NCBI RefSeq assembly: GCF_040436405.1
Contig: NZ_AP031575.1
Location: 3,847,501-3,911,500 of the forward strand
From: Marinomonas sp. THO17
GTDB taxonomy: Bacteria > Pseudomonadota > Gammaproteobacteria > Pseudomonadales > Marinomonadaceae
Length of the DNA stretch: 64,000 bases
Reading direction: 5' to 3'
Numbering within the stretch: the first letter of the stretch is position 1; the number at the start of each line of letters is the position of its first letter. The notes beneath the pieces were generated by a model. That model saw only the letters and a program-made list of their open reading frames with translations, was not told the origin of the DNA and made no database searches. Below are positions 1-64,000 of this stretch, piece by piece. The translations under genes were made by a program, and so were the position numbers.

Positions 1-1148
1 AAATTGTATTGGTGACCCATTATCAGTACCAGAATGACTTAAGCCTAGCCTCTAAGTTAAAAGGGGTTGATGTTATTATCGGTGGGGATTCTCACACCTT
101 GTTGGGTGATTTCTCAGCTGTTGGTCTAGACGCGGCAGGGCCATATCCGACCAAAGTAACGGATGCCGAGGGTAATTTAGTATGTGTTGCGCAAGCGTGG
201 CAATATTCTGCTGTAGTGGGTGAACTGGATGTCGCTTGGAATAAAGACGGTGTTGTGACCAACTGTTCTGGAACTCCTCATTTATTATTGGCTGACAGTT
301 TTAAACGCAAAAACTCTGATGGTAAACGCGTTGAGTTAGTCGGTGCTGCTAGAGAAGCAGTTTATAAGGATATTACTGCGTTAGACAATGTATCCATTGT
401 TGAGCCTGATCCATCTGCTGTGGCCACCTTGGCGAAATTCTCCGCGCAAGTGGATGCCATGAAAGGCGAGGTTATTGGTCAATCTGCAACCACTTTGTGT
501 TTAGAGCGTATTCCAGGTCAAGGGCGTTCTAAGTTATGTGATCGTTCAATGACAGCCAGTCATGGTGCCGATATTTCTAATATCGTGGCGAAAGCGTTTC
601 GTGATATGAGTAAGACGTCGGATATTGCCATTCAAAATGGTGGTGGCGTACGAGTTGATATTGCTGAAGGCGATTTAACCATTGGCGATGCTTATACCTT
701 GTTGCCATTTGCTAATACGATTGTTGAATTGGATATGACAGGTGAGGAAATCCACCAAGTATTGGAGGAAGCGTTTGATTATGCGACCGTAGAAGGTGGT
801 TCAACAGGTGCTTATCCTTATGCTTCTGGCTTGCGTTGGAAAGTGGATGCCTCTAAACCAAAAGGCCAACGCTTCTATGATTTAGAGGTCATGAAAAAAG
901 GTGGAAGCTGGCAAGCTTTAAATCCAACAATGACCTATAAGGTGGCGACAAATGACTACATTGCTGGTGGTAAAGACGGTTATCTTACCTTTGGTAAAGT
1001 CGTGAAAGAGGGCCGAGTCGTCGATACTTATTTGGATTATGCACAGAGTTTCGTAGATTACGTTCGTAAAGTCGGTACTTTGAACAAACTGCCTTTATCT
1101 GAATATTCTACTCAGGTCTTTATCAATAAAGATGGTGTGAAACAGTAA
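1..1148 (+). CDS. 5'-nucleotidase / NAD nucleotidase (UshA/NadN-like), 5' end missing
   Basis: This is the C-terminal part of a periplasmic metallophosphoesterase that removes phosphate from nucleotides or NAD. The frame is open to the first base of the window, and the residues just before the first possible start continue the conserved VTHYQYQND block, so the gene begins upstream. The visible part holds the end of the metallophosphatase domain (GGDSH metal-binding motif near the start) and then the full 5'-nucleotidase C-terminal domain, with the substrate-binding IQNGGGVRVDI and YPYASGLRW motifs. The family is normally 550-600 residues, so about 380 are seen here. The family call is firm. 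The choice between UshA-like and NadN-like activity is not settled, although the GGDSHTLLG and LPFANT segments resemble NadN. Confidence 0.85.
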   Translation, partial: IVLVTHYQYQNDLSLASKLKGVDVIIGGDSHTLLGDFSAVGLDAAGPYPTKVTDAEGNLVCVAQAWQYSAVVGELDVAWNKDGVVTNCSGTPHLLLADSFKRKNSDGKRVELVGAAREAVYKDITALDNVSIVEPDPSAVATLAKFSAQVDAMKGEVIGQSATTLCLERIPGQGRSKLCDRSMTASHGADISNIVAKAFRDMSKTSDIAIQNGGGVRVDIAEGDLTIGDAYTLLPFANTIVELDMTGEEIHQVLEEAFDYATVEGGSTGAYPYASGLRWKVDASKPKGQRFYDLEVMKKGGSWQALNPTMTYKVATNDYIAGGKDGYLTFGKVVKEGRVVDTYLDYAQSFVDYVRKVGTLNKLPLSEYSTQVFINKDGVKQ

Positions 1149-1280
1149 TTACTGAATAACACTGTTTTCTATTCTTGTCTCATGGTGGCAATGTCCATTT
1201 GCCATCATGAGCACATGTCTTTTTTGTCTGTTAGTCTTCATTTCTATTGAAATTTTATTTGTCTTAAGTAATGAGGTGGT

Positions 1281-1700
1281 ATGCAAATTCAGGAATTTTC
1301 GGAAGAATTTCGTGAGCAGGTCATTCAACTTTGGCAAGCGTGTCAACTCACTGCCCCTTGGAATGACCCAAATAAGGACATAGATCGCAAGCTATTGGTC
1401 AACCCGGAATTGTTTCTGCTGGGCGTATTAGATGATGAACTAGTTGCTACTGTGATGGGTGGATACGAGGGACATCGTGGTTGGGCAAACTATCTTGCAG
1501 TCAAACAGAGATATCGAAAACATGGTTTTGGACGTCAGATGATGACAGAACTGGAAGCAAGATTAACTGCGATTGGTTGTCCTAAGATAAACCTACAAGT
1601 TAGGGATGCAAATCTTCAAGTGATAGCCTTCTATGAAGCATTAGGTTATGGCAATGATCATGTTGTTGGCTTAGGTAAACGCTTAATAAAAGACGATTAA
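1281..1700 (+). CDS. GNAT family acetyltransferase, YpeA type
   Basis: This 139-residue single-domain GNAT protein probably transfers acetyl from acetyl-CoA to an amine. The N-terminal segment with LWQACQLTAPWNDP is typical of the YpeA subgroup. The acetyl-CoA binding loop is seen as the VKQRYRKHGFGRQM segment, followed by the LQVRDANLQVIAFYEALGY block that forms the last strands of the fold. The ATG has a GAGGTGG ribosome site a few bases upstream. It is followed after 15 bp by the ASCH gene in the same direction, so the two may be co-transcribed. The substrate is unknown. Confidence 0.85.
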   Translation: MQIQEFSEEFREQVIQLWQACQLTAPWNDPNKDIDRKLLVNPELFLLGVLDDELVATVMGGYEGHRGWANYLAVKQRYRKHGFGRQMMTELEARLTAIGCPKINLQVRDANLQVIAFYEALGYGNDHVVGLGKRLIKDD

Positions 1701-1715
1701 AGGCTTTATTTAGAG

Positions 1716-2219
1716 ATGATGAATCTTAATCAGTTTCCCGAAGAAATGTCTGTCGTTTGTCAGACCTATCTAGCAGATTATCTAAAGAGCTTACCCAAAT
1801 TTAAAGCTGAGCAATATTCTTCGTTTAGTGCGGACTATTTTTGTGCGGATGAGGTTAACGCTAACCTTTGCGCTGAACTGATTTTGTTAGGCGAAAAGCG
1901 TGCTTCTTGTAGTATGGCCCATTGGTATTATCAGGAAAATGAAGTCTATCCCCAAGTTGGGCATCTACAAGTGGTCACCAACTGGCAAGGTCAACCTGTG
2001 TGCATTATTGAAATTACTCAGGTATTAGAGTGCCCTTTTAATCAGATATCTGCTGAGTTTGCTGCGGCCGAAGGCGAGGGAGATAAATCTCTAGGCTGGT
2101 GGCGAGCAGCTCATTGGGACTTCTTTTCAAAGGAGTGTAATGAGCTTGGTATTACACCTAAGCATGATATGATGCTGGTGCTAGAGCGTTTTAAAGCTGT
2201 TTATCCTGAGCTTGATTGA
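1716..2219 (+). CDS. ASCH domain-containing protein
   Basis: This 167-residue protein of the ASCH fold (PUA-like barrel) is thought to bind RNA or modified nucleosides. Typical ASCH features are the LGEKRASCSM segment after the first helices, the central VVTNWQGQPVCIIEITQV strand pair, and the EGEGDKSLGWWRAAHWDFF helix that marks the bacterial YqfB-like group. It follows the GNAT gene by 15 bp. Two adjacent ATG codons at 1716 and 1719 are possible starts, and neither has a strong ribosome site. Its 3' end overlaps the convergent AraC-type gene by about 29 bp, so the two transcripts are antisense to each other there. The physiological role is unknown. Confidence 0.8.
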   Translation: MMNLNQFPEEMSVVCQTYLADYLKSLPKFKAEQYSSFSADYFCADEVNANLCAELILLGEKRASCSMAHWYYQENEVYPQVGHLQVVTNWQGQPVCIIEITQVLECPFNQISAEFAAAEGEGDKSLGWWRAAHWDFFSKECNELGITPKHDMMLVLERFKAVYPELD

Positions 2220-3228
2220 AGGACTTTTTGCGCCGTAACGGTGGTTCACCTAAGACTCGCTTGTAAGCTCTGGAAAAGGCTGCTTCAGACTGATATCCCA
2301 ATTCTTCGGCAAGATCCGTTAATGTGACGGATGTGTGTTGTATCTTATTTCTCGCCAAATTCATTCGCCATTCGGTGAGGTAATGTTTTACCGAGGTGCC
2401 TATAACTTGCGTAAAATGCGCCGAGAATCCCGAGCGCGACATACCTGCTAATTTAGCCAATTTATCTACAGTCCAAGCTTGTTGCGGTTGCGTATGAATG
2501 GCCGATAAGGCTTTGGTTAATTTGGGGTCTTGCAGAGCGCGAAGCCATCCACTGGTTGCGCTGTTATTTTGGCTAATCCAATTGCGAATGGCTTGGATTA
2601 CTATGATATCCGCTAGATGGGTCATAATGGTTTCGCCGCCTGGTGCAAGAGCGGCTGCTTCTTGCTCCAATGTGTGTATCATGCTTTGCAGGGATAAAGA
2701 CAAGTTGTCCTTTGCAAGATGAATGACTTCTGGTAGCTGAGCAATGAGCTTTTGGCCAGCAATATGATCAAAGCTTAATACTCCACAGATGAGTCGAGTC
2801 ATCTGTGTTTGGTCTGGTTTGTCTTTGTGGCTTTTTTCTTTTTTTTCACCTTCACCTTCGCTCCCTGTGCCTCCATAACGAAGAAATTCATATCGCTCTG
2901 AAAGTTTGGTAACGGGAATGTCAAAGAATGGCTCACATGCCTGTCCCTTGTCATGACTAATGCTATGACCCAAGCCTTTTGGCACCAAGGCCAGTTCCCC
3001 TGGTTGTAAAAAATGGCTCTGTCCGTTCTCAAAACTTAGCCAACAACTGCCTTGTGTCACGATATGAAACATCATTTTACCCGCTAAAGGCGGCATTGCT
3101 ATTCCCCACGGGGCTGTTAATTCGGAATTGGCATAGATCAAGCCATTTAATCTAAGAGAGTAAAGGGTTTCACCCAAGGTATCAGAATAGGTGGGGATAT
3201 CGCGAGGTGGAATCATGTTGGTAACCAT
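2191..3228 (-). CDS. AraC family transcriptional regulator with N-terminal cupin sensor
   Basis: This 345-residue regulator has an N-terminal cupin-type ligand domain (about residues 25-125; the GELALVPKGLGH loop is typical) and a C-terminal double helix-turn-helix AraC domain (about residues 235-335, with SGFSAHFTQVIG and the second helix pair ending LGYQSEAAFSRAYKR). A charged, glycine-rich stretch near residues 120-140 (GGTGSEGEGEKKEKSHKDK) interrupts the sensor domain and looks like a flexible insertion. The gene is divergent from the NmrA-like oxidoreductase at 3368, separated by about 140 bp, the usual layout for a regulator and its target. That relation is inferred; the inducer is unknown. 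Confidence 0.88.
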   Translation of the reverse strand: MVTNMIPPRDIPTYSDTLGETLYSLRLNGLIYANSELTAPWGIAMPPLAGKMMFHIVTQGSCWLSFENGQSHFLQPGELALVPKGLGHSISHDKGQACEPFFDIPVTKLSERYEFLRYGGTGSEGEGEKKEKSHKDKPDQTQMTRLICGVLSFDHIAGQKLIAQLPEVIHLAKDNLSLSLQSMIHTLEQEAAALAPGGETIMTHLADIIVIQAIRNWISQNNSATSGWLRALQDPKLTKALSAIHTQPQQAWTVDKLAKLAGMSRSGFSAHFTQVIGTSVKHYLTEWRMNLARNKIQHTSVTLTDLAEELGYQSEAAFSRAYKRVLGEPPLRRKKSFNQAQDKQL

Positions 3229-3367
3229 AAATAAGTATATCGATCATTTTGGATAAACTGCAAAAAAGTATGGATGTTAAAGCATTAAACATCAAGCTCT
3301 GTCTCCTTACACTGTGTCTTAGGTTAGTAATGAGTTGCTAAGGTTTAACAAACAGAGAGGACATAAA

Positions 3368-4204
3368 ATGAAAAGTGACATGATTGCCGTAATAGGTGCG
3401 CAGGGTAAAACCGGAACAAGAGTGATGGCTAGGTTGAAGGCAAAAGGCATGAGTACACGTGGCTTATCTCGCCATAGTGAAGTGGTATTTGACTGGGCAA
3501 ACCCTAGTACTTGGGCCCCCGCTTTGTCTGGTGTGAAAGCCATTTATGTAACTTATTATCCCGATTTGGCCGTGCCACAAGCCACCGAGGATATGACGAC
3601 ATTTGTCGAAGTAGCAAAGCAGGTTGGCATTGAACATCTGGTGTTGTTATCGGGTCGAGGAGAAGAAGGCGCACAGCGAGCTGAGCAAGTGGTGATGAAG
3701 AGTGGTTTAAAATGGAATGTGGTACGTGCCAGTTGGTTTATGCAAAACTTCCGAGAAAGTTTTATGGCGCAAGGTATTGCCTCAGGTGACTTGATCTTGC
3801 CTAAGCCGAACGCGATGGAGCCTTTTATTGATGTAGAGGACATTGCCGATGTGGTGGTTGCAGCGTTAACTCAAGCTCATTTACAAGATCAATTGCTGGA
3901 AGTGACAGGGCCAGAGTTACTGAGTTTTGCCACTTGCGTAGAGAAAATCAGCAAGATCACCGGACGAACTATAGGTTTCACTCCTGTACCAGTGGAGGCC
4001 TATTTGGCGGGCGCTAAGCAACAAGGTTTGCCGGATGAAATGGCCTGGCTGATCAAGGAATTGTTCGTCAATGTGTTGGATGGTCGCAATGAATCTACGA
4101 CTGACACAGTAAGGCAAGTATTGGGTCGACCAGCGCGCAATTTTGATCAATACCTCGCCGCGCAACAGGATACGTCCATATGGTGGGAGCAAGGAGAGCC
4201 ATAA
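3368..4204 (+). CDS. NmrA-like NAD(P)-binding protein
   Basis: This 278-residue Rossmann-fold protein belongs to the atypical short-chain dehydrogenase (NmrA/YtfG) family. The N-terminal AVIGAQGKTGTRV is the glycine-rich nucleotide-binding loop. The VLLSGRGEEGAQ segment and the VVRASWFMQNFRES motif are characteristic of NmrA-like oxidoreductases that may act as redox sensors or quinone or azo reductases. An earlier in-frame start exists at 3335, but the ATG at 3368 has an AGAGAGG ribosome site at proper spacing and begins directly at the nucleotide-binding fold. The stop overlaps the next start (TAATG), so it is translationally coupled to the DUF1772 gene. The divergent AraC regulator probably controls the pair. 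Confidence 0.85.
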   Translation: MKSDMIAVIGAQGKTGTRVMARLKAKGMSTRGLSRHSEVVFDWANPSTWAPALSGVKAIYVTYYPDLAVPQATEDMTTFVEVAKQVGIEHLVLLSGRGEEGAQRAEQVVMKSGLKWNVVRASWFMQNFRESFMAQGIASGDLILPKPNAMEPFIDVEDIADVVVAALTQAHLQDQLLEVTGPELLSFATCVEKISKITGRTIGFTPVPVEAYLAGAKQQGLPDEMAWLIKELFVNVLDGRNESTTDTVRQVLGRPARNFDQYLAAQQDTSIWWEQGEP

Positions 4205-4659
4205 TGACGGGCGTGTTGATTGTTTTACTGGGCATCATGACAGGGATTTATTTCGCCTTTTCGGTTTTTGTGATGGGTGCATTAAATCGTCTGATGGCAA
4301 AAGAGGCCATTAATGTCATGAACAGCATAAACCAACTGATTTTACGTAGCGGTTTTATGCCTGTTTTCTTCGCTACCAGTCTATGCTTGTTTGGGGCTTT
4401 CATATGGCATGTGTTTCACTGGCAGAGCAATGTTTCATGGCTTTGGATCACGTCAGCCCTGATCTATTTGCTGGGTATGTTTGCGATAACCTTGTTTGGC
4501 AATGTGCCATTAAATGAGTGGTTAAAGCGGACCCAAGAGGATGCAGATACATCACACAATCAGGCTCGTTGGCGTGAATATTCAGTAAAATGGACCATGT
4601 TGAATCACTTAAGGGTTCTCAGTAGCGGTGTGGCTTGCTATCTACTTACTTGGCTGTAA
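4204..4659 (+). CDS. DUF1772 (anthrone oxygenase-like) membrane protein
   Basis: This integral membrane protein of about 151 residues has four hydrophobic segments: an N-terminal one (VLIVLLGIMTGIYFAF), then near residues 50-70, 80-100 and 130-150. The family is related to fungal anthrone oxygenases, but its bacterial members have no firm function. The preferred start is the ATG at 4204, overlapping the upstream stop and served by AAGGAG at 4191; the longer frame from 4180 lies inside the previous gene without a ribosome site. The coupling to an NmrA-type reductase suggests a small oxidation/reduction module, which is inference. A strong terminator follows. Confidence 0.78.
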   Translation: MTGVLIVLLGIMTGIYFAFSVFVMGALNRLMAKEAINVMNSINQLILRSGFMPVFFATSLCLFGAFIWHVFHWQSNVSWLWITSALIYLLGMFAITLFGNVPLNEWLKRTQEDADTSHNQARWREYSVKWTMLNHLRVLSSGVACYLLTWL

Positions 4660-4688
4660 AGCATCATTCTTGATGCGAGTAAATCCTA

Positions 4689-4725
4689 AGCGAATGACAT
4701 TTTACTCTGTGTCATTCGCTTTTTT
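4689..4725 (+). terminator. Rho-independent terminator after the NmrA/DUF1772 pair
   Basis: An 11-bp perfect stem (AGCGAATGACA with TGTCATTCGCT) encloses a 10-nt loop and is followed by a run of six T. On the opposite strand the tail is not T-rich, so it works mainly for the + strand genes. Confidence 0.88.
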
Positions 4726-4748
4726 GCTGGATGCCTTGCTAATTTAGC

Positions 4749-5639
4749 TTAAAGCGCGGTACTTGGAAAATTAAACATGCCATTGTCATTCTTTCTCGCT
4801 TCTTTAGGCGGTACTGCTTGAAGAACGTCCCAATGTTCTACGACCTTACCATTTTCGACTCGGAATAGATCGTAAAAGGCCATGTGTGTGCCATTGAATT
4901 CTCCTTCGCTGACGGCGAGAACAAAATTCCCTTCCCCTAAAACCGCATGTAAGGTTTCATATCGTATGGTTTGACCTTGTGCAATCATGGCCTTGAAACC
5001 TTCTAGTAAAGTGTTGAGACCGTCACCAAACCATGGGTTATGTTGTAAATAGGTTTTCTCGCTAATAAACTGGTTGGCCTTATTAAACTCGCCTTTTAAA
5101 AACAGAGTCTCGACCATTTCTTTTACCAACTTTTTGTTGTTTTCCGTTAGTGCCAAATCGGTAATTTTCGTTGTGCCATCATACATGGTACGGCCACTGG
5201 CATTAGGTTTAGCACTGGGTTGGATAGCGTCCCAATGTTCTACAATCAACCCCTCTTCAAAGCGAAAAATATCAAATACAACCCCATTAAAGCTTTTTAC
5301 ATAAGAGTGCGTAACAACATAATCACCATCGGAAAATGCGCGAACTATGCTTGATTCTTTTTGCTCAACTGTTGGCATTTTATCTAAGAAATCCAAAAGA
5401 CCGGATTTGCCTGTTGCTACGGATTGATTGTGTTGTATGTATTTTTCATCACTTATGTAGCTAAGTGGAGACAAATCTGTTGTACCAAGACTGTCTAGTA
5501 CGGCAACCGCTTTTTGTTGATTGCTAAGTTCTGGGTGAGAATGGTTTGTACTGCATGCGCTAAGGAACAAAGCTGACCCCATCAATAAGCTGGTCAGAGT
5601 GATGTTTTTTGAATGGGGACTTTTTGAGAGTGGGAACAT
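4749..5639 (-). CDS. Lipoprotein with two tandem SnoaL/NTF2-like domains
   Basis: This 296-residue protein begins with a signal peptide ending in the lipobox LSAC (cysteine near residue 29), so it should be an envelope lipoprotein. Two NTF2-like (SnoaL, ester-cyclase-like) domains follow, at about residues 40-140 and 165-280. The repeats can be aligned by eye: YIQHNQS with YLQHNPW, FDIFRFEEGLIVEHWDAIQP with YDLFRVENGKVVEHWDVLQA. Such domains have a cone-shaped pocket for small hydrophobic molecules, but no catalytic set can be assigned. It sits downstream of the AraC gene at 5764 on the same strand, which may regulate it. Confidence 0.8.
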   Translation of the reverse strand: MFPLSKSPHSKNITLTSLLMGSALFLSACSTNHSHPELSNQQKAVAVLDSLGTTDLSPLSYISDEKYIQHNQSVATGKSGLLDFLDKMPTVEQKESSIVRAFSDGDYVVTHSYVKSFNGVVFDIFRFEEGLIVEHWDAIQPSAKPNASGRTMYDGTTKITDLALTENNKKLVKEMVETLFLKGEFNKANQFISEKTYLQHNPWFGDGLNTLLEGFKAMIAQGQTIRYETLHAVLGEGNFVLAVSEGEFNGTHMAFYDLFRVENGKVVEHWDVLQAVPPKEARKNDNGMFNFPSTAL

Positions 5640-5763
5640 AAGGTTTACCTCTTACTGAAAGTATTGTTTCAAAACAACTGGATTGATGTTTTTCAATAGC
5701 AGTATTGTTTCTTACAAAAGCCATGGAATAAAAGGTAATACTGTGTCTTTTTAGGGTTAATCC

Positions 5764-6663
5764 CTAACCTTTAGAAAGATAAAGCAACCTAAATTGATGC
5801 GGAGTGTAGCCTATTTGTCGTTTAAAAAATTTATTGAAATTAGTGCTTTCTTGAAAGCCAAGCGATAGCGCTATGTAAAATAATGGTTTTTCTTCAGTTA
5901 ATAATAGACGTTTGGCTTCTAGCGTAACAAAGTCGTCGATCAGTGCTTTGGCTGTTTGCTGGGTAAATGTCTTACACAGATTGTTGAGTGTTTTATAGCT
6001 GATGCCTAGTCGTTTCGCATAATGTTTGGCGTCACGTGTTTGATGAAATTCATTTTCAAGAAAGTGTCTAAAGTTGAGGTAGGTTTGTGTGGATTGTTCC
6101 GACTGAGTGGCATGTAGCTTAGGCCAGCTTTGAAATACTAAATTGAGCAGGGCGGAAAGTAGTAAATAGGGGAATCTGACCGATTCTTTGGTGCGATTTT
6201 GTTCCGTGGCTAATATTTCTACTAGGTTAAGACAGTTTTTAAAATCTTCTGTTTCAAGGGTGTGCATGGGCTCATAGAGTGTCCCCCAATGGCGTATTCG
6301 TGATTCTACCAATTCAGGCCAGACCTCTTCAGAAAGAAATAATAAGTAGCCTTTGGCGTTGCTGGTGTGCTTTTTAAAAGCATGTACTTGATTTTTATGA
6401 ATCATCATAGTGTGTTGTGCAGAAAGAGAAATGTCTTTGCCATCGTATTGGTGGCGAAATTCACCTTCGGTGATAAGAAACAAAAGGTGGAAATTTAATC
6501 TATGAGGCTGGGTAGGAGAGGCTTGTTCAGATACTTTAGAGGTGGATATAGGAATTTTAGATAATAAATCCTCAAGCTTAGTTACTTCAAAATGGCGAGT
6601 TTGTTGCTTTGTTTTATGGAATTCAACTTTAGGCAGATCTCTCGATTCAATGGCATGCTTCAT
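5764..6663 (-). CDS. AraC family transcriptional regulator
   Basis: This 299-residue regulator has an N-terminal cupin-like sensor (about residues 45-130) and a C-terminal AraC DNA-binding domain (about residues 195-297). The first helix-turn-helix includes AKRLGISYKTLNNLCK and the second is SLGFQESTNFNKFFKRQIG, followed by the family YTPHQFR ending. It lies 124 bp upstream of the NTF2-domain lipoprotein on the same strand and could control that gene or itself. A tandem 18-bp repeat sits in its own promoter region (6693-6728). The effector is unknown. Confidence 0.87.
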   Translation of the reverse strand: MKHAIESRDLPKVEFHKTKQQTRHFEVTKLEDLLSKIPISTSKVSEQASPTQPHRLNFHLLFLITEGEFRHQYDGKDISLSAQHTMMIHKNQVHAFKKHTSNAKGYLLFLSEEVWPELVESRIRHWGTLYEPMHTLETEDFKNCLNLVEILATEQNRTKESVRFPYLLLSALLNLVFQSWPKLHATQSEQSTQTYLNFRHFLENEFHQTRDAKHYAKRLGISYKTLNNLCKTFTQQTAKALIDDFVTLEAKRLLLTEEKPLFYIALSLGFQESTNFNKFFKRQIGYTPHQFRLLYLSKG

Positions 6664-6692
6664 TAAAGATAATCGCTCTTTTTTATTTAGGG

Positions 6693-6728
6693 CAGCGCGG
6701 AAGCACCTTACAGCGCGGAAGCACCTTA
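6693..6728. repeat. Tandem duplicate of an 18-bp unit upstream of an AraC gene
   Basis: The unit CAGCGCGGAAGCACCTTA occurs twice back to back, 30 bp upstream of the AraC-type start at 6663. It may be a paired site for the regulator or a recent slippage duplication. The sequence alone cannot decide. Confidence 0.8.
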
Positions 6729-6859
6729 CCTTAGTACGTTAACCTGAAATTCATAGTAAGCAGCATAAAATATCCTTTTTAGATGGTAAACTCTGCCTTA
6801 CTCTTGTTTAAAACAAAATTTAATAATACGAGTGTCCGTGGTTTAAGTTGGAGAGTAAC

Positions 6860-7252
6860 ATGGCAAAACTGGGTGTAAATCAGGGTCAATTAGCGGCCTG
6901 TTCGAATAAACCAAATTGTGTCAGTAGCCAAGCGCAAGATAGAGAGCACTACATTGATCCCTTATTGTTTCCAGGTCAGCTTCATCAAGCATATGAAGCC
7001 ATAGAAACCATCCTAAAGGAAACAAAACGCGTGACTGTGGTGGCCAAGGAAACGAATTATCTGCGTGCGGAATTTAGATCCGCTTTGTTTCGGTTTGTCG
7101 ATGACGTGGAATTTTATTTTGTAGAAGAGTCGCCAAATTTGACCACGATTCATATTCGTTCCGCTTCCAGAGTAGGGTATTCAGATTTGGGTGTGAATCG
7201 TAAACGAATGGAGACTGTTCGTACAATCTTGGTAGCACACTCTACTTCTTAA
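6860..7252 (+). CDS. DUF1499 domain-containing protein
   Basis: This protein of about 130 residues is made almost entirely of the DUF1499 fold, recognisable by the opening CSNKPNCVSSQA motif and the ending IHIRSASRVGYSDLGVNRKRME. The function of this widespread family is unknown. The ATG at 6860 is preferred over a TTG at 6848 because a GGAGAG ribosome site lies directly between them. It has no signal peptide or membrane segment. It is followed after 27 bp by a DUF1294 membrane protein in the same direction, a likely two-gene unit. Confidence 0.8.
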   Translation: MAKLGVNQGQLAACSNKPNCVSSQAQDREHYIDPLLFPGQLHQAYEAIETILKETKRVTVVAKETNYLRAEFRSALFRFVDDVEFYFVEESPNLTTIHIRSASRVGYSDLGVNRKRMETVRTILVAHSTS

Positions 7253-7279
7253 TTTAGTGCTTAAAGGAATCCATGCAGT

Positions 7280-7567
7280 ATGCTGTTTGACTTTCTTTTG
7301 TATTGGTATATTGCATTGAGTTTGCTGACCTTTGTAGCTTATGGGTTGGATAAATATGCCGCGATGCGTCAGCAATGGCGCGTTCAGGAATCCAGTTTGC
7401 ACTTGTTGTCTTTATTTGGTGGCTGGATTGGCGCTTTACTTGGGCAAAAAGTATTTCGTCACAAAATCAGAAAAAAGCCTTTTCTATTGATCTTTTGGTT
7501 GACTGTGTTTATGAATTTACTCTTATTTGTATTAGCGGTCAGTACGGATTGGGGAAGGTTGGAATAA
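7280..7567 (+). CDS. DUF1294 small membrane protein
   Basis: This 95-residue inner-membrane protein has three hydrophobic stretches (about residues 3-22, 38-55 and 68-88). The family signature is visible as YGLDKYAAMRQQWRVQE followed by LHLLSLFGGWIGALLGQ and FRHKIRKKPF. In other proteins DUF1294 is sometimes fused to a cold-shock domain; here it stands alone. An AAAGGA ribosome site precedes the start. The function is unknown. Confidence 0.82.
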   Translation: MLFDFLLYWYIALSLLTFVAYGLDKYAAMRQQWRVQESSLHLLSLFGGWIGALLGQKVFRHKIRKKPFLLIFWLTVFMNLLLFVLAVSTDWGRLE

Positions 7568-7801
7568 GCCCACCAACAAAGCCCCAACCTTGATCTTAAC
7601 TGTTCGGGCGAATTAAATAGGGCAGTGTTCGGAAAAATCGACAGTCATTCGCTAAATAGGAGGGAGATTAAGATTTTATTGGCTTTTCCGCTTGGATTCT
7701 CTTCCTTCAAACCCTGTTCCGTTTTACTATTTATCAATTGAAAGAGCAGTTACTAATAATGGCTCCTTCTGTCTTTATTTAACTCAATTTAGGAAACACT
7801 A

Positions 7802-8800
7802 ATGGCGGCTTTTGGTAGCGTTTTTATGCCCAAGATGGCAGTGGCGACATTCGAGAATAATCAGTGGAGTAAAGCAGAAATAGTTGCAGCGGATAGTATT
7901 CAAATGCATCCAGGCGCTCACGTCTTGCATTATTCCAGTACCTGCTTTGAAGGTTTGAAGGCATTTCGCCATGAAGACGGCAGTGTGCATGTGTTTCGAA
8001 TGGACCAAAACGTCAAACGTCTCGCTCAAAGTAGCCGTTTATTATCCTTGCCAGAATTAGATGAAGCGCAAGTATCGCAAATGATTTTGGATGTGGTGGC
8101 CGAATTTGCCGATGAGGTACCAGCGCCTCCTGGTTCTATGTACATTCGTCCTACTCATATTGGTACGGAAGCGGCTATTGGTAAAGCAGCTGCCCCGACT
8201 GCGTCTTCCATGGTTTATGTTTTATTGTCTCCAGTAGGGGATTATTTTACTGGCGGAGCAAAAGCGTTACGCGTGTTATTGGACGAAGAAGGCATGCGTT
8301 GTGCTCCGCATATGGGCATGGTGAAAAGTGGTGGTAACTACGCCAGCGCTTTAGGACCTTTTACAAAAGCTCATCAAGAAGTGCAAGCAGACCAAATTTT
8401 GTTCTGTCCGAATGGGGATGTACAAGAAACTGGGGCAGCGAACTTCTTATTGATTGATGGTAATGAAATCATCACTAAAGGATTAGATACCAGCTTCTTG
8501 CATGGGGTGACACGCTCTTCTATTTTGACCATTGCCAAAGAGTTAGGCATGACGGTATCTGAGCGTGATGTTAGCGTAGATGAACTTTTAGAGCGCGCTG
8601 CGAAACCCGAAACAGAAGCAGTATTGTCTGGCACGGCTGCGGTATTGACGTCAGTAGGTACCTTTATTTATCGAGGTAAAGATCACAGTGTAGGCAGCGG
8701 TGAACCAGGACCCATTGCACAAAAACTACGTCAAGCATTGAATGATATTCAATGGGGTAAGACAGAAGACAAGCACAACTGGTTAACGAAAGTCGTTTAA
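7802..8800 (+). CDS. ilvE: Branched-chain amino acid aminotransferase
   Basis: This 332-residue PLP enzyme of fold type IV exchanges the amino group between glutamate and the 2-keto acids of leucine, isoleucine and valine. The catalytic lysine is K175 in the MVKSGGNYAS motif. Other family marks are HYSSTCFEGLKAFR near the N terminus, YIRPTHIGTE and the phosphate-binding LSGTAAVLTSVG loop. It belongs to the longer branched-chain group rather than the D-amino-acid or 4-amino-4-deoxychorismate lyase groups. An AGGAAA ribosome site precedes the ATG. The 230 bp upstream contain no gene and no attenuation leader peptide that I can recognise. A bidirectional terminator follows. Confidence 0.93.
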   Translation: MAAFGSVFMPKMAVATFENNQWSKAEIVAADSIQMHPGAHVLHYSSTCFEGLKAFRHEDGSVHVFRMDQNVKRLAQSSRLLSLPELDEAQVSQMILDVVAEFADEVPAPPGSMYIRPTHIGTEAAIGKAAAPTASSMVYVLLSPVGDYFTGGAKALRVLLDEEGMRCAPHMGMVKSGGNYASALGPFTKAHQEVQADQILFCPNGDVQETGAANFLLIDGNEIITKGLDTSFLHGVTRSSILTIAKELGMTVSERDVSVDELLERAAKPETEAVLSGTAAVLTSVGTFIYRGKDHSVGSGEPGPIAQKLRQALNDIQWGKTEDKHNWLTKVV

Positions 8801-8820
8801 ATAGGTTTGTTGTCTATTAA

Positions 8821-8867
8821 AAAGCGCTTGAGGCTTATCTTGTTAGAAGGCCTCAAGCGCTTTTTTT
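8821..8867. terminator. Bidirectional terminator between ilvE and the outer-membrane protein gene
   Basis: A 14-bp perfect stem (AAAGCGCTTGAGGC with GCCTCAAGCGCTTT) has a 15-nt loop. It is followed by seven T on the + strand and by TTTTTAATAG on the - strand, so it can end both convergent transcripts. Confidence 0.9.
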
Positions 8868-8880
8868 GTTTGATAAGGCG

Positions 8881-9423
8881 TTAGAAGTTTAAACGTAATG
8901 ATGCGAACATGGCATCATAGTTGCGATTTGCTATTTCAGCACTGTCGAAGTTAGCAGCCACAGAAAAGTTTTTCGTGACATAGTAGCGTGCAGCTACTGC
9001 AAAGCTGGAATCCGTTTCAGAAAATACATCGTCGTATTTGAGTTTACCTTCTAATTCGACTCGGTCAGAAATGGTGGTTCGTAAGCCTGCGCTTAGGCGG
9101 TAACCTGTGTCATCAGAGCGTCCAAAATCCACTTCAATATATTGCAGCTGGACAAAAATGTTAGACTGTCTTCCAACATTAGAATACAAGCCTGCGCCCA
9201 CAGCCATAACGTCGATACTGCCATATTCTGTTGATTCGAATGCGATATAAGAGCTACCAGAAAGATCAAAAGCACCGGAAAGAGAGGTGTATTCATCATC
9301 AGAAGAGTCAACGTCTACGGTGCCTTTACCATAATCGAGAAAGGTAAAAATTGACTCTGCTTGTGTCACATTAGATAGGGTGAATGCAGCAGTCGCACAT
9401 CCGACTAATAGCAGTTTGTTCAT
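8881..9423 (-). CDS. Small outer-membrane beta-barrel protein
   Basis: This protein of about 180 residues has a clear Sec signal peptide (MNKLLLVGCATAAFTLSNV, cleavage after TQA near residue 22) and then alternating hydrophobic and polar strands ending in a C-terminal phenylalanine (ASLRLNF), the usual outer-membrane assembly signal. Its length would suit an eight-stranded OmpX/OmpA-like barrel. The start at 9423 is preferred to 9435 because a GGAGAAGAAG ribosome site precedes it. There is no close family that I can name, so ligand or function is unknown. The sequence is rich in aspartate and serine near residues 35-60. Confidence 0.72.
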   Translation of the reverse strand: MNKLLLVGCATAAFTLSNVTQAESIFTFLDYGKGTVDVDSSDDEYTSLSGAFDLSGSSYIAFESTEYGSIDVMAVGAGLYSNVGRQSNIFVQLQYIEVDFGRSDDTGYRLSAGLRTTISDRVELEGKLKYDDVFSETDSSFAVAARYYVTKNFSVAANFDSAEIANRNYDAMFASLRLNF

Positions 9424-9621
9424 CTTCTTCTCCATTTCAATAAGGTCGCTTCTCTGCGGAAGCTGTTTTGTTTTCTATTAAGGAAGACTTATTCGTACCT
9501 TCCTTAAGTTTGTCGACTCTTTTTGTTTAAAGTTTAAGTAGTTGGCGTTTTATTTTGATGGCAAAAGGTTTTTTCGTTATAAATGAAACACTAACAGTGA
9601 ACTAAGAAGTTGGATAAAAGG

Positions 9622-9900
9622 ATGAAAGCTTTACTAAAACAGATTTGTACTCCTATTCTAAAACCCTTTGAGAATGGTACAGGGGAATTTGACTACAAAC
9701 CTTCCCATCGTAAGGTCTTGTTGTTTCTTGGCATTTTGTGTTTAGTGATTGCCGCAATTTCCGTTTATGTTGCCTTATTAACGGGCCAAGTAGCTGGCAT
9801 CATTCCAGTTATCTTGTTTGGTGTGACCGGTCTGGTGTGTGAAGTGGTTGGGTTATTGGGCAGTGATCGAGCCGTAGCGCGCATTTGGAAACGTCATTAG
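9622..9900 (+). CDS. Small membrane protein of unknown function
   Basis: This protein of about 92 residues has two predicted transmembrane helices (VLLFLGILCLVIAAISVYVA and IIPVILFGVTGLVCEVVGLL) separated by a short periplasmic turn, with a basic N terminus and C terminus (VARIWKRH) facing the cytoplasm. I do not recognise the family. The start is uncertain: the ATG at 9622 is preceded by TTGGA, and an alternative TTG lies at 9610. It is a single-gene unit with its own strong terminator. Confidence 0.6.
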   Translation: MKALLKQICTPILKPFENGTGEFDYKPSHRKVLLFLGILCLVIAAISVYVALLTGQVAGIIPVILFGVTGLVCEVVGLLGSDRAVARIWKRH

Positions 9901-9922
9901 AAGAGTAATATTGCAATATTTG

Positions 9923-9955
9923 CAGAAAGGCAGCCTATGCTGCCTTTCTGTTTTT
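9923..9955 (+). terminator. Rho-independent terminator after the small membrane protein gene
   Basis: A 12-bp perfect stem (CAGAAAGGCAGC with GCTGCCTTTCTG), a CTAT loop and a run of five T. The opposite strand has only a weak AT tail but may help to end the convergent cpxP transcript. Confidence 0.9.
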
Positions 9956-9965
9956 GCTGAAGATC

Positions 9966-10472
9966 TTAGTGGCGCTTGCCTTTACCTGGCTTGTCACAAT
10001 CTCTCGCGCGTTCTTGTTGCAATTCAAAGAACTTAGTTTTTTGCTCCGGCGTTAATATGCTTAGCATTTTATGTTGTTGACTCAACATATTCACTTGGCG
10101 TTCAATACGTTTTTCGCTCATTTCTTTAGCCAATTCAATGGCCTTAGCTGAGTCAAAAGTGTCTGCCATCATTAGCTCTTTTAATTGGTTCATATGTGCT
10201 TCACGAGCGGCCGTGTCTGGCTTCGGTGCCTTTTCAAACTTGGCTTTCATTGCATCGCGATGAGCTTTGCGCAGTTCTTTTAATTGCTCTTTTTGATTAT
10301 CGGTTAGGGCTAATTCCTTCATCATGCCACGATCAAAATCGCCCATACGGCATTCTTGTTGTGGCCCACGTGGGCCTTTGTGACCTTTGTTATCATACGC
10401 AAAACTGGTGCTTGCACCCAATGTTAAAGGTAGAACAAGGGAAGCGATGATAAGTTGCTTAGTAAATTTCAT
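9966..10472 (-). CDS. cpxP: CpxP/Spy family periplasmic stress protein
   Basis: This 168-residue protein has a signal peptide (cleavage after SFA, near residue 25) and a mature alpha-helical, methionine- and charge-rich domain. The two LTxxQ motifs that define the CpxP/Spy family are present as LTDNQKEQL (about residue 56) and LTPEQKTKF (about residue 141). CpxP acts in the periplasm as an adaptor or chaperone that binds the sensor CpxA and keeps it inactive until misfolded proteins compete. The gene is divergent from cpxRA, as in enteric bacteria, with a CpxR-like box between them. The tail DCDKPGKGKRH is strongly basic. Confidence 0.88.
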   Translation of the reverse strand: MKFTKQLIIASLVLPLTLGASTSFAYDNKGHKGPRGPQQECRMGDFDRGMMKELALTDNQKEQLKELRKAHRDAMKAKFEKAPKPDTAAREAHMNQLKELMMADTFDSAKAIELAKEMSEKRIERQVNMLSQQHKMLSILTPEQKTKFFELQQERARDCDKPGKGKRH

Positions 10473-10572
10473 TGTCTGATCCTCAATATAATGACAGATT
10501 AGTTTTTTGGGCAGCGTTCGAATGCATGAGAATTAGATTAGGATTTGCTGGGTAAATCGCGGTCTGAGCATG

Positions 10573-10587
10573 GTAAAGTATCGTAAA
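10573..10587. promoter_or_regulatory. CpxR box between cpxP and cpxR
   Basis: Two GTAAA pentamers occur with exactly five bases between them (GTAAA at 10573 and 10583), matching the known CpxR consensus GTAAA-N5-GTAAA. Further GTAAA copies lie at 10552, 10590 and 10614. The site is about 100 bp upstream of cpxP and 66 bp upstream of cpxR, a fit for shared autoregulation. Confidence 0.75.
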
Positions 10588-10652
10588 ATGTAAAAATCAA
10601 GCGCTATTTCAACGTAAAATAGGTTGCAGGTTCAGAAAGGTTTGAGAAGAAG

Positions 10653-11348
10653 ATGACACATATTTTAATCATTGATGATGATAATGAGTTGAGTGATTTG
10701 CTTAAGGAAGTTTTGTCGTTTGAAAACTTTCAAGTGTCGACTGCCTACGATGGTGAGGCTGGTTTACTTGCAATGAGTGATACTGTGGATTTGGTTCTGT
10801 TGGATGTGATGATGCCCAGATTGAATGGGTTCGATACGTTAAAACGACTGAGAGAAAAATGGTCTGTCCCAGTGCTGATGTTGACCGCAAAAGGCGACGA
10901 AATTGATCGTGTGGTGGGGTTAGAGTTAGGCGCAGACGATTATCTACCTAAGCCTTTTAGTGAAAGAGAATTATTGGCGCGTATTCGCGCTATTTTGCGT
11001 CGAACCCAAGCGCCAGTGGTCAGCGAAAAAGAAAAGCTGTCAGACGGCTTTGAGTATTACGATCTGAAATTGTTCCCGGGAAGATTAGAAGCCTATTGCC
11101 AAGGGACATTATTGGATTTAACCAGCACGGAATTTGCCTTGCTATATTATTTCTTACAACGTCCAGGGCAGGTATTGAGGAAAGAAGATTTGAGTCTTGA
11201 GGTGTTGGGTAAACGTCTCTCAGCATTCGATAGAGCCGTGGACATGCACGTCTCCAATTTACGAAAAAAGTTGCCTAATTGGGATAATGGTAAGGTGCGA
11301 ATCAAAACCTTACGTGGCCGGGGGTATTTATTGGTCGAGGGGAGCTGA
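10653..11348 (+). CDS. cpxR: Two-component response regulator CpxR
   Basis: This 231-residue OmpR-family regulator has a receiver domain (residues 1-118) with acidic D8-D10, the phosphorylated D51 in LLDVMMP, and a conserved lysine in MLTAKGDE. A winged-helix DNA-binding domain follows (about residues 135-229), with FALLYYFLQRPGQVLRKEDL and the recognition segment DMHVSNLRKKLPN. It activates envelope-stress genes when phosphorylated by CpxA. Its stop overlaps the cpxA start by one base (TGATG), so the two are coupled. The divergent cpxP and the GTAAA repeats upstream support the Cpx name over other OmpR-type pairs. Confidence 0.9.
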   Translation: MTHILIIDDDNELSDLLKEVLSFENFQVSTAYDGEAGLLAMSDTVDLVLLDVMMPRLNGFDTLKRLREKWSVPVLMLTAKGDEIDRVVGLELGADDYLPKPFSERELLARIRAILRRTQAPVVSEKEKLSDGFEYYDLKLFPGRLEAYCQGTLLDLTSTEFALLYYFLQRPGQVLRKEDLSLEVLGKRLSAFDRAVDMHVSNLRKKLPNWDNGKVRIKTLRGRGYLLVEGS

Positions 11349-12733
11349 TGAGATTGCCCAAAATCACCAGTTTGTATGGTCGAATATTCGCTATTTTCTG
11401 GTTTACTATGTTCCTTATCGTGATGGCTGTGCTTACCCTACCACATCTTGATCCTCGTAAAAGTCGTGCGATTTCACCTCATCATTATGGGGTGATGCTC
11501 AAGATTCGTGATCGATTGGAAGATCGCTTTGCCGATGCGCAAAGCATTGAACCTGTTATTAAGCTATTGGAAGGTCGTCCACAGCGTCAAAAAGATAAAG
11601 ATGATCGTCGTATGAGTTTGTTTTTAACGGACCTCGATGGCAATGTATTGACCTTGCTAGAACGTCCTGACTTTATTGACCGTTCTTTACGTAACTTTGT
11701 TTCTAGTATAAATAACCCAGAAATACCGCGTCAGCGTCTGTATGGAAAAATGATGTTTTCTGGGCCTATTCCTATTTATCTTGCTCATCAAGATTTATAT
11801 CTGATCATTGCCAATCGTTGGAATGAACCGCCGCATTTTTTATTGCAATTGTTTGATCATCCATTGCGCTTGTTATTGCTTGTGATGTTGGTCAGTACGC
11901 CATTTTTATTGTGGCTTGCGTGGGCATTAAGTCAGCCTGCTAGGCGTTTAGAGAAGGCCGCAAAACGTGTGTCACAAGGTGTGTTTGAAACCGATCCGAC
12001 ATTGGAAAAAGGGCCGCAGGAATTTCGACAGGCGGGTGCCAGCTTCAATCAAATGGTAGAAGCTGTGAATATGATGATCAGCCGCCAACAAAGGTTGTTA
12101 TCGGATATCTCACATGAACTTAGATCTCCGCTCACTCGCTTGCGTATGGCACAAGCTTTGGCGTCTCGTAAACAAGGAGATAGTCTTGAACTTGAGCGAA
12201 TTGATCTTGAAGCGCAGCGACTGGAACAAATGATTTTCAAATTATTGGAATTGTCCAGCTTACAAGTTGACAGTCATCTGATTCGTGAACGCCAGCCCTT
12301 ATCTAGTGTATTTGAAGAGATGTTTGCAGACAGTAAGTTTGAAGCAGAACAAATGCACAAAGTGTTGGAGTTACCGGACATTCCGAATCGCGATATTCTG
12401 TGTCATCTACAATTATTAATGAGTGCATTAGAAAACATTATACGTAACGCCATTTATTACAGCAAAAGTACCGTAAAAGTGTCTTTGACATTGCAGGCGA
12501 ATCGTCTTTTGGTGGGGGTTGAAGACGATGGTGATGGTGTTCCTGAGAAAGAACTGGAATCTATTTTTCGACCTTTCTATCGAGTATCCACGGCTCGAGA
12601 TCGCCATTCTGGTGGCACAGGGTTAGGCTTGGCCATTTCAGAAAATGCGATTCGTCAGCACAATGGCAGCATACAAGCTAAGAAAAGCTCCCTTGGAGGA
12701 TTATTGGTTGAGGTGGTTTTGCCCTTGTCTTAA
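11348..12733 (+). CDS. cpxA: Sensor histidine kinase CpxA
   Basis: This 461-residue inner-membrane kinase has a first transmembrane helix at about residues 11-31, a periplasmic sensor domain of roughly 140 residues and a second helix at about 173-195. A HAMP linker follows, then the dimerisation domain with the phospho-acceptor H256 in LSDISHELRSPLTR. The ATP-binding domain has the N box NIIRNAIYY, the G1 box DDGDGVP and the G2 box GGTGLGLAIS. It phosphorylates CpxR and is inhibited by CpxP in the periplasm. Gene order and coupling match the enteric cpxRA operon. A bidirectional terminator follows. Confidence 0.9.
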   Translation: MRLPKITSLYGRIFAIFWFTMFLIVMAVLTLPHLDPRKSRAISPHHYGVMLKIRDRLEDRFADAQSIEPVIKLLEGRPQRQKDKDDRRMSLFLTDLDGNVLTLLERPDFIDRSLRNFVSSINNPEIPRQRLYGKMMFSGPIPIYLAHQDLYLIIANRWNEPPHFLLQLFDHPLRLLLLVMLVSTPFLLWLAWALSQPARRLEKAAKRVSQGVFETDPTLEKGPQEFRQAGASFNQMVEAVNMMISRQQRLLSDISHELRSPLTRLRMAQALASRKQGDSLELERIDLEAQRLEQMIFKLLELSSLQVDSHLIRERQPLSSVFEEMFADSKFEAEQMHKVLELPDIPNRDILCHLQLLMSALENIIRNAIYYSKSTVKVSLTLQANRLLVGVEDDGDGVPEKELESIFRPFYRVSTARDRHSGGTGLGLAISENAIRQHNGSIQAKKSSLGGLLVEVVLPLS

Positions 12734-12774
12734 CGAGGAAGGTGGTCTTTGATCATTAACAGGGTCGAAAGATG

Positions 12775-12806
12775 AAAAATGGGAAGCCAATTGGCTTCCC
12801 ATTTTT
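12775..12806. terminator. Bidirectional terminator between cpxA and the purine permease gene
   Basis: This is a 32-bp perfect inverted repeat (AAAAATGGGAAGCCAA and its complement) with A/T runs at both outer ends. It can form a hairpin with a T tail for either strand, and it lies between two convergent genes. Confidence 0.88.
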
Positions 12807-12823
12807 ATTGGTTGTTTTTTGTC

Positions 12824-14116
12824 CTATACAAAAACAAAAAACTTTGCGATAAACAAGGCCGCCAAAGCGTAAACAGCAAGGCTAACTTGTTTGCCTTGTC
12901 CTGAAAGAAGCTTGATGACGGCATAGCTGATGAATGACAAGGCGATGCCATCGGCAATGGAGTAGGTCAACGGCATGGTAAATGCGGCGATTAACACCGG
13001 TGCCGCTTCAGAGATGTCATCCCATTCAACCCGTGCCAGGCTACTGGTCATCAAGACAGCGACATACAAAAGTGCGCCAGCGGTTGCATAAGCTGGGATA
13101 GAGCCTGCTAATGGAGCAAAGAACAAGCTCAGCAAAAATAAGACTGCAACCACTACAGCGGTAAGGCCAGTGCGACCACCTGCTGCCACGCCCGATGCAC
13201 TTTCAATGTAGCTGGTGGTAGAAGAGGTGCCCAAAGCGGCACCAGCAACGGTCGCAGTTGAATCCGCTAATAGCGCTTTTTTCAAGCGGGGTAGGTTGCC
13301 ATTCTTATCCAATAAACCACCACGTTGGCCCACGCCGATTAAGGTGCCAGAGGTATCAAATAGGTCGACGAAGAAGAAAGCGAATACCACACTGATCATG
13401 GATATTTGGAAAGCGCCTTCAATGTCCATGGCCAAGAAAGTGGGGGCAATAGAAGGTGGCATAGACATCAAACCACCAAATTGACTTTGGCCTAACACCA
13501 TAGACAAGAGTGTAATGATTAAAATACCAATCATTACTGCACCAGTGACGTTAAGGTAGGCTAGAGCACAAATAATGAAAAAGCCCATGAGACCGAAAAT
13601 AGCGGAAGGAGAAGACAGGTCTCCTAGGGCCACTATGGTGGCAGGATTTTTGATGATGATGCCAGCGTTTTGCAAAGCGATCATGGCCAAGAATAAACCA
13701 ATACCAGCAGCAATACCTAACTTCAAAGAAGACGGAATGGCATTAATAACCCATTCACGAATACGGAACACACTGATCAGGATAAACAAGATACCGGATA
13801 AGAATACCGCGCCTAACGCTTGCTCCCAAGAATAGCCCATGCCCAATACCACACCATAGGTGAAAAAAGCATTGAGGCCCATACCTGGAGCCATTGCAAT
13901 AGGATAATTAGCGTACAATCCCATGATGAAACAGCCGATTGCTGCTGCGAGACAGGTGGCAACAAATACTGCGCCTGAATCCATGCCCGCTTGAGACAAA
14001 ATAGAAGGGTTTACGAAAATGATGTAAGCCATGGTTAGGAAGGTGGTAATACCGCCAACCACTTCGTTGCGCACATTGGTATTATGTGCTTTTAGTTGAA
14101 ATAAACGTTCAAGCAT
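12824..14116 (-). CDS. NCS2 family purine permease (AzgA type)
   Basis: This 430-residue inner-membrane transporter with about 12-14 hydrophobic segments belongs to the AzgA-like adenine/hypoxanthine/guanine branch of NCS2. Family marks are the N-terminal VVGGITTFLTMAYIIFVNP, the PGMGLNAFFTYGVV segment and the FVDLFDTSGTLIGVGQRGG stretch in the middle. It probably imports purine bases with protons. It is convergent to cpxA and follows the Dabb gene on the same strand after a 116-bp gap that contains a 10-bp inverted repeat. No purine riboswitch could be recognised upstream. Confidence 0.9.
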   Translation of the reverse strand: MLERLFQLKAHNTNVRNEVVGGITTFLTMAYIIFVNPSILSQAGMDSGAVFVATCLAAAIGCFIMGLYANYPIAMAPGMGLNAFFTYGVVLGMGYSWEQALGAVFLSGILFILISVFRIREWVINAIPSSLKLGIAAGIGLFLAMIALQNAGIIIKNPATIVALGDLSSPSAIFGLMGFFIICALAYLNVTGAVMIGILIITLLSMVLGQSQFGGLMSMPPSIAPTFLAMDIEGAFQISMISVVFAFFFVDLFDTSGTLIGVGQRGGLLDKNGNLPRLKKALLADSTATVAGAALGTSSTTSYIESASGVAAGGRTGLTAVVVAVLFLLSLFFAPLAGSIPAYATAGALLYVAVLMTSSLARVEWDDISEAAPVLIAAFTMPLTYSIADGIALSFISYAVIKLLSGQGKQVSLAVYALAALFIAKFFVFV

Positions 14117-14185
14117 TGAATTGCCTTAATTGTGGTTTAGTTTTAAGGGTTAAAAAAACGGCGTAAGTATAAAAAAATAAGTGCA

Positions 14186-14225
14186 CTTTGTGCAGACAAT
14201 ATTGCAAAAAATTGACTGCACAAAG
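14186..14225. promoter_or_regulatory. 10-bp inverted repeat upstream of the purine permease
   Basis: CTTTGTGCAG and its exact complement CTGCACAAAG are separated by 20 bp of AT-rich sequence, starting 70 bp before the permease start. It may be an operator (two half sites about three helical turns apart) or a weak terminator for the Dabb gene. It sits where a purine-responsive regulator would bind. Confidence 0.5.
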
Positions 14226-14232
14226 AGGAGGG

Positions 14233-14523
14233 TTATTTATGAAAGTCGATGGCGCCTACATCTGCTACATGAGGGCTGTTAAAGGCCATGGCAGCTTGGT
14301 GTTCAGGATGACTTTGATAGTGTCTTAAATCCTCAAGGGAATCAAACTGCATATCCAAGATGAGATCCCAGCTGCGATTTTCTTTTAACTCATCTCGGCC
14401 AATGTGCAGTGCTTTTATTTCTACAATGCTGTGTCTCAAGGCCTGCATTTTTTCAATAAAAGAATTAATGTGTGCACCCGGGACATTGTCCTGATACTTA
14501 ATAAAGACATAATGTTGTAGCAT
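14233..14523 (-). CDS. Dabb (stress-responsive A/B barrel) family protein
   Basis: This 96-residue protein has the dimeric ferredoxin-like A/B barrel fold. Typical marks are the start MLQHYVFIKYQD, the AHIN..MQALRHSIVEI helix and the closing DLRHYQSHPEHQAAMAF motif found in nearly all Dabb proteins. Some members act as monooxygenases or polyketide cyclases, but most are unassigned. It lies 19 bp downstream of the FAD-dependent monooxygenase on the same strand, so the two probably share a transcript and a pathway for an aromatic or polyketide-like compound, which is inference. Confidence 0.83.
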   Translation of the reverse strand: MLQHYVFIKYQDNVPGAHINSFIEKMQALRHSIVEIKALHIGRDELKENRSWDLILDMQFDSLEDLRHYQSHPEHQAAMAFNSPHVADVGAIDFHK

Positions 14524-14542
14524 GGTATTCCTTCAAATCAAT

Positions 14543-15895
14543 CTAAGAGGCCTTACGTTTTTGGCTTTGAGTTGGTGTGGCTACGTCTACCGTTGGGGAA
14601 GCGTTATTAAGCGCCTCCATTGCATAACCTGCTGCGGCTTTGTACTTAGCCATTAAGTCTTGACGTTCTTGAGCGGGGAAAACGGCCTCAATATCGTCAA
14701 AGACACCACCGCAACGTTTGTCCAGTTCGTTCAAAATCACAAAGGGTCCAGCACCTCGATTGCGTAAGACAACGGCAGAAATATCCTCACACAAGGTGTT
14801 ATTGAATTCATTGAGGGCGGTTTGGGTTGCACCGAATTTGAGTATGGCTGCCCCAAGTACGCGAGCATCGACAATTGCTTGACTGGCACCATTGGAACCT
14901 GTCGGATACATAATGTGAGCAGCGTCTCCCATCAATGCTACATTACCTTCTACCCAGCTTGGCACCGGGTCTCTGTCTATCATTGGGTATTCAAAGACTT
15001 CTTGCGCACCTCTTAACAAGCCTTGAATGTCGACCCAGTCATAATTCCAATCGTCGAAATGATGGATGAAATCCTCTAACTCGACTTTTTTATTCCAGTC
15101 GCCACTGGTCCAACCTGCTGAATTGTCCATGGTGACTTCGGCAATCCAATTAATGGTAGCGAGACCTGTTTGGGGATCGGCTGGTGTAATTGGATAGAAG
15201 ACAATTCTGTGATGGTGTGTGCCTAAGCCGACGAATGAAGCACCTGTGCGAATGGGCTTGGCTTGAGTCGTGCCTCGCCACATCACTGCACCACCCCAAT
15301 GAATAGGCGGTTGCTGAGGGTACATTTGGGCACGTACCGCGGAGTGAAGTCCGTCGGCCGCAATCAGTAAGGATCCTTCTAATTGAATTTCTTCCCCGTT
15401 TGTTAAGCTGACAGTGGCGATCACGCCATCTGCCGTATTTTGGTAATGAGTGATTTTATGACCGGTTTTAATCTTGTCGTTACCAAGACGTTCTAAAGCA
15501 GTGCGATACAGTAGCATTTGTAACTCACCACGATGCACGGAATATTGTGGCCAGTGATATCCCGCGTCTATGCCTCGCGGCTCACTGTACACCTCTTTGC
15601 CGTTGAGTCCTACTAAGGTCCATTCTTTGGTTTGAATACCAATGGTATCGAGATAGCTTTGGCCTAAGCCAAGATCATACAATTCCCGCACGGCGTTAGG
15701 TTGGATATTGATACCAACGCCAAGGGGTTTTAATTCCGCAACGGATTCCAATACTAGACAAGGTTGGCCGATTTGATGAAGTGTTAAGGCTAGTGCCAAT
15801 CCACCAATACCACCACCAGCGATCAGGATAGGTTTTTTGTTATTAGAGGTCGTGTTGCTATTTTTGTTATTAGAGGTCATGTAGCTAGAGGTCAT
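14543..15895 (-). CDS. FAD-dependent monooxygenase (salicylate hydroxylase-like)
   Basis: This group A flavoprotein monooxygenase of about 450 residues hydroxylates an aromatic or similar substrate with NAD(P)H and oxygen. It shows the Rossmann GxGxxG loop (IAGGGIGGLALAL, about residue 25), the DG motif in LIAADGLHSAV (about residue 185) and the GD motif in VALMGDAAHIMYPTGSNG (about residue 320). The N terminus is unusual: a serine/asparagine-rich leader of about 20 residues encoded by an imperfect 27-bp-period DNA repeat. ATG codons at both 15895 and 15880 are possible starts. It is paired with the Dabb gene. The substrate cannot be named. Confidence 0.87.
   Translation of the reverse strand: MTSSYMTSNNKNSNTTSNNKKPILIAGGGIGGLALALTLHQIGQPCLVLESVAELKPLGVGINIQPNAVRELYDLGLGQSYLDTIGIQTKEWTLVGLNGKEVYSEPRGIDAGYHWPQYSVHRGELQMLLYRTALERLGNDKIKTGHKITHYQNTADGVIATVSLTNGEEIQLEGSLLIAADGLHSAVRAQMYPQQPPIHWGGAVMWRGTTQAKPIRTGASFVGLGTHHHRIVFYPITPADPQTGLATINWIAEVTMDNSAGWTSGDWNKKVELEDFIHHFDDWNYDWVDIQGLLRGAQEVFEYPMIDRDPVPSWVEGNVALMGDAAHIMYPTGSNGASQAIVDARVLGAAILKFGATQTALNEFNNTLCEDISAVVLRNRGAGPFVILNELDKRCGGVFDDIEAVFPAQERQDLMAKYKAAAGYAMEALNNASPTVDVATPTQSQKRKAS
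15834..15878. repeat. Direct repeat inside the N-terminal coding region of the monooxygenase
   Basis: TTTTTGTTATTAGAGGTC occurs at 15834-15851 and again at 15861-15878, with a further partial copy (TAGAGGTCAT) ending at the start codon. It encodes the repeated Ser-Asn-Asn-Lys leader and could expand or contract by slippage in 27-bp steps without changing frame. Confidence 0.8.
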
Positions 15896-15978
15896 AGTTG
15901 AGAGGATCCACAGTTTTATCTTTAAACGGTTATTATCCCTAACACTGTCTCCCTATACAATCGCGTATTTGTCCACTA

Positions 15979-16842
15979 TCACCATTGTTCGATGCGATAG
16001 CCTTGTTCAGACAATGTCCTTAAGACGCTGTCTGGGCCAGCCAAGTGTAAAGCACCAACCATAATGAACTCTATTTGAGGAGTATTGAGCATTTGTTTTA
16101 TTTGGGGCGCCCATTGCGCATTGCGTTGGGTGAGGAGGGCATAATAAACGTCGGGATAATCCGTTTTAAACTCCATTATTTCATTCTCATTTAATGCCTC
16201 TAACTTCCCAGAGCGCCAGCTTTTTTTAATTTTAGTCATAGTGCTAGGGAGGTCGTTGATGTCGTCTAAAGTATAGTGAATTATGGTGTTTGCCCCTATG
16301 TGGTTAAGACTATTGAGCAGGGCAATTTGCTCTTCTGGTGTCTCCAGCCAGAGCTGCGTTTTGCCATCTTGTTGGGCTTTTTTAGCAAAGTGAAGATCGA
16401 CCCCTTCCTGAGTCATACCAAATTCATTGAGTGCCTGTAAGGTTAAAAAGAATGATAAAGCAGCAGGTGTGAAGTTTTCGACTCGGCTGTAAGGAATTTG
16501 GTGACGAGCTAAGTAGTCACTGAGTCGCATAAAGGTGATTTTATCCAAATACTGATGAAGTTTGTCATCATTTGGAAGCATCATTACCGATTGAAGTTGG
16601 CGTTGAAAACGGCCTTGGTTTAAGGCATTAAGGTTGGTTTCAAAAACGACAACATCCGCACTTTGATAAGCCTGATCATAAGCTGAGGGTAAAGGATAAT
16701 CCTCTGGACTCAACACATGTATGGTTCCTCCTAAGAAGATATGACTGTTATCACTTGATATCTTCCATACCGATGCGCCATGAGCGGGTAAGACTAAACT
16801 GGTGATTAGCGTGATTAGGCATTTAATTGAGCTCTTCATCAT
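15979..16842 (-). CDS. TraB/GumN family protein, exported
   Basis: This protein of about 287 residues has a signal peptide (MKSSIKCLITLITSLVLPA, cleavage after AHG). The family's two paired motifs are visible: GGTIHVL near the mature N terminus and VGALHLAGPDSVL near the C terminus, each with a conserved histidine. These recall the Tiki/TraB metalloprotease-like fold, with EFGMTQEGVDLHFAKKA and LETPEEQIALL in between. Bacterial members are mostly uncharacterised and probably act in the periplasm. The adjacent ATG codons at 16839 and 16842 are preferred over an earlier start at 16884 because the signal peptide begins there. No neighbour suggests a pathway. Confidence 0.8.
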   Translation of the reverse strand: MMKSSIKCLITLITSLVLPAHGASVWKISSDNSHIFLGGTIHVLSPEDYPLPSAYDQAYQSADVVVFETNLNALNQGRFQRQLQSVMMLPNDDKLHQYLDKITFMRLSDYLARHQIPYSRVENFTPAALSFFLTLQALNEFGMTQEGVDLHFAKKAQQDGKTQLWLETPEEQIALLNSLNHIGANTIIHYTLDDINDLPSTMTKIKKSWRSGKLEALNENEIMEFKTDYPDVYYALLTQRNAQWAPQIKQMLNTPQIEFIMVGALHLAGPDSVLRTLSEQGYRIEQW

Positions 16843-17255
16843 GACTTCGTCTATATTAGAAACTGATGTCATGCAGAGTATCAATAAGAGGGAACTAGGA
16901 ACAAGTATATGGCGATTTTTAGGAGGGCAAACATCATTTTGCTTGATGATCTTTGTTAGTCTGCTGTTTTGTCAAAAGGATTTAGATGCTTTTGCTTCGA
17001 ATTGGTTTTGTACCATGATGCTTTTTTATAGGGTGCTGAATATATTAGCTTTATTGAGTTTTAAAAATACTTTTAGGGTGTTATTGGGGCATCTTGAATC
17101 AAGCATAAATCCCAGTGTTTTTGGCTCTGGTGTATTTTGTCATTAACTTTGGCATCTTTTGTTATTGAGAGAATGGGCTTTATAGACGAATCTTTCTAGT
17201 ATCGAAAGGGTTCGTTCTGGAACGCTTCCACAAAAACAATAAGAGGTTATAGGCC
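16843..17255. other. Intergenic region with one doubtful small frame
   Basis: This stretch separates the TraB gene from the beta-oxidation block and must carry both promoters. A + strand frame (16871-17146) could encode about 91 residues with hydrophobic segments (CLMIFVSLLFC, MLFYRVLNILALL). It lacks a ribosome site, a family resemblance and an ordinary codon pattern, so I do not call it a gene. A short imperfect palindrome (CGTTC-TG-GAACG, 17213-17224) lies about 30 bp before the acyl-CoA dehydrogenase start. Confidence 0.5.
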
Positions 17256-19061
17256 ATGCCTGAATACAAAGCGCCTTTGCGCGATATTAAATTTGTCACA
17301 GAAGAAGTTCTGGATATTTACGGTCATTACGCAAAGTTACCTGGTGCAGAAGAAGCCACACCAGATATGGTGTCTGCGATTCTAGAAGAAGGTGCCAAGT
17401 TTGCTGAGCGTGTTCTTTCTCCTCTAAACCGTATAGGCGATCAGCAAGGTTGCCAATTCAACGACGGTGTCGTCACAACACCTGAAGGTTTTAAAGAAGC
17501 TTACCAGCAATACGTTGAAGGTGGTTGGCCGTCTTTGTCTCACCCTGAAGAAATGGGTGGACAGGGTTTACCAGATTCGCTTGGTATGTTGGTCACCGAA
17601 ATGATCTCCACATCTAACTGGTCTTGGGGTATGTACCCAGGTTTGAGTCATGGCGCAATGAACACCATTGAACAACATGGTACGGATGAGCAGAAACAAA
17701 CTTACCTGACTAAACTCGTGTCTGGTGAGTGGACAGGTACCATGTGTTTGACAGAACCACATTGCGGTACGGATTTGGGCATGTTGAAAACCAAGGCTGA
17801 GCCGCAAGAAGATGGCAGTTACGCTATTACAGGTACGAAAATCTTTATCTCTGCTGGTGAACATGATATGGCAGAGAACATAGTTCACATTGTATTGGCG
17901 CGATTGCCAGATGCACCAGCGGGTACCAAAGGCATCTCATTGTTTATCGTCCCTAAGTTTAACGTGGATGACGCAGGTGAAAAAGCCGATCGTAATCAAT
18001 TGGCGTGTGGTTCCATCGAACATAAGATGGGCATCCATGGTAACGCAACTTGTGTGATGAATTTTGATGGTGCTAAAGGCTTCTTGATTGGACCACCAAA
18101 CCGTGGCTTGAACTGCATGTTTACCTTTATGAATGCGGCGCGTTTGGGTACGGCAATGCAAGGTTTGGCGCATTCTGAGTGGGCGCTACAAAACTCGGTT
18201 GCTTACGCCAAAGACCGTTTGCAAATGCGTGCTCTATCTGGTGCTAAAGCGCCTGAAAAAGCCGCAGATCCAATTATCGTTCACCCAGATGTGCGTCGTA
18301 TGCTGCTGACGCAAAAAGCCTTCGCTGAAGGTGGTCGTGCGATGATCCATTACTGCTCAATGTTGGTTGATAGCACCAAACACGGCAGCAAAGAAGAGAA
18401 AGAAGAAGCAGAAGAGTTGATGTCCTTGTTGACGCCAATTGCCAAAGCCTTCTTGACAGAAACCGGCTTCGAAGCGGCCAACCACGGTTTGCAGGTTTTC
18501 GGTGGTCACGGTTTCATTGCTGAATGGGGTATGGAACAAAACGTACGTGATTGTCGTATTGCTATGTTGTATGAAGGTACAACGGGCATTCAGGCTCTTG
18601 ATCTATTGGGTCGTAAAGTGCTGATGACGCAAGGTGCAACCCTACGTCGCTTCACTAAGATTGTTCATAAGTTCTGTAAAGAGCACAAAGGTGACAAGCG
18701 CTTCAAGTCTTACATCTCCGCACTGGATAAATTGAACAGCGAGTGGGGCGATGTGACCATGAAAATTGGCATGAAAGCCATGCGCAACAAAGAAGAAGTG
18801 GGTGCTGCGTCGGTGGATTACCTTATGTTCTCAGGTTATGTTGTCTTGGCTTACTTCTGGGCTCGTATGGCAATTACGGCGAAAAACAAGCTAGACGAAG
18901 GAACAAATGAAGTCGGTTTCTACACTGCTAAGCTGCAGACAGCTACTTTCTACTATGATCGTATTTTGCCGCGTACCAAAGCGCATGTAGAAGCCATGTT
19001 GTCTGGTGCTGATAATTTACTGGATATGGACGAAGATAACTTCCTATTCCTAAATGCTTAA
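17256..19061 (+). CDS. Acyl-CoA dehydrogenase with C-terminal extension
   Basis: This 601-residue flavoenzyme performs the first oxidation of fatty acyl-CoA, making 2-enoyl-CoA and passing electrons to ETF. Its length and C-terminal helical extension match the Pseudomonas-type enzymes and the related methylmercaptopropionyl-CoA dehydrogenase DmdC, rather than the 815-residue E. coli FadE. FAD-binding TMCLTEPHCGTDLG and TGTKIFISAGEHD, the base region MLYEGTTGIQALDLLGRK (catalytic glutamate of YEGT) and FGGHGFI are visible. It heads a co-directional block with SCP2, fadD, an enoyl-CoA hydratase, etfBA and fadBA. Since marine Marinomonas use DMSP, a DmdC-like activity cannot be excluded from sequence alone. 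Confidence 0.92.
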   Translation: MPEYKAPLRDIKFVTEEVLDIYGHYAKLPGAEEATPDMVSAILEEGAKFAERVLSPLNRIGDQQGCQFNDGVVTTPEGFKEAYQQYVEGGWPSLSHPEEMGGQGLPDSLGMLVTEMISTSNWSWGMYPGLSHGAMNTIEQHGTDEQKQTYLTKLVSGEWTGTMCLTEPHCGTDLGMLKTKAEPQEDGSYAITGTKIFISAGEHDMAENIVHIVLARLPDAPAGTKGISLFIVPKFNVDDAGEKADRNQLACGSIEHKMGIHGNATCVMNFDGAKGFLIGPPNRGLNCMFTFMNAARLGTAMQGLAHSEWALQNSVAYAKDRLQMRALSGAKAPEKAADPIIVHPDVRRMLLTQKAFAEGGRAMIHYCSMLVDSTKHGSKEEKEEAEELMSLLTPIAKAFLTETGFEAANHGLQVFGGHGFIAEWGMEQNVRDCRIAMLYEGTTGIQALDLLGRKVLMTQGATLRRFTKIVHKFCKEHKGDKRFKSYISALDKLNSEWGDVTMKIGMKAMRNKEEVGAASVDYLMFSGYVVLAYFWARMAITAKNKLDEGTNEVGFYTAKLQTATFYYDRILPRTKAHVEAMLSGADNLLDMDEDNFLFLNA

Positions 19062-19072
19062 CAGTAAAAATA

Positions 19073-19094
19073 GCTGCCCTGATATCAGGGCAGC
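19073..19094. other. 22-bp perfect palindrome between acyl-CoA dehydrogenase and SCP2 genes
   Basis: GCTGCCCTGA followed by its complement gives an uninterrupted palindrome 11 bp after the dehydrogenase stop. On the + strand the following bases are AAAAGA, so it is not a standard terminator for the upstream gene; T residues flank it only on the - strand. It may stabilise or process the mRNA. Confidence 0.7.
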
Positions 19095-19121
19095 AAAAGA
19101 CAGAATAAAACGAGGTGTGTT

Positions 19122-19436
19122 ATGAGCGATGCTAAAGCTGTTTTTGATTCTATGTTAAATCGTTTCGATGCTGACGAAGCGGATGACATGGAAGCGGTTT
19201 TTCAATTTGATTTAGATGATGCTGATAGTTATTACCTAAGCATTGATGAAGGTAAATGCGACATGGGCGAAGGAGAGCATGATGATCCTACTGTTACTCT
19301 CAGCATGGATCTTGCGACATTGAAAGACGTAATGAGTGGTGAATTAGATGGCATGCAAGCCTTCATGCAAGGTAAAATCCGTGCAGATGGAGACATCATG
19401 CTAGCAACAAAGTTGACGCAAATTTTCCCCCAGTAA
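19122..19436 (+). CDS. SCP2 sterol-binding domain protein
   Basis: This 104-residue protein consists of one SCP2 domain, a small lipid or acyl-CoA carrier fold. Family marks are VFQFDLDDADSYYLSIDEG, the acidic turn before DPTVTLSMDLATLKDVMSGELDGMQ (only part quoted here as DPTVTLSMD and SGELDGMQAFM) and GKIRADGDIMLATKL at the end. It is very acidic. In bacteria such proteins often sit beside acyl-CoA dehydrogenases and ligases and may shuttle acyl-CoA intermediates in the cytoplasm. It lies 60 bp after the dehydrogenase and is followed by a probable partial terminator before fadD. Confidence 0.88.
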   Translation: MSDAKAVFDSMLNRFDADEADDMEAVFQFDLDDADSYYLSIDEGKCDMGEGEHDDPTVTLSMDLATLKDVMSGELDGMQAFMQGKIRADGDIMLATKLTQIFPQ

Positions 19437-19460
19437 AAAGAAAATTGCAGAAAACTTTTC

Positions 19461-19494
19461 AGCTCAACTGCTAAACTTGCGGTTGGGCTTTTGT
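19461..19494 (+). terminator. Probable terminator or attenuator between SCP2 and fadD
   Basis: An 11-bp stem with G-T pairs (AGCTCAACTGC with GCGGTTGGGCT) has a 7-nt loop and is followed by TTTTGTATTTG. It could reduce read-through from the dehydrogenase/SCP2 unit into fadD. Confidence 0.6.
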
Positions 19495-19536
19495 ATTTGA
19501 TTCTCTCCAACATAAAAAAAACAACTGGAGCTTTTT

Positions 19537-21231
19537 ATGACAATGGATACTTCTCCTCATAACAACGCAGATAACGAGAAAATGCCAGGAAGCTATTTAC
19601 CAGATTCGCTCAATCCTAGTGGCTATCAATGTCTAACGGATGTACTGGCTAATGCGGTAGATAAATATTCCGATTTGCCCGCTTATACCAGTGTGGGTCG
19701 TACCCTCACATACCGTGAACTGAATGAAAAATCTGATGAGTTCGCAGCTTACTTACAAAACGAAACCGATTTGTTACCCGGTGATCGTATTGCCATTCAA
19801 TTACCTAATATCATCCAGTATCCGATTGTACTTTTTGGTGCCATGAAAGCGGGTATGGTGGTGGTCAATACCAATCCACTTTATACCCCGAAAGAGCTGG
19901 AGCACCAGTTTAATGATGCCAATGTAAAAGCCTTGGTGGTGTTCGCCAATATGGCGAGTAACGTGGAAAAAATTCTGGCTCAAACCAGCATTCAGCACGT
20001 TATTATCACGCAGATTGCTGATCTACATTCACCCGTAAAACGTTTGTTGGTGAATTCGGTGGTCAAATACGTCAAGAAGATGGTACCACCATATCACATT
20101 CAAGGAGCGCTAACCCTTAATCAAGCCTTGGCCAAAGGGCGTGGTAAAAGTGTCAAAACCGTCTCACTTAAACCCGCTGAGATTGCCGTGTTGCAATATA
20201 CCGGTGGTACGACTGGGGTGGCCAAAGGCGCCATGCTGACAAACGCTAACTTGTTAGCCAATATGTATCAATTAAGTTCGCGCTTAGAGACCATCATTGA
20301 AGAACGAACAGAAACCTACATCGCACCTTTACCCTTGTATCATATCTATGCTTTCTTGATTCATGGCTTAACCTTGCTTGAACGCGGTGCGCACAGTATT
20401 TTGATCCCGAATCCACGAGATTTACCTGGGTTTGTTAGCGAATTGAAAAAGTGGAAGTTCACCGGTTTTGTTGGCCTGAATACCTTATTTGTTGGGCTTT
20501 GCAACCGTGAAGATTTCCGCGCTTTGGATTTTTCCGGCTTGAAGTTGACTTGTTCTGGTGGCATGCCTTTGACTCATGCTGCAGCAGATGAGTGGAAGCG
20601 TATTACGGGTTGCCAAGTGGTTGAAGGCTATGGTCTTACCGAAACGTCACCTGTGGTGTCTTTCAATCCAATAGGTAAAGAACGCATTGGTACCATTGGT
20701 TTGCCTGTGGGTGAAACCGACATCAAGATTCAAGGTGATAATGGTGAGGCATTGCCACAAGGCGAATCCGGTATGTTGTGTGTGCGTGGCCCGCAAGTGA
20801 TGAAGGGCTATTGGAATCGTGAGGATGCGACCCGTGAGGTCATGACCGAAGATGGTTTCCTCATCACGGGTGACATCGCCATGCAGCATGAAGATGGTTA
20901 TTTGCAAATCGTTGATCGCGCTAAAGATATGATCATAGTGTCTGGTTTCAATGTATATCCAACAGAAGTGGAAGATTGCATTTCCTCCCATCCTTCGATT
21001 CTTGAATCGGCTGCCATCGGCGTGCCGGATGATAAAACAGGTGAAGCGGTAAAAGCTTTCGTCGTGATGAAAGCGGATGAAACCATTGATATAGAAACAC
21101 TGAGAGCATTTTGTAAGGAGCATTTGGCTGCCTACAAGGTGCCCAAGCACATTGAAGTACGTACTGAACTGCCTAAGACGAATGTCGGTAAAGTATTACG
21201 TCGTGCTTTGCGCGAAGAAATGGCAGGCTAA
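19537..21231 (+). CDS. fadD: Long-chain fatty acid-CoA ligase
   Basis: This 564-residue member of the ANL adenylating superfamily activates fatty acids to acyl-CoA through an acyl-AMP intermediate. The P-loop-like motif is YTGGTTGVAKGAM, the core motif is GYGLTETSPVVSF, and the hinge and catalytic C-terminal parts are TGDIA, VDRAKDMIIVSGFNVYPTEVE (only the central part is diagnostic: DRAKDMIIVSGFNVYP) and PKTNVGKVLRR with the catalytic lysine. The size matches E. coli FadD (561). A CTGGAG ribosome site lies before the start. It is embedded in the beta-oxidation block and supplies acyl-CoA to it. It is probably peripheral on the inner membrane. Confidence 0.94.
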   Translation: MTMDTSPHNNADNEKMPGSYLPDSLNPSGYQCLTDVLANAVDKYSDLPAYTSVGRTLTYRELNEKSDEFAAYLQNETDLLPGDRIAIQLPNIIQYPIVLFGAMKAGMVVVNTNPLYTPKELEHQFNDANVKALVVFANMASNVEKILAQTSIQHVIITQIADLHSPVKRLLVNSVVKYVKKMVPPYHIQGALTLNQALAKGRGKSVKTVSLKPAEIAVLQYTGGTTGVAKGAMLTNANLLANMYQLSSRLETIIEERTETYIAPLPLYHIYAFLIHGLTLLERGAHSILIPNPRDLPGFVSELKKWKFTGFVGLNTLFVGLCNREDFRALDFSGLKLTCSGGMPLTHAAADEWKRITGCQVVEGYGLTETSPVVSFNPIGKERIGTIGLPVGETDIKIQGDNGEALPQGESGMLCVRGPQVMKGYWNREDATREVMTEDGFLITGDIAMQHEDGYLQIVDRAKDMIIVSGFNVYPTEVEDCISSHPSILESAAIGVPDDKTGEAVKAFVVMKADETIDIETLRAFCKEHLAAYKVPKHIEVRTELPKTNVGKVLRRALREEMAG

Positions 21232-21246
21232 GCGCATTTTTTATTT

Positions 21247-21280
21247 CTGTGAGACAGCAGCTAACTTGCTTGTCTCACAG
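21247..21280. other. Intercistronic hairpin after fadD
   Basis: A 10-bp perfect inverted repeat (CTGTGAGACA with TGTCTCACAG) has a 14-nt loop and lies 16 bp after the fadD stop. The + strand tail is TCCCCCTTT, which is poor for termination. It may protect the 3' end of the fadD message or separate it from the DUF2889 gene. Confidence 0.65.
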
Positions 21281-21315
21281 TCCCCCTTTCTACACGCCTT
21301 TCCTAGGAGAGAATG

Positions 21316-21876
21316 ATGACGCAAGTGAAACGTCAGTTGCTGCATCGTCGTCGTATTGAGTCATATGGTTTCTTGCGTGACGACGGTTTGTGGGAAGTCG
21401 AAGCCACTATGCAAGACCTTAAAGCTCATGATGTTCATCGGGAATACGATGGCAGCCTGGTACCTAAAGACACGCCTTTTCATGATATGTATGTGCGTTT
21501 AACCCTGGATGATCACTTTCTAATAAAAGACATTGAAGTTTCTATGGATGCCTTTCCTTTTCCTGGTTGTGGTAGTGCGGTGCCGTCTTTTGATGTGGTG
21601 AAAGGGACACGTATTGGTCCCGGTTGGAATCGTTGGTTAAAGGAAACCTTTGCCGATAAGTCTGGTTGTACTCATGTGCTGGAGTTATTGCCAGTCGCGG
21701 CCACCACAGCATTTCAGACCATGTGGCAGCCGTTAAGCGAAAAATACCCGCAGCAAGTGCCTATGGCGATTGGCAAGTTGGTGAATACTTGTCGAGGCTG
21801 GGCTGACGATGGTCCTATGGTGAAAAAGTTGTTAGATGAGCAAGTATTAACATTGCCAGTAGGGGAGACCTCCTAA
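21316..21876 (+). CDS. DUF2889 domain-containing protein
   Basis: This protein of about 186 residues consists of one DUF2889 domain. Typical marks are the opening LHRRRIESYGFLRDDGLWEVEA, shown here in part as RRRIESYGFLRDDGLWEVE, then HDMYVRLTLDD and GCTHVLELLPVAATTAFQTM near the C terminus. The molecular function is unknown. Its stop overlaps the enoyl-CoA hydratase start (TAATG), so the two are translated together, which ties this unknown family to acyl-CoA metabolism. The second of two adjacent ATG codons (21316) is better spaced from the AGGAG site than the one at 21313. Confidence 0.82.
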   Translation: MTQVKRQLLHRRRIESYGFLRDDGLWEVEATMQDLKAHDVHREYDGSLVPKDTPFHDMYVRLTLDDHFLIKDIEVSMDAFPFPGCGSAVPSFDVVKGTRIGPGWNRWLKETFADKSGCTHVLELLPVAATTAFQTMWQPLSEKYPQQVPMAIGKLVNTCRGWADDGPMVKKLLDEQVLTLPVGETS

Positions 21877-22628
21877 TGAGTGAATTTGTAACGGAAAAAA
21901 TCGAAGCGGGAGTGCAATACATTTGCCTCAACCGCACAGATAAAAAAAATGCGATTACCTTAGAAATGTATCAGGCATTAACTGAGTTATTGCATTTTGC
22001 TGAACAGAACTCTGAGGTAAAGGCCAGTATGATCTTTGGTGCTGGAGACGACTTCTCTTCGGGTAATGACATCAAAGAGTTTATACAAATCGCTCAAACA
22101 CCTGAGAAAATGGAATCCATCATGGCATTTTTGCAAATGCTCAGTGGCTATAAAAAACCTCTGTTAGCGGGTGTGGAAGGTCGTGCTGTTGGAGTTGGTG
22201 CAACTATGCTATTGCATTGTGACATGGTGGTGGCGTCACGCAGTGCCAAATTGCAATTTCCGTTTGTGCAACTTGGTGTTGTGCCTGAAGCGGCATCCAG
22301 TCACCTTTTACCGCAATTGGTAGGTCATCAAAAAGCTTTTGAAATGCTTATTTTAGGTGATTTTATTGACGCAAAAGAAGCCCATGATATGAAAATGCTT
22401 AATCATTTGTGTGAACCGGGTGAGGCATTTCAGGTGGCACAAATGTACGCTCAGAAAATAGCTGCTTTACCCGTGGAAGCGGTGGCATTGAGCAAGGATT
22501 TATTAAAGTATCGTGAGCAAGACGATGTACAAATGGCGTTGATGCGTGAAGGACGTATCTTCAAGGACAGATTAAAATCCCAAGAAGCCTATCAGGCCTT
22601 TGCTGCTTTTTTATCGCGAAATAAATAA
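21876..22628 (+). CDS. Enoyl-CoA hydratase/isomerase family protein
   Basis: This 250-residue crotonase-fold enzyme acts on 2-enoyl- or 3-enoyl-CoA. The oxyanion-hole segments are FGAGDDFSSGNDIKEF and GRAVGVGATMLLHCDMVVAS. A glutamate occurs in LGVVPEAASSHLLPQLVG at the position used as catalytic base by isomerase-type members (ECI2/PaaG-like), whereas the first catalytic glutamate of classical hydratases is not evident. An isomerase role on unsaturated fatty acids is therefore as likely as hydration. It is translationally coupled to DUF2889 and ends in a strong terminator, closing the first half of the beta-oxidation block. Confidence 0.88.
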   Translation: MSEFVTEKIEAGVQYICLNRTDKKNAITLEMYQALTELLHFAEQNSEVKASMIFGAGDDFSSGNDIKEFIQIAQTPEKMESIMAFLQMLSGYKKPLLAGVEGRAVGVGATMLLHCDMVVASRSAKLQFPFVQLGVVPEAASSHLLPQLVGHQKAFEMLILGDFIDAKEAHDMKMLNHLCEPGEAFQVAQMYAQKIAALPVEAVALSKDLLKYREQDDVQMALMREGRIFKDRLKSQEAYQAFAAFLSRNK

Positions 22629-22645
22629 AGTAATGCTTGATATCC

Positions 22646-22673
22646 AAAGCCTCATCACAGATGGGGCTTTTTT
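22646..22673 (+). terminator. Terminator after the enoyl-CoA hydratase gene
   Basis: A 10-bp stem with one G-T pair (AAAGCCTCAT with ATGGGGCTTT) has a 5-nt loop and is followed by six T. The etfBA promoter must lie in the 200 bp that follow. Confidence 0.87.
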
Positions 22674-22881
22674 GTTGCGTGCAGAATAAATTTTGTTTTC
22701 AACATACACTGCGTTTTTTTCCATAAATTGCGGCTACACTCAAAAGAAGAAAGAGCATGAGATAAACTAACAAAATCCATCCATGATTATTTTTGTTAGT
22801 TAACTGGCGCTTTTTTGTTATTGATGAAAATCGCTCTCAAACTAATATAGACTGCAAGAAAATAATAAATACGAGGGACTT

Positions 22882-23634
22882 ATGAAAATCCTAGTTTCTG
22901 TTAAACGCGTTATTGATTATAACGTCAAAGTTCGTGTCAAAGCCGACCAGACTGCGGTCGATCTTACGAATGTTAAAATGTCTATGAATCCCTTCTGTGA
23001 AATCGCTGTAGAAGAGGCTATTCGCCTGAAAGAAAAAGGCATAGCGTCGGAAGTGGTGGCGGTTTCCATCGGTTCTAAAGCTTGCCAAGAAACCTTGCGT
23101 ACGGCGCTTGCTTTGGGTGCTGATCGTGCCATTCAAGTAGAAGCAGAAGATGATGTGGATTCCCTTTCAGTAGCGAAATTGTTAGCAAAAGTAGCGCAAG
23201 AAGAAGCCGCAGATTTGATTATTATGGGGAAACAGGCGATCGATTCTGATAATAATCAGACGGGTCAAATGCTGGCCGCATTATTAGATTATCCTCAGGC
23301 GACATTTGCTTCTGAAGTGGTGATTGAAAATGGTGAAGCGCAAGTGACTCGTGAAATTGACGGTGGACTACAAACCCTTGCGGTGACTTTGCCAGCGGTA
23401 GTCACAACGGATCTACGTTTGAATGAGCCGCGTTTTGCTTCCTTGCCAAACATAATGAAAGCTAAAAGAAAGCCTCTGGATGTGAAAACACCTGCAGACT
23501 TAGGGGTAGAAATTCGCTCTAACGTAAGTGTGGTGTCGGTTACGCCACCGCCTGAACGTGCTGGTGGCATCAAAGTAGGCTCAGTCACTGAGTTGGTAGA
23601 CAAACTTAAAAATGAAGCGAAGGTGGTGTCATGA
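22882..23634 (+). CDS. etfB: Electron transfer flavoprotein beta subunit
   Basis: This 250-residue ETF beta subunit, with EtfA, carries electrons from acyl-CoA dehydrogenases to ETF-ubiquinone oxidoreductase. The start [20 protein letters not shown], the AMP/nucleotide region [11 protein letters not shown], the [20 protein letters not shown] segment and the C-terminal KAKRKPLD docking region (recognition loop near ETF's partner) are standard for the family. Its last four bases overlap the etfA start (ATGA), so the subunits are made in balance. It has its own promoter region of about 200 bp after the preceding terminator. Confidence 0.95.
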
Positions 23635-24560
23635 GTATTTTAGTCATTGCTGAACACGATAATAAGTCTCTTAAACCTGCCACGCTAAACACAGTGACGG
23701 CTGCGTCACAAATTGGTGGTGATATTCATTTGTTGGTGTCGGGCTTTGAGTGCCAAACGGTTGTTGAACAAGCGTCTTCGGTTGCTGGGGTGGCGAAAGT
23801 ATTGGTTGCCGATCATCAAGCATACGAACATCAGTTGGCCGAAAACACGTCTAAGCTGATTCTAGATGTGGCAGAAGGTTACACACACATTCTAGCGCCG
23901 GCGACAACAACGGGCAAAAACCTTTTACCACGCGTTGCCGCCTTGTTAGACGTTGCACAATTGTCTGACGTGATCAAAGTAGAAGCGGCAGATACCTTTG
24001 TTCGTCCTATCTACGCTGGTAATGCCATTGCTACGGTGAAATCATCGGATGCAGTAAAGGTGATGACGGTGCGTGCTACAGGCTTTGATGCTGCTGCAAG
24101 CGAAGGCGGTAGTGCAGAGCGTGAAGTGCTAACACAAGCTATTGTGGCGGATAAGAGCCGTTTTGTGAAAGAAGAATTGGCGGAATCGGATCGTCCAGAG
24201 TTAACGGCAGCGAAAGTGGTGGTGTCTGGTGGCCGAGGTATGGGTAATGGCGACAATTTCAAATTACTCGAAGGTGTGGCGGACAAACTGGGAGCTGCCG
24301 TTGGTGCTTCTCGTGCTGCAGTCGACGCGGGTTTTGTGCCGAACGATTGGCAAGTCGGTCAAACAGGGAAAACCGTTGCGCCAGATTTGTATATTGCGGT
24401 TGGTATTTCCGGTGCCATTCAACATTTGGCGGGTATGAAGGATTCCAAAGTTATTGTGGCGATCAACAAAGATGAAGAAGCGCCTATTTTCCAAGTGGCT
24501 GATTACGGTCTGGTAGCGGACTTGTTCGAAGCCGTACCAGAACTGGAAGGCAATCTATAA
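23631..24560 (+). CDS. etfA: Electron transfer flavoprotein alpha subunit
   Basis: This 309-residue FAD-binding ETF subunit has an N-terminal alpha/beta domain (residues 1-185) and a C-terminal FAD domain with the signature [18 protein letters not shown], the [20 protein letters not shown] stretch and [16 protein letters not shown]. It pairs with EtfB from the overlapping upstream gene. It serves the acyl-CoA dehydrogenase at 17256 and other flavin dehydrogenases. A hairpin (7-bp stem, 24592-24616) and then fadB follow, so read-through into fadBA is possible. Confidence 0.96.
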
Positions 24561-24643
24561 GCACCCTTTAGGGAAAACGATCTAATCTGTGCCCAGTTTA
24601 TGTGTATTGAACTGGGTCATAATAAAAATAATTGGAGACCAGC

Positions 24644-27996
<3,353 letters not shown>

Positions 27997-28053
27997 TGCT
28001 GATAACTTATCGAATGCTACTTCGATAAGCTCTATCTCTAACTTCTGTCTTTT

Positions 28054-28078
28054 GCCCCACCTTGTGTGGGGCTTTTTT
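28054..28078 (+). terminator. Terminator after fadA
   Basis: A 7-bp GC-rich stem (GCCCCAC with GTGGGGC) has a CTTGT loop and is followed by six T. A separate 9-bp hairpin (CTTATCGAA with TTCGATAAG, 28006-28029) precedes it just after the fadA stop and has no T tail. Confidence 0.85.
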
Positions 28079-28170
28079 GCTTCTTGCTTTGTTCACTGTC
28101 GTGACACAGTGACGATTCTATATCATGATAGTGACCCAGCGAATTTCACAATGGTATGAAGGAGTTGAGT

Positions 28171-29136
28171 GTGAAGATTGCCGTATTGGACGATTATCAA
28201 GACAGTGTGAAACATTTGGCCAGCTTTGCTTTGTTAAAAGATTATCAGGTGGTGGTGTTCAACCAAACTTTGAGCGAGGATGAGTTGGTTGAGAAGTTGA
28301 GCGATGTGGATATCTTGGTGCTGATCCGTGAACGTACTGCTATTACCAAAAGCCTGTTACAGCGCTTGCCAAATCTCAAACTCATTAGTCAAACAGGTAA
28401 AGTCAGTAATCATTTGGACCCTGCATTGTGCCACCAATATGGTGTTGAAGTTGCAGAAGGCGTTGGTTCTCCTGTGGCACCCGCTGAGTTTTGCTGGGCT
28501 TTGATCATGGCCGCAAGTCGTCATATCCCAACTTATGTCAATCAGCTACAAAAGGGAGAGTGGCAATCGTCCAAAGCACTTGGTTTGGGGCGCACACTTA
28601 ATGGTCAATTATTAGGGATTTGGGGCTATGGAAAAATCGGTCAGCGTATCGCTCAATTTGCTAAAGTGTTTGGTATGCAGGTGATGGTATGGGGCAGTGA
28701 GGCTTCACGTCAAAAGGCTTTGGCGGATGGCTTCTTGGTCGCTGAGTCTAAGTCCCACTTTTTCCAGGCGGCCGACATAGTATCTTTGCATTTGCGCCTC
28801 AACGAAGCAACCAAACGCTGTGTGACAAAAGCTGATCTAGCACTGATGAAAGCCGACTCTTTGTTCGTCAACATCAGTCGTGCTGAACTGGTTGAATCGG
28901 CCGCCTTGTTTGACGAATTAAGTCGCGTGCCAAGTAAACGCGCTGCGGTGGATGTGTATGAAAATGAGCCTGCCAATGCACAAAATGAACCTTTGTTAGG
29001 CTTGCCTAATGTCTTGTGTTCACCACATCTTGGCTATGTTGAGCACAATAGCTATGAGTTGTATTTTAAGGCGGCCTTTGAAAACGCTGTGGCTTTTGCA
29101 AAGGGCAAGCCACAGCAACTTGTTGCTAAGAAATAG
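28171..29136 (+). CDS. D-2-hydroxyacid dehydrogenase family protein
   Basis: This NAD-dependent enzyme of about 321 residues interconverts a 2-keto acid and a D-2-hydroxy acid. The nucleotide-binding loop is GIWGYGKIGQRIAQF, the substrate arginine lies in FVNISRAELV, the middle catalytic acid is probably in DVYENEPA and the catalytic histidine is in SPHLGYVEHNSYELY. The N-terminal domain starts KIAVLDDYQD, a mark of a subgroup annotated only as 2-hydroxyacid dehydrogenase. A GTG at 28171 with AAGGAG six bases upstream is a much better start than the ATG at 28156, which overlaps that ribosome site. The natural substrate is unknown. It is convergent to the chemoreceptor gene with only 7 bp between. 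Confidence 0.87.
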   Translation: MKIAVLDDYQDSVKHLASFALLKDYQVVVFNQTLSEDELVEKLSDVDILVLIRERTAITKSLLQRLPNLKLISQTGKVSNHLDPALCHQYGVEVAEGVGSPVAPAEFCWALIMAASRHIPTYVNQLQKGEWQSSKALGLGRTLNGQLLGIWGYGKIGQRIAQFAKVFGMQVMVWGSEASRQKALADGFLVAESKSHFFQAADIVSLHLRLNEATKRCVTKADLALMKADSLFVNISRAELVESAALFDELSRVPSKRAAVDVYENEPANAQNEPLLGLPNVLCSPHLGYVEHNSYELYFKAAFENAVAFAKGKPQQLVAKK

Positions 29137-29143
29137 CCAAATA

Positions 29144-31180
29144 CTAAACTTTAAAACTGCCGACTTGTTTATTAAGTCCTTGATAAAGTTTTGAAATTTG
29201 GTCTGATTGGTTGCTGATGAGTGAGGATACTTCTTCTGCCCCGTCCGTTTGTTCTTTGAGAGAGGCCAAGTTTTCATTAATGCTATTGGAAACGCTAGAT
29301 TGTTCTTGCGTGGCTTGAGCGGTTTGAGCAGCCATATTTTGCACCTTCTCAAAGGATGCTTTTAGAGAGTCGAAGGTGCGAATCACCTCATCAAAGTTAG
29401 CGGCGGTATGGTTTACATTAGTGCGGCTGCTTTGTGTCGCATTTAATGATTTCTTCACGTTGGCTTTTAGTCGATCAATCATGGTTTCTATTTCATCTGT
29501 ACTGTCTTGCGTTCGTGTAGCAAGCGTACGGACCTCATCCGCCACGACCGCAAAACCTCTACCTTGTTCACCGGCTCGTGCTGCTTCTATGGCGGCATTC
29601 AAGGCCAAAAGATTAGTCTGTTCTGCAATATTACGTATCACTTCTAATACCGAGGCAATGGCTTCTGAACTTTCTTCTAATTCTTTGGCTCTTGTTAACG
29701 ATTCTTCTATATCATCAATCAAACTCGAAATAGCATCGTGAGACGTTTTCACCGCTTCAATTCCCTGTTGTGTCAGGTTTGTCGAGGTGGTTGCTTCAGC
29801 TGCGGTTTCTGAGGCGGCACTTTCCATTTGCTGATTTGCCATATTCATTTCATGGCCTGCACTTACAATGGAATCCGAAACTGTGCCTAAGGCTTCGGTG
29901 ATCTGGGTGGTGTTCACAGAAGCATTTTTTAATTCATGGGTCATTTTACCTAATGACGTTGATTGCTTGTGAATACTAGCGATGATGAGACGAAGCTGTT
30001 CTACAAAGCCATCAAACTCTTTTGCTAAATCGCCTAATTCGTCTTTTGAGGTGGAATGAATTTTCTGAGTTAAATCGCCATCGCCCTCTGCAATCTCCTT
30101 GATACGTTTGGTCATACTTTTCACCTCTTTGGTCAGTTTAAGAGGAATAAAGTAGCCAAATGCCATGGCAATTAGAAAAGCGATGACAATGATAACCATA
30201 GCCATTTCCTGATAGGACCTGACTTTGTCTTGGGTGAGTTGTTCAATCTCCCGAGAATAATTTCTTACGGTTTCGCCTGCGACGTCCAACATATTCCGAA
30301 TGTCGCCAAAGGCTTTATCCGCTATGATAAAACTTTCCGAAAGCTGGATTTTATTTTCAATATTGGGTGAGTTGATAAAGGATTCGCTTTCTTGTAGCCA
30401 CTCATTAAATAAGGTATCAAATTCTCTATATGGGTCGGTTAGAAAAGGTTCTGAAACCAAAAGACTACGATAGGTATGAAAACGTTGTAATGCTTGCTGA
30501 GTATTTTCTTGGAATAATTGCTTATTCTCCTCAAAGTTGCCAATACCGTTGATGATTTCTTGTTGCGCCAGTCTAGCTTGGTATAGATCCCTATCAGCAT
30601 TGAGTACTTCAGCGATGGCTTCAATATAATTCTGTAAATCTAAATCAGAGCCGTATTCTTCTTCCATTTTATGGGTATGATCTCTTAACTTTTCTCCGGC
30701 CTCATCGAGCATGTTTCGAATGACGATAAATTTTTCATCGAGGTTTTGAAACTCTTGTGAAATAGTGACTTGAGCTTTTGAAGTAATAACTAACTGGTTA
30801 CTTGCCGAAAGCCATTGATTATAAAGTTCTTCAAATGTGTCGAATGGCTCTGTTAATTGACTTGGTTCTCCCTCAAGGTGTCCTAGATATAATTGAAAAC
30901 GGTCATAAACTTGTTGGGCGTTTTCCTCGTAATCTTGAAGATTTTGCTCTCTATCACCATCGTTTGCGTATAATTTTTCCTGTGCTAGTCGAGCTTGATA
31001 GATATCGCGATCTGCGTTGAGAACTTCTGAAATGGCTTCAAAATAATGTTCTGTTTGTATACTCATTGAACGTTTTTGCAAATTGCTCATAAACATCATG
31101 AAAACAAAGAGAGCCACTAAAATGAGAGCGAGAGATATGATCGGCATCATAACTTTTAAGCGAATGGAGTGAATACGCAT
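29144..31180 (-). CDS. Methyl-accepting chemotaxis protein with duplicated sensor domain
   Basis: This 678-residue chemoreceptor has a first transmembrane helix at about residues 11-31, a large helical periplasmic region to about 323 and a second helix at about 326-346. A HAMP domain follows (to about 400), then the cytoplasmic signalling domain with the hairpin tip [20 protein letters not shown] and [15 protein letters not shown]. The periplasmic part is two copies of a module of about 124 residues (46-169 and 185-308), each opening with EVLNADRD(I/L)YQARLAQ and ending IRNMLD.AGE. This recalls helical-bimodular sensors, but with an explicit sequence duplication. The ligand is unknown. A GGAAG ribosome site precedes the ATG. 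Confidence 0.93.
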
Positions 31181-31306
31181 TGTGCTTCCCTTTACCTAGT
31201 ATTGTTGGTTGTTCAAAAAATAGTCTAGGTAAGGGGAGGTGATAATGCCAAAGCCATATCCATTTAATTCGTAAACTTTAGTAACAATAATAACAGCTTA
31301 GGGGTT

Positions 31307-32554
31307 TTACTCTTGCAGGTTTAGCGTATTTAGTATTTTCGATGCTTGACGTTGCATTATGATCTCGCCAGCTCGTATTGACAGCAGTACTTCGCCTTGA
31401 CGACGAATGACGCTGTAATCGTCTTCGCCTTCCAATAAAATGCAGTTTGCTGTTTTGCCCACTTCAATGCCGTAATCTTCTATACACAGAGTTTTAGCAC
31501 TGTTGTCGGTAATAAGATCCAAGGCCTGTCGATAGTCTTGATAGCCCATCATTTGACAGATATGCAGGGCAAAATCTAATGTTCTCAATAGCTTGCCATT
31601 ACCCAAGGAGTACCAAGGATCAAAAATTGAGTCCTGTCCCAAGCACACATTCATACCCGCTTCTAAGAGTTCTTTAACTCGAGTCACTCCACGGCGTTTA
31701 GGGAAGGTGTCAAAGCGGCCTTGTAGATGAATGCTCTCAGTTGGGCAAGAAATGAAATGGATGTTTGAGTTTTTTAGTAAGCGAAAAAGCTTAGAGCAAT
31801 AGGCATTATCGTAAGAATGCATAGCGGTTGTATGACTGGCGGTGACCTTGTGGCCCATATCGAATTTAAGGGCTTCGTAGGCTAGAAATTCTAAGAAACG
31901 TGAGTTGGGGTCGTCAATTTCATCACAATGTACATCCACCAAGCGATCGTATTTTCGCGCTAAGCCAATCAAGGTTTTGATGGATTCTTCGCCGATTTCT
32001 CTGGTGTATTCGAAATGGGGGATACCACCGACCACATCGGCACCTATTTCCAGCGCTTGTTCCATCAAACTCAATCCGTTTGGGTAAGACAGCATGCCAT
32101 CTTGAGGGAAAGCGACTACTTGGATATGGATTTTATCTTTCAATTCATCGCGAATGGCGCACAATGTCTTTATGCCGATTAAACTTGGATCGGTAGTATC
32201 TGCGTGAGTACGAATAGCCTGTACACCATTTTGCACCAGTAATTTGATGGTGGAGATGACTCGGCGACGGATATCCGCTTCATCCAGCATGGGTTTGCGT
32301 TGACGCCAGCGTTCGATACCTTCGAATAGGGTACCGCTTTGATTCCACTCTGGTTCTCCAGCGGTCAGTGCGGCATCCAAGTGTATATGGGGTTCCACAA
32401 AAGGCGCACAAAGTAGATTTTGTTGCGCGTCTAGTTGTTTTTCTGTGGCATGCATAACTTGAGTTTGTAATGTGATTTTGGCGAACTTGCTGTGTTCAAT
32501 ATCGATTGTGAAAAGTTCGTTTTGGTGACGTAAACGGGCGTTAATAATTTGCAT
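31307..32554 (-). CDS. codA: Cytosine deaminase-like amidohydrolase
   Basis: This 415-residue metal-dependent amidohydrolase closely follows E. coli CodA, which turns cytosine into uracil and ammonia. Metal and catalytic residues by alignment are H56 and H58 (PHIHLD), H209 and E212 (DVHCDEIDD), H241 (TASHTTAMHSYD) and D308. Substrate-site Q151 sits in AFPQDGMLSYPNG. Unlike E. coli (GHDD), the motif here is GQDS, so the residue after the metal aspartate is serine (S309) and the preceding histidine is glutamine. This may shift specificity toward another pyrimidine or purine. An AAGGAC ribosome site precedes the ATG. It is the last gene of an operon with a codB-like permease and a PucR regulator. 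Confidence 0.85.
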   Translation of the reverse strand: MQIINARLRHQNELFTIDIEHSKFAKITLQTQVMHATEKQLDAQQNLLCAPFVEPHIHLDAALTAGEPEWNQSGTLFEGIERWRQRKPMLDEADIRRRVISTIKLLVQNGVQAIRTHADTTDPSLIGIKTLCAIRDELKDKIHIQVVAFPQDGMLSYPNGLSLMEQALEIGADVVGGIPHFEYTREIGEESIKTLIGLARKYDRLVDVHCDEIDDPNSRFLEFLAYEALKFDMGHKVTASHTTAMHSYDNAYCSKLFRLLKNSNIHFISCPTESIHLQGRFDTFPKRRGVTRVKELLEAGMNVCLGQDSIFDPWYSLGNGKLLRTLDFALHICQMMGYQDYRQALDLITDNSAKTLCIEDYGIEVGKTANCILLEGEDDYSVIRRQGEVLLSIRAGEIIMQRQASKILNTLNLQE

Positions 32555-32562
32555 AAGTGTCC

Positions 32563-33804
32563 TTAATCCTCGGCCAAAATTCGACTTTGACCATCCAAAT
32601 TATGATGATGAAATAAAATTTGCTCGATCAACAGAGCGTTTTGTAGATTGAGCCGACTGAAAGGGTCTTGTAAGGAATAGCCGAGCTTTTGCTCAATACG
32701 CCCTAAACGATAGCTCAAGGTATTACGATGAATGTCCATGGCATCGGCGGTTTGTTGTAAATGCCCAAAGTGATTGAAATAGTGCTCTAGGGTATTTTTC
32801 ATTTCTAAACTGGCAGCGTCACGGCAAAAGCACAAATTTCCTAGATGCTGTTTGCAAAACTCGGCGAGCATATTGCGTTGTGGGATGGCTGCAAATAATT
32901 GGGCTATGCCCAGTTGTTCATAGAAAAAGAGTTTTTGATGTGGGTGTTTTATCGCAAATTGCAAAGCTTGTCTGGCTTCTTCAACCGCTTCAGATAAATC
33001 TTCCAAGCCTTGTTTTTGACTGCTCACCCCCATACTCAAAGCCAGATCTGGAAAGTGAATTTGTAGACGTTCACGCAGTTGCGCTAGGTCCTCATAGAGT
33101 TCGGTAATTTCATTTTTTTGTGTTGGCCAAACTGCTAATAAGCCTTTCTCGTCGGACAAGACTGGCCACTCGATATGGCGGCGTTTTAACAGGGCTTCTA
33201 ACGCTTGTTCAATGTGCTGATGTTGTTGAAGCTGCGTGTTGGCAGAAGGGACTTGTGTGTCATCCTTCAGACGATAACTCAAACATAAACTAACAAAGGC
33301 TGAATGACTGCTGATACCAAGATCCTTGGCTCTTAGATGAATCAGCTCAGGCGCTTGTTGAAAGCCGTTAATGAGTTTGCTTAAAAACAAGCGAACAGAT
33401 TTTCCTAGTAAGTTATCTTGCACAATGGCGTTACTGATGATTTCTGTCACCACCACCATTTTTAAATTGTAAGGTTGTTCAAATAAAGGTATCTGATAAT
33501 GATTGGCTAATTCCAATACGGACTTAGGAATTTTTTGAATAAACTCAGGGCCAGTTAAGATGACCATACCGGCCACATGACTTTGCGCCGCCTCATGAAT
33601 AAGCTGACACAGGTTGGTTTCGTCACGGGTATGATTGATACCAGTAACAAATACCAATTCACCACCGCTAACCCATGCTTGAATGGATTCGTTTTCTGCG
33701 ACATAAGGCCAACGCACTATGCGTTGGCCTCCGGTTAACCCTGCTCGAAAGGTGATGCTTTCAAGGCCAGGTAGTTTAGGTATATCGGCACAACTGATGC
33801 TCAT
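32563..33804 (-). CDS. PucR family transcriptional regulator
   Basis: This 413-residue regulator has an N-terminal PucR domain (about residues 1-130; VSGGELVFVTGINHTRDE), a central GGDEF-related/CdaR-like region and a C-terminal helix-turn-helix (MDIHRNTLSYRLGRIEQKLG) typical of PucR/CdaR activators of purine or pyrimidine use. It is placed between the permease and deaminase genes. Its ATG overlaps the permease stop (ATGA) and the deaminase starts 8 bp after it. A regulator made in step with its transport and degradation genes suggests positive autoregulation by the base or its product. The effector is not known. Confidence 0.9.
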   Translation of the reverse strand: MSISCADIPKLPGLESITFRAGLTGGQRIVRWPYVAENESIQAWVSGGELVFVTGINHTRDETNLCQLIHEAAQSHVAGMVILTGPEFIQKIPKSVLELANHYQIPLFEQPYNLKMVVVTEIISNAIVQDNLLGKSVRLFLSKLINGFQQAPELIHLRAKDLGISSHSAFVSLCLSYRLKDDTQVPSANTQLQQHQHIEQALEALLKRRHIEWPVLSDEKGLLAVWPTQKNEITELYEDLAQLRERLQIHFPDLALSMGVSSQKQGLEDLSEAVEEARQALQFAIKHPHQKLFFYEQLGIAQLFAAIPQRNMLAEFCKQHLGNLCFCRDAASLEMKNTLEHYFNHFGHLQQTADAMDIHRNTLSYRLGRIEQKLGYSLQDPFSRLNLQNALLIEQILFHHHNLDGQSRILAED

Positions 33805-35057
33805 GAATGCTTAATGGCTGTCTTAGGTTGGTTTTGAGTAATCATAGTCAATACAGCATAGATCAGGACGGCAGAGATTACCCCCACAATAGGTGGCATT
33901 ACTGGTGACGCGTATGCGGCGGCTGAGGCGATAACATAGGTTATTAATCCAGGCCAATGGAAAGCAGGGAGTTGACTGGATGCAAGACTTGGGTACTGAC
34001 CCTTATGACGTACCCAGAAATCCGCCATGATAATGCCACCAATAGGTGGGATAAAGGTTCCGAGTAAGATCAAAAAGGGAATCAAAAAGTTGTACATGCC
34101 AAAAACGGCAAGTAGGGTGCCAATGGCCGCGCCAACCAGTGTGACAGTGCGACGCTTATCGGTGCGCAACAAATTACAGCCAGCTACGGCAAAGTTGTAA
34201 ATCGTGTTGTCTTGCGTTGTCCAAATGTTCATGAACAACATTAGCACTGCCAGTACCAAAAAGCCTTGCGCTAACATGACATCCACAATGTCAGCTTGTT
34301 GATAGATTAGAGTGCCGAGAGCACCAGTCAGTACCATCAGACCATTGCCAATGAAAAAGGCCGCCATAGTAGCGATAATGGCAACCTTACCACTGCTGGC
34401 AAAACGGCTCCAGTTGGTGGCTTGCGTGCCGCCACTGATAAAAGTACCAATTACTATGGTAACCGCAGCGGTGAAGCTCAGGCTCTCTGAAGTTTCTATG
34501 TTTAGTAGACCAGCCATACCGCCCACATCCACTAAGCCTGTATAGAGGCTGATTAAAATAAAGATCAGCATTAAAGGCACGGCAAAACGCGATAAGATGT
34601 CCATGCCTTTGAAACCTATCATGGCAGTAATACAGAAGGCCATACCAAATAGTATCATCAAAGGTGTTTGCCAGCTTTCGCTGATACCGGTGACTTTAAC
34701 CAGTACAATAGCAAGGGTAGCGGTTCCCCAAGCGTACCAACCTATTTGAGTGAAGCCCAACACGAAGTCCGACAGCTTACTACCGACTTCGCCAAAGCAA
34801 TAACGCCCCATCAGCACGCTATTTAAACCACTTTTAAAGGCAATATAAGCAAGCACAGAGGCGTAAGCGCCAAGTAAGAAATTGCCTAGCAATATCACCC
34901 ACAAGAGCTCTGAGAAAGAAAAAGCTTTACCTAAGCTTCCTCCAGCCCACATGGTGGCGGTGAAAAAGGTAAAACCCAGCAACACAAACGCCATAGGCAA
35001 TAAGCCACGACGTGCACTTTGTGGCACTTCAGATAACGGATAATCAGATTGGTTCAT
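33801..35057 (-). CDS. codB: Cytosine permease-like NCS1 transporter
   Basis: This 418-residue inner-membrane protein with about 12 hydrophobic segments belongs to the NCS1 family of nucleobase symporters, in the CodB branch. Characteristic stretches are GFTFFTATMWAGGSLGKAF at the first helix, GQTIGWYAWG-like TQIGWYAWGTATLAIV in helix 3 and FLILLGTFIPPIGGIIMADFW in the second half. It imports cytosine or a related base with a cation. It heads the operon with pucR and codA. The start at 35057 has a reasonable AGGAG-type ribosome site. The promoter must lie in the 377-bp region shared with katG. Confidence 0.88.
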   Translation of the reverse strand: MNQSDYPLSEVPQSARRGLLPMAFVLLGFTFFTATMWAGGSLGKAFSFSELLWVILLGNFLLGAYASVLAYIAFKSGLNSVLMGRYCFGEVGSKLSDFVLGFTQIGWYAWGTATLAIVLVKVTGISESWQTPLMILFGMAFCITAMIGFKGMDILSRFAVPLMLIFILISLYTGLVDVGGMAGLLNIETSESLSFTAAVTIVIGTFISGGTQATNWSRFASSGKVAIIATMAAFFIGNGLMVLTGALGTLIYQQADIVDVMLAQGFLVLAVLMLFMNIWTTQDNTIYNFAVAGCNLLRTDKRRTVTLVGAAIGTLLAVFGMYNFLIPFLILLGTFIPPIGGIIMADFWVRHKGQYPSLASSQLPAFHWPGLITYVIASAAAYASPVMPPIVGVISAVLIYAVLTMITQNQPKTAIKHS

Positions 35058-37636
<2,579 letters not shown>

Positions 37637-37656
37637 CTCCTAGCGTTACCACGCTC

Positions 37657-37688
37657 AGCCCTACTACTGTGAAGTAGTGGGGCTTTTT
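37657..37688 (+). terminator. Terminator after katG
   Basis: An 11-bp stem with one G-T pair (AGCCCTACTAC with GTAGTGGGGCT) has a 6-nt loop and is followed by five T. Confidence 0.88.
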
Positions 37689-37782
37689 ATTGTAAGTGTC
37701 AAGAAGGTAAAGCAATGTATAAAGGGTTTATTAGAATACTTTGACACACTACCTTACAGCTTTTCTGGGGGGAATGACTGCG

Positions 37783-38745
37783 ATGAAACAAAACTTAGCC
37801 AAATTGCAAAAAAACCGAAGAAGGTTGATTCAGTTAGCTTCTTCGAGTCTCGTGGCTTTGCCTTTTGTTAATTTACTAGGTTGTTCTTCGTCTCAATCTA
37901 CAGATAGTGAAGCCTCTTTTGCTTCCCATCCTAGTAGGGTGCAAGGTGGCAGACTTCCCGAACCTCCTTTGGGACGAGGAAGCATGCCGCCGCCAGGTAG
38001 CCAAGATATGCCACCACCAGGTGGCGCTCCTGGGAACCCGCCACAACGTGAATTGATAGCTGGTAAAGCTACGGCGAACGCGAAGTGGTTAACTGGTGGA
38101 ACACAAGCGATGGACCAAAACCTGCTGTATTTTAATCCATTAAGACAGGCCAATCTGGAAAATGCGTGTTTTGTCAGTGAAACGACCACGGAGGGACCTT
38201 GTTATTCACGTACTCGTTTTCGTAAAGATATATCTGCCGGACGTGATGGCTTGCCTGTGCGTCTTTGGTTTAAGGTCATGGACAAACACTGTCAGCCTGT
38301 AGTGGGCGCAAAAGTGGACATATGGCACTGCGATCCATTAGGTGTGTACAGCGGCAATGATATGCGTATGGTCGACTTCTGCACCAATGGAGAGGAAAAT
38401 TATCAAAGCAATGATTGGTTTCGTGGAGTGCAAATAACAGATCAAAATGGTCTAGTCTATTTTGAGACTTGTTTTCCAGGGTGGTATGTGAGCCGAGCGG
38501 TTCATATTCATCTTACTATTACTACTTCAAATAGCATATTAACCACGCAAGTTGGTTTTGATGATGTGTTAGTAGAAGACATCATGGTGAATGAAGCAAT
38601 CTATTCTGGTCACGGCGCGCCGGATACCACTAATGATACAGATACGGTATTTCCATCTGAGGGATATCAAGGGTATTTAATGTCGACGAAAGCCATGGCC
38701 GATAAGTCTATGTTGGCATGGAAAAGCTTAGTGATTAAGGGGTGA
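37783..38745 (+). CDS. Exported intradiol ring-cleavage dioxygenase-like lipoprotein
   Basis: This protein of about 320 residues has an N-terminal signal with twin arginines (KNRRRLIQLASSSLVALPF) ending in the lipobox LLGC, then a proline/glycine-rich linker (PPPGSQDMPPPGGAPGNPP) and a catalytic domain of the protocatechuate 3,4-dioxygenase fold. Probable iron ligands are the tyrosines in DPLGVYSG and PGWYVSR and the histidines in RAVHIHLTI, as in intradiol enzymes; TEGPCYSRTRFRKDI matches the usual EGPYY region. It should act outside the cytoplasm, perhaps via the Tat system, which is unusual for ring-cleavage enzymes. The start at 37783 is best spaced from a GGGGGGA site. The substrate is unknown. 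Confidence 0.83.
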   Translation: MKQNLAKLQKNRRRLIQLASSSLVALPFVNLLGCSSSQSTDSEASFASHPSRVQGGRLPEPPLGRGSMPPPGSQDMPPPGGAPGNPPQRELIAGKATANAKWLTGGTQAMDQNLLYFNPLRQANLENACFVSETTTEGPCYSRTRFRKDISAGRDGLPVRLWFKVMDKHCQPVVGAKVDIWHCDPLGVYSGNDMRMVDFCTNGEENYQSNDWFRGVQITDQNGLVYFETCFPGWYVSRAVHIHLTITTSNSILTTQVGFDDVLVEDIMVNEAIYSGHGAPDTTNDTDTVFPSEGYQGYLMSTKAMADKSMLAWKSLVIKG

Positions 38746-38835
38746 TCATTTTGAAAAATGATGTAACCGTTTGGCTTCATCATGTTTTTGTCATCTTTCC
38801 AAGTTAGTCTGTGATTTTTAGAATCAGAGACACAG

Positions 38836-39306
38836 ATGAAGGTTGAAGGTTTACATGCACTAGCCGTAATCGAAGGTATCAAAGGTGTGATTGCCTTGGT
38901 GTTGGTTGTAATAGTGCACTTTTTATCAGGACAAGATTTACACACCCTGGTGCTGGAGAAGATGCAGGCGCTGGATATATCAAAGCAGAATCATTATGCA
39001 CAATGGGTGTTGATGTTGGCTGATAATATTTCACAAGGGCGTATTCCTATGTTCACTTCGTTGGCACTCTTGTACGCCAGTTTTCGCTTTGTGATGGCAT
39101 ACGGACTCTGGTTTCATCTTCGTTGGACGGAATGGTTCGCTTTCGTGAGTGGGTGCTTGTATATCCCATTTGAGCTCTATGCGATTTATCAAGATGTGGG
39201 CAAACTCAGTAATTGGATGATTTTACTCTTTAACCTTATGGTCGTGAGTTATTTGTTTTGGGTATTAAAACGTGACAGACCCAAGTCATCATGGCAAGTG
39301 ATTTAG
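38836..39306 (+). CDS. DUF2127 membrane protein
   Basis: This 156-residue inner-membrane protein has four hydrophobic segments (about residues 12-32, 68-90, 98-116 and 124-143). The opening GLHALAVIEGIKGVIALVL and the YGLWFHLRWTEWFAF..YIPFELYAI region identify the DUF2127 family. The function is unknown. It is 90 bp downstream of the dioxygenase-like gene, with a short hairpin (ATCATTTT/AAAATGAT) between, so co-transcription is uncertain. It is convergent to the RpiR-type regulator. Confidence 0.78.
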   Translation: MKVEGLHALAVIEGIKGVIALVLVVIVHFLSGQDLHTLVLEKMQALDISKQNHYAQWVLMLADNISQGRIPMFTSLALLYASFRFVMAYGLWFHLRWTEWFAFVSGCLYIPFELYAIYQDVGKLSNWMILLFNLMVVSYLFWVLKRDRPKSSWQVI

Positions 39307-39369
39307 TTAAACTTTGCCTAGAAGAGTTTATTTGTAGATAAAGACAGATCGCTCGCTCATAGGGTTGAT

Positions 39370-40236
39370 TTAATGTTTCCAGACGATCTGTTTTGCATCT
39401 CCTATTTGGCCGTCAGCATTCAATCGATATGCTAGTGATACCAATAAAGTTTGCGCCAGTGTCATAGAAGACGTCAGCGATCGAAAGCCCATAACTTCTG
39501 CTTCTTTAATATCAAAACATACGTCTGACATGGCCGCTAGAGGGCTAATTTTACTGTCTGTAATGGCGATGACTTTGGCTCCTGCCGCGTAAGCATATTC
39601 ACTTACCGTGACGGTTTCTTGCGCATAAGGGCTAAAGGTAGTCGCTATAATGACATCATCTTTGCGAATATTACTGGCCTGTTCAACCAGCATACCACCG
39701 CCACCATCGATAAGGTGTGTGGTTTTATTGAGGTGACGTAAGCTGTAGGCAAAATAACTGGAAATGGGAAACGCCCGACGTAAGCCGATCAAGTATATGT
39801 TTTGCGCATGTTCAAGCATATCTACCGCGGCATTTAAGGTATCAGGGGAAAACTGATGAGCCATATGGCTCATTGAAAATGCGTTATTGCCACTAAACTC
39901 ACTAAGCACGTCACTAGCATTAATATTATTACCAGCGGTTTTTTTGTTCATTTTTACTCGTTCGCTGTAGCTCGCGGTCGAGGTTTGTTCCACTAAAGAT
40001 TGACGAAACAGATTTTGCATTTCACTAAAGCCATTGTACTCAAACGCCGCTGCAAAGCGAACCAGAGTAGATGGTGGGACGCCGCATTGTTGAGCAAGGC
40101 TGGCGACTGTTTCCAAAGCGACTGTATTGGGGTGTTCTAAAAGAAAGCGCGCAACTTGTTGCAAACGCTTGGACAAATTGTCGTAGTTCCGACTGATAGC
40201 TTGTTGTAACTGTTCAAGGCTGGAAGGTGCGGCCAA
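39370..40236 (-). CDS. MurR/RpiR family regulator of the inositol genes (IolR-like)
   Basis: This 288-residue regulator has an N-terminal HTH_6 domain (about residues 1-80; VASLAQQCGVPPSTLVRFAA is the helix-turn-helix) and a C-terminal SIS domain for sugar phosphates (about residues 125-260; NIYLIGLRRAFPISSYFAY and IIATTFSPYAQETV). The start is a TTG at 40236, supported by a strong AAGGAG seven bases upstream and by the absence of a better ATG. It is divergent from a complete iol operon, and RpiR-type regulators commonly control inositol catabolism in gammaproteobacteria, so it is probably the repressor, released by an inositol intermediate. That assignment is inference from context. Confidence 0.88.
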   Translation of the reverse strand: MAAPSSLEQLQQAISRNYDNLSKRLQQVARFLLEHPNTVALETVASLAQQCGVPPSTLVRFAAAFEYNGFSEMQNLFRQSLVEQTSTASYSERVKMNKKTAGNNINASDVLSEFSGNNAFSMSHMAHQFSPDTLNAAVDMLEHAQNIYLIGLRRAFPISSYFAYSLRHLNKTTHLIDGGGGMLVEQASNIRKDDVIIATTFSPYAQETVTVSEYAYAAGAKVIAITDSKISPLAAMSDVCFDIKEAEVMGFRSLTSSMTLAQTLLVSLAYRLNADGQIGDAKQIVWKH

Positions 40237-40514
40237 AGTCGCTCTCCTTATTATTATGATGATTATACGGGGATGCTGACTATGGGCATTCCGATGGGTG
40301 TCACTGCCGAATGACTTTTTCTATTGAATAAGGGTAGGGCAATAAAACGACAGATTCTCTAAGAGCAAATTTTAGAACCTGTGTTTCAAAAAAGCAAATA
40401 AAACGAAAGGACTGTTTTAAATTTGATCAATTTCTAAATGACTGTTTTTTAAACACTAAATTATTTTTTTTTAAGCCTGCAAAAGAAATGTACGAAAAAA
40501 ACCAAAATAATTTT

Positions 40515-40541
40515 TTTATTTCTTGAGTTTTTTGAAATAAA
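40515..40541. promoter_or_regulatory. Candidate operator of the RpiR-type regulator
   Basis: An 8-bp inverted repeat (TTTATTTC and GAAATAAA) with 11 bp between lies in the 450-bp AT-rich regulator/iol intergenic region. A second weaker repeat (GTTC-N12-GAAC) follows. The spacing suits a dimeric helix-turn-helix protein. No other gene is visible in 40237-40687; the small frames there are AT-rich noise. Confidence 0.45.
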
Positions 40542-40599
40542 TATTCTATTATTGTTCTGTTGTTGAAATGAACGATAAATATAAAAACAAACTTTGTTT

Positions 40600-40669
40600 C
40601 GGTGCCGGTAGAGATTCCACCGCTGAGCAAGATACAGACGACCTATTGCAGCTAACAAAAATGGGTCGT
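40600..40669 (+). promoter_or_regulatory. Structured leader in front of the iol operon
   Basis: A GC-richer island stands out from the AT-rich region. It can form a 5-bp hairpin (CGGTG 40600-40604 with CACCG 40618-40622) and a 10-bp hairpin (ACGACCTATT 40638-40647 with AATGGGTCGT 40660-40669) ending five bases before the AGAGG ribosome site of the first iol gene. It matches no riboswitch class that I know. Confidence 0.45.
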
Positions 40670-40687
40670 GTTTAGAGGTATGAGTTG

Positions 40688-41857
40688 ATGTCTAAGCAAC
40701 TATCTAAGCAGTTAAGAGTGGGTATGGTTGGATCAGGATACATGGGGAAAGCTCATGCGATTGCCTATCGTAACGCTATGGCAGCTTTCGAGATTCCCAG
40801 CCAGTCTCTCATTTGTGACCTGCTGGCAGATGCCACACCTGAATTGGCAGAGAAAAAGGCGGCTGAACTTGGTTTCATGCGTTCTACTGGTGACTGGAAA
40901 ACGTTAGTGGCAGATCCACACATTAATGTGGTTGATATTTGTGCACCGAACTTTCTTCATAAAGAGATTGCCTTAGCCGCTATTGCCAATGGCAAACATG
41001 TATACAGTGAAAAGCCGTTGGCATTGAGTTCGACTGATGCCAAGTTAATGACCGAAGCGGCAGAGGCGGCAGGCGTAAAAACATTGGTGGGTTTTAATTA
41101 CATCAAAAACCCTACCGTGCAATTTATTAAACAACTTATTGAACGTGGTGAATTGGGCGACATAGTGCATTTTCGTGGCGTTTTTAATGAGGATTATTTA
41201 GCCGATGCCGATTTGCCATTTAGCTGGCGTTTGCAAAAAGAATTTGCCGGAACGGGCTCACTTAATGATTTAGGTTCACACCTAGTGCAGTTGGCTTTGC
41301 ATCTGGTTGGGCCAATCAGCGAACTGTGTGCCGATTTAAAAATTGTTCATCAGCAGCGTCCTGTTGAGACTTCCAATACGAATAGCAATGCCATAGGGCT
41401 GGTCGAAAATGACGATCAAGCCCATATGATGGTGCGTTTTGCTAACGGAGCTCAAGGCACTTTAGAAACCTCTCGTGTGGCGTGGGGTAGAAAGAATGGT
41501 TTGTCATTTGAACTGACCGGCACTAAAGGAAGCGTAATGTTTGATCAGGAAAGGTTATCTGAATTTTCACTTTACTTAGTGGATGACCGACCTGATGTAC
41601 AAGGTTTTAGACGAGTGTTGGTAGGACCTGAGCACCCAGATTATGCCGCATTCTGTGTGTCGGCTGGGCATGGTTTGGGTTTCAACGATATGAAAGCTGT
41701 TGAAATTCGTGACCTCTATGAGGGCGTTGTTCATGGTCAAACCTTATGGCCAGATTTTAGAGCGGCTGCTCAGGTCAATATAATACTTGATGATGTGCTT
41801 GAGTCATATGAAGGAAATACTTGGATCAAGGTTAAACAATATGATGGGGATCGATAA
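40688..41857 (+). CDS. Gfo/Idh/MocA family oxidoreductase of the iol operon
   Basis: This sugar or inositol dehydrogenase of about 389 residues has an N-terminal NAD(P)-binding fold (VGMVGSGYMGKAHAIAYRNA) and the EKP motif HVYSEKPLALS that supplies the catalytic lysine. It also has the GSLNDLGSHLVQLALHLVGP helix with a conserved aspartate/histidine. It is distinct from the IolG at the operon end and probably oxidises another inositol isomer (for example scyllo-inositol) or a glycosylated inositol, a role inferred from context. The ATG at 40688 is preceded by AGAGG; a TTG directly before it is unlikely. Its stop overlaps iolC (TAATG). Confidence 0.85.
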   Translation: MSKQLSKQLRVGMVGSGYMGKAHAIAYRNAMAAFEIPSQSLICDLLADATPELAEKKAAELGFMRSTGDWKTLVADPHINVVDICAPNFLHKEIALAAIANGKHVYSEKPLALSSTDAKLMTEAAEAAGVKTLVGFNYIKNPTVQFIKQLIERGELGDIVHFRGVFNEDYLADADLPFSWRLQKEFAGTGSLNDLGSHLVQLALHLVGPISELCADLKIVHQQRPVETSNTNSNAIGLVENDDQAHMMVRFANGAQGTLETSRVAWGRKNGLSFELTGTKGSVMFDQERLSEFSLYLVDDRPDVQGFRRVLVGPEHPDYAAFCVSAGHGLGFNDMKAVEIRDLYEGVVHGQTLWPDFRAAAQVNIILDDVLESYEGNTWIKVKQYDGDR

Positions 41858-43803
41858 TGAAAAATAAGAATCTGGATGTCATCTGTTTAGGGCGTGCAGC
41901 GGTGGATTTGTACTCCGAACAAATTGGGGCACCGCTGGAAGATGTCAGTAGTTTTAAGAAGTATTTGGGTGGCTCTTCAGCGAATATCGCTTTTGGTACT
42001 GCTCGTATGGGCTTGAAGTCAGCTATGTTAACTCGTGTTGGCGATGAGCACATGGGGCGTTTTGTTCGCAATGAGTTGGCGCGTGTTGGCGTTGATGTGT
42101 CGCATACCATTACCGATCAAGAGCGTTTAACTGGTTTGGTGTTATTAGGGATTAAAGATCAAGATACTTTTCCACTTATTTTTTATCGTGAAAACTGCGC
42201 TGATATGGCCATTTCAGAAGAGGATTTTGATGAGGATTTCATTGCTTCATCGAAATCTTTGCTGATTACTGGAACCCATTTCTCTACAGAGTCTACCGAC
42301 AGAACGGCACGCAAGGCCATTGAGTACGCCAGAGCAAATGATACCAAAGTAATTATTGATATTGACTATCGTCCAGTGCTTTGGGGCTTGACAGGTCGTG
42401 GTGAAGGGGAAAATCGCTTTGTTTCTGATGATGCTGTTACTGAGCACATCATGTCTATTATGCCCCTGTGCGATTTGATTGTTGGTACGGAAGAAGAGTT
42501 TCATATTGCGGGTGGATGCGAGGATACCATTGAGTGTTTGAAGCGCATTCGCAAAGTATCGTCTGCTGAATTGGTGGTAAAACGTGGTGCTTTGGGATGT
42601 TCTGTATTCAAAGGCGCGATCCCCGAAACCCTAGATGAGGGCATTACTCGTTACGGTGTGACGGTAGAAGTGCTGAACGTTTTAGGCGCTGGCGACGCGT
42701 TCTTAAGTGGTTATTTACGCGGTTGGATTAATCAAGAAAGTACCGAAAATGCTTGTGATTATGCTAATGCTTGTGGCGCCATTGTGGTGTCTCGTCACGG
42801 CTGTTCGCCAGCCATGCCAAGTTTAGAAGAGCTAGATTACTATTTAATTCACCGTGATGAGATTCCACGTCCTGATTTGGATCCTGTATTGAATTATTTG
42901 CATCGCGTCACTGCCCAGCGTTTAGAGCGCCAAGGGGAAGACAAAGATTGGCAGGATATGTGTATTTTGGCATTTGACCACAGACGTCAATTTGTTGATA
43001 TGTGCCGTGAAGCGGGTGCGCCCATTTCACGTATTAGCAAGGCGAAGGAATTGATCTTACAAGCGACTTATGAAGGTGCTCAGACCTTAGGTGATAGCGT
43101 TGGTGGTACGGGCATTCTAGCGGACGGTACTTATGCGCAGAATGTATTGAATGACATTACCGGCAAGGATCATTGGATTGCTCGCCCGGTAGAGATGCCC
43201 AGCAGTCGTCCTATACGATTTGAACTTGGCAACAATGTGGGCCAAGCCATTGCAACTTGGCCTGCTAATCACATAGTCAAATGTTTGGTGTTTTATCACC
43301 CAGATGACGAGGTTAATTTGCGCAGCGAGCAAGAACAAAAAGTCATGGATTTGTATCGAGCTTGCTGTACTACAGGACATGAGTTGTTGTTAGAAATCAT
43401 TCCGCCTGCAGATTCGGACGTTGACGATGAGACATTGTCTCGTTCTATTGAGCGTTTCTACAATCTTGGTGTATTCCCAGATTGGTGGAAGTTGCCTTCG
43501 CCAAGCAAGAAGGCTTGGCAGAACATAGACAAAATTATCAAAGCTCGTGCGCCCTACTGTCGTGGTGTGGTGTTACTGGGCTTGGATGCGCCGGTGGAAG
43601 AGCTAAAAGCAGGTTTCTATGCGGCAGCAGGACAAGAAATATGTAAAGGCTTTGCCATAGGTCGCACCATTTTCTCAGCGCCAACTAAAGCTTGGCTAAG
43701 AAATGACATTAATGATGCTGAGTTTGTTGCTCAAGTGAAGAGCAATTATCTTGAAATGAGCGAATACTGGCGTCAGCGTAACGAAGCGGGTAAATCTCTT
43801 TAA
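41857..43803 (+). CDS. iolC: 5-dehydro-2-deoxygluconokinase fused to DUF2090 aldolase-like domain
   Basis: This 648-residue two-domain protein has an N-terminal PfkB sugar kinase (about residues 1-325; GGSSANIAFGTARMG substrate region and the ATP/anion-hole motif VLNVLGAGDAFLSGYLRG with the catalytic aspartate). It phosphorylates 5-dehydro-2-deoxy-D-gluconate. The C-terminal DUF2090 domain (about 330-640; MCILAFDHRRQFVD) is a TIM-barrel related to the IolJ-type aldolase that would split the phosphorylated product into DHAP and malonate semialdehyde. Since no separate iolJ is present, the fused domain probably carries that step. It is coupled to the upstream Gfo/Idh gene. Confidence 0.93.
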   Translation: MKNKNLDVICLGRAAVDLYSEQIGAPLEDVSSFKKYLGGSSANIAFGTARMGLKSAMLTRVGDEHMGRFVRNELARVGVDVSHTITDQERLTGLVLLGIKDQDTFPLIFYRENCADMAISEEDFDEDFIASSKSLLITGTHFSTESTDRTARKAIEYARANDTKVIIDIDYRPVLWGLTGRGEGENRFVSDDAVTEHIMSIMPLCDLIVGTEEEFHIAGGCEDTIECLKRIRKVSSAELVVKRGALGCSVFKGAIPETLDEGITRYGVTVEVLNVLGAGDAFLSGYLRGWINQESTENACDYANACGAIVVSRHGCSPAMPSLEELDYYLIHRDEIPRPDLDPVLNYLHRVTAQRLERQGEDKDWQDMCILAFDHRRQFVDMCREAGAPISRISKAKELILQATYEGAQTLGDSVGGTGILADGTYAQNVLNDITGKDHWIARPVEMPSSRPIRFELGNNVGQAIATWPANHIVKCLVFYHPDDEVNLRSEQEQKVMDLYRACCTTGHELLLEIIPPADSDVDDETLSRSIERFYNLGVFPDWWKLPSPSKKAWQNIDKIIKARAPYCRGVVLLGLDAPVEELKAGFYAAAGQEICKGFAIGRTIFSAPTKAWLRNDINDAEFVAQVKSNYLEMSEYWRQRNEAGKSL

Positions 43804-43825
43804 TCGCCCGCTAACGGAGGCAAAA

Positions 43826-45688
43826 ATGGAAACAATTCGTTTAACCATGGCACAAGCCTTGGTAAAGCATTTGCAAGCACAATATACAGTGATTGATGGT
43901 AAAGAAGTGCCATTATTTGGCGGTGCTTGGGCGATTTTTGGTCACGGTAATGTGGCTGGGATCGGTGAAGCGCTGGCGCAAGTGAAAGAAGAATTTACCA
44001 CTTATCGCGCGCATAATGAGCAAGGCATGGCGCTAGCCGCTTGTGCCTATGCAAAACAACATAGACGTCAGCGTATTATGGCTTGCACCACCTCAATCGG
44101 ACCAGGTGCTTTGAACATGGTAACCGCAGCGGGTTTGGCAATGGCCAACCGTTTACCTGTGCTGTTCTTACCTGGGGACGTGTTTGCAACACGTACGCCT
44201 GATCCTGTGTTGCAACAAGTAGAGCACTTTAATGATCCGGGTATTTCGGTAAACGACAGCTTCCGACCTGTGTCACGCTATTTTGACCGTATCAATCGTC
44301 CTGAGCAGCTCATTACTAGTTTACCTGTGGCGATCAATACTATGTTGGATCCGATTTCATGTGGTCCAGCTACCCTTGCATTGCCGCAAGACGTACAAGC
44401 GATGGCATACGATTATCCGCTAAGTTTCTTTGCTAAAAAGGTGCATGGATTGCGTCGTAATCGTGCTGACGTTCAGCAATTGTCTGAGGCCGTTGAAGCA
44501 ATCAAACAGGCTAAGAAACCGCTAATGGTAATTGGTGGTGGTGCGCATTACAGTCATGCTTTGCCAGAAATCAAAGCCTTTGTAGAAAAGCATGGTGTAC
44601 CAGCCTGTGAAACCCAAGCAGGTAAGGGCGCTTTGCCTTGGGATCATAAGTGGAATTTGGGCTCGGTAGGTGTGACGGGTTCCAGTGCTGCAAATGCGGC
44701 AGCGCAAGAGGCGGATTTGGTTATTGCTGTGGGGACTCGTTTGCAAGACTTTACTTCGGCATCTCGTACCTTGTTTGCGAATCCTAATTGTACTTTATTG
44801 AGCCTCAATACCGCTCCTTTTGATGCGGAAAAACACAACGCCTTGCCATTGGTTGCTGACGCTAAAACCAGCTTACAAGAAATACAAGTGGACTTGTCTG
44901 CTTGGCAGAGTGATCAGGCGTGGCAAACGCAAGTCTTGGAGTGGAATAAGACTTGGTTGGCTGCGGTCGATCAAGCTACGGCTATGCCGCAACAGGCTAA
45001 TGATGCGTCTTATTTACCTACTGATGCCAATGTCATTGGGGTGATCAACCGTCAAGCCCAAGCCAATACCACCATAGTCCAAGCGGCGGGTGGTTTACCT
45101 GGAGAGTTGCATAAGTTATGGCGTACTTCCGATGACTTGGGCTATCACGTGGAATATGGCTTCTCTTGCATGGGGTATGAAATTGCTGGCGGCATGGGCG
45201 TGAAAATGGCCACACCTGAGCGAGAAATCATTGTGATGGTCGGCGATGGTAGCTATTTAATGCTCAACTCTGAGATCGCTACCTCAGTTATGTTGGGTTT
45301 GAAGCTCACCATAGTGGTGTTAGATAACCGTGGTTATGCTTGTATTAATCGCCTGCAAAATGCTTGTGGCGGTGAACCTTTTAATAACCTATTACAGGAT
45401 TGTCATACGATCGAAGCGGGTGCACCAAAAACCGATTTTGCCGCTCATGCTAAAGCCTTAGGTGCTGAGTCAGAACAGGTGGCTTGTTTGGCTGAATTGG
45501 AAGCAGCGTTAGTACGCGCAAGAGCCAGTGACAAAACCTATGTGATTGCTATTGATACAGACCCTATGCCGAGCACACAAGAAGGTGGCGCATGGTGGGA
45601 TGTGGCTGTGCCTGAGGTTTCGAGCAGACAGCAAGTAGTAGACGCTGAGCGTAACTACCAAGCAGCAAAACAAAAACAGCCTTATTAA
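43826..45688 (+). CDS. iolD: 3D-(3,5/4)-trihydroxycyclohexane-1,2-dione hydrolase
   Basis: This 620-residue thiamine diphosphate enzyme opens the ring of the diketone made by IolE. The N-terminal Pyr domain includes RAHNEQGMALAACAYAKQ with the cofactor glutamate. The C-terminal domain has the ThDP/Mg motif VGDGSYLMLNSEIATSVM and DNRGYACINRLQ. The ALNMVTAAGLAMANRLPVLF stretch and overall length match the family. It stands between iolC and iolE with short gaps and a GGAGGC ribosome site, as part of one long operon. Confidence 0.95.
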   Translation: METIRLTMAQALVKHLQAQYTVIDGKEVPLFGGAWAIFGHGNVAGIGEALAQVKEEFTTYRAHNEQGMALAACAYAKQHRRQRIMACTTSIGPGALNMVTAAGLAMANRLPVLFLPGDVFATRTPDPVLQQVEHFNDPGISVNDSFRPVSRYFDRINRPEQLITSLPVAINTMLDPISCGPATLALPQDVQAMAYDYPLSFFAKKVHGLRRNRADVQQLSEAVEAIKQAKKPLMVIGGGAHYSHALPEIKAFVEKHGVPACETQAGKGALPWDHKWNLGSVGVTGSSAANAAAQEADLVIAVGTRLQDFTSASRTLFANPNCTLLSLNTAPFDAEKHNALPLVADAKTSLQEIQVDLSAWQSDQAWQTQVLEWNKTWLAAVDQATAMPQQANDASYLPTDANVIGVINRQAQANTTIVQAAGGLPGELHKLWRTSDDLGYHVEYGFSCMGYEIAGGMGVKMATPEREIIVMVGDGSYLMLNSEIATSVMLGLKLTIVVLDNRGYACINRLQNACGGEPFNNLLQDCHTIEAGAPKTDFAAHAKALGAESEQVACLAELEAALVRARASDKTYVIAIDTDPMPSTQEGGAWWDVAVPEVSSRQQVVDAERNYQAAKQKQPY

Positions 45689-45716
45689 TTATTGCAACGA
45701 TTTAGGGAGCAATCAG

Positions 45717-46640
45717 ATGAACAAGAATAACAATGCAAACACCGCTTCTAACGTTCGAATTGGCATTAATCCGCTGACTTGGACAAACGATGATTTGCCT
45801 TCATTGGGTGCCGATACCCCTTTGGAAGTCTGTTTGAGTGAAGCACGTCAAGCAGGTTATAGTGGCATCGAATTGGGTAACAAATTTCCACGAGACCCCG
45901 CGGTTTTAGGGCCAATTTTGCAGGAGCATGATTTGTCTTTGGTGTCAGGGTGGTACAGTGCACGTTTGATGGAACGCACTGTGGAAGAAGAAATTGCGGC
46001 GATGCAAGATCACTTGAACCTTCTTAAAGCCCTAGGTTCCAATGTTATGGTATTTGCAGAAGTAACCAATTGCATTCATGGTGATCAGTCGGCGCCCTTG
46101 TCTCAGCGTCCAGGTATGACAGAAGCTCAATGGGGCGAATACGCGAAACGTATTACCCAAGTAGCGGATTACATGGCAGAGCAAGGCGTTAAATTGGCTT
46201 ACCATCATCATATGGGAACCGTGATAGAAACGGCTGAAGAAGTCGACAAATTAATGGCTATGACGGGGGATAATGTGGGTCTTTTATTGGACACGGGTCA
46301 CATTACTTTTGCTGGTGGTAACCCTCTGGAAATGGCTAAGAAACATGCTAAGCGAATTGTTCATGTGCATTGTAAAGACATACGTCCAAGTATTTTGCAG
46401 GACAATTTAAATCGTGACAGTGCCTTTTTGAATGCCGTTTTAGACGGTGTTTATACAGTCCCAGGTGATGGCAGCATTGATTACGCTCCGATTTTTGATG
46501 TGCTGAAGAGTGTTGATTATCAAGGTTGGGTGGTTGTGGAAGCTGAGCAGGATCCAGCCATTGCGCATCCATTAACCTATGCCACCATTGGCTATAAGTA
46601 CTTGTCGAATAACCTGCAACAAGCTGGATTTACTATCTAG
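45717..46640 (+). CDS. iolE: Myo-inosose-2 dehydratase
   Basis: This 307-residue TIM-barrel enzyme of the xylose-isomerase-like superfamily removes water from 2-keto-myo-inositol. Typical segments are IGINPLTWTNDDLPSLG at the start, GYSGIELGNKFP, the metal-binding LAYHHHMGTVIETAEEVD and LLDTGHITFAGGNP, HVHCKDIRPS and the last acid in WVVVEAEQDPAIAHP. It follows iolD after 28 bp. A short perfect hairpin (46672-46693) separates it from iolA. Confidence 0.95.
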   Translation: MNKNNNANTASNVRIGINPLTWTNDDLPSLGADTPLEVCLSEARQAGYSGIELGNKFPRDPAVLGPILQEHDLSLVSGWYSARLMERTVEEEIAAMQDHLNLLKALGSNVMVFAEVTNCIHGDQSAPLSQRPGMTEAQWGEYAKRITQVADYMAEQGVKLAYHHHMGTVIETAEEVDKLMAMTGDNVGLLLDTGHITFAGGNPLEMAKKHAKRIVHVHCKDIRPSILQDNLNRDSAFLNAVLDGVYTVPGDGSIDYAPIFDVLKSVDYQGWVVVEAEQDPAIAHPLTYATIGYKYLSNNLQQAGFTI

Positions 46641-46671
46641 TACAAGCTGACAGCAAGATTGATAACAACAG

Positions 46672-46693
46672 GAAGCACCTTCTAAGGTGCTTC
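46672..46693. other. Intercistronic hairpin between iolE and iolA
   Basis: A 10-bp perfect inverted repeat (GAAGCACCTT with AAGGTGCTTC) is separated by two bases, so it closes as a shorter stem with a 4-nt loop. No T run follows, so it is more likely an mRNA processing or stability element than a terminator. Its GGAAGCACCTT core also occurs in the tandem repeat at 6693. Confidence 0.65.
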
Positions 46694-46726
46694 GTTTACC
46701 GAATTGATGAATGAGAGAGAAAGTTT

Positions 46727-48253
46727 ATGTCTAGTTCAAACACACTGATGGGTAATTTTATTGATAATCAGTTTGTACCCAGTACCTCTGCTCGTAATGC
46801 GAACGTCTTCAATCCAGCGACTGGTGATGTGTCACTACAAGTGTCTTTGAGTACAGTAGCGGAAACGGAAGCGGCGATTGCTTCAGCGCAAAAGGCGTTT
46901 GAAACTTGGTCACAAGTGACACCGCTGAATCGTGCTCGAGTATTGTTTAAGTTTAAGGCATTGGTAGAAGCTCATAGCCATGAGTTAGCGGAATTGATTA
47001 CCAGTGAGCATGGCAAAGTGTACTCCGATGCGTTAGGTGAGTTGACTCGTGGTTTGGAAGTGGTGGAATTTGCTTGTGGTATTCCACATTTGCAAAAAGG
47101 TGAACACAGCTTAAATGTGGGTCGTGGTGTAGACAGTTACAGCCTAATGCAACCATTGGGTGTATGTGCTGGTATCAGCCCATTCAACTTCCCAGCCATG
47201 GTGCCTATGTGGATGTTCCCTGTGGCGATTGCCTGCGGTAACACTTTTGTGATGAAACCATCTGAAAAAGATCCAAGTACCATTATGCGTTTGGCAGAAT
47301 TGCTAAAAGAAGCCGGTTTGCCTGATGGTGTCTTTAACGTAGTGAATGGCGATAAAGAATCGGTCGATGTTTTACTAACCGATGAGCGAATTCAGTCTGT
47401 TAGCTTTGTGGGTTCTACCCCTATTGCGGAATACATCTATGCCACAGCCAGTGCTCACGGCAAACGTGTACAAGCCCTTGGTGGCGCGAAGAACCATATG
47501 TTGGTGATGCCGGATGCGGATCCAAATCAAGTAGTGAACTCTTTGATGGGCGCTGCCTACGGTTCTGCTGGTGAGCGTTGTATGGCGATCTCAGTGGCAG
47601 TTTGTGTCGGTGATGAAGTGGCAGATAACTTGATTGCGAAATTGCAGCAAGAGATCTCGACCATGACGGTTGGCCCTGGCTTGTATAAGAACTTTGGCTT
47701 GGATGAAGAGCCTCATATGGGGCCTTTGATCAGTAAAGAACATGCTCAAAAAGTCCGTGATTATATTACTTCTGGTGAAGAAGAAGGCGCGACTTTGGTG
47801 GTAGATGGTCGTCAGTTCGTACGTAAAAATCATGAACAAGGTTACTTTGTGGGTCCAACTTTGTTTGATCATGTAAAAGAAAACATGCGTATCTATAAGG
47901 AAGAGATTTTTGGTCCTGTCCTGTCTGTGGTGCGTGTTAATTCTTATGAAGAAGGTTTGGCACTAATTAACCAACATGAATACGGCAATGGTACGGCTAT
48001 CTTTACTCGCGATGGTGATACTGCTCGCCAGTTCACCGAGAAAGTACAAGTAGGCATGGTAGGGGTCAATGTACCGATTCCTGTGCCAATGGCATTCCAC
48101 AGTTTTGGTGGTTGGAAGCGTTCTTTATTTGGTCCTCTGCATATGCATGGTCCTGATGGCGTGCGTTTTTACACTCGCATGAAAACAGTGACGGCTCGTT
48201 GGCCTACAGGTCTTCGTGCGGGGCCAGAATTCTCTATGCCAACCATGAAATAA
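46727..48253 (+). CDS. iolA: Methylmalonate/malonate-semialdehyde dehydrogenase (CoA acylating)
   Basis: This 508-residue aldehyde dehydrogenase superfamily member turns malonate semialdehyde into acetyl-CoA and CO2, the last step of inositol use; the same enzyme (MmsA) serves valine breakdown. Visible marks are GVCAGISPFNFPAMVPMWMF, the NAD region VSFVGSTPIAEYIY, GGAKNHMLVMPDAD and the catalytic cysteine in YGSAGERCMAISVAV. The CoA-acylating MmsA subgroup lacks the usual catalytic glutamate and has the asparagine of GAKNH at that position, as seen here. It is placed inside the iol operon. Confidence 0.94.
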   Translation: MSSSNTLMGNFIDNQFVPSTSARNANVFNPATGDVSLQVSLSTVAETEAAIASAQKAFETWSQVTPLNRARVLFKFKALVEAHSHELAELITSEHGKVYSDALGELTRGLEVVEFACGIPHLQKGEHSLNVGRGVDSYSLMQPLGVCAGISPFNFPAMVPMWMFPVAIACGNTFVMKPSEKDPSTIMRLAELLKEAGLPDGVFNVVNGDKESVDVLLTDERIQSVSFVGSTPIAEYIYATASAHGKRVQALGGAKNHMLVMPDADPNQVVNSLMGAAYGSAGERCMAISVAVCVGDEVADNLIAKLQQEISTMTVGPGLYKNFGLDEEPHMGPLISKEHAQKVRDYITSGEEEGATLVVDGRQFVRKNHEQGYFVGPTLFDHVKENMRIYKEEIFGPVLSVVRVNSYEEGLALINQHEYGNGTAIFTRDGDTARQFTEKVQVGMVGVNVPIPVPMAFHSFGGWKRSLFGPLHMHGPDGVRFYTRMKTVTARWPTGLRAGPEFSMPTMK

Positions 48254-48274
48254 TGTTTTGTGAGGTGAATTACT

Positions 48275-49087
48275 ATGTCACGTTTACTCAGTAAAAAGCA
48301 TCAACAAGCTGGGCAGTCACAAACCCAGCTGGTGACGCCAGCCAGTGCCAATTGGCAATATGTTGGTTTCGAGGCTCATCAGCTAAAAGCAGGTGAGTCT
48401 GTCAGTCTGACTACCGGTAGCGACGAAGTTTGCGCAGTCATTTTAAGTGGCAAGGTAAATGCCAAGACACAACATGAGTCTTGGGACGTTATTGGTGATC
48501 GCATGAGTGTGTTTGAGCAAAAAGCACCCTATGCCGTGTATGCGCCTGCGCAAGATGAAATCCACATTCAAGCCTTGACCGATGTGGAAGTGGCATTTTG
48601 TAAAGCGCCTGGTAAAGGTGGCCATGCAGCCAAGCTGATTCGTCCTGAGCAATGTCAGTACGAAACACGTGGTGTTGCGAGTAATACGCGTCACGTTTGC
48701 AATATTTTGTTTGGTAATGAACCCGCTGACAGTTTGTTGGTATGTGAAGTCATTACACCAAGTGGTGGTTGGTCAAGCTATCCACCTCATAAGCATGATA
48801 AAGATGCAGCGCCTTCAGAAACTCAGTTGGAGGAAACTTATTACCATAAGATAGATCCGCCTCAAGGTTTTGCTTTCCAGCGTGTCTATACGGACGATCG
48901 CAGTATTGATGAAACCATGGCGGTGGAAGATGGTGACTTGGTCATGGTGCCAGAGGGTTACCATCCGGTGGGCGTTCCCCACGGTTACCAGTCTTACTAT
49001 CTGAATGTAATGGCAGGACCCAGTCGTAACTGGATCTTTCATAATGACCCCGACCATGAATGGATCATAGAACGGGATAAAAAGTAA
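48275..49087 (+). CDS. iolB: 5-deoxy-glucuronate isomerase
   Basis: This 270-residue double-cupin (KduI/IolB) enzyme isomerises 5-deoxy-D-glucuronate to 5-dehydro-2-deoxygluconate. The second cupin shows the metal site SSYPPHKHDKD with two histidines, EETYYHKIDPPQGFAFQRVY with glutamate, and the final histidine in VPHGYQSYYLNVMAGP (preceded by VPEGYHPVG). The first cupin carries the VILSGKV segment and lacks the metal residues, as usual. The start has a GAGGTGAATT ribosome site. It is embedded between iolA and iolG. Confidence 0.94.
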   Translation: MSRLLSKKHQQAGQSQTQLVTPASANWQYVGFEAHQLKAGESVSLTTGSDEVCAVILSGKVNAKTQHESWDVIGDRMSVFEQKAPYAVYAPAQDEIHIQALTDVEVAFCKAPGKGGHAAKLIRPEQCQYETRGVASNTRHVCNILFGNEPADSLLVCEVITPSGGWSSYPPHKHDKDAAPSETQLEETYYHKIDPPQGFAFQRVYTDDRSIDETMAVEDGDLVMVPEGYHPVGVPHGYQSYYLNVMAGPSRNWIFHNDPDHEWIIERDKK

Positions 49088-49131
49088 CCAATGGTTGATT
49101 GATTATATAAAAATAACTTAAGGATTTAACT

Positions 49132-50130
49132 ATGTTGAATTTTGCTTTATTTGGTGCGGGTCGTATTGGCAAGATGCATGCGCAAAACCTTCAAGCGTTC
49201 GCGCATTCAAATTTGAAATACGTTTATGATGTGTATGCGCCAGCAGCACAAGAAGTGGCGAAAGCTACTGGAGCAAAAGTCGCGGCCAGTGTAGATGACG
49301 CGTTGGCAGATCCAGAAGTGGATGCAGTATTGATCGCGACCAGTACGGATACTCATGTGGACTTGATCATTAAAGCGGCGAAAGCCGGTAAGGCGATCCT
49401 GTGTGAAAAACCAATTGATTTGGATACAGCAACCGTGAACGCTTGCATGGAAGAGATCAAAGATTGCAACGTGCCAATTCAAATTGGTTTCAACCGTCGC
49501 TTTGATCCAAGCCATGGCGCCGCAGCGAAAGCCGCTCATGACGGTAGTGTAGGTAAGCTTGAGCAAGTGATCATCAGCAGTCGAGATCCAGGCATGGCAC
49601 CCGTTGAATACTTGAAATCATCAGGTGGTATTTTCCGCGATATGATTATTCATGATTTCGATATGGCACGCTTTATCCTAGGTGAAGAAGTGGTGGAAAT
49701 CCAAGCCTTTGGTAGTGCTTTGGTGGATGAAAAAATCACTGAGATTGGTGACGTTGATAGTGTCATGATTAACATGAAGAGCCAGTCGGGCCGATTGATT
49801 CATATTAATGGTTCCCGTCGTGCAACATACGGATATGATCAGCGTGTAGAAGTGTTTGGTTCCGAAGGTATGGTGATTTCCGATAACCAAACGCCAACCT
49901 CTGTTGTGCGTTACAACACAGATACCACAGGTGTCAAAGATCCATTGTTTAACTTCTTTACAGATCGTTATGGTGCCGCTTATAACCTACAATTAACGGC
50001 TTTTATCGAAAATGTAATGGCGAAGCGTCCTGTTTCACCAAGCTTCGAAGATGGTCGTCGTGCTCAGATTTTGGCGGATGCGGCGCAAAAATCCTTCGAT
50101 ACGGGTGAGAAGGTTACTCTATCTTGGTAA
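49132..50130 (+). CDS. iolG: Inositol 2-dehydrogenase
   Basis: This 332-residue Gfo/Idh/MocA enzyme oxidises myo-inositol to 2-keto-myo-inositol with NAD, the entry step of the pathway. The NAD loop is FALFGAGRIGKMHAQNLQ, the catalytic lysine is in AILCEKPIDLD and the GGIFRDMIIHDFDMARFI segment holds the aspartate and histidine of the active site. NRRFDPSHGAAAKA is typical of inositol dehydrogenases. It is the last gene of the iol operon, before a strong terminator. It differs clearly from the Gfo/Idh protein at the operon start. Confidence 0.93.
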   Translation: MLNFALFGAGRIGKMHAQNLQAFAHSNLKYVYDVYAPAAQEVAKATGAKVAASVDDALADPEVDAVLIATSTDTHVDLIIKAAKAGKAILCEKPIDLDTATVNACMEEIKDCNVPIQIGFNRRFDPSHGAAAKAAHDGSVGKLEQVIISSRDPGMAPVEYLKSSGGIFRDMIIHDFDMARFILGEEVVEIQAFGSALVDEKITEIGDVDSVMINMKSQSGRLIHINGSRRATYGYDQRVEVFGSEGMVISDNQTPTSVVRYNTDTTGVKDPLFNFFTDRYGAAYNLQLTAFIENVMAKRPVSPSFEDGRRAQILADAAQKSFDTGEKVTLSW

Positions 50131-50162
50131 TGGTTTAATCTAAATTAAACCTGCTTAACAAG

Positions 50163-50196
50163 AAAAGCCCCTTTGTATATCGCAAAGGGGCTTTTT
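50163..50196. terminator. Terminator of the iol operon
   Basis: A 13-bp perfect stem (AAAAGCCCCTTTG with CAAAGGGGCTTTT) has a 7-nt loop and is followed by T on the + strand. The - strand tail (TTTTCTTGTT) makes it probably bidirectional, also ending the convergent fadM transcript. Confidence 0.9.
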
Positions 50197-50245
50197 AATG
50201 CATTTTTCAACAGATTACCTATCTATATACAAAATTTGAACGGTC

Positions 50246-50650
50246 TCAAGCGATCGCTTGTTCGATCTTTTGACGGTAGTCTTCTGGTAATGGAATGGCG
50301 GCCTGATGTTCTTTTGAAAAACACACATAAGTGACATCGGCTTCTACCACAAGTTGCTCATCATGGGCCTTTATTATGCGTTGTTTCATGGTAATGCTGC
50401 GGTTACTTAATTTGGCGAACTGAGTTTGAACTTCTAATACATCGCCAAACCCAGCCTCGGCTTTGAAGTCGATATTGATATTCACTACAGCCCACACTAT
50501 GCCTTGTTTTAGCATATCGTCACCAACGCTGAATTCATCAAAGAAAGCCCAACGACCTTCCTCTAAAAACTCGAGATATCGAGCATTGTTGACGTGTTGA
50601 AAAATATCGAGGTGAAAGCCTCGTACTTTGATCTGCACCTTACCTAGCAT
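50246..50650 (-). CDS. fadM: Long-chain acyl-CoA thioesterase FadM-like
   Basis: This 134-residue hot-dog fold thioesterase of the 4HBT/YbgC class closely resembles E. coli FadM (YbaW) through the opening QIKVRGFHLDIFQHVNNARY, then LEFLEEGRWAFFDEF and VVNINIDFKAE. FadM hydrolyses acyl-CoAs, especially unsaturated ones that stall in beta-oxidation. The catalytic region is the FQHVNNARYLEFLE helix. AGGAG precedes the start. It stands apart from the fad block and is convergent to the iol operon. Confidence 0.88.
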   Translation of the reverse strand: MLGKVQIKVRGFHLDIFQHVNNARYLEFLEEGRWAFFDEFSVGDDMLKQGIVWAVVNINIDFKAEAGFGDVLEVQTQFAKLSNRSITMKQRIIKAHDEQLVVEADVTYVCFSKEHQAAIPLPEDYRQKIEQAIA

Positions 50651-50809
50651 TTGATTCTCCTATTCTTGTTATTCCATAGGAAGGGTAAATTGACTCTACC
50701 TGAAAACAAATGACAAATTCGCCTGACTTTAATAACAGTATGACGACAGACTTTCTTTTAATAGCTAAAGAAACAGAGTGAGTCGTTTTGTTTGAGCTTG
50801 AAGACTTTA

Positions 50810-51424
50810 TTAAAGCGTTAACAAGCGTAAATGCTTTGCCATTTTAGCTGCTTCTTCTGCTGCATTTATTAATGCAGGCTTAGGCGTTTCGTACCATTCG
50901 TCTGGATGTAATTCGCGTTTGGTGCGGATTAAGTCAATGGCATTTTGTAAGCTAGGATAAGTGTGTGGGTACTCAAGATGTAGGAATAGTGCTAGCAAAG
51001 CCACAGAACGACTTCTTCCACCTCGACAGTGGATCAAAAGATTGCCTTGTTCTTTGACTGGGTAAGAGGCTTTTTCAGGCATACGTTGCAGTAACGCGGC
51101 ACGCAATAGGTGATATCCAGAGAGGAGCATTTCTGTAGGATTCCCAGGGCCATCAATTAAACCTATCTTGTAATAGCGAACGTGACCTGCACCAAAATTA
51201 AGTAAAGGGGTTTGATGTTTGTGATCTGGAGAAGTGACAAGGTCAATATCTAAATTCACTGCACAATTGAAAATGATTTTAATCTTGTGTTCTTGGTGCA
51301 GTTGACGATTTGCCGCCGCAATTGATCCGCCCAAATAAATGTCCAGATTATAACCTTCGATATTTTCAACGATTAAGCTCATTGGTGGGCGAGGATAACG
51401 TTTTTTAGGTTTACTGCTGGTCAT
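50810..51424 (-). CDS. Dual-specificity/tyrosine phosphatase-like protein
   Basis: This 204-residue protein has the cysteine phosphatase signature HCRGGRSRS (HCxxGxxRS; nucleophile cysteine and phosphate-binding arginine) in LLIHCRGGRSRSVALLALFL. A possible general acid lies in the YKIGLIDGPGNPTE region upstream. The N terminus is basic (MTSSKPKKRYPRPPMSLIV) and there is no signal peptide, so it is cytoplasmic. The family includes protein phosphatases and enzymes acting on phosphoinositides or inositol phosphates. The position next to inositol genes is suggestive but the operons are separate, and the substrate is unknown. Confidence 0.8.
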   Translation of the reverse strand: MTSSKPKKRYPRPPMSLIVENIEGYNLDIYLGGSIAAANRQLHQEHKIKIIFNCAVNLDIDLVTSPDHKHQTPLLNFGAGHVRYYKIGLIDGPGNPTEMLLSGYHLLRAALLQRMPEKASYPVKEQGNLLIHCRGGRSRSVALLALFLHLEYPHTYPSLQNAIDLIRTKRELHPDEWYETPKPALINAAEEAAKMAKHLRLLTL

Positions 51425-51798
51425 ACTGTGTTTGTTCCCTGGTTGAAAATAGCAAATAGGTCAGAGTTTTGAAGAGTTTAGCACGAGTTGCTGCTAAGGC
51501 TCCTTAAGCGCCTGTTGGTTTTATATTAGGCAATAGAGATTGGGTTTAAGTGAATATTGCGTCACGAATATTTCATTTATGTTAATGAAATTAGCAAGGA
51601 AAATTTAAATTATTGTATTCAAAACGATTTTTTCTCATTTTGGTCATTTTTTATTACGCTTGGTGGTAGGATCCTGCAGCAAATTTTGATGCTGCAGATG
51701 TTTGACATCTGCGCATCATTATTAGTGTCTGACAGCGGCAGAAAGTAATTTCTGAGCACAGTCTGTCTTCTAACTATAAACATAGATGTTGTTGCTTT
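51425..51798. promoter_or_regulatory. Intergenic region with two overlapping inverted repeats upstream of the FucP-like gene
   Basis: This 374-bp stretch holds no gene. CTGCAGCA and TGCTGCAG (51674-51681 and 51690-51697, 8-bp arms, 8-bp spacer) form one repeat. GCAGATG and CATCTGC (51694-51700 and 51706-51712, 7-bp arms, 5-bp spacer) form a second. They share GCAG, so in RNA only one hairpin can form fully; in DNA they could be adjacent operator sites. They end about 86 bp before the transporter start. Confidence 0.6.
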
Positions 51799-53103
51799 AT
51801 GGAAAATCAAAACTCACCGATCCAAGAAAATTCTTCTAACCAGTTTGTCTATGGCAATATGAAACTGGCTTTCATGTTATTGATTACCTGCTTTGCAGCC
51901 TGGGGTGTCGCGGCCAACATGACCGATCCTTTGGTAAAAGTATTCAGTAAAATTTTTACTATGAGTACCTTTGAATCTGCCTTAGTGCAATTCGCTTACT
52001 ATGGTGCTTATTTTTGTTTAGCTATTCCTGCGGCTTTTATTAACGCACGTTATTCATATAAAGCGGGTGTGTTAAGTGGTCTTGGCCTTGCTATTCTTGG
52101 TGCCTTGGCATTCTACCCAGCCAGTGTTGCCATGACTTACGGATTTTTCTTAGCCGCCTTATTTATCATGGCCGCGGGCATGTCTATCCTAGAGACTTCT
52201 GCGAATCCTTTTGTTATGGCAATGGGCCCAGAAGGAACAGCGACTCGTCGTTTGAACTTAGCACAAGCTTTTAATCCTGTGGGCACCAATATTGGTGTTT
52301 TTCTTGCGGCGACATTGATTCTTCCAAAGCTTAACCCAGCTACGGCAGAGCAGCGTGCTAGCATGGCCCCAGAGGTGCTTAAGAGTATTCAAGCAGAAGA
52401 ACTGACAGGGGTGATGACTCCTTACGTTGGTATGGCTTTCGTTCTTATGTTGATTTGGGTATTGGTGTGCTTCATTCGTGTTCCAAAAACCGATACATCT
52501 GGTACAGGTTATCGTGAAGAAGTAACGAAAATTGATTTTTTTGCCACCCTAGGTCGTTTGCTGAGCAACGCTCAATACCGTTGGGGTGTAGTCGCTCAAT
52601 TCTTTAATGTTGCCGCTCAGACTTGTACTTGGACATTTACGATTCAATACGTACAAGAAGCGATTGGTGGTTCAGAAGCCAGTGCTGCTGACTACTTGCA
52701 ATACAGCTTAATCCTTTTCTTAATTTCACGTTTTGTGATGACTTGGTTAATGGGATTTTGTCGTCCAGCCTTATTACTAAGTTTATTGGCAACGGCAGGG
52801 ACATTGTTGTGTCTATATGCTGTTTTAACGCCGACTTTTTCTGGTGTATGGGCCATAGTGTCTATCTCAGCTTGTTTGTCACTGATGTTCCCAACCATTT
52901 ATGGTGTAGCCTTGAACGGCCTAGGCAGGGATACTAAATTCGGTTCTGCTGGCTTGGTGATGGCCATCTTAGGTGGTGCTGTGATGCCATTGGTGCAAGG
53001 CGCGACGATTGACGCATACAGTGCAACGGTATCATATGTTGTTCCAGCGGCTTGTTTTCTAGTGGTTGCCGCGTACGGATTATTCGCTATGAAGCGTGCT
53101 TAA
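51799..53103 (+). CDS. FucP-like MFS sugar:proton symporter
   Basis: This 434-residue inner-membrane transporter has 12 hydrophobic segments. It is a close relative of E. coli L-fucose permease FucP: the key residues of that protein (D46, E135, N162) all fall at the same relative places here with a constant offset (D43 in AANMTDPLVK, E132 in SILETSANPF, N159 in NLAQAFNPVGTN). No fucose isomerase, kinase or aldolase is in the window; the nearest sugar pathway is the iol operon, which lacks its own transporter. It may therefore carry myo-inositol or a related polyol, or it serves genes elsewhere. There is no obvious ribosome site before the ATG. Confidence 0.88.
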   Translation: MENQNSPIQENSSNQFVYGNMKLAFMLLITCFAAWGVAANMTDPLVKVFSKIFTMSTFESALVQFAYYGAYFCLAIPAAFINARYSYKAGVLSGLGLAILGALAFYPASVAMTYGFFLAALFIMAAGMSILETSANPFVMAMGPEGTATRRLNLAQAFNPVGTNIGVFLAATLILPKLNPATAEQRASMAPEVLKSIQAEELTGVMTPYVGMAFVLMLIWVLVCFIRVPKTDTSGTGYREEVTKIDFFATLGRLLSNAQYRWGVVAQFFNVAAQTCTWTFTIQYVQEAIGGSEASAADYLQYSLILFLISRFVMTWLMGFCRPALLLSLLATAGTLLCLYAVLTPTFSGVWAIVSISACLSLMFPTIYGVALNGLGRDTKFGSAGLVMAILGGAVMPLVQGATIDAYSATVSYVVPAACFLVVAAYGLFAMKRA

Positions 53104-53160
53104 ATTCGAGGCTTTTTTGTTCGTGATAGTCCCACCCTAAAAATATGCTTTATCTTAGTT

Positions 53161-53200
53161 GTGGGGATGAATAACAAAAGTCGTGGAGATGAATAACAAA
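53161..53200. repeat. Imperfect tandem repeat after the FucP-like gene
   Basis: GTGGGGATGAATAACAAAA and GTGGAGATGAATAACAAAG lie 22 bp apart, differing by one internal base. The second copy runs into the terminator stem. The role is unknown. Confidence 0.7.
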
Positions 53201-53231
53201 GCGAGGTCGTTTTATGACTCTCGCTTTTTTT
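53198..53231 (+). terminator. Terminator after the FucP-like gene
   Basis: An 8-bp stem (AAAGCGAG with CTCGCTTT), extended by GTC/GAC across a one-base bulge, is followed by seven T. Confidence 0.82.
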
Positions 53232-53286
53232 ATCTCACCTCATTTCACTATTTGTAAAGAATTAGAAGGCATTTTTGTCGCCTCAG

Positions 53287-56200
53287 TTAGCGCTGTTTAT
53301 CTTTTTTATCCTGTAGCTGTTTTGCTTGTACCTTGTTTAAATGACTACGTATTATGGGGGCTATTTGACTGAGAGGCGAGGAATCAAACATCTCCTGATG
53401 ACGACAGGGGATTTTATGACTTTCGACTTTACCATGAGTACGGTTTTGCCAGGCTGCAACAGAGTGTTCGAGTATATTTTCCATTGAGCCATTAACACTT
53501 TCTGTAGCGATGAAGAAGAGAATATCTGCCTCTACGGTATGCGCTTTATATTGACTGGCCAACTCTAAGTTATGCTCTAAGGTAGCCTGGATTCGACTCA
53601 TGATATCCTCTTGGCTGTCTTGTATTTTCTTTACGACCGACATGGATGATGAGTTATCGTAGTCACGCCACAACAAGGCGGCTAACTCGGCTTTGTTAAT
53701 GGGGAGTTTGTCGAGTTTGTTGAGATCATAACCTAAGAAAATTAATGCAGACTTGAGGATGTCAGCCTCATTTTTAGGTTCCTGATAGCTTTTTTTATAA
53801 GGGTAACTGTCTAGCATGCATAAGAAATCAACTGACTCTCCCTCTGCTTCTAATTGTTGTGTAATGGCATGAGCTACCAAGCCACCAAATGACCAACCTA
53901 GAAGCTGATAAGGACCTTTTGGTTGAACGCTTCTGATGAGTTTTAAGTAGTGACTGGCTACTGCTTCTAGGCTTTCTGGTTTGTTTTCTACTTGGCTTAA
54001 ACTAATAGATTGTAAGCCAAATAAGGGTGTCGATTGTGGCAAATGCTTAAGTATCGCCGCATAGCCCCAAGATAAGCCTAAAGCCGGGTGGATGCAAAAC
54101 AGGGGAGCATGGTCACCAGCAGATTTTATCGGTAATAAAGGTTGTAATGGATTCCAGTTGGAGGTTTGTTGTAAATGTTCTGCTAATTCTGCAATGGTGG
54201 CAGCTTTAAAAAGCACGCCCAGTGGAATTTCCATACCAAGATTATGCTCTAACTTGTGTAAAATACGCGTGGCAGATATGGAATCGCCACCTATTTCAAA
54301 GAAGTTATCATGTATGCCTACCAAAGTGAGCCCAAGGGTTTCTGCCCATAGGTTTGCTAGCATTTTCTCTGTATGGTTTCGTGGTGCCTGATAATGATTC
54401 GCTGATTGCCAACTCGGTTGTGGTAATGCTTTACGATTAATTTTTCCATTGGGAGTTAAAGGCATTTCATCAATGGTGATAAAGTGACTGGGAATCATAT
54501 AGTCGGGCAACTTAGTGATCAGCTGCTGTCGAATCTCATGAATGTCCATTTCGTTTTGTTTAGAAAGTAGATAAGCCACGAGCTGCTTGCTACCACTTGG
54601 TGACGTTTGAGGGGTAACAACTGCTTGTTCTATAGCTGGCATTGCAAGCAAGGCTGATTCTATATCACCTGTTTCAATGCGAAACCCTCGAATCTTCACC
54701 TGATTATCATCACGTCCTAAATATTCTAAAACACCGTCTTCTCGCCATCTGGCTTTATCGCCTGTGATATAGACTTTTTTACCTACGGCAAAGGGGTTAT
54801 TAATAAAGCGCTCCTCGGTTAAATCCGGTCTCTTATAATACCCCAATGCCAAGCCTTCTCCTGCAATATACAGATCTCCAGTGACGCCAACAGGAACGGG
54901 TTGCATCGTTTTATCAAGAACATACATCTGAGTATTAAAGATCGGACGACCTATAGGAGGGCTTTTTAAGTCATGATCGTGTTCAAGGGGCATAATACTT
55001 GACCAGATGGTCGTTTCCGTTGGCCCATAGAGGTTCATTACAGGGTGCCCTAAAGCATGCATGTGTTTCGCCAGTTGTCCAGATAAGGCTTCACCACCTA
55101 CTAATGCTCGTACACCTTGCCATTGCGTTTGGTATTCAGGTAACAGGGCTTGCCATAAAGACGGTGTGGCTTGCATAAAGGTGATGTGATGTTCGTTTGC
55201 CAATTGCGTTAGACGCTCGGGTGCTCTAACGATTTCTCGAGCCGCTATAACGACAGAACCTCCAACCATAATGGGTAAGAATAATTCCAATAAAGAAATA
55301 TCAAAAGAGATGGTAGTGACGGCTAGAAAGCGATCCACTTGGCTGAATTTAAGTTCATGCTGCATGGCAAGTAAGAAATTTTTTAACGCATAATGTGAAA
55401 TTTCAACTCCCTTGGGACGGCCAGTGGAACCCGAGGTATAGATAACATAAGCTGGCGCGTGAGGGTTGGTTTGCAGTTGGGTATGTTCAGAGTTATGCGT
55501 TACTGATAATGGTGCCCTAGGCGAATCTGTATGTTCGGTATACAGCATGACAAGTTTAGTATCAGGTAGACAGGAGCTGACTTGATGGTTAGTCACTATG
55601 CAGGCAGGCTCGGCATCTTCTAATATGTTGGCTAATCTGTCTTGTGGGAACTCTGGGTCAAGTGGTAAGTAAGCCGCTCCAGCTTTCCAAATCCCTAAGA
55701 GGACAGCTAACATCTCGCTGTTTCTTGGCAGGCAAGCTGCGACTAATTGAGTGGGTTTAACACCGTGATTAATAAGTTGACTAGCCCAGTACTCGGCTTT
55801 CATATTGAGTTCTTGGTAAGTGAAATTGCCATCTTGACCAATGACAGCGCTGCTCGATTCATGCCGCTCTACTTGTTGATGAAACATATCTAAGTAACTG
55901 TTGTCGGTAAGCTGAGTTTGCGTTTGATTCCACTCATGAAGGATCACATGCTGTTCTGTATCACTTAATAGTGATGCTTGCGAGATAGGTTGTTTTATCG
56001 AACTTAATAGACTTTTAATCAGACGTTCTAACTGTTTTAAATGTTGTGTTAATTCTTTATCAGTATAGCGTTTTGGGTTAGCGTCAAATTCAATGCTTAG
56101 GCCAGTATCGTCTTTTCTGTCAAAGATGAACACTGTGAGGTCATCAATCATGGCATTACTGAGGTTATGTGGTTTGGTAGTGCAATGACCAAATTTGACG

Positions 56201-57318
56201 TCGTAATCAAAGGGTTCAATATTCACACCCAAAGACGCAATTTGTTGATTGGCAGACAGCATGCCCAAATCTCGTTTCAGGTCTTCGTAACGATACTGTT
56301 GATGACGTAATGCATTACGTACAACCTTTGAGGTTTGTTCCAATAATTCTTGGAAACACATATTTGATGAGAAAGACAAACGTATTGGTACTGCATTGGC
56401 CAACATGGAAGGCGTATTTTTTTGAATCGCATTCACTCTGGCCGAGACTGGCATTGCAATGACCAGATCTTCCGTACCTGTCATGCGATAAAAATACGCT
56501 GCCACTAAAGCAATCAAAGTTTGTGGACGACTGGCTCCAAATGCTTGACCGATATGATTTAGGTGTTCGGTTAGTGCTGCGGATAAGCTTAAGGTTTGAC
56601 GTCGCATCGGGCTTTCATCTTCGGGACGAATGCGTTGTGCTAAAGACACACTTTCAGGAAGATGAACCAGATTATTGAGCCAATATTGACGATCTGCCTT
56701 GAAACGTTTGCTGTCTTTATAGGCTTGTTCTTGCGCTAGTAAAACTTCTAATGGATGAAAGGTACATTCAGACACTTCTTGATTAAAGAAGTAACTATTG
56801 TATATGTGCACCAATCTTTGTGTAATCAGGTGACCAGCAAAGCCATCAAGCGCTACATGGTGACAGCGGTGATACCAGATATGCTGTTGACTCTCTATCT
56901 TGATTAAGGCACTGAACCACAAACGATCACCTTTTTGTGTTAGGGGTTTTAGGTAATCCTGTTTCATCCAATGTAGGGCACTATTGATCGGATTCGTTTC
57001 ATGACTCATGTCCAGTAGAGAGAAGAAATCTTCGCTTGAATTGTGAATAGCTTGATAAGTTTCATCTTCCGTTTCGATGATTTGTGAACGAATACAATCG
57101 GTTTCTTTAATCAGTCTTTGAATGGCTTTTTGGAATAGTAGAACATCCAGCTCTCCTTGAATTTCAAGGTATTCTGCGACATTAAATGCCGTGCCTTTGG
57201 GAGCCAGTTTTTGTGCGATCCATTGACCACGTTGTGCCGTAGAAAGGGGAAGTATGGTTTGAGGTGAATGAATGTCAGGCGTATTTAGGCCGTAGGCATT
57301 AGTTTGCTTATTCATCAT
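53287..57318 (-). CDS. Single-module nonribosomal peptide synthetase (C-A-T-TE, EntF-like, predicted glycine)
   Basis: This 1343-residue enzyme has the domain order of EntF. The condensation domain (about 20-440) has HHVALDG at 153-159. The adenylation domain (about 470-970) has YTSGSTGRPKG, NLYGPTETTI, TGDKARW and NGKINRKAL. The carrier site is S1013 in FFEIGGDSIS. The thioesterase has S1143 in GWSFGG, D1170 in CMLDSYP and a histidine in CRHQEMF. The ten specificity residues read by eye are D673 I674 L677 Q716 L739 G741 L763 I771 W772 K959, the code known for glycine, not the serine code of EntF. The start at 57318 has GGAG upstream; the longer frame to 57345 does not. An aryl-acid synthase or MbtH partner is not in the window. 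It lies near a siderophore-type importer and a phosphopantetheinyl transferase. Confidence 0.92.
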   Translation of the reverse strand: MMNKQTNAYGLNTPDIHSPQTILPLSTAQRGQWIAQKLAPKGTAFNVAEYLEIQGELDVLLFQKAIQRLIKETDCIRSQIIETEDETYQAIHNSSEDFFSLLDMSHETNPINSALHWMKQDYLKPLTQKGDRLWFSALIKIESQQHIWYHRCHHVALDGFAGHLITQRLVHIYNSYFFNQEVSECTFHPLEVLLAQEQAYKDSKRFKADRQYWLNNLVHLPESVSLAQRIRPEDESPMRRQTLSLSAALTEHLNHIGQAFGASRPQTLIALVAAYFYRMTGTEDLVIAMPVSARVNAIQKNTPSMLANAVPIRLSFSSNMCFQELLEQTSKVVRNALRHQQYRYEDLKRDLGMLSANQQIASLGVNIEPFDYDVKFGHCTTKPHNLSNAMIDDLTVFIFDRKDDTGLSIEFDANPKRYTDKELTQHLKQLERLIKSLLSSIKQPISQASLLSDTEQHVILHEWNQTQTQLTDNSYLDMFHQQVERHESSSAVIGQDGNFTYQELNMKAEYWASQLINHGVKPTQLVAACLPRNSEMLAVLLGIWKAGAAYLPLDPEFPQDRLANILEDAEPACIVTNHQVSSCLPDTKLVMLYTEHTDSPRAPLSVTHNSEHTQLQTNPHAPAYVIYTSGSTGRPKGVEISHYALKNFLLAMQHELKFSQVDRFLAVTTISFDISLLELFLPIMVGGSVVIAAREIVRAPERLTQLANEHHITFMQATPSLWQALLPEYQTQWQGVRALVGGEALSGQLAKHMHALGHPVMNLYGPTETTIWSSIMPLEHDHDLKSPPIGRPIFNTQMYVLDKTMQPVPVGVTGDLYIAGEGLALGYYKRPDLTEERFINNPFAVGKKVYITGDKARWREDGVLEYLGRDDNQVKIRGFRIETGDIESALLAMPAIEQAVVTPQTSPSGSKQLVAYLLSKQNEMDIHEIRQQLITKLPDYMIPSHFITIDEMPLTPNGKINRKALPQPSWQSANHYQAPRNHTEKMLANLWAETLGLTLVGIHDNFFEIGGDSISATRILHKLEHNLGMEIPLGVLFKAATIAELAEHLQQTSNWNPLQPLLPIKSAGDHAPLFCIHPALGLSWGYAAILKHLPQSTPLFGLQSISLSQVENKPESLEAVASHYLKLIRSVQPKGPYQLLGWSFGGLVAHAITQQLEAEGESVDFLCMLDSYPYKKSYQEPKNEADILKSALIFLGYDLNKLDKLPINKAELAALLWRDYDNSSSMSVVKKIQDSQEDIMSRIQATLEHNLELASQYKAHTVEADILFFIATESVNGSMENILEHSVAAWQNRTHGKVESHKIPCRHQEMFDSSPLSQIAPIIRSHLNKVQAKQLQDKKDKQR

Positions 57319-57917
57319 AGTTTGCTCCTGCAAGTTAGGAAGCACTTCTTAAATAAGAGGCTACCTTTATTCATAATCCATATGAAACTAGATAAGTATT
57401 ATTACTTAACTGAACTGTATTTAAGTATATATATGATTAAATTAAATAGCTAATTATTATTGTCACGAATATGTTGCTTTTTTATGACAATAAAATTGCT
57501 CTCCTGCAATCGTTAAAATCGTCCTTAAAACATCCAAAATACCCAAGTGGTAGATTTTAGAAAGCACAATAAACGAGTCAAATTAGCTTAAATATAGGTT
57601 TAATATTCCTTAAAGTCATGATGTTAGTATCTTAATTTAAACTTAATACACTGTTTGCTTCAATAAAGCCTAACTTCTAGTAAGTAGTTTCGATCTCGTG
57701 AGAGATGGCAATAAGCTTTCATAGATGCTCTGTCTGATAGCAAAGCAGCGCCTAAAAGTCTTGATAAAAAGTACATAATGAGTCGGTAGGGCTTTGCAAT
57801 ATGGTTACTCAGGTATAGTCGAAACAAGGGGCGACAAGAGCCAAACAGGATGAATATCTGTTTCATTAACATCATTCACCGTGTTTGGTTACTCAGCAAT
57901 AAAAGATTCTTTTTCTA
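57319..57917. promoter_or_regulatory. AT-rich region upstream of the NRPS gene
   Basis: This 600-bp region carries the NRPS promoter. A palindrome TAAGTA-TTAT-TACTTA (57393-57408), 75 bp before the start, overlaps a GATAA element and could be a Fur or other operator. A - strand frame of 71 codons (57660-57875) has no ribosome site or family resemblance and is not called. No strong terminator follows the pseudoazurin gene, so read-through into the NRPS is conceivable. Confidence 0.45.
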
Positions 57918-58370
57918 TTAGCGAATTTTCAGTAGCAGGGCGTCCATTCGTTCGGGCTTTAGGGCCATTTTAGAGCGTAATCGAGGGGCTTTTTTCTCAA
58001 TGATAGCTTGGTTTTTTGCCGAACCGACTTGAATCATACCCACCATGCCCATCATTAAATGTGGTGGGCAATAGTAAAGATGTATGCCTTCAGCATCCAG
58101 AGTAATGGAGTATTCTTTATCTAAAGAGGATTTCCACTGTTTACTGCCTTCAGGTACCACGTAGGATTGCGCATTATGACCTGAATGGCTGGGAAGGAAT
58201 GTAACCGTATCACCAACTTGAGCATGAATAAAAGCGGGTTCAAAGATCATGCCGCCTTGTTCGGCTGATCCGTAATTTAACATTTGTACATGCCATTCTT
58301 TGGCATAAGTATTGGCACCAAAAATCACACAACTCAGTGCCATTATCATAATGTAACGTTTAGACAGCAT
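57918..58370 (-). CDS. Pseudoazurin-like blue copper protein
   Basis: This 150-residue periplasmic electron carrier has a signal peptide (MLSKRYIMIMALSCVIFGA, cleavage after TYA) and a cupredoxin fold. All four type-1 copper ligands of pseudoazurin are present: H65 (SHSGHNAQS), C101, H104 and M109 (YYCPPHLMMGMVGMIQVG). The N-terminal FEPAFIHAQVGDTVTFLP and the two-helix C-terminal tail also fit. Its start overlaps the end of the ABC ATPase gene by 11 bp, so it is the last cistron of the importer operon. Pseudoazurins usually donate electrons to nitrite or N2O reductase; here a link to metal-chelate reduction or copper handling is suggested by context only. Confidence 0.88.
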   Translation of the reverse strand: MLSKRYIMIMALSCVIFGANTYAKEWHVQMLNYGSAEQGGMIFEPAFIHAQVGDTVTFLPSHSGHNAQSYVVPEGSKQWKSSLDKEYSITLDAEGIHLYYCPPHLMMGMVGMIQVGSAKNQAIIEKKAPRLRSKMALKPERMDALLLKIR

Positions 58371-59196
58371 CTGCTATTCCTTTTGCCGGTTGAGAAGAGG
58401 ATAATTCTACTTGCATGCCGGTTCTTGCAGGGTTTTTACGAATTGTTCTAACAAAGGGGAGTCCATGACTGTCATGCGATATTTCAGCCTGAACACCATA
58501 GACATCCTTGATTAGCTCAGGAGAAAGTATGTCTTTGGGATTGCCACTTTTTACCAGTTGACCGTTTTTCAGTACCAGTAGATTATCCGCGTATTGAGCC
58601 GCAAGATTAAGGTCATGCAATACCATTAAGCTTACCCAACCTTGTTGCTTAGTTTGTTCATCAAGGTGATCCAATAGCACGTGCTGAAAGTGTAAATCCA
58701 GAGCACTTACCGGTTCATCCAACATGAGAATTTTTGGGTTTCGCATCAAAGCTTGAGCGAACAAAATCATTTGACACTGACCACCGCTAAGCTTGTTTAC
58801 CGAGCGATTGGCCAAGTGCAATAGTCCTATTTTGTCTAATGCCGATAAAGCTTGTTCAATCAAGCTATCATCTAACCGTAAACTCAGCGCGTCTAACTGA
58901 CCCAGTAAAACCACCTCTAGTACGCTCAATTCAATATCCAGTCGAATATCTTGCGGCATGTAACCGAATAACTTACGCCAAGATGACAGTTTTTTAGAGG
59001 TTAATGATTGATCTTGGAAACGAATATCCCCTGATTTAGCCTGAATATCGCCGAAAAGCGTTTTTAGCAGAGTGCTTTTCCCAGTACCATTTGGACCAAT
59101 AATGACATTGACCTTGCCAGGTAAAAGGGAAAACGACATGTCTTTAGCAAGTGTTAATGTGTCTAAGGTGACATTAAGTCGGTTGATTGTCAGCAT
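58360..59196 (-). CDS. ABC transporter ATPase, ferric siderophore/haem/B12 type (FecE/FepC-like)
   Basis: This 278-residue ATPase powers uptake of an iron chelate or cobalamin-like compound. The Walker A is IIGPNGTGKSTLLKTLFG, the Q loop GYMPQDIRLDIELSVLEVV, the signature LSGGQCQMILFAQAL, the Walker B ILMLDEPVSALD and the switch histidine lies in MVLHDLNLAAQYAD. The C-terminal VYGVQAEISHDSHGLPFVRTI segment is typical of FepC/FhuC-like proteins. It lies 3 bp after the permease stop and overlaps the pseudoazurin start, so the four cistrons form one operon. Confidence 0.93.
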   Translation of the reverse strand: MLTINRLNVTLDTLTLAKDMSFSLLPGKVNVIIGPNGTGKSTLLKTLFGDIQAKSGDIRFQDQSLTSKKLSSWRKLFGYMPQDIRLDIELSVLEVVLLGQLDALSLRLDDSLIEQALSALDKIGLLHLANRSVNKLSGGQCQMILFAQALMRNPKILMLDEPVSALDLHFQHVLLDHLDEQTKQQGWVSLMVLHDLNLAAQYADNLLVLKNGQLVKSGNPKDILSPELIKDVYGVQAEISHDSHGLPFVRTIRKNPARTGMQVELSSSQPAKGIADAV

Positions 59197-59199
59197 AAC

Positions 59200-60255
59200 T
59201 TAGCGCCTTTTTCCTAAGATCAGCCAGAAGAAGAAAGGCACACCTATGATGGCGGTTACTATGCCAATGGGAAATAAGGCTCCAGGGACAATGACTTTGG
59301 ATAATACCGACGCGCTGGAAAGTAAAAAAGCACCAATTAAAAAAGACAATGGGATGAAAAATCGTTGATCCTCACCTACTAGAATCTTGGCGATATTGGG
59401 GGCGACAATGCCAATAAAGCCTATGATACCAACAAAGCTGGTGACAGTGGCGGTCATCAGAGCAACAATAAAAAGAGTTTTGAGGCGTAGTTGACTGACA
59501 TTCACGCCCAGACTTTTCGCTCTTTCTTCCCCCAGACGCAGGGCGGTTAATTTCCATGCATCCTTCATTAAAAAAATCATGCAGATCAATGTCACAACAC
59601 CAACAATCAATAAATTAGACCAAGATGCTTTTGAGAGACTGCCAAACAGCCAAAAGAGAATTTGTTGGCTCAATTCAGGTGAAGAAATGAATTGCACCAA
59701 AGACAACAGAGATTGAAACAAAAACAATAAGGCAATACCGGCCAGAATAAGTTGCCCCGAACTGATATGTTGCATGGTGGCCAAAGCAAACAAAAAAGCC
59801 GCTGCAAGTATACAACAAATGAAGGCACCTAAGGGTACTGCCACATTGGCATTGAGGCCAAGTGAACCAACGTATAAGGTCATGGCGGCACCGAAACCCG
59901 CAGCAGCAGCCATACCTAAAGTATATGGACTGGCCATTGGATTGTTTAATAAGGTTTGCATTTCTGCGCCGCCTACCCCTAACACGCCGCCAACGATGAC
60001 CGCCATAATGGCAATGGGTAAGCGTAAGCTGGTCACAATGACTTCCGTTGTTGGGTCAACTGGTGTATTGAAGCCAATTAGATGAAGTAAGGCGTTGGTC
60101 ACTTCCTTGACGTTCAGAAGGGAGGGTCCAGTAGCTACATCCAATACAAAGGAGGCCGTAAGAATGATGAATAAGACACTTATAACAAACCAGCGGCGCT
60201 GTTCAGAACGCCGCTGGTTTGATATAGCATCAGTGAGTAAACCTGATGACTGCAT
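59200..60255 (-). CDS. FecCD family ABC transporter permease
   Basis: This 351-residue inner-membrane permease has about ten hydrophobic segments. FecCD family marks include SLRLPIAIMAVIVGGVLGVG with GAEMQTLLNNPMASPYTLGM, the region contacting the ATPase (LGEERAKSLGVNVSQLR) and FVGIIGFIGIVAPNIAKILVG. A single permease gene implies a homodimer. It lies between the binding-protein gene (33 bp upstream) and the ATPase gene. The ribosome site before the ATG is weak, which suggests translational dependence on the upstream gene. Confidence 0.93.
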   Translation of the reverse strand: MQSSGLLTDAISNQRRSEQRRWFVISVLFIILTASFVLDVATGPSLLNVKEVTNALLHLIGFNTPVDPTTEVIVTSLRLPIAIMAVIVGGVLGVGGAEMQTLLNNPMASPYTLGMAAAAGFGAAMTLYVGSLGLNANVAVPLGAFICCILAAAFLFALATMQHISSGQLILAGIALLFLFQSLLSLVQFISSPELSQQILFWLFGSLSKASWSNLLIVGVVTLICMIFLMKDAWKLTALRLGEERAKSLGVNVSQLRLKTLFIVALMTATVTSFVGIIGFIGIVAPNIAKILVGEDQRFFIPLSFLIGAFLLSSASVLSKVIVPGALFPIGIVTAIIGVPFFFWLILGKRR

Positions 60256-60288
60256 AATGATAAAACCGCTATAAAATATAGTGGTATT

Positions 60289-61389
60289 TTACTCCGTGAT
60301 GTTAACCGTAAAGGTGCCTGTTGGTGTCACTGGTAAGTATTTCTGATAGAAATTCAAATAAGCTTGTTCTGGATTCACATCTTTAAACAGATCTGGGTAC
60401 ATGGCTTTGGCCATAAACTGCGCCATGGACGCGTCTAAAATAGTGCGTGATGCACCTTGGTAAATACCATAAACTTGACCATTTTGTACGGCTGGCATTT
60501 GTGCCCAACCAGCGCGTTTGGTGAAGCCGGCCAAGCGTTGCTCTGACAAGTTGCGATCAATACCTTGGCCCATTGGCATAGCATCGCCTTTCACACCTGA
60601 CTCAGTACCTGTGATAAAAACCACCTGTGGTTTAGAAGCCAATACTTGTTCAGGGTTCATAGGACCCCACCATTCTACGAAGGGCGCAGCAATATTGTCA
60701 CCTTGTAACATGGTTACCATGGCTCCCCACATGTTTTTACCATAAGTGAAGCTATACTGACTTGGTCCTTTGTTACCAAACTCGACATAGGTACGAGGTT
60801 TCACTAAGTCTGCTTCTTTAATACGTTTAATCGTGTCATTAATCGTCTTTTGGTATTCATTCGCGATCTGATTAGCGCGCTCTTCTTGACCTGTTAACTG
60901 GCCAATAATCTGTGTGCTTTTGATGTGTCGTTCTAGAGTTTGTGCGTTGTAATCGACAACTACTATTGGAATGCCGGCATCTTCTAAACGTTCAACATCC
61001 ATTCCCAACCCCTTGTATTGCCAATCCGATAATAAGACGACACTTGGTTTTAGGCTGAGTACTTTTTCAATGGAAAAGGTTTGTGCTTCTACTTCTCCAA
61101 CATCTGGAATTTGTTTAAGTGAAGGACGGTAGTTGGTGTATAGGTTCCAGCTTGCAGGGCGCCACGCTTCCCACGTGTCACGAGACAAACCTACTACCTG
61201 ATCAAAGGCTTTTTCAGTACCTATGGCCATATAGTCTTCTGCGTAAAAGCCAAGGACAACTCGTTTAGCGGGCAAGTCAACTTCAACTTGTCGGCCTAAA
61301 ACATCATCAATAACAGCTGCTTTTGCTTGAGCAACCCCTGAAAAAATAGATGCACCAAGAACGATTGCTAGGAGGGAACCGAGTTTCAT
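60289..61389 (-). CDS. Periplasmic substrate-binding protein of an iron-siderophore-type ABC importer
   Basis: This 366-residue protein has a signal peptide (cleavage after AQA, near residue 22) and two lobes of the TroA/FepB (Peripla_BP_2) class. The opening VIDDVLGRQVEVDLPAKRVVL is the standard start of such proteins, and FSIEKVLSLKPSVVLLSDWQ and PMNPEQVLASKPQVVFITG are the matching lobe elements. The ATG at 61389 with AAGGA upstream is chosen; the frame extends one codon to a TTG. The ligand may be a ferric chelate. The interlobe stretch is rich in tryptophan (WEAWRPASWN, EWWGP). It is first in the operon, divergent from the transferase gene. Confidence 0.9.
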   Translation of the reverse strand: MKLGSLLAIVLGASIFSGVAQAKAAVIDDVLGRQVEVDLPAKRVVLGFYAEDYMAIGTEKAFDQVVGLSRDTWEAWRPASWNLYTNYRPSLKQIPDVGEVEAQTFSIEKVLSLKPSVVLLSDWQYKGLGMDVERLEDAGIPIVVVDYNAQTLERHIKSTQIIGQLTGQEERANQIANEYQKTINDTIKRIKEADLVKPRTYVEFGNKGPSQYSFTYGKNMWGAMVTMLQGDNIAAPFVEWWGPMNPEQVLASKPQVVFITGTESGVKGDAMPMGQGIDRNLSEQRLAGFTKRAGWAQMPAVQNGQVYGIYQGASRTILDASMAQFMAKAMYPDLFKDVNPEQAYLNFYQKYLPVTPTGTFTVNITE

Positions 61390-61406
61390 CAATATGATCC
61401 TTAATT

Positions 61407-61520
61407 GAGAATGATTTTCGACTGTGAATAGTACTTATTATTTATCTTATTTCAATACTATTTTGTGATTTTTTGCATGATATATTCTCAATAGCGTCAA
61501 AAGTGATTGCTATCAATTGA
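61407..61520. promoter_or_regulatory. Divergent promoter region with Fur-box-like sequences
   Basis: Between the importer operon and the transferase gene lie two partial matches to the 19-bp Fur consensus: GAGAATGATTTTCGACTGT (61407-61425) and AGTGATTGCTATCAATTGA (61502-61520, whose complement contains TTGATAGCAATCACT). Their places suit iron-regulated divergent transcription. Each matches only about 11-12 of 19 positions. Confidence 0.45.
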
Positions 61521-61570
61521 ATTAGCTTCTGATTTTGATATGTTGAGTGTCTTTTGTCGGCCGGAATATA

Positions 61571-62254
61571 GTGAAAAATAATAACCAAACAACTGTTCAT
61601 CTTGGCGCTCATGGTGCTGCTTGTATTCACCATGTACGTTTTCAATCAGGCGATCTTATTGCACAGAATATTCACCCAGATATTCCTAAACCCGCTGAAT
61701 ACAATCGCTGGCGAATTAAGCGCAAAGAAACTTTTTTAGCTGGCAGAATGGCGGTACGTTCCGCACAGCAAGCTTTAGGCTTGACTCACTTTGATGTACT
61801 ACGAGGTGGAGATGGAGCCCCTATTTGGCCGTCTCATATATTAGGCAGTGTATCGCACACAGAAAACGAAGCCATTGCTCTTATGATTGATGCCCGGCAG
61901 TCGAGTTTAATGGGGGTTGGTGTGGACTTAGAGAAAATAAACAGCGGCAGTCAGCTAGAAGATGAAAGCATGATTGGTCTGCCAGAAGAGTTTCGTATAC
62001 TTCATAGCATAGGCTTTCAGTCTGAATGTGCTAGGTTGTTGCTGTTCTCCCTAAAAGAAAGTGTTTATAAGGCTTTGTATCCAAGTGTGGGTCAGTTCTT
62101 TGATTTTTTGGATGTGGCTTTGGAGGCCGAACAAGAAGGTGTCTTTTCATTGCTTGTACAAAGAGATTTGAGTGAAAAAATTGCCATGGGTTGTCGGATA
62201 TATGGAGGCTATAAGCAAGTCAATGAGAACATGATTACCTTTGCGTATTTCTGA
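61571..62254 (+). CDS. 4'-phosphopantetheinyl transferase, EntD type
   Basis: This protein of about 227 residues transfers the phosphopantetheine arm of CoA to carrier domains, here most likely the NRPS at 53287. EntD-type marks are RIKRKETFLAGRMAVRSAQ, LGSVSHTENEAIALM, the Mg-binding GVGVDLEKI and FSLKESVYKALYPSVGQFFDF. The start is uncertain: a GTG at 61571 with GGAA upstream gives an N terminus that aligns with E. coli EntD, while another GTG at 61547 adds eight residues. It is divergent from the importer operon and convergent to the GH79 gene with a 15-bp gap. Confidence 0.9.
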   Translation: MKNNNQTTVHLGAHGAACIHHVRFQSGDLIAQNIHPDIPKPAEYNRWRIKRKETFLAGRMAVRSAQQALGLTHFDVLRGGDGAPIWPSHILGSVSHTENEAIALMIDARQSSLMGVGVDLEKINSGSQLEDESMIGLPEEFRILHSIGFQSECARLLLFSLKESVYKALYPSVGQFFDFLDVALEAEQEGVFSLLVQRDLSEKIAMGCRIYGGYKQVNENMITFAYF

Positions 62255-62269
62255 ATGAATGACTATTCA

Positions 62270-63742
62270 TTACAAGCTGAAGCACCAAAAATTAATGCTA
62301 TATGGGCTGATCAGGTTGAGTTTTGAAAGTTTTGGAAAGTCACTGAGTTTTACTTTTCCATTTTTAAATTTGGGACGGAAGCCATTGATACGAATCTTCT
62401 TGGCGGTGAGTTTGTCAGCGGTGATTTCAAAGCGCTTCTTTTTCAATCCAAATTGCTGACAATGGATGATTTTCGTTTGTGCCGTCATGTTAATCATGAG
62501 TAAGGTACATTTGCCTGATTTTTGGGCCTTATGGCAATAGACCAGAAGTGATGGGTCACTGCTGTGTACCTGATATACCTGGTTGCCCATGAGTTTTTGC
62601 CAGAGCCAGCTGACCCAAAAATCTGGGTTGGGTTTAAGTGTTTGGCGATTAATAAGAGCATAATCTCCGCCAATTAAACTTTGTCTGATCATGACCTTTT
62701 GACCTAATTTGGCGCCTCTACCCAATTGGTCTGCCCACCAAAAAGAAGAAATGAATCTGTCTGACAGTTTGGTTTGACCTCCACATTGCGCTGATCCACT
62801 TTCTCCCGTCCAAATCTCCGCGTGAGCTTGATGTTTGTCACGATAGCTGGCGAGTTGTTGTGCGTATTTTTCAAAGGTGAGCATGGCCATAGGGGACAGC
62901 AAATTACGAGGAGTAGCAGCACGGGTTTTGACCGGTGATCGACTGCTTTGAAAGGGGTAGTAATGCCAATCTACTATGTCCAACTTTTCATTTAGATGCT
63001 CAAGAAAAGGCGCCGTTAGATTGCTAATGGGTTTAATGGCTTCTCCGATTCTTGGCCAAAAGGCACTGCCTGGGCCAGCCACCAAACTGTTAGGACTATG
63101 GGTACGAATACACTTTATAAAACGATCATAATCTCGTGCTAAATTTTTCGCGCTAGGTTGAGCACTGAGACCATGAAAAGCCCAATAAGCATTCAGCTCA
63201 TTGCCTAATTCACATATTGCGATTGATTGACCTTGCTGCCGACAATAGCTCAGTAAATCCGTCACTTCATCGGCTTGCCATTGACCATGTTGTTTTTTAT
63301 CAAATACACCGTACTTGAAAGTAAACATGAGCTTTAGATCATTGCGCTGACAAAATAAATGTAATTGTTGCCAAGTTTCTTCTGTTAATTGAAGGGCACC
63401 CTGTTGTGCTTGAGTAGGGTTAGTAAAGTAGTGGAGTTTATCTGCTTCCGAGCCGCCCACGCGCAGATAAGATGGCCCTAATGCTTGCACCAACAGATCC
63501 AGTTTACTGGGATTTAAGTCAAGTGGAGCTGTTTTCTCAGTTCCTAGACCTTTCTGCGAGCCTTTGCCGCCATCCCACCAAAAACCGCCAGCTAACACTG
63601 AAATATCAATGGAAAAGGACAGATAACAAGGACTGATTTCTTGCATCACAGTATTCGATATCAGACTAACCGTTACGTGTTTCTGATGACCCTTGATAAA
63701 TGAGGAGACCTTACTGAAACGATTAAAGTTGAGCGCAAACAA
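62270..63742 (-). CDS. Glycoside hydrolase family 79 (heparanase-like) protein
   Basis: This 490-residue TIM-barrel glycosidase resembles heparanase-type beta-glucuronidases. The N-terminal ISPCYLSFSIDISVLAGGFW and LRVGGSEADKLHYF match the first strands. The acid/base glutamate is E182 in CELGNELNAYW and the nucleophile is E314 in IWTGESGSAQCGGQ. A beta-sandwich C-terminal part follows (QVYQVHSSDPSLLVYCHKA onward). I see no signal peptide, so it may be cytoplasmic or start further in. Bacterial GH79 enzymes act on glucuronides or glycosaminoglycan fragments. The rather basic tail (KKKRFEITADKLTAKKIRI) is notable. It has no partner genes here. Confidence 0.82.
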   Translation of the reverse strand: MFALNFNRFSKVSSFIKGHQKHVTVSLISNTVMQEISPCYLSFSIDISVLAGGFWWDGGKGSQKGLGTEKTAPLDLNPSKLDLLVQALGPSYLRVGGSEADKLHYFTNPTQAQQGALQLTEETWQQLHLFCQRNDLKLMFTFKYGVFDKKQHGQWQADEVTDLLSYCRQQGQSIAICELGNELNAYWAFHGLSAQPSAKNLARDYDRFIKCIRTHSPNSLVAGPGSAFWPRIGEAIKPISNLTAPFLEHLNEKLDIVDWHYYPFQSSRSPVKTRAATPRNLLSPMAMLTFEKYAQQLASYRDKHQAHAEIWTGESGSAQCGGQTKLSDRFISSFWWADQLGRGAKLGQKVMIRQSLIGGDYALINRQTLKPNPDFWVSWLWQKLMGNQVYQVHSSDPSLLVYCHKAQKSGKCTLLMINMTAQTKIIHCQQFGLKKKRFEITADKLTAKKIRINGFRPKFKNGKVKLSDFPKLSKLNLISPYSINFWCFSL

Positions 63743-63832
63743 GACACAGCATTCCTAAGCAGAACAATTATTATAGGATGCCGAATATTTATGACAAATT
63801 TGTGATCTACTGAGGTGATAGGGTGTTAGAGC

Positions 63833-64000
63833 CTATAAAAATGAGCAAGTTTGTGTCTTTTTTAATGCTTCTGAATGACATACTTGTGAGTAAGCTTCGG
63901 AATCTTGAATAAAAGCATAATGCTGATTAGAACGGTAACAACGCTGTTTAAATTTTTGCCGTTTATTTTCGTAATCCTTGCGATCTAATTCATACTGATA
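63833..64000 (-). CDS. C-terminal end of an unknown protein, cut by the window edge
   Basis: The - strand frame is open from the last base of the window to a TAG at 63833-63835, giving 55 residues without a start. They are charged and aromatic-rich (YQYELDRKDYENKRQKF, then KQRCYRSNQHYAFIQDSEAY), with three cysteines, and end in TCSFL. I do not recognise a family. The gene would be co-directional with the GH79 gene, with a 90-bp gap. The short length leaves some chance that the frame is not coding. Confidence 0.45.
   Translation of the reverse strand, partial: YQYELDRKDYENKRQKFKQRCYRSNQHYAFIQDSEAYSQVCHSEALKKTQTCSFL

Follow-up and report, generated by a model that had tools for sequence, protein, structure and literature searches.

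The glycine-glucolipid of Alcanivorax borkumensis, a glucosyl-tetra(3-hydroxyacyl)-glycine, resembles the product predicted here in combining an acyl-glycine amide with a sugar. Its pathway was called not elucidated in 2023, and the RhlB-like ABO_1783 and ABO_2215 are named as glycosyltransferase (GT) candidates in the cited part of that account (PMC10710537). Alcanivorax is a marine gammaproteobacterium, as is Marinomonas, and its link to the gene described below is chemical only. By description, the serrawettin W1 synthetase SwrW of Serratia is like this gene in the domain order condensation, adenylation, carrier, thioesterase (C-A-T-TE) and in joining an acyl chain, there 3-hydroxydecanoic acid, to one kind of amino acid, with the lactone formed through the acyl hydroxyl; it is set apart, again by description, by its use of serine instead of glycine and by a symmetric product of two units. 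Serrawettin W1 is reported to consist of two serines and two 3-hydroxydecanoic acids in the part of the source cited (PMC7767323). FrsA, of FR900359 biosynthesis, is described as a monomodular NRPS with a TE and a starter C domain that uses acyl-CoA, and the TE of Sln9 (salinamide) handles acylglycine; unlike the present module, both are arms of larger NRPS systems, and FrsA uses leucine (PMC7794379, in the part cited). Among solved domains, the best relative of the C domain is the starter C domain of RzmA (PDB 7C1H/7C1K; 255.7 bits over residues 20-451), although RzmA is a larger NRPS with a natural C2 acyl group and, in the part of the source cited, Arg148 where the module has Gly (PMC7804268). 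The first A domain of DhbF (PDB 5U89) is similar in its glycine pocket and EntF in its C-A-T-TE order, but both belong to 2,3-dihydroxybenzoate (DHB) siderophore pathways, and the EntF-type C domains form a distinct clade.

Judged from its sequence, the gene described here most probably encodes an enzyme that couples glycine to a fatty acid. It lies in the window, the 64,000-nucleotide stretch of Marinomonas sp. THO17 DNA that was analysed, at 53287..57318 (-), and encodes a single-module NRPS of 1343 aa, read as C(starter)-A(Gly)-T-TE; the frame has no internal stops and spans 53287-57345 (-) if GTG 57345 is the start or 53287-57318 if the ATG is. Pfam Condensation, AMP-binding, AMP-binding_C, PP-binding and Thioesterase matches follow one another in this order, each above its gathering score. 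The C domain (55942..57261, -) carries an intact HHxxxDG motif as HHVALDG (residues 153-159; 56842-56862, -), and is followed by the A domain (54442..55884, -), a carrier (T) domain with GGDS and Ser1013 (54172..54360, -) and a full-length TE domain with its motifs (53350..54105, -; Ser1143/Asp1170/His1307, the last two placed by motif). Pfam and the catalytic motifs thus agree with the C-A-T-TE order and complete TE triad given in the preliminary description. The stand-alone architecture was borne out as well, as the six other condensation matches in the genome all lie at 3.08-3.10 Mb and none is near the module. The EntF equivalog NF007605 of NCBIfam, with a cut-off of 2400 bits, was not reached (708 bits). 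Compared with its orthologue in the sister genome G005, the module has a low dN/dS, pairwise dN being 0.105 and dS 1.85, the latter near saturation; a pairwise ratio does not single out the window's own branch.

The A-domain residues 673, 674, 677, 716, 739, 741, 763, 771, 772 and 959, chosen via motif anchors and on what we take to be the PheA numbering, read D-I-L-Q-L-G-L-I-W-K instead of the serine pocket of EntF, DVWHFSLVDK. Nine of them are identical to PDB 5u89 (Geobacillus DhbF), the Lys lying beyond the searched piece, and the alignment has one single-residue gap, outside the pocket; the glycine code as in DhbF, first proposed from an alignment by eye, therefore holds at all nine aligned positions. 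In DhbF the pocket is closed on glycine by Trp755, bonded to Gln699, according to the cited part of a review (PMC11253843). We read the A domain as activating glycine.

The module had been called uncommon; a single scan returned 67 loci with a relative, which contradicts this. For the comparison of sequences, 80 loci with a match were considered, of which 77 passed the length filter, and merging of duplicates left 68 distinct sequences, window included. The family is widespread and mostly Gly-coded: 47 of the 68 sequences fit DI[LV]Q[LMV]G[LFI][IV]WK, two more end before the K, and 19 have another pocket code. Within Marinomonas, a module defined as a full-length match of at least 57% identity occurs in 13 of 48 genomes, a count that other NRPS modules raise to 24 of 48 at E 1e-100. 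Among the open-licence PMC matches listed, titles and abstract openings named no acylglycine NRPS or NRPS-GT family.

After RzmA, solved structures matched the C domain at 183.5 (CDA C1), 162 (ObiF1), 156.2 (EntF), 113.5 bits (VibH) and, for all others, at most 82.5 bits. In the C-domain tree, the module family (63 rows, 97/95) excludes EntF together with the first C domains of three dimodular Marinomonas NRPSs (100/100), which, to judge from gene context, would accept DHB. Because the split among RzmA, the EntF clade and the module family is drawn open, RzmA is not shown to be nearer than EntF, and the C domains of the hydroxamate line in the same genome sat on very long branches. The acyl-pocket positions differ between the groups: position 148 (RzmA numbering) is Gly in the window and in 62 of the 68 family sequences (five Ala, one Ser) and position 138 is small, with Cys in the window (34 Ala, 25 Cys, 6 Val, 2 Ser and 1 Thr), whereas EntF and the three dimodular domains have Phe at 148 and Tyr or Phe at 138. 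Fifteen further Gly-coded modules from a sample of the order have Gly (six) or Ala (nine) at 148. In RzmA, the acyl chain was lengthened by a smaller residue at 148 and then by Y138A, as described in the part of the source cited (PMC7804268). Taken together, the solved match, the tree and the pocket residues point to a starter (lipo-initiating) C domain outside the EntF/dimodular clade, with the RzmA fork open, and support the earlier guess of an acyl-CoA donor.

The gene content of the genus raises the question of whether the module is instead a remnant, which once made DHB-Gly (presumably of the itoic acid type) or served a neighbouring catecholate siderophore, entCEBA, the exporter and the dimodular NRPS having been lost here and the donor with them. 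DHB genes occur in 8 of the 13 Marinomonas module genomes; among the 11 Marinomonas module loci linked to the ABC genes, eight have them divergent from the importer. Seven of these eight have entC, E, B and A together; in G040, entC and entA are close by, and entE and entB, which are more distant, lie some 17 kb from the module. In G005 the corresponding island further encodes EntS, a TonB receptor and an EntF-like dimodular NRPS. Its 4.7 kb with entCEBA correspond to 0.1 kb in the window, where the DNA at the position of the MFS gene is also unrelated. DHB ligase is found in 8 of 13 module-positive vs. 10 of 35 other genomes (Fisher p 0.049), and EntF-type C domains reach 264-300 bits with a profile of the module-family C domain, against at most 149 for the other C domains tried. 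However, in five of the 13 module genomes, including our own, neither DHB ligase nor isochorismate synthase passed the thresholds used. These genomes have kept the module, as have both members of three sister pairs that differ in DHB genes (own/G005, G006/G035 and G001/G013). Genomes with and without DHB genes share the same C-pocket residues, one position in G018 excepted, and these residues are unlike those in the first C domains of the dimodular NRPSs from the same islands; the window branch does not exceed the G005 branch in length (0.083 vs. 0.13), and outside Marinomonas no ORF of the loci clustered with the entC, entB or entE of the genus. The genome-wide search, which covered these two enzymes of the DHB pathway, gave neither a DHB-AMP ligase over the cut-off nor, at E 1e-60, an isochorismate synthase. 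DHB-Gly is not our leading reading because these two enzymes were not found and the C domain falls outside the EntF clade; we regard the remnant explanation as improbable.

The absence of a DHB ligase from the window, noted in the preliminary description, stands, but its statement that no stand-alone acyl ligase occurs there is wrong for fatty acids because a FadD-type long-chain acyl-CoA ligase lies at 19537-21231 (+; 868 bits, just below the cut-off of 879), a possible generic source of the acyl-CoA donor. The divergent Sfp/EntD-like 4'-phosphopantetheinyl transferase at 61547..62254 (+) could prime the T domain. The mbtH search of the genome returned one gene, outside the window, at 3095290-3095433.

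Genes of an iron-type importer adjoin the synthetase in the window: an ABC ATPase of heme/FecE/FhuC type (58360..59196, -; no equivalog cut-off reached) and, by profile matches, a FecCD-family permease (59200..60255, -) and a class III periplasmic binding protein, PF01497 (60289..61392, -). Between them and the module lies a pseudoazurin gene (57918..58370, -; TIGR02375, 112.5 bits vs. a cut-off of 109.85), found in 3 of the 13 Marinomonas module loci. A Fur-like site, TGAGAATGATTTTCG (61406..61420, strand unassigned), precedes the called binding-protein ORF (TTG start) by about 14 bases, with three mismatches to what we take to be the Fur consensus; the same 15 bases precede the binding-protein orthologue in L111 and L046. 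As the window holds 15 Fur-like matches vs. 5.1 expected, the site is suggestive only; in view of it and of the importer, the module may have an iron role. The first idea put forward for this locus was a metallophore line. In such a line the module would make an acyl-glycine, an MFS protein would export it, and the binding protein, FecCD permease and ATPase would re-import the metal complex. Permease and ATPase adjoin the module in all 11 Marinomonas module genomes other than M. spartinae, including three without DHB genes, a proximity left unexplained by the lipid reading that we favour; the binding protein is present in eight and the MFS gene in ten of these 11. On general chemistry, however, the only ligands of an N-acylglycine are its carboxylate and its amide. 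In M. spartinae, Terasakiispira and the other loci the importer did not turn up next to the module, and among the ORFs called at non-Marinomonas loci, with flanks of 0-10 kb, nothing homologous to the permease, binding protein or pseudoazurin of the window appeared, so that among the loci scanned it neighbours the module in the Marinomonas lineage only. The window contains no MFS gene, none of its seven ORFs of at least 600 aa is a TonB receptor, and the receptor of G005 has no match in the window or its right flank. As for chelating-group enzymes to go with the module, some chelator pathways were searched, and the genome has no DHB ligase over the cut-off. A second NRPS cluster, of hydroxamate type (3.075-3.097 Mb), has an ornithine/lysine hydroxylase and an acetyltransferase, along with a TE, a receptor and an ABC protein of its own. 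No tie between that cluster and the module was seen, and the importer could serve it. We consider a metallophore line unlikely, and the role first suggested for the module unsupported.

The recurring partner of the family is a glycosyltransferase. One GT clade, GT1-type to judge from Pfam matches, is encoded directly downstream of the module at 40 of the 46 non-Marinomonas loci considered (the 67 minus ten Marinomonas, six actinobacterial and five Inquilinus-type loci, the latter 11 being divergent). Two of the six other loci (L078, L085) end at the module, in one (L107, where the module occupies several frames) the GT comes later, and in L049, L093 and L096 it was not found anywhere in the locus. 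The side-by-side pair occurs in Gammaproteobacteria (Piscinibacter under its order), Alphaproteobacteria and Acidobacteriota. The genome analysed here has its own member at 2824824-2826092 (-), 1.08 Mb from the module; in the tree it falls within the adjacent-GT clade (59 rows, 95/99), as sister to an adjacent GT (100/100), so that the label orphan or minimal is not supported. In Marinomonas the synthetase has iron-uptake genes around it, while the GT is found at a distant locus in three of 48 genomes, ours included, each with the module and without DHB genes; the chance of all three being module-positive is 0.017, two sister genomes being counted separately. Ten of the 13 Marinomonas module genomes lack the GT, which means that glycosylation is not general there and that the detached GT may act otherwise. 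GTs about 37% identical had no nearby NRPS in all three plasmid loci examined, of 48 records. The presence of a family GT far from the module in this genome suggests that the product may be a lipid containing sugar and glycine rather than an iron carrier.

On balance, we favour the reading that the module is a lipo-initiating N-acylglycine synthetase using a medium- or long-chain acyl donor, with release by the TE and a GT in trans yielding a (glyco)lipid. Its sequence-based part consists of the architecture, the pocket, the starter-type C domain, the GT linkage and the low dN/dS; the biological role of the product we infer. The A domain would activate glycine and load it onto the T domain primed by the phosphopantetheinyl transferase, and the starter C domain would N-acylate it from a CoA (or ACP) donor, its chain putatively medium or long and probably 3-hydroxylated. 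The TE would then release the N-acylglycine, either hydrolytically or by passing it to a hydroxyl. The adjacent GT would add a sugar in most of the family outside Marinomonas, and here the distant GT would act in trans, so that the product is probably glycosylated; the resulting acyl-glycine (glyco)lipid would be chemically like the Alcanivorax glucosyl-(3-hydroxyacyl)n-glycine.

The earlier argument that a thioesterase cannot cyclise glycine units is incomplete, because a 3-hydroxyacyl chain would supply the missing hydroxyl, and because the FrsA and Sln9 TEs pass their acyl-amino acids to a separate molecule. The latter also raises a tailoring role, with the TE moving acyl-glycine onto a hydroxyl of another molecule. 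In the part of the source cited, these two TEs transfer acyl-amino acids (acylglycine in the case of Sln9) to a separate peptide (PMC7794379), and the window TE has its motifs and its full length. What recurs beside the family, however, is a GT and not a partner NRPS, and we consider such a role very unlikely.

More tentatively than the lipid reading itself, it is possible that the synthetase and its own GT clade form a widespread two-gene system that makes glycosylated acyl-glycine lipids and represents the missing route to surfactants of the glycine-glucolipid type, the pair being split in Marinomonas. If so, the gene neighbourhood here misleads, and what looks like one half of an enterobactin system would be a lipid synthetase; the NRPS-GT pair would be a testable candidate route to glycine-containing glycolipid biosurfactants, and the compact single module would lend itself to studying how starter C domains choose their acyl chains.

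Across the order, the GT occurs in 16 of 390 sampled genomes (3 of 142 genera), of which the 15 other than our own all carry the module, and all 16 copies are on the same strand, 5-106 bases from the GT match; the sample is skewed, one genus making up 14 of the 16 GT genomes. We dropped Alcanivorax as the GT-rich genus: the GT of G437 is identical to that of a Zhongshania MAG (L084), so the genus is more likely Zhongshania.

The window occupies positions 3847501-3911500 of a genome that forms one contig of 3.92 Mb. Its single-module NRPS, a 1343-aa ORF at 53287-57318 (-), has the domain order C-A-T-TE, and its catalytic motifs were all found. The A-domain specificity residues, located by motif anchoring on the PheA numbering, read D I L Q L G L I W K. 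Over the pocket region the closest solved protein is Geobacillus DhbF (PDB 5u89; 197 bits, the runner-up scoring 132.7), whose pocket residues are identical to those of the module at nine aligned positions. A review lists 5u89 as glycine-activating, with Trp755, bonded to Gln699, closing the pocket (PMC11253843), and we equate these two residues with the Trp and Gln in the module's code. The glycine code and domain order given in the preliminary description are borne out. Its further proposal, an orphan EntF-like metallophore line, finds only partial support. The module is intact and its glycine code was read correctly; it fits better in a widespread family of lipo-initiating, glycine-specific single-module synthetases that usually have a glycosyltransferase (GT) as their partner.

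When the C domain was searched alone against solved structures, the starter C domain of RzmA came top (255.7 bits), followed by CDA C1 (183.5), ObiF1 (162), EntF (156.2) and VibH (113.5 bits), the rest scoring at most 82.5 bits. In the C-domain ML tree, the module family (63 rows, 97/95) excludes a clade (100/100) made up of EntF and the first C domain of each of three dimodular NRPSs from Marinomonas; since the fork of RzmA, the EntF clade and the module family is drawn open, the tree gives no evidence that RzmA is nearer than the EntF clade, and no placement was obtained in it for the C domains of the genome's putative hydroxamate line. A module-family C profile gave EntF-type C domains 264-300 bits vs. 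at most 149 for other C domains tried. The RzmA starter domain is reported to draw on acyl-CoA, the chain length being governed by residue 148: with Arg replaced by smaller residues the product shifts from C2 to C8 or C10, and further still when Y138A is added (PMC7804268). The module has Gly at position 148 and Cys at 138. Among 68 sequences, 62 carry Gly at 148, five Ala and one Ser; 15 further glycine-coded modules divide into six with Gly and nine with Ala, and EntF and the three dimodular first C domains have Phe. Above all from these pocket residues, we infer that the donor would be aliphatic, of medium or long chain.

Judged from sequence, the module is probably, though far from certainly, a lipo-initiating acyl-glycine lipid synthetase. 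A PPTase would prime the T domain, the A domain would load glycine, the starter C domain would N-acylate it from acyl-CoA or ACP, and the TE would release the acyl-glycine, to which a GT may then add a sugar. The window carries fatty-acid oxidation genes and a FadD-type ligase, the latter proposed as a generic acyl-CoA source. The earlier argument that glycine bars lactone formation fails if the acyl chain bears a 3-hydroxyl. Among the nearest published molecules to the predicted product are serrawettin W1 (PMC7767323), the acyl-amino-acid arms of FrsA and Sln9 (PMC7794379) and, by chemical likeness, the Alcanivorax glycine-glucolipid, which consists of four 3-hydroxy acids, glucose and glycine and whose pathway was described in 2023 as not elucidated (PMC10710537). 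For the Alcanivorax lipid, a trimeric acyl-glycine has been read as a hint that glycine is joined first (PMC10684412).

Six short peptide patterns, run against 84,980 species represented by one genome each, picked out 67 loci, down to 25% identity, in Marinomonas, Terasakiispira, Zhongshania, Dyella, Rhodanobacter, Frateuria, Lysobacter, Luteimonas, Xanthomonas, Zavarzinia, Nitrospirillum, Telmatospirillum, Asaia, Gluconobacter, Piscinibacter, Acidobacteriota and others. Module genes in four genomes of the window's genus are identical to those of M. alcarazii (G001), M. foliarum (G013), M. arctica (G006) and M. lutimaris (G018), which identifies the genus as Marinomonas. The pocket code of the window, or a conservative form of it, is present in 47 of the 68 distinct sequences (window counted); another two break off ahead of the Lys. 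The other 19 have different codes, among them five Inquilinus-type sequences with the serine code and four from Dyella with DILWLGLVLK. The serine code DVWHFSLVDK occurs in related proteins at loci L086, L088, L090, L092, L098 and L125-L127, the last three aligning to most of the module length at 33-36% identity. The module genes are broken over several frames in the assemblies of M. rhodophyticola (L105) and Asaia prunellae (L107).

Outside Marinomonas, a single GT subfamily lies directly downstream of the module in 40 of 46 loci, a count that sets aside six actinobacterial and five Inquilinus-type loci. Of the remaining six, two stop at the module; in one, whose module is spread over several frames, the GT sits further along; and three (Terasakiispira, a Cellvibrionaceae MAG and a Marinicaulis MAG) lack it within the locus. 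None of the ten Marinomonas loci has the GT beside the module. The genome of the window encodes one at 2824824-2826092 (-) in genome coordinates, 46% identical to the Zhongshania GT and 1.08 Mb from the module. Only two further Marinomonas genomes of 48, both M. spartinae, carry the GT (E 1e-30), and all three belong to the set of 13 genomes whose module is full-length (at least 57% identity), an overlap with a chance of 0.017 when the two sister genomes are counted separately. Across 390 genomes of the order, the GT was found in 16 (E 1e-60), with the module present in all 15 besides our own; a GT match on its own strand, 5-106 bases away, accompanies each of the 16 module copies, and one genus supplies 14 of the 15 genomes. 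Among 369 class genomes the GT occurred in our genome only, and the module query at E 1e-200 returned three more genomes, with serine-coded modules.

In the GT tree, our GT and the two from M. spartinae group within the adjacent-GT clade (59 rows, 95/99), where the sister of ours is the adjacent GT of genome G718 (100/100); three plasmid GTs (~37% identical), with no NRPS in the 11 kb read near them, and six paralogues fall outside. Our GT would likely partner the module in trans. Against the acyl-glycine lipid reading stands the fact that ten of the 13 Marinomonas module genomes lack a GT of the adjacent clade. A Sulfotransfer_3-type protein of 326-331 aa lies upstream of module and GT in the Zhongshania MAG (L084), four genomes of one genus and G718 (L162-L166 for these five; three scanned for the domain). 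Neither the window nor the Marinomonas loci searched gave a match to it, and at loci that have it the lipid may be sulfated. One protein cluster occurs 3' of the module-GT pair at L056, L058, L061-L063, L065, L071, L073, L074, L076, L083, L094, L102 and L103, the three scanned members, all from L076, giving weak Condensation or PapA_C matches, one just below the Pfam cut-off. Also 3' of the pair are ABC-2 exporter genes in acetic acid bacteria and RND pumps in some Alphaproteobacteria. Such Condensation/PapA_C-like proteins and exporter genes are as would be predicted for an acylated, exported glycolipid.

In the window, the module neighbours a FecCD permease, an ABC ATPase, a class III binding protein, a pseudoazurin and a divergent PPTase. 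In the 11 module genomes of the genus other than M. spartinae, permease and ATPase adjoin the module in all, the MFS protein in ten, the binding protein in eight and pseudoazurin in three (window, G005, G035); none of the five was found beside the module in M. spartinae or Terasakiispira. The window lacks the MFS gene, its place (57346-57917) being taken up by DNA unrelated in sequence to it, of which ~0.4 kb extends past the stretch common to G005, the sister locus. A Fur-like site precedes the binding-protein gene, with the same 15 bases in L111 and L046, though weak matches of this kind are in general overabundant in the window. This site and the conserved importer point to iron and count against the lipid reading; a metallophore role for the module is accorded a small probability. 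A GH79-like protein (62270-63742, -) adjoins the PPTase and also lies beside the module operon in the DHB-minus genomes of M. alcarazii and M. arctica.

DHB genes lie near the module in eight of these 11 genomes, entC, entE, entB and entA together in seven; G040 has entC and entA nearby and a more distant entE and entB ~17 kb off. The module of G005 is 83% identical, and the island around it further encodes EntS, a dimodular EntF-like NRPS and a TonB receptor. A 4.7-kb segment with entCEBA in G005 corresponds to 0.1 kb in the window, through either a loss on the window's side or a gain on that of G005. A DHB ligase over the cut-off occurs in 18 of 48 genus genomes (8/13 with the module vs. 10/35 without; Fisher p 0.049), and isochorismate synthase (E 1e-60) in the same 18. 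Neither enzyme was found at these thresholds in five of the 13 module genomes (our own, M. alcarazii, M. arctica, G043 and G044), DHB status differs within three sister pairs of the C tree, and C-pocket residues do not track it; the module thus seems independent of DHB, though DHB genes are often in its neighbourhood. That it is a remnant of a DHB pathway is improbable. The frame is open, dN against G005 is 0.105 (dS 1.85, near saturation) and below 0.12 for every domain, and the C-tree branch of the window (0.083) is not longer than that of G005 (0.13). The open frame, the dN/dS, a pairwise value that cannot split the two lineages, and the branch length speak against decay.

A second NRPS cluster, at about 3074000-3097000 in the same genome (L008, L009), contains NRPS ORFs of 3602 aa and about 1812 aa, a Lys/Orn monooxygenase, a GNAT acetyltransferase, a TonB receptor, a thioesterase, an ABC protein and the genome's one MbtH match, and looks like a hydroxamate siderophore cluster.
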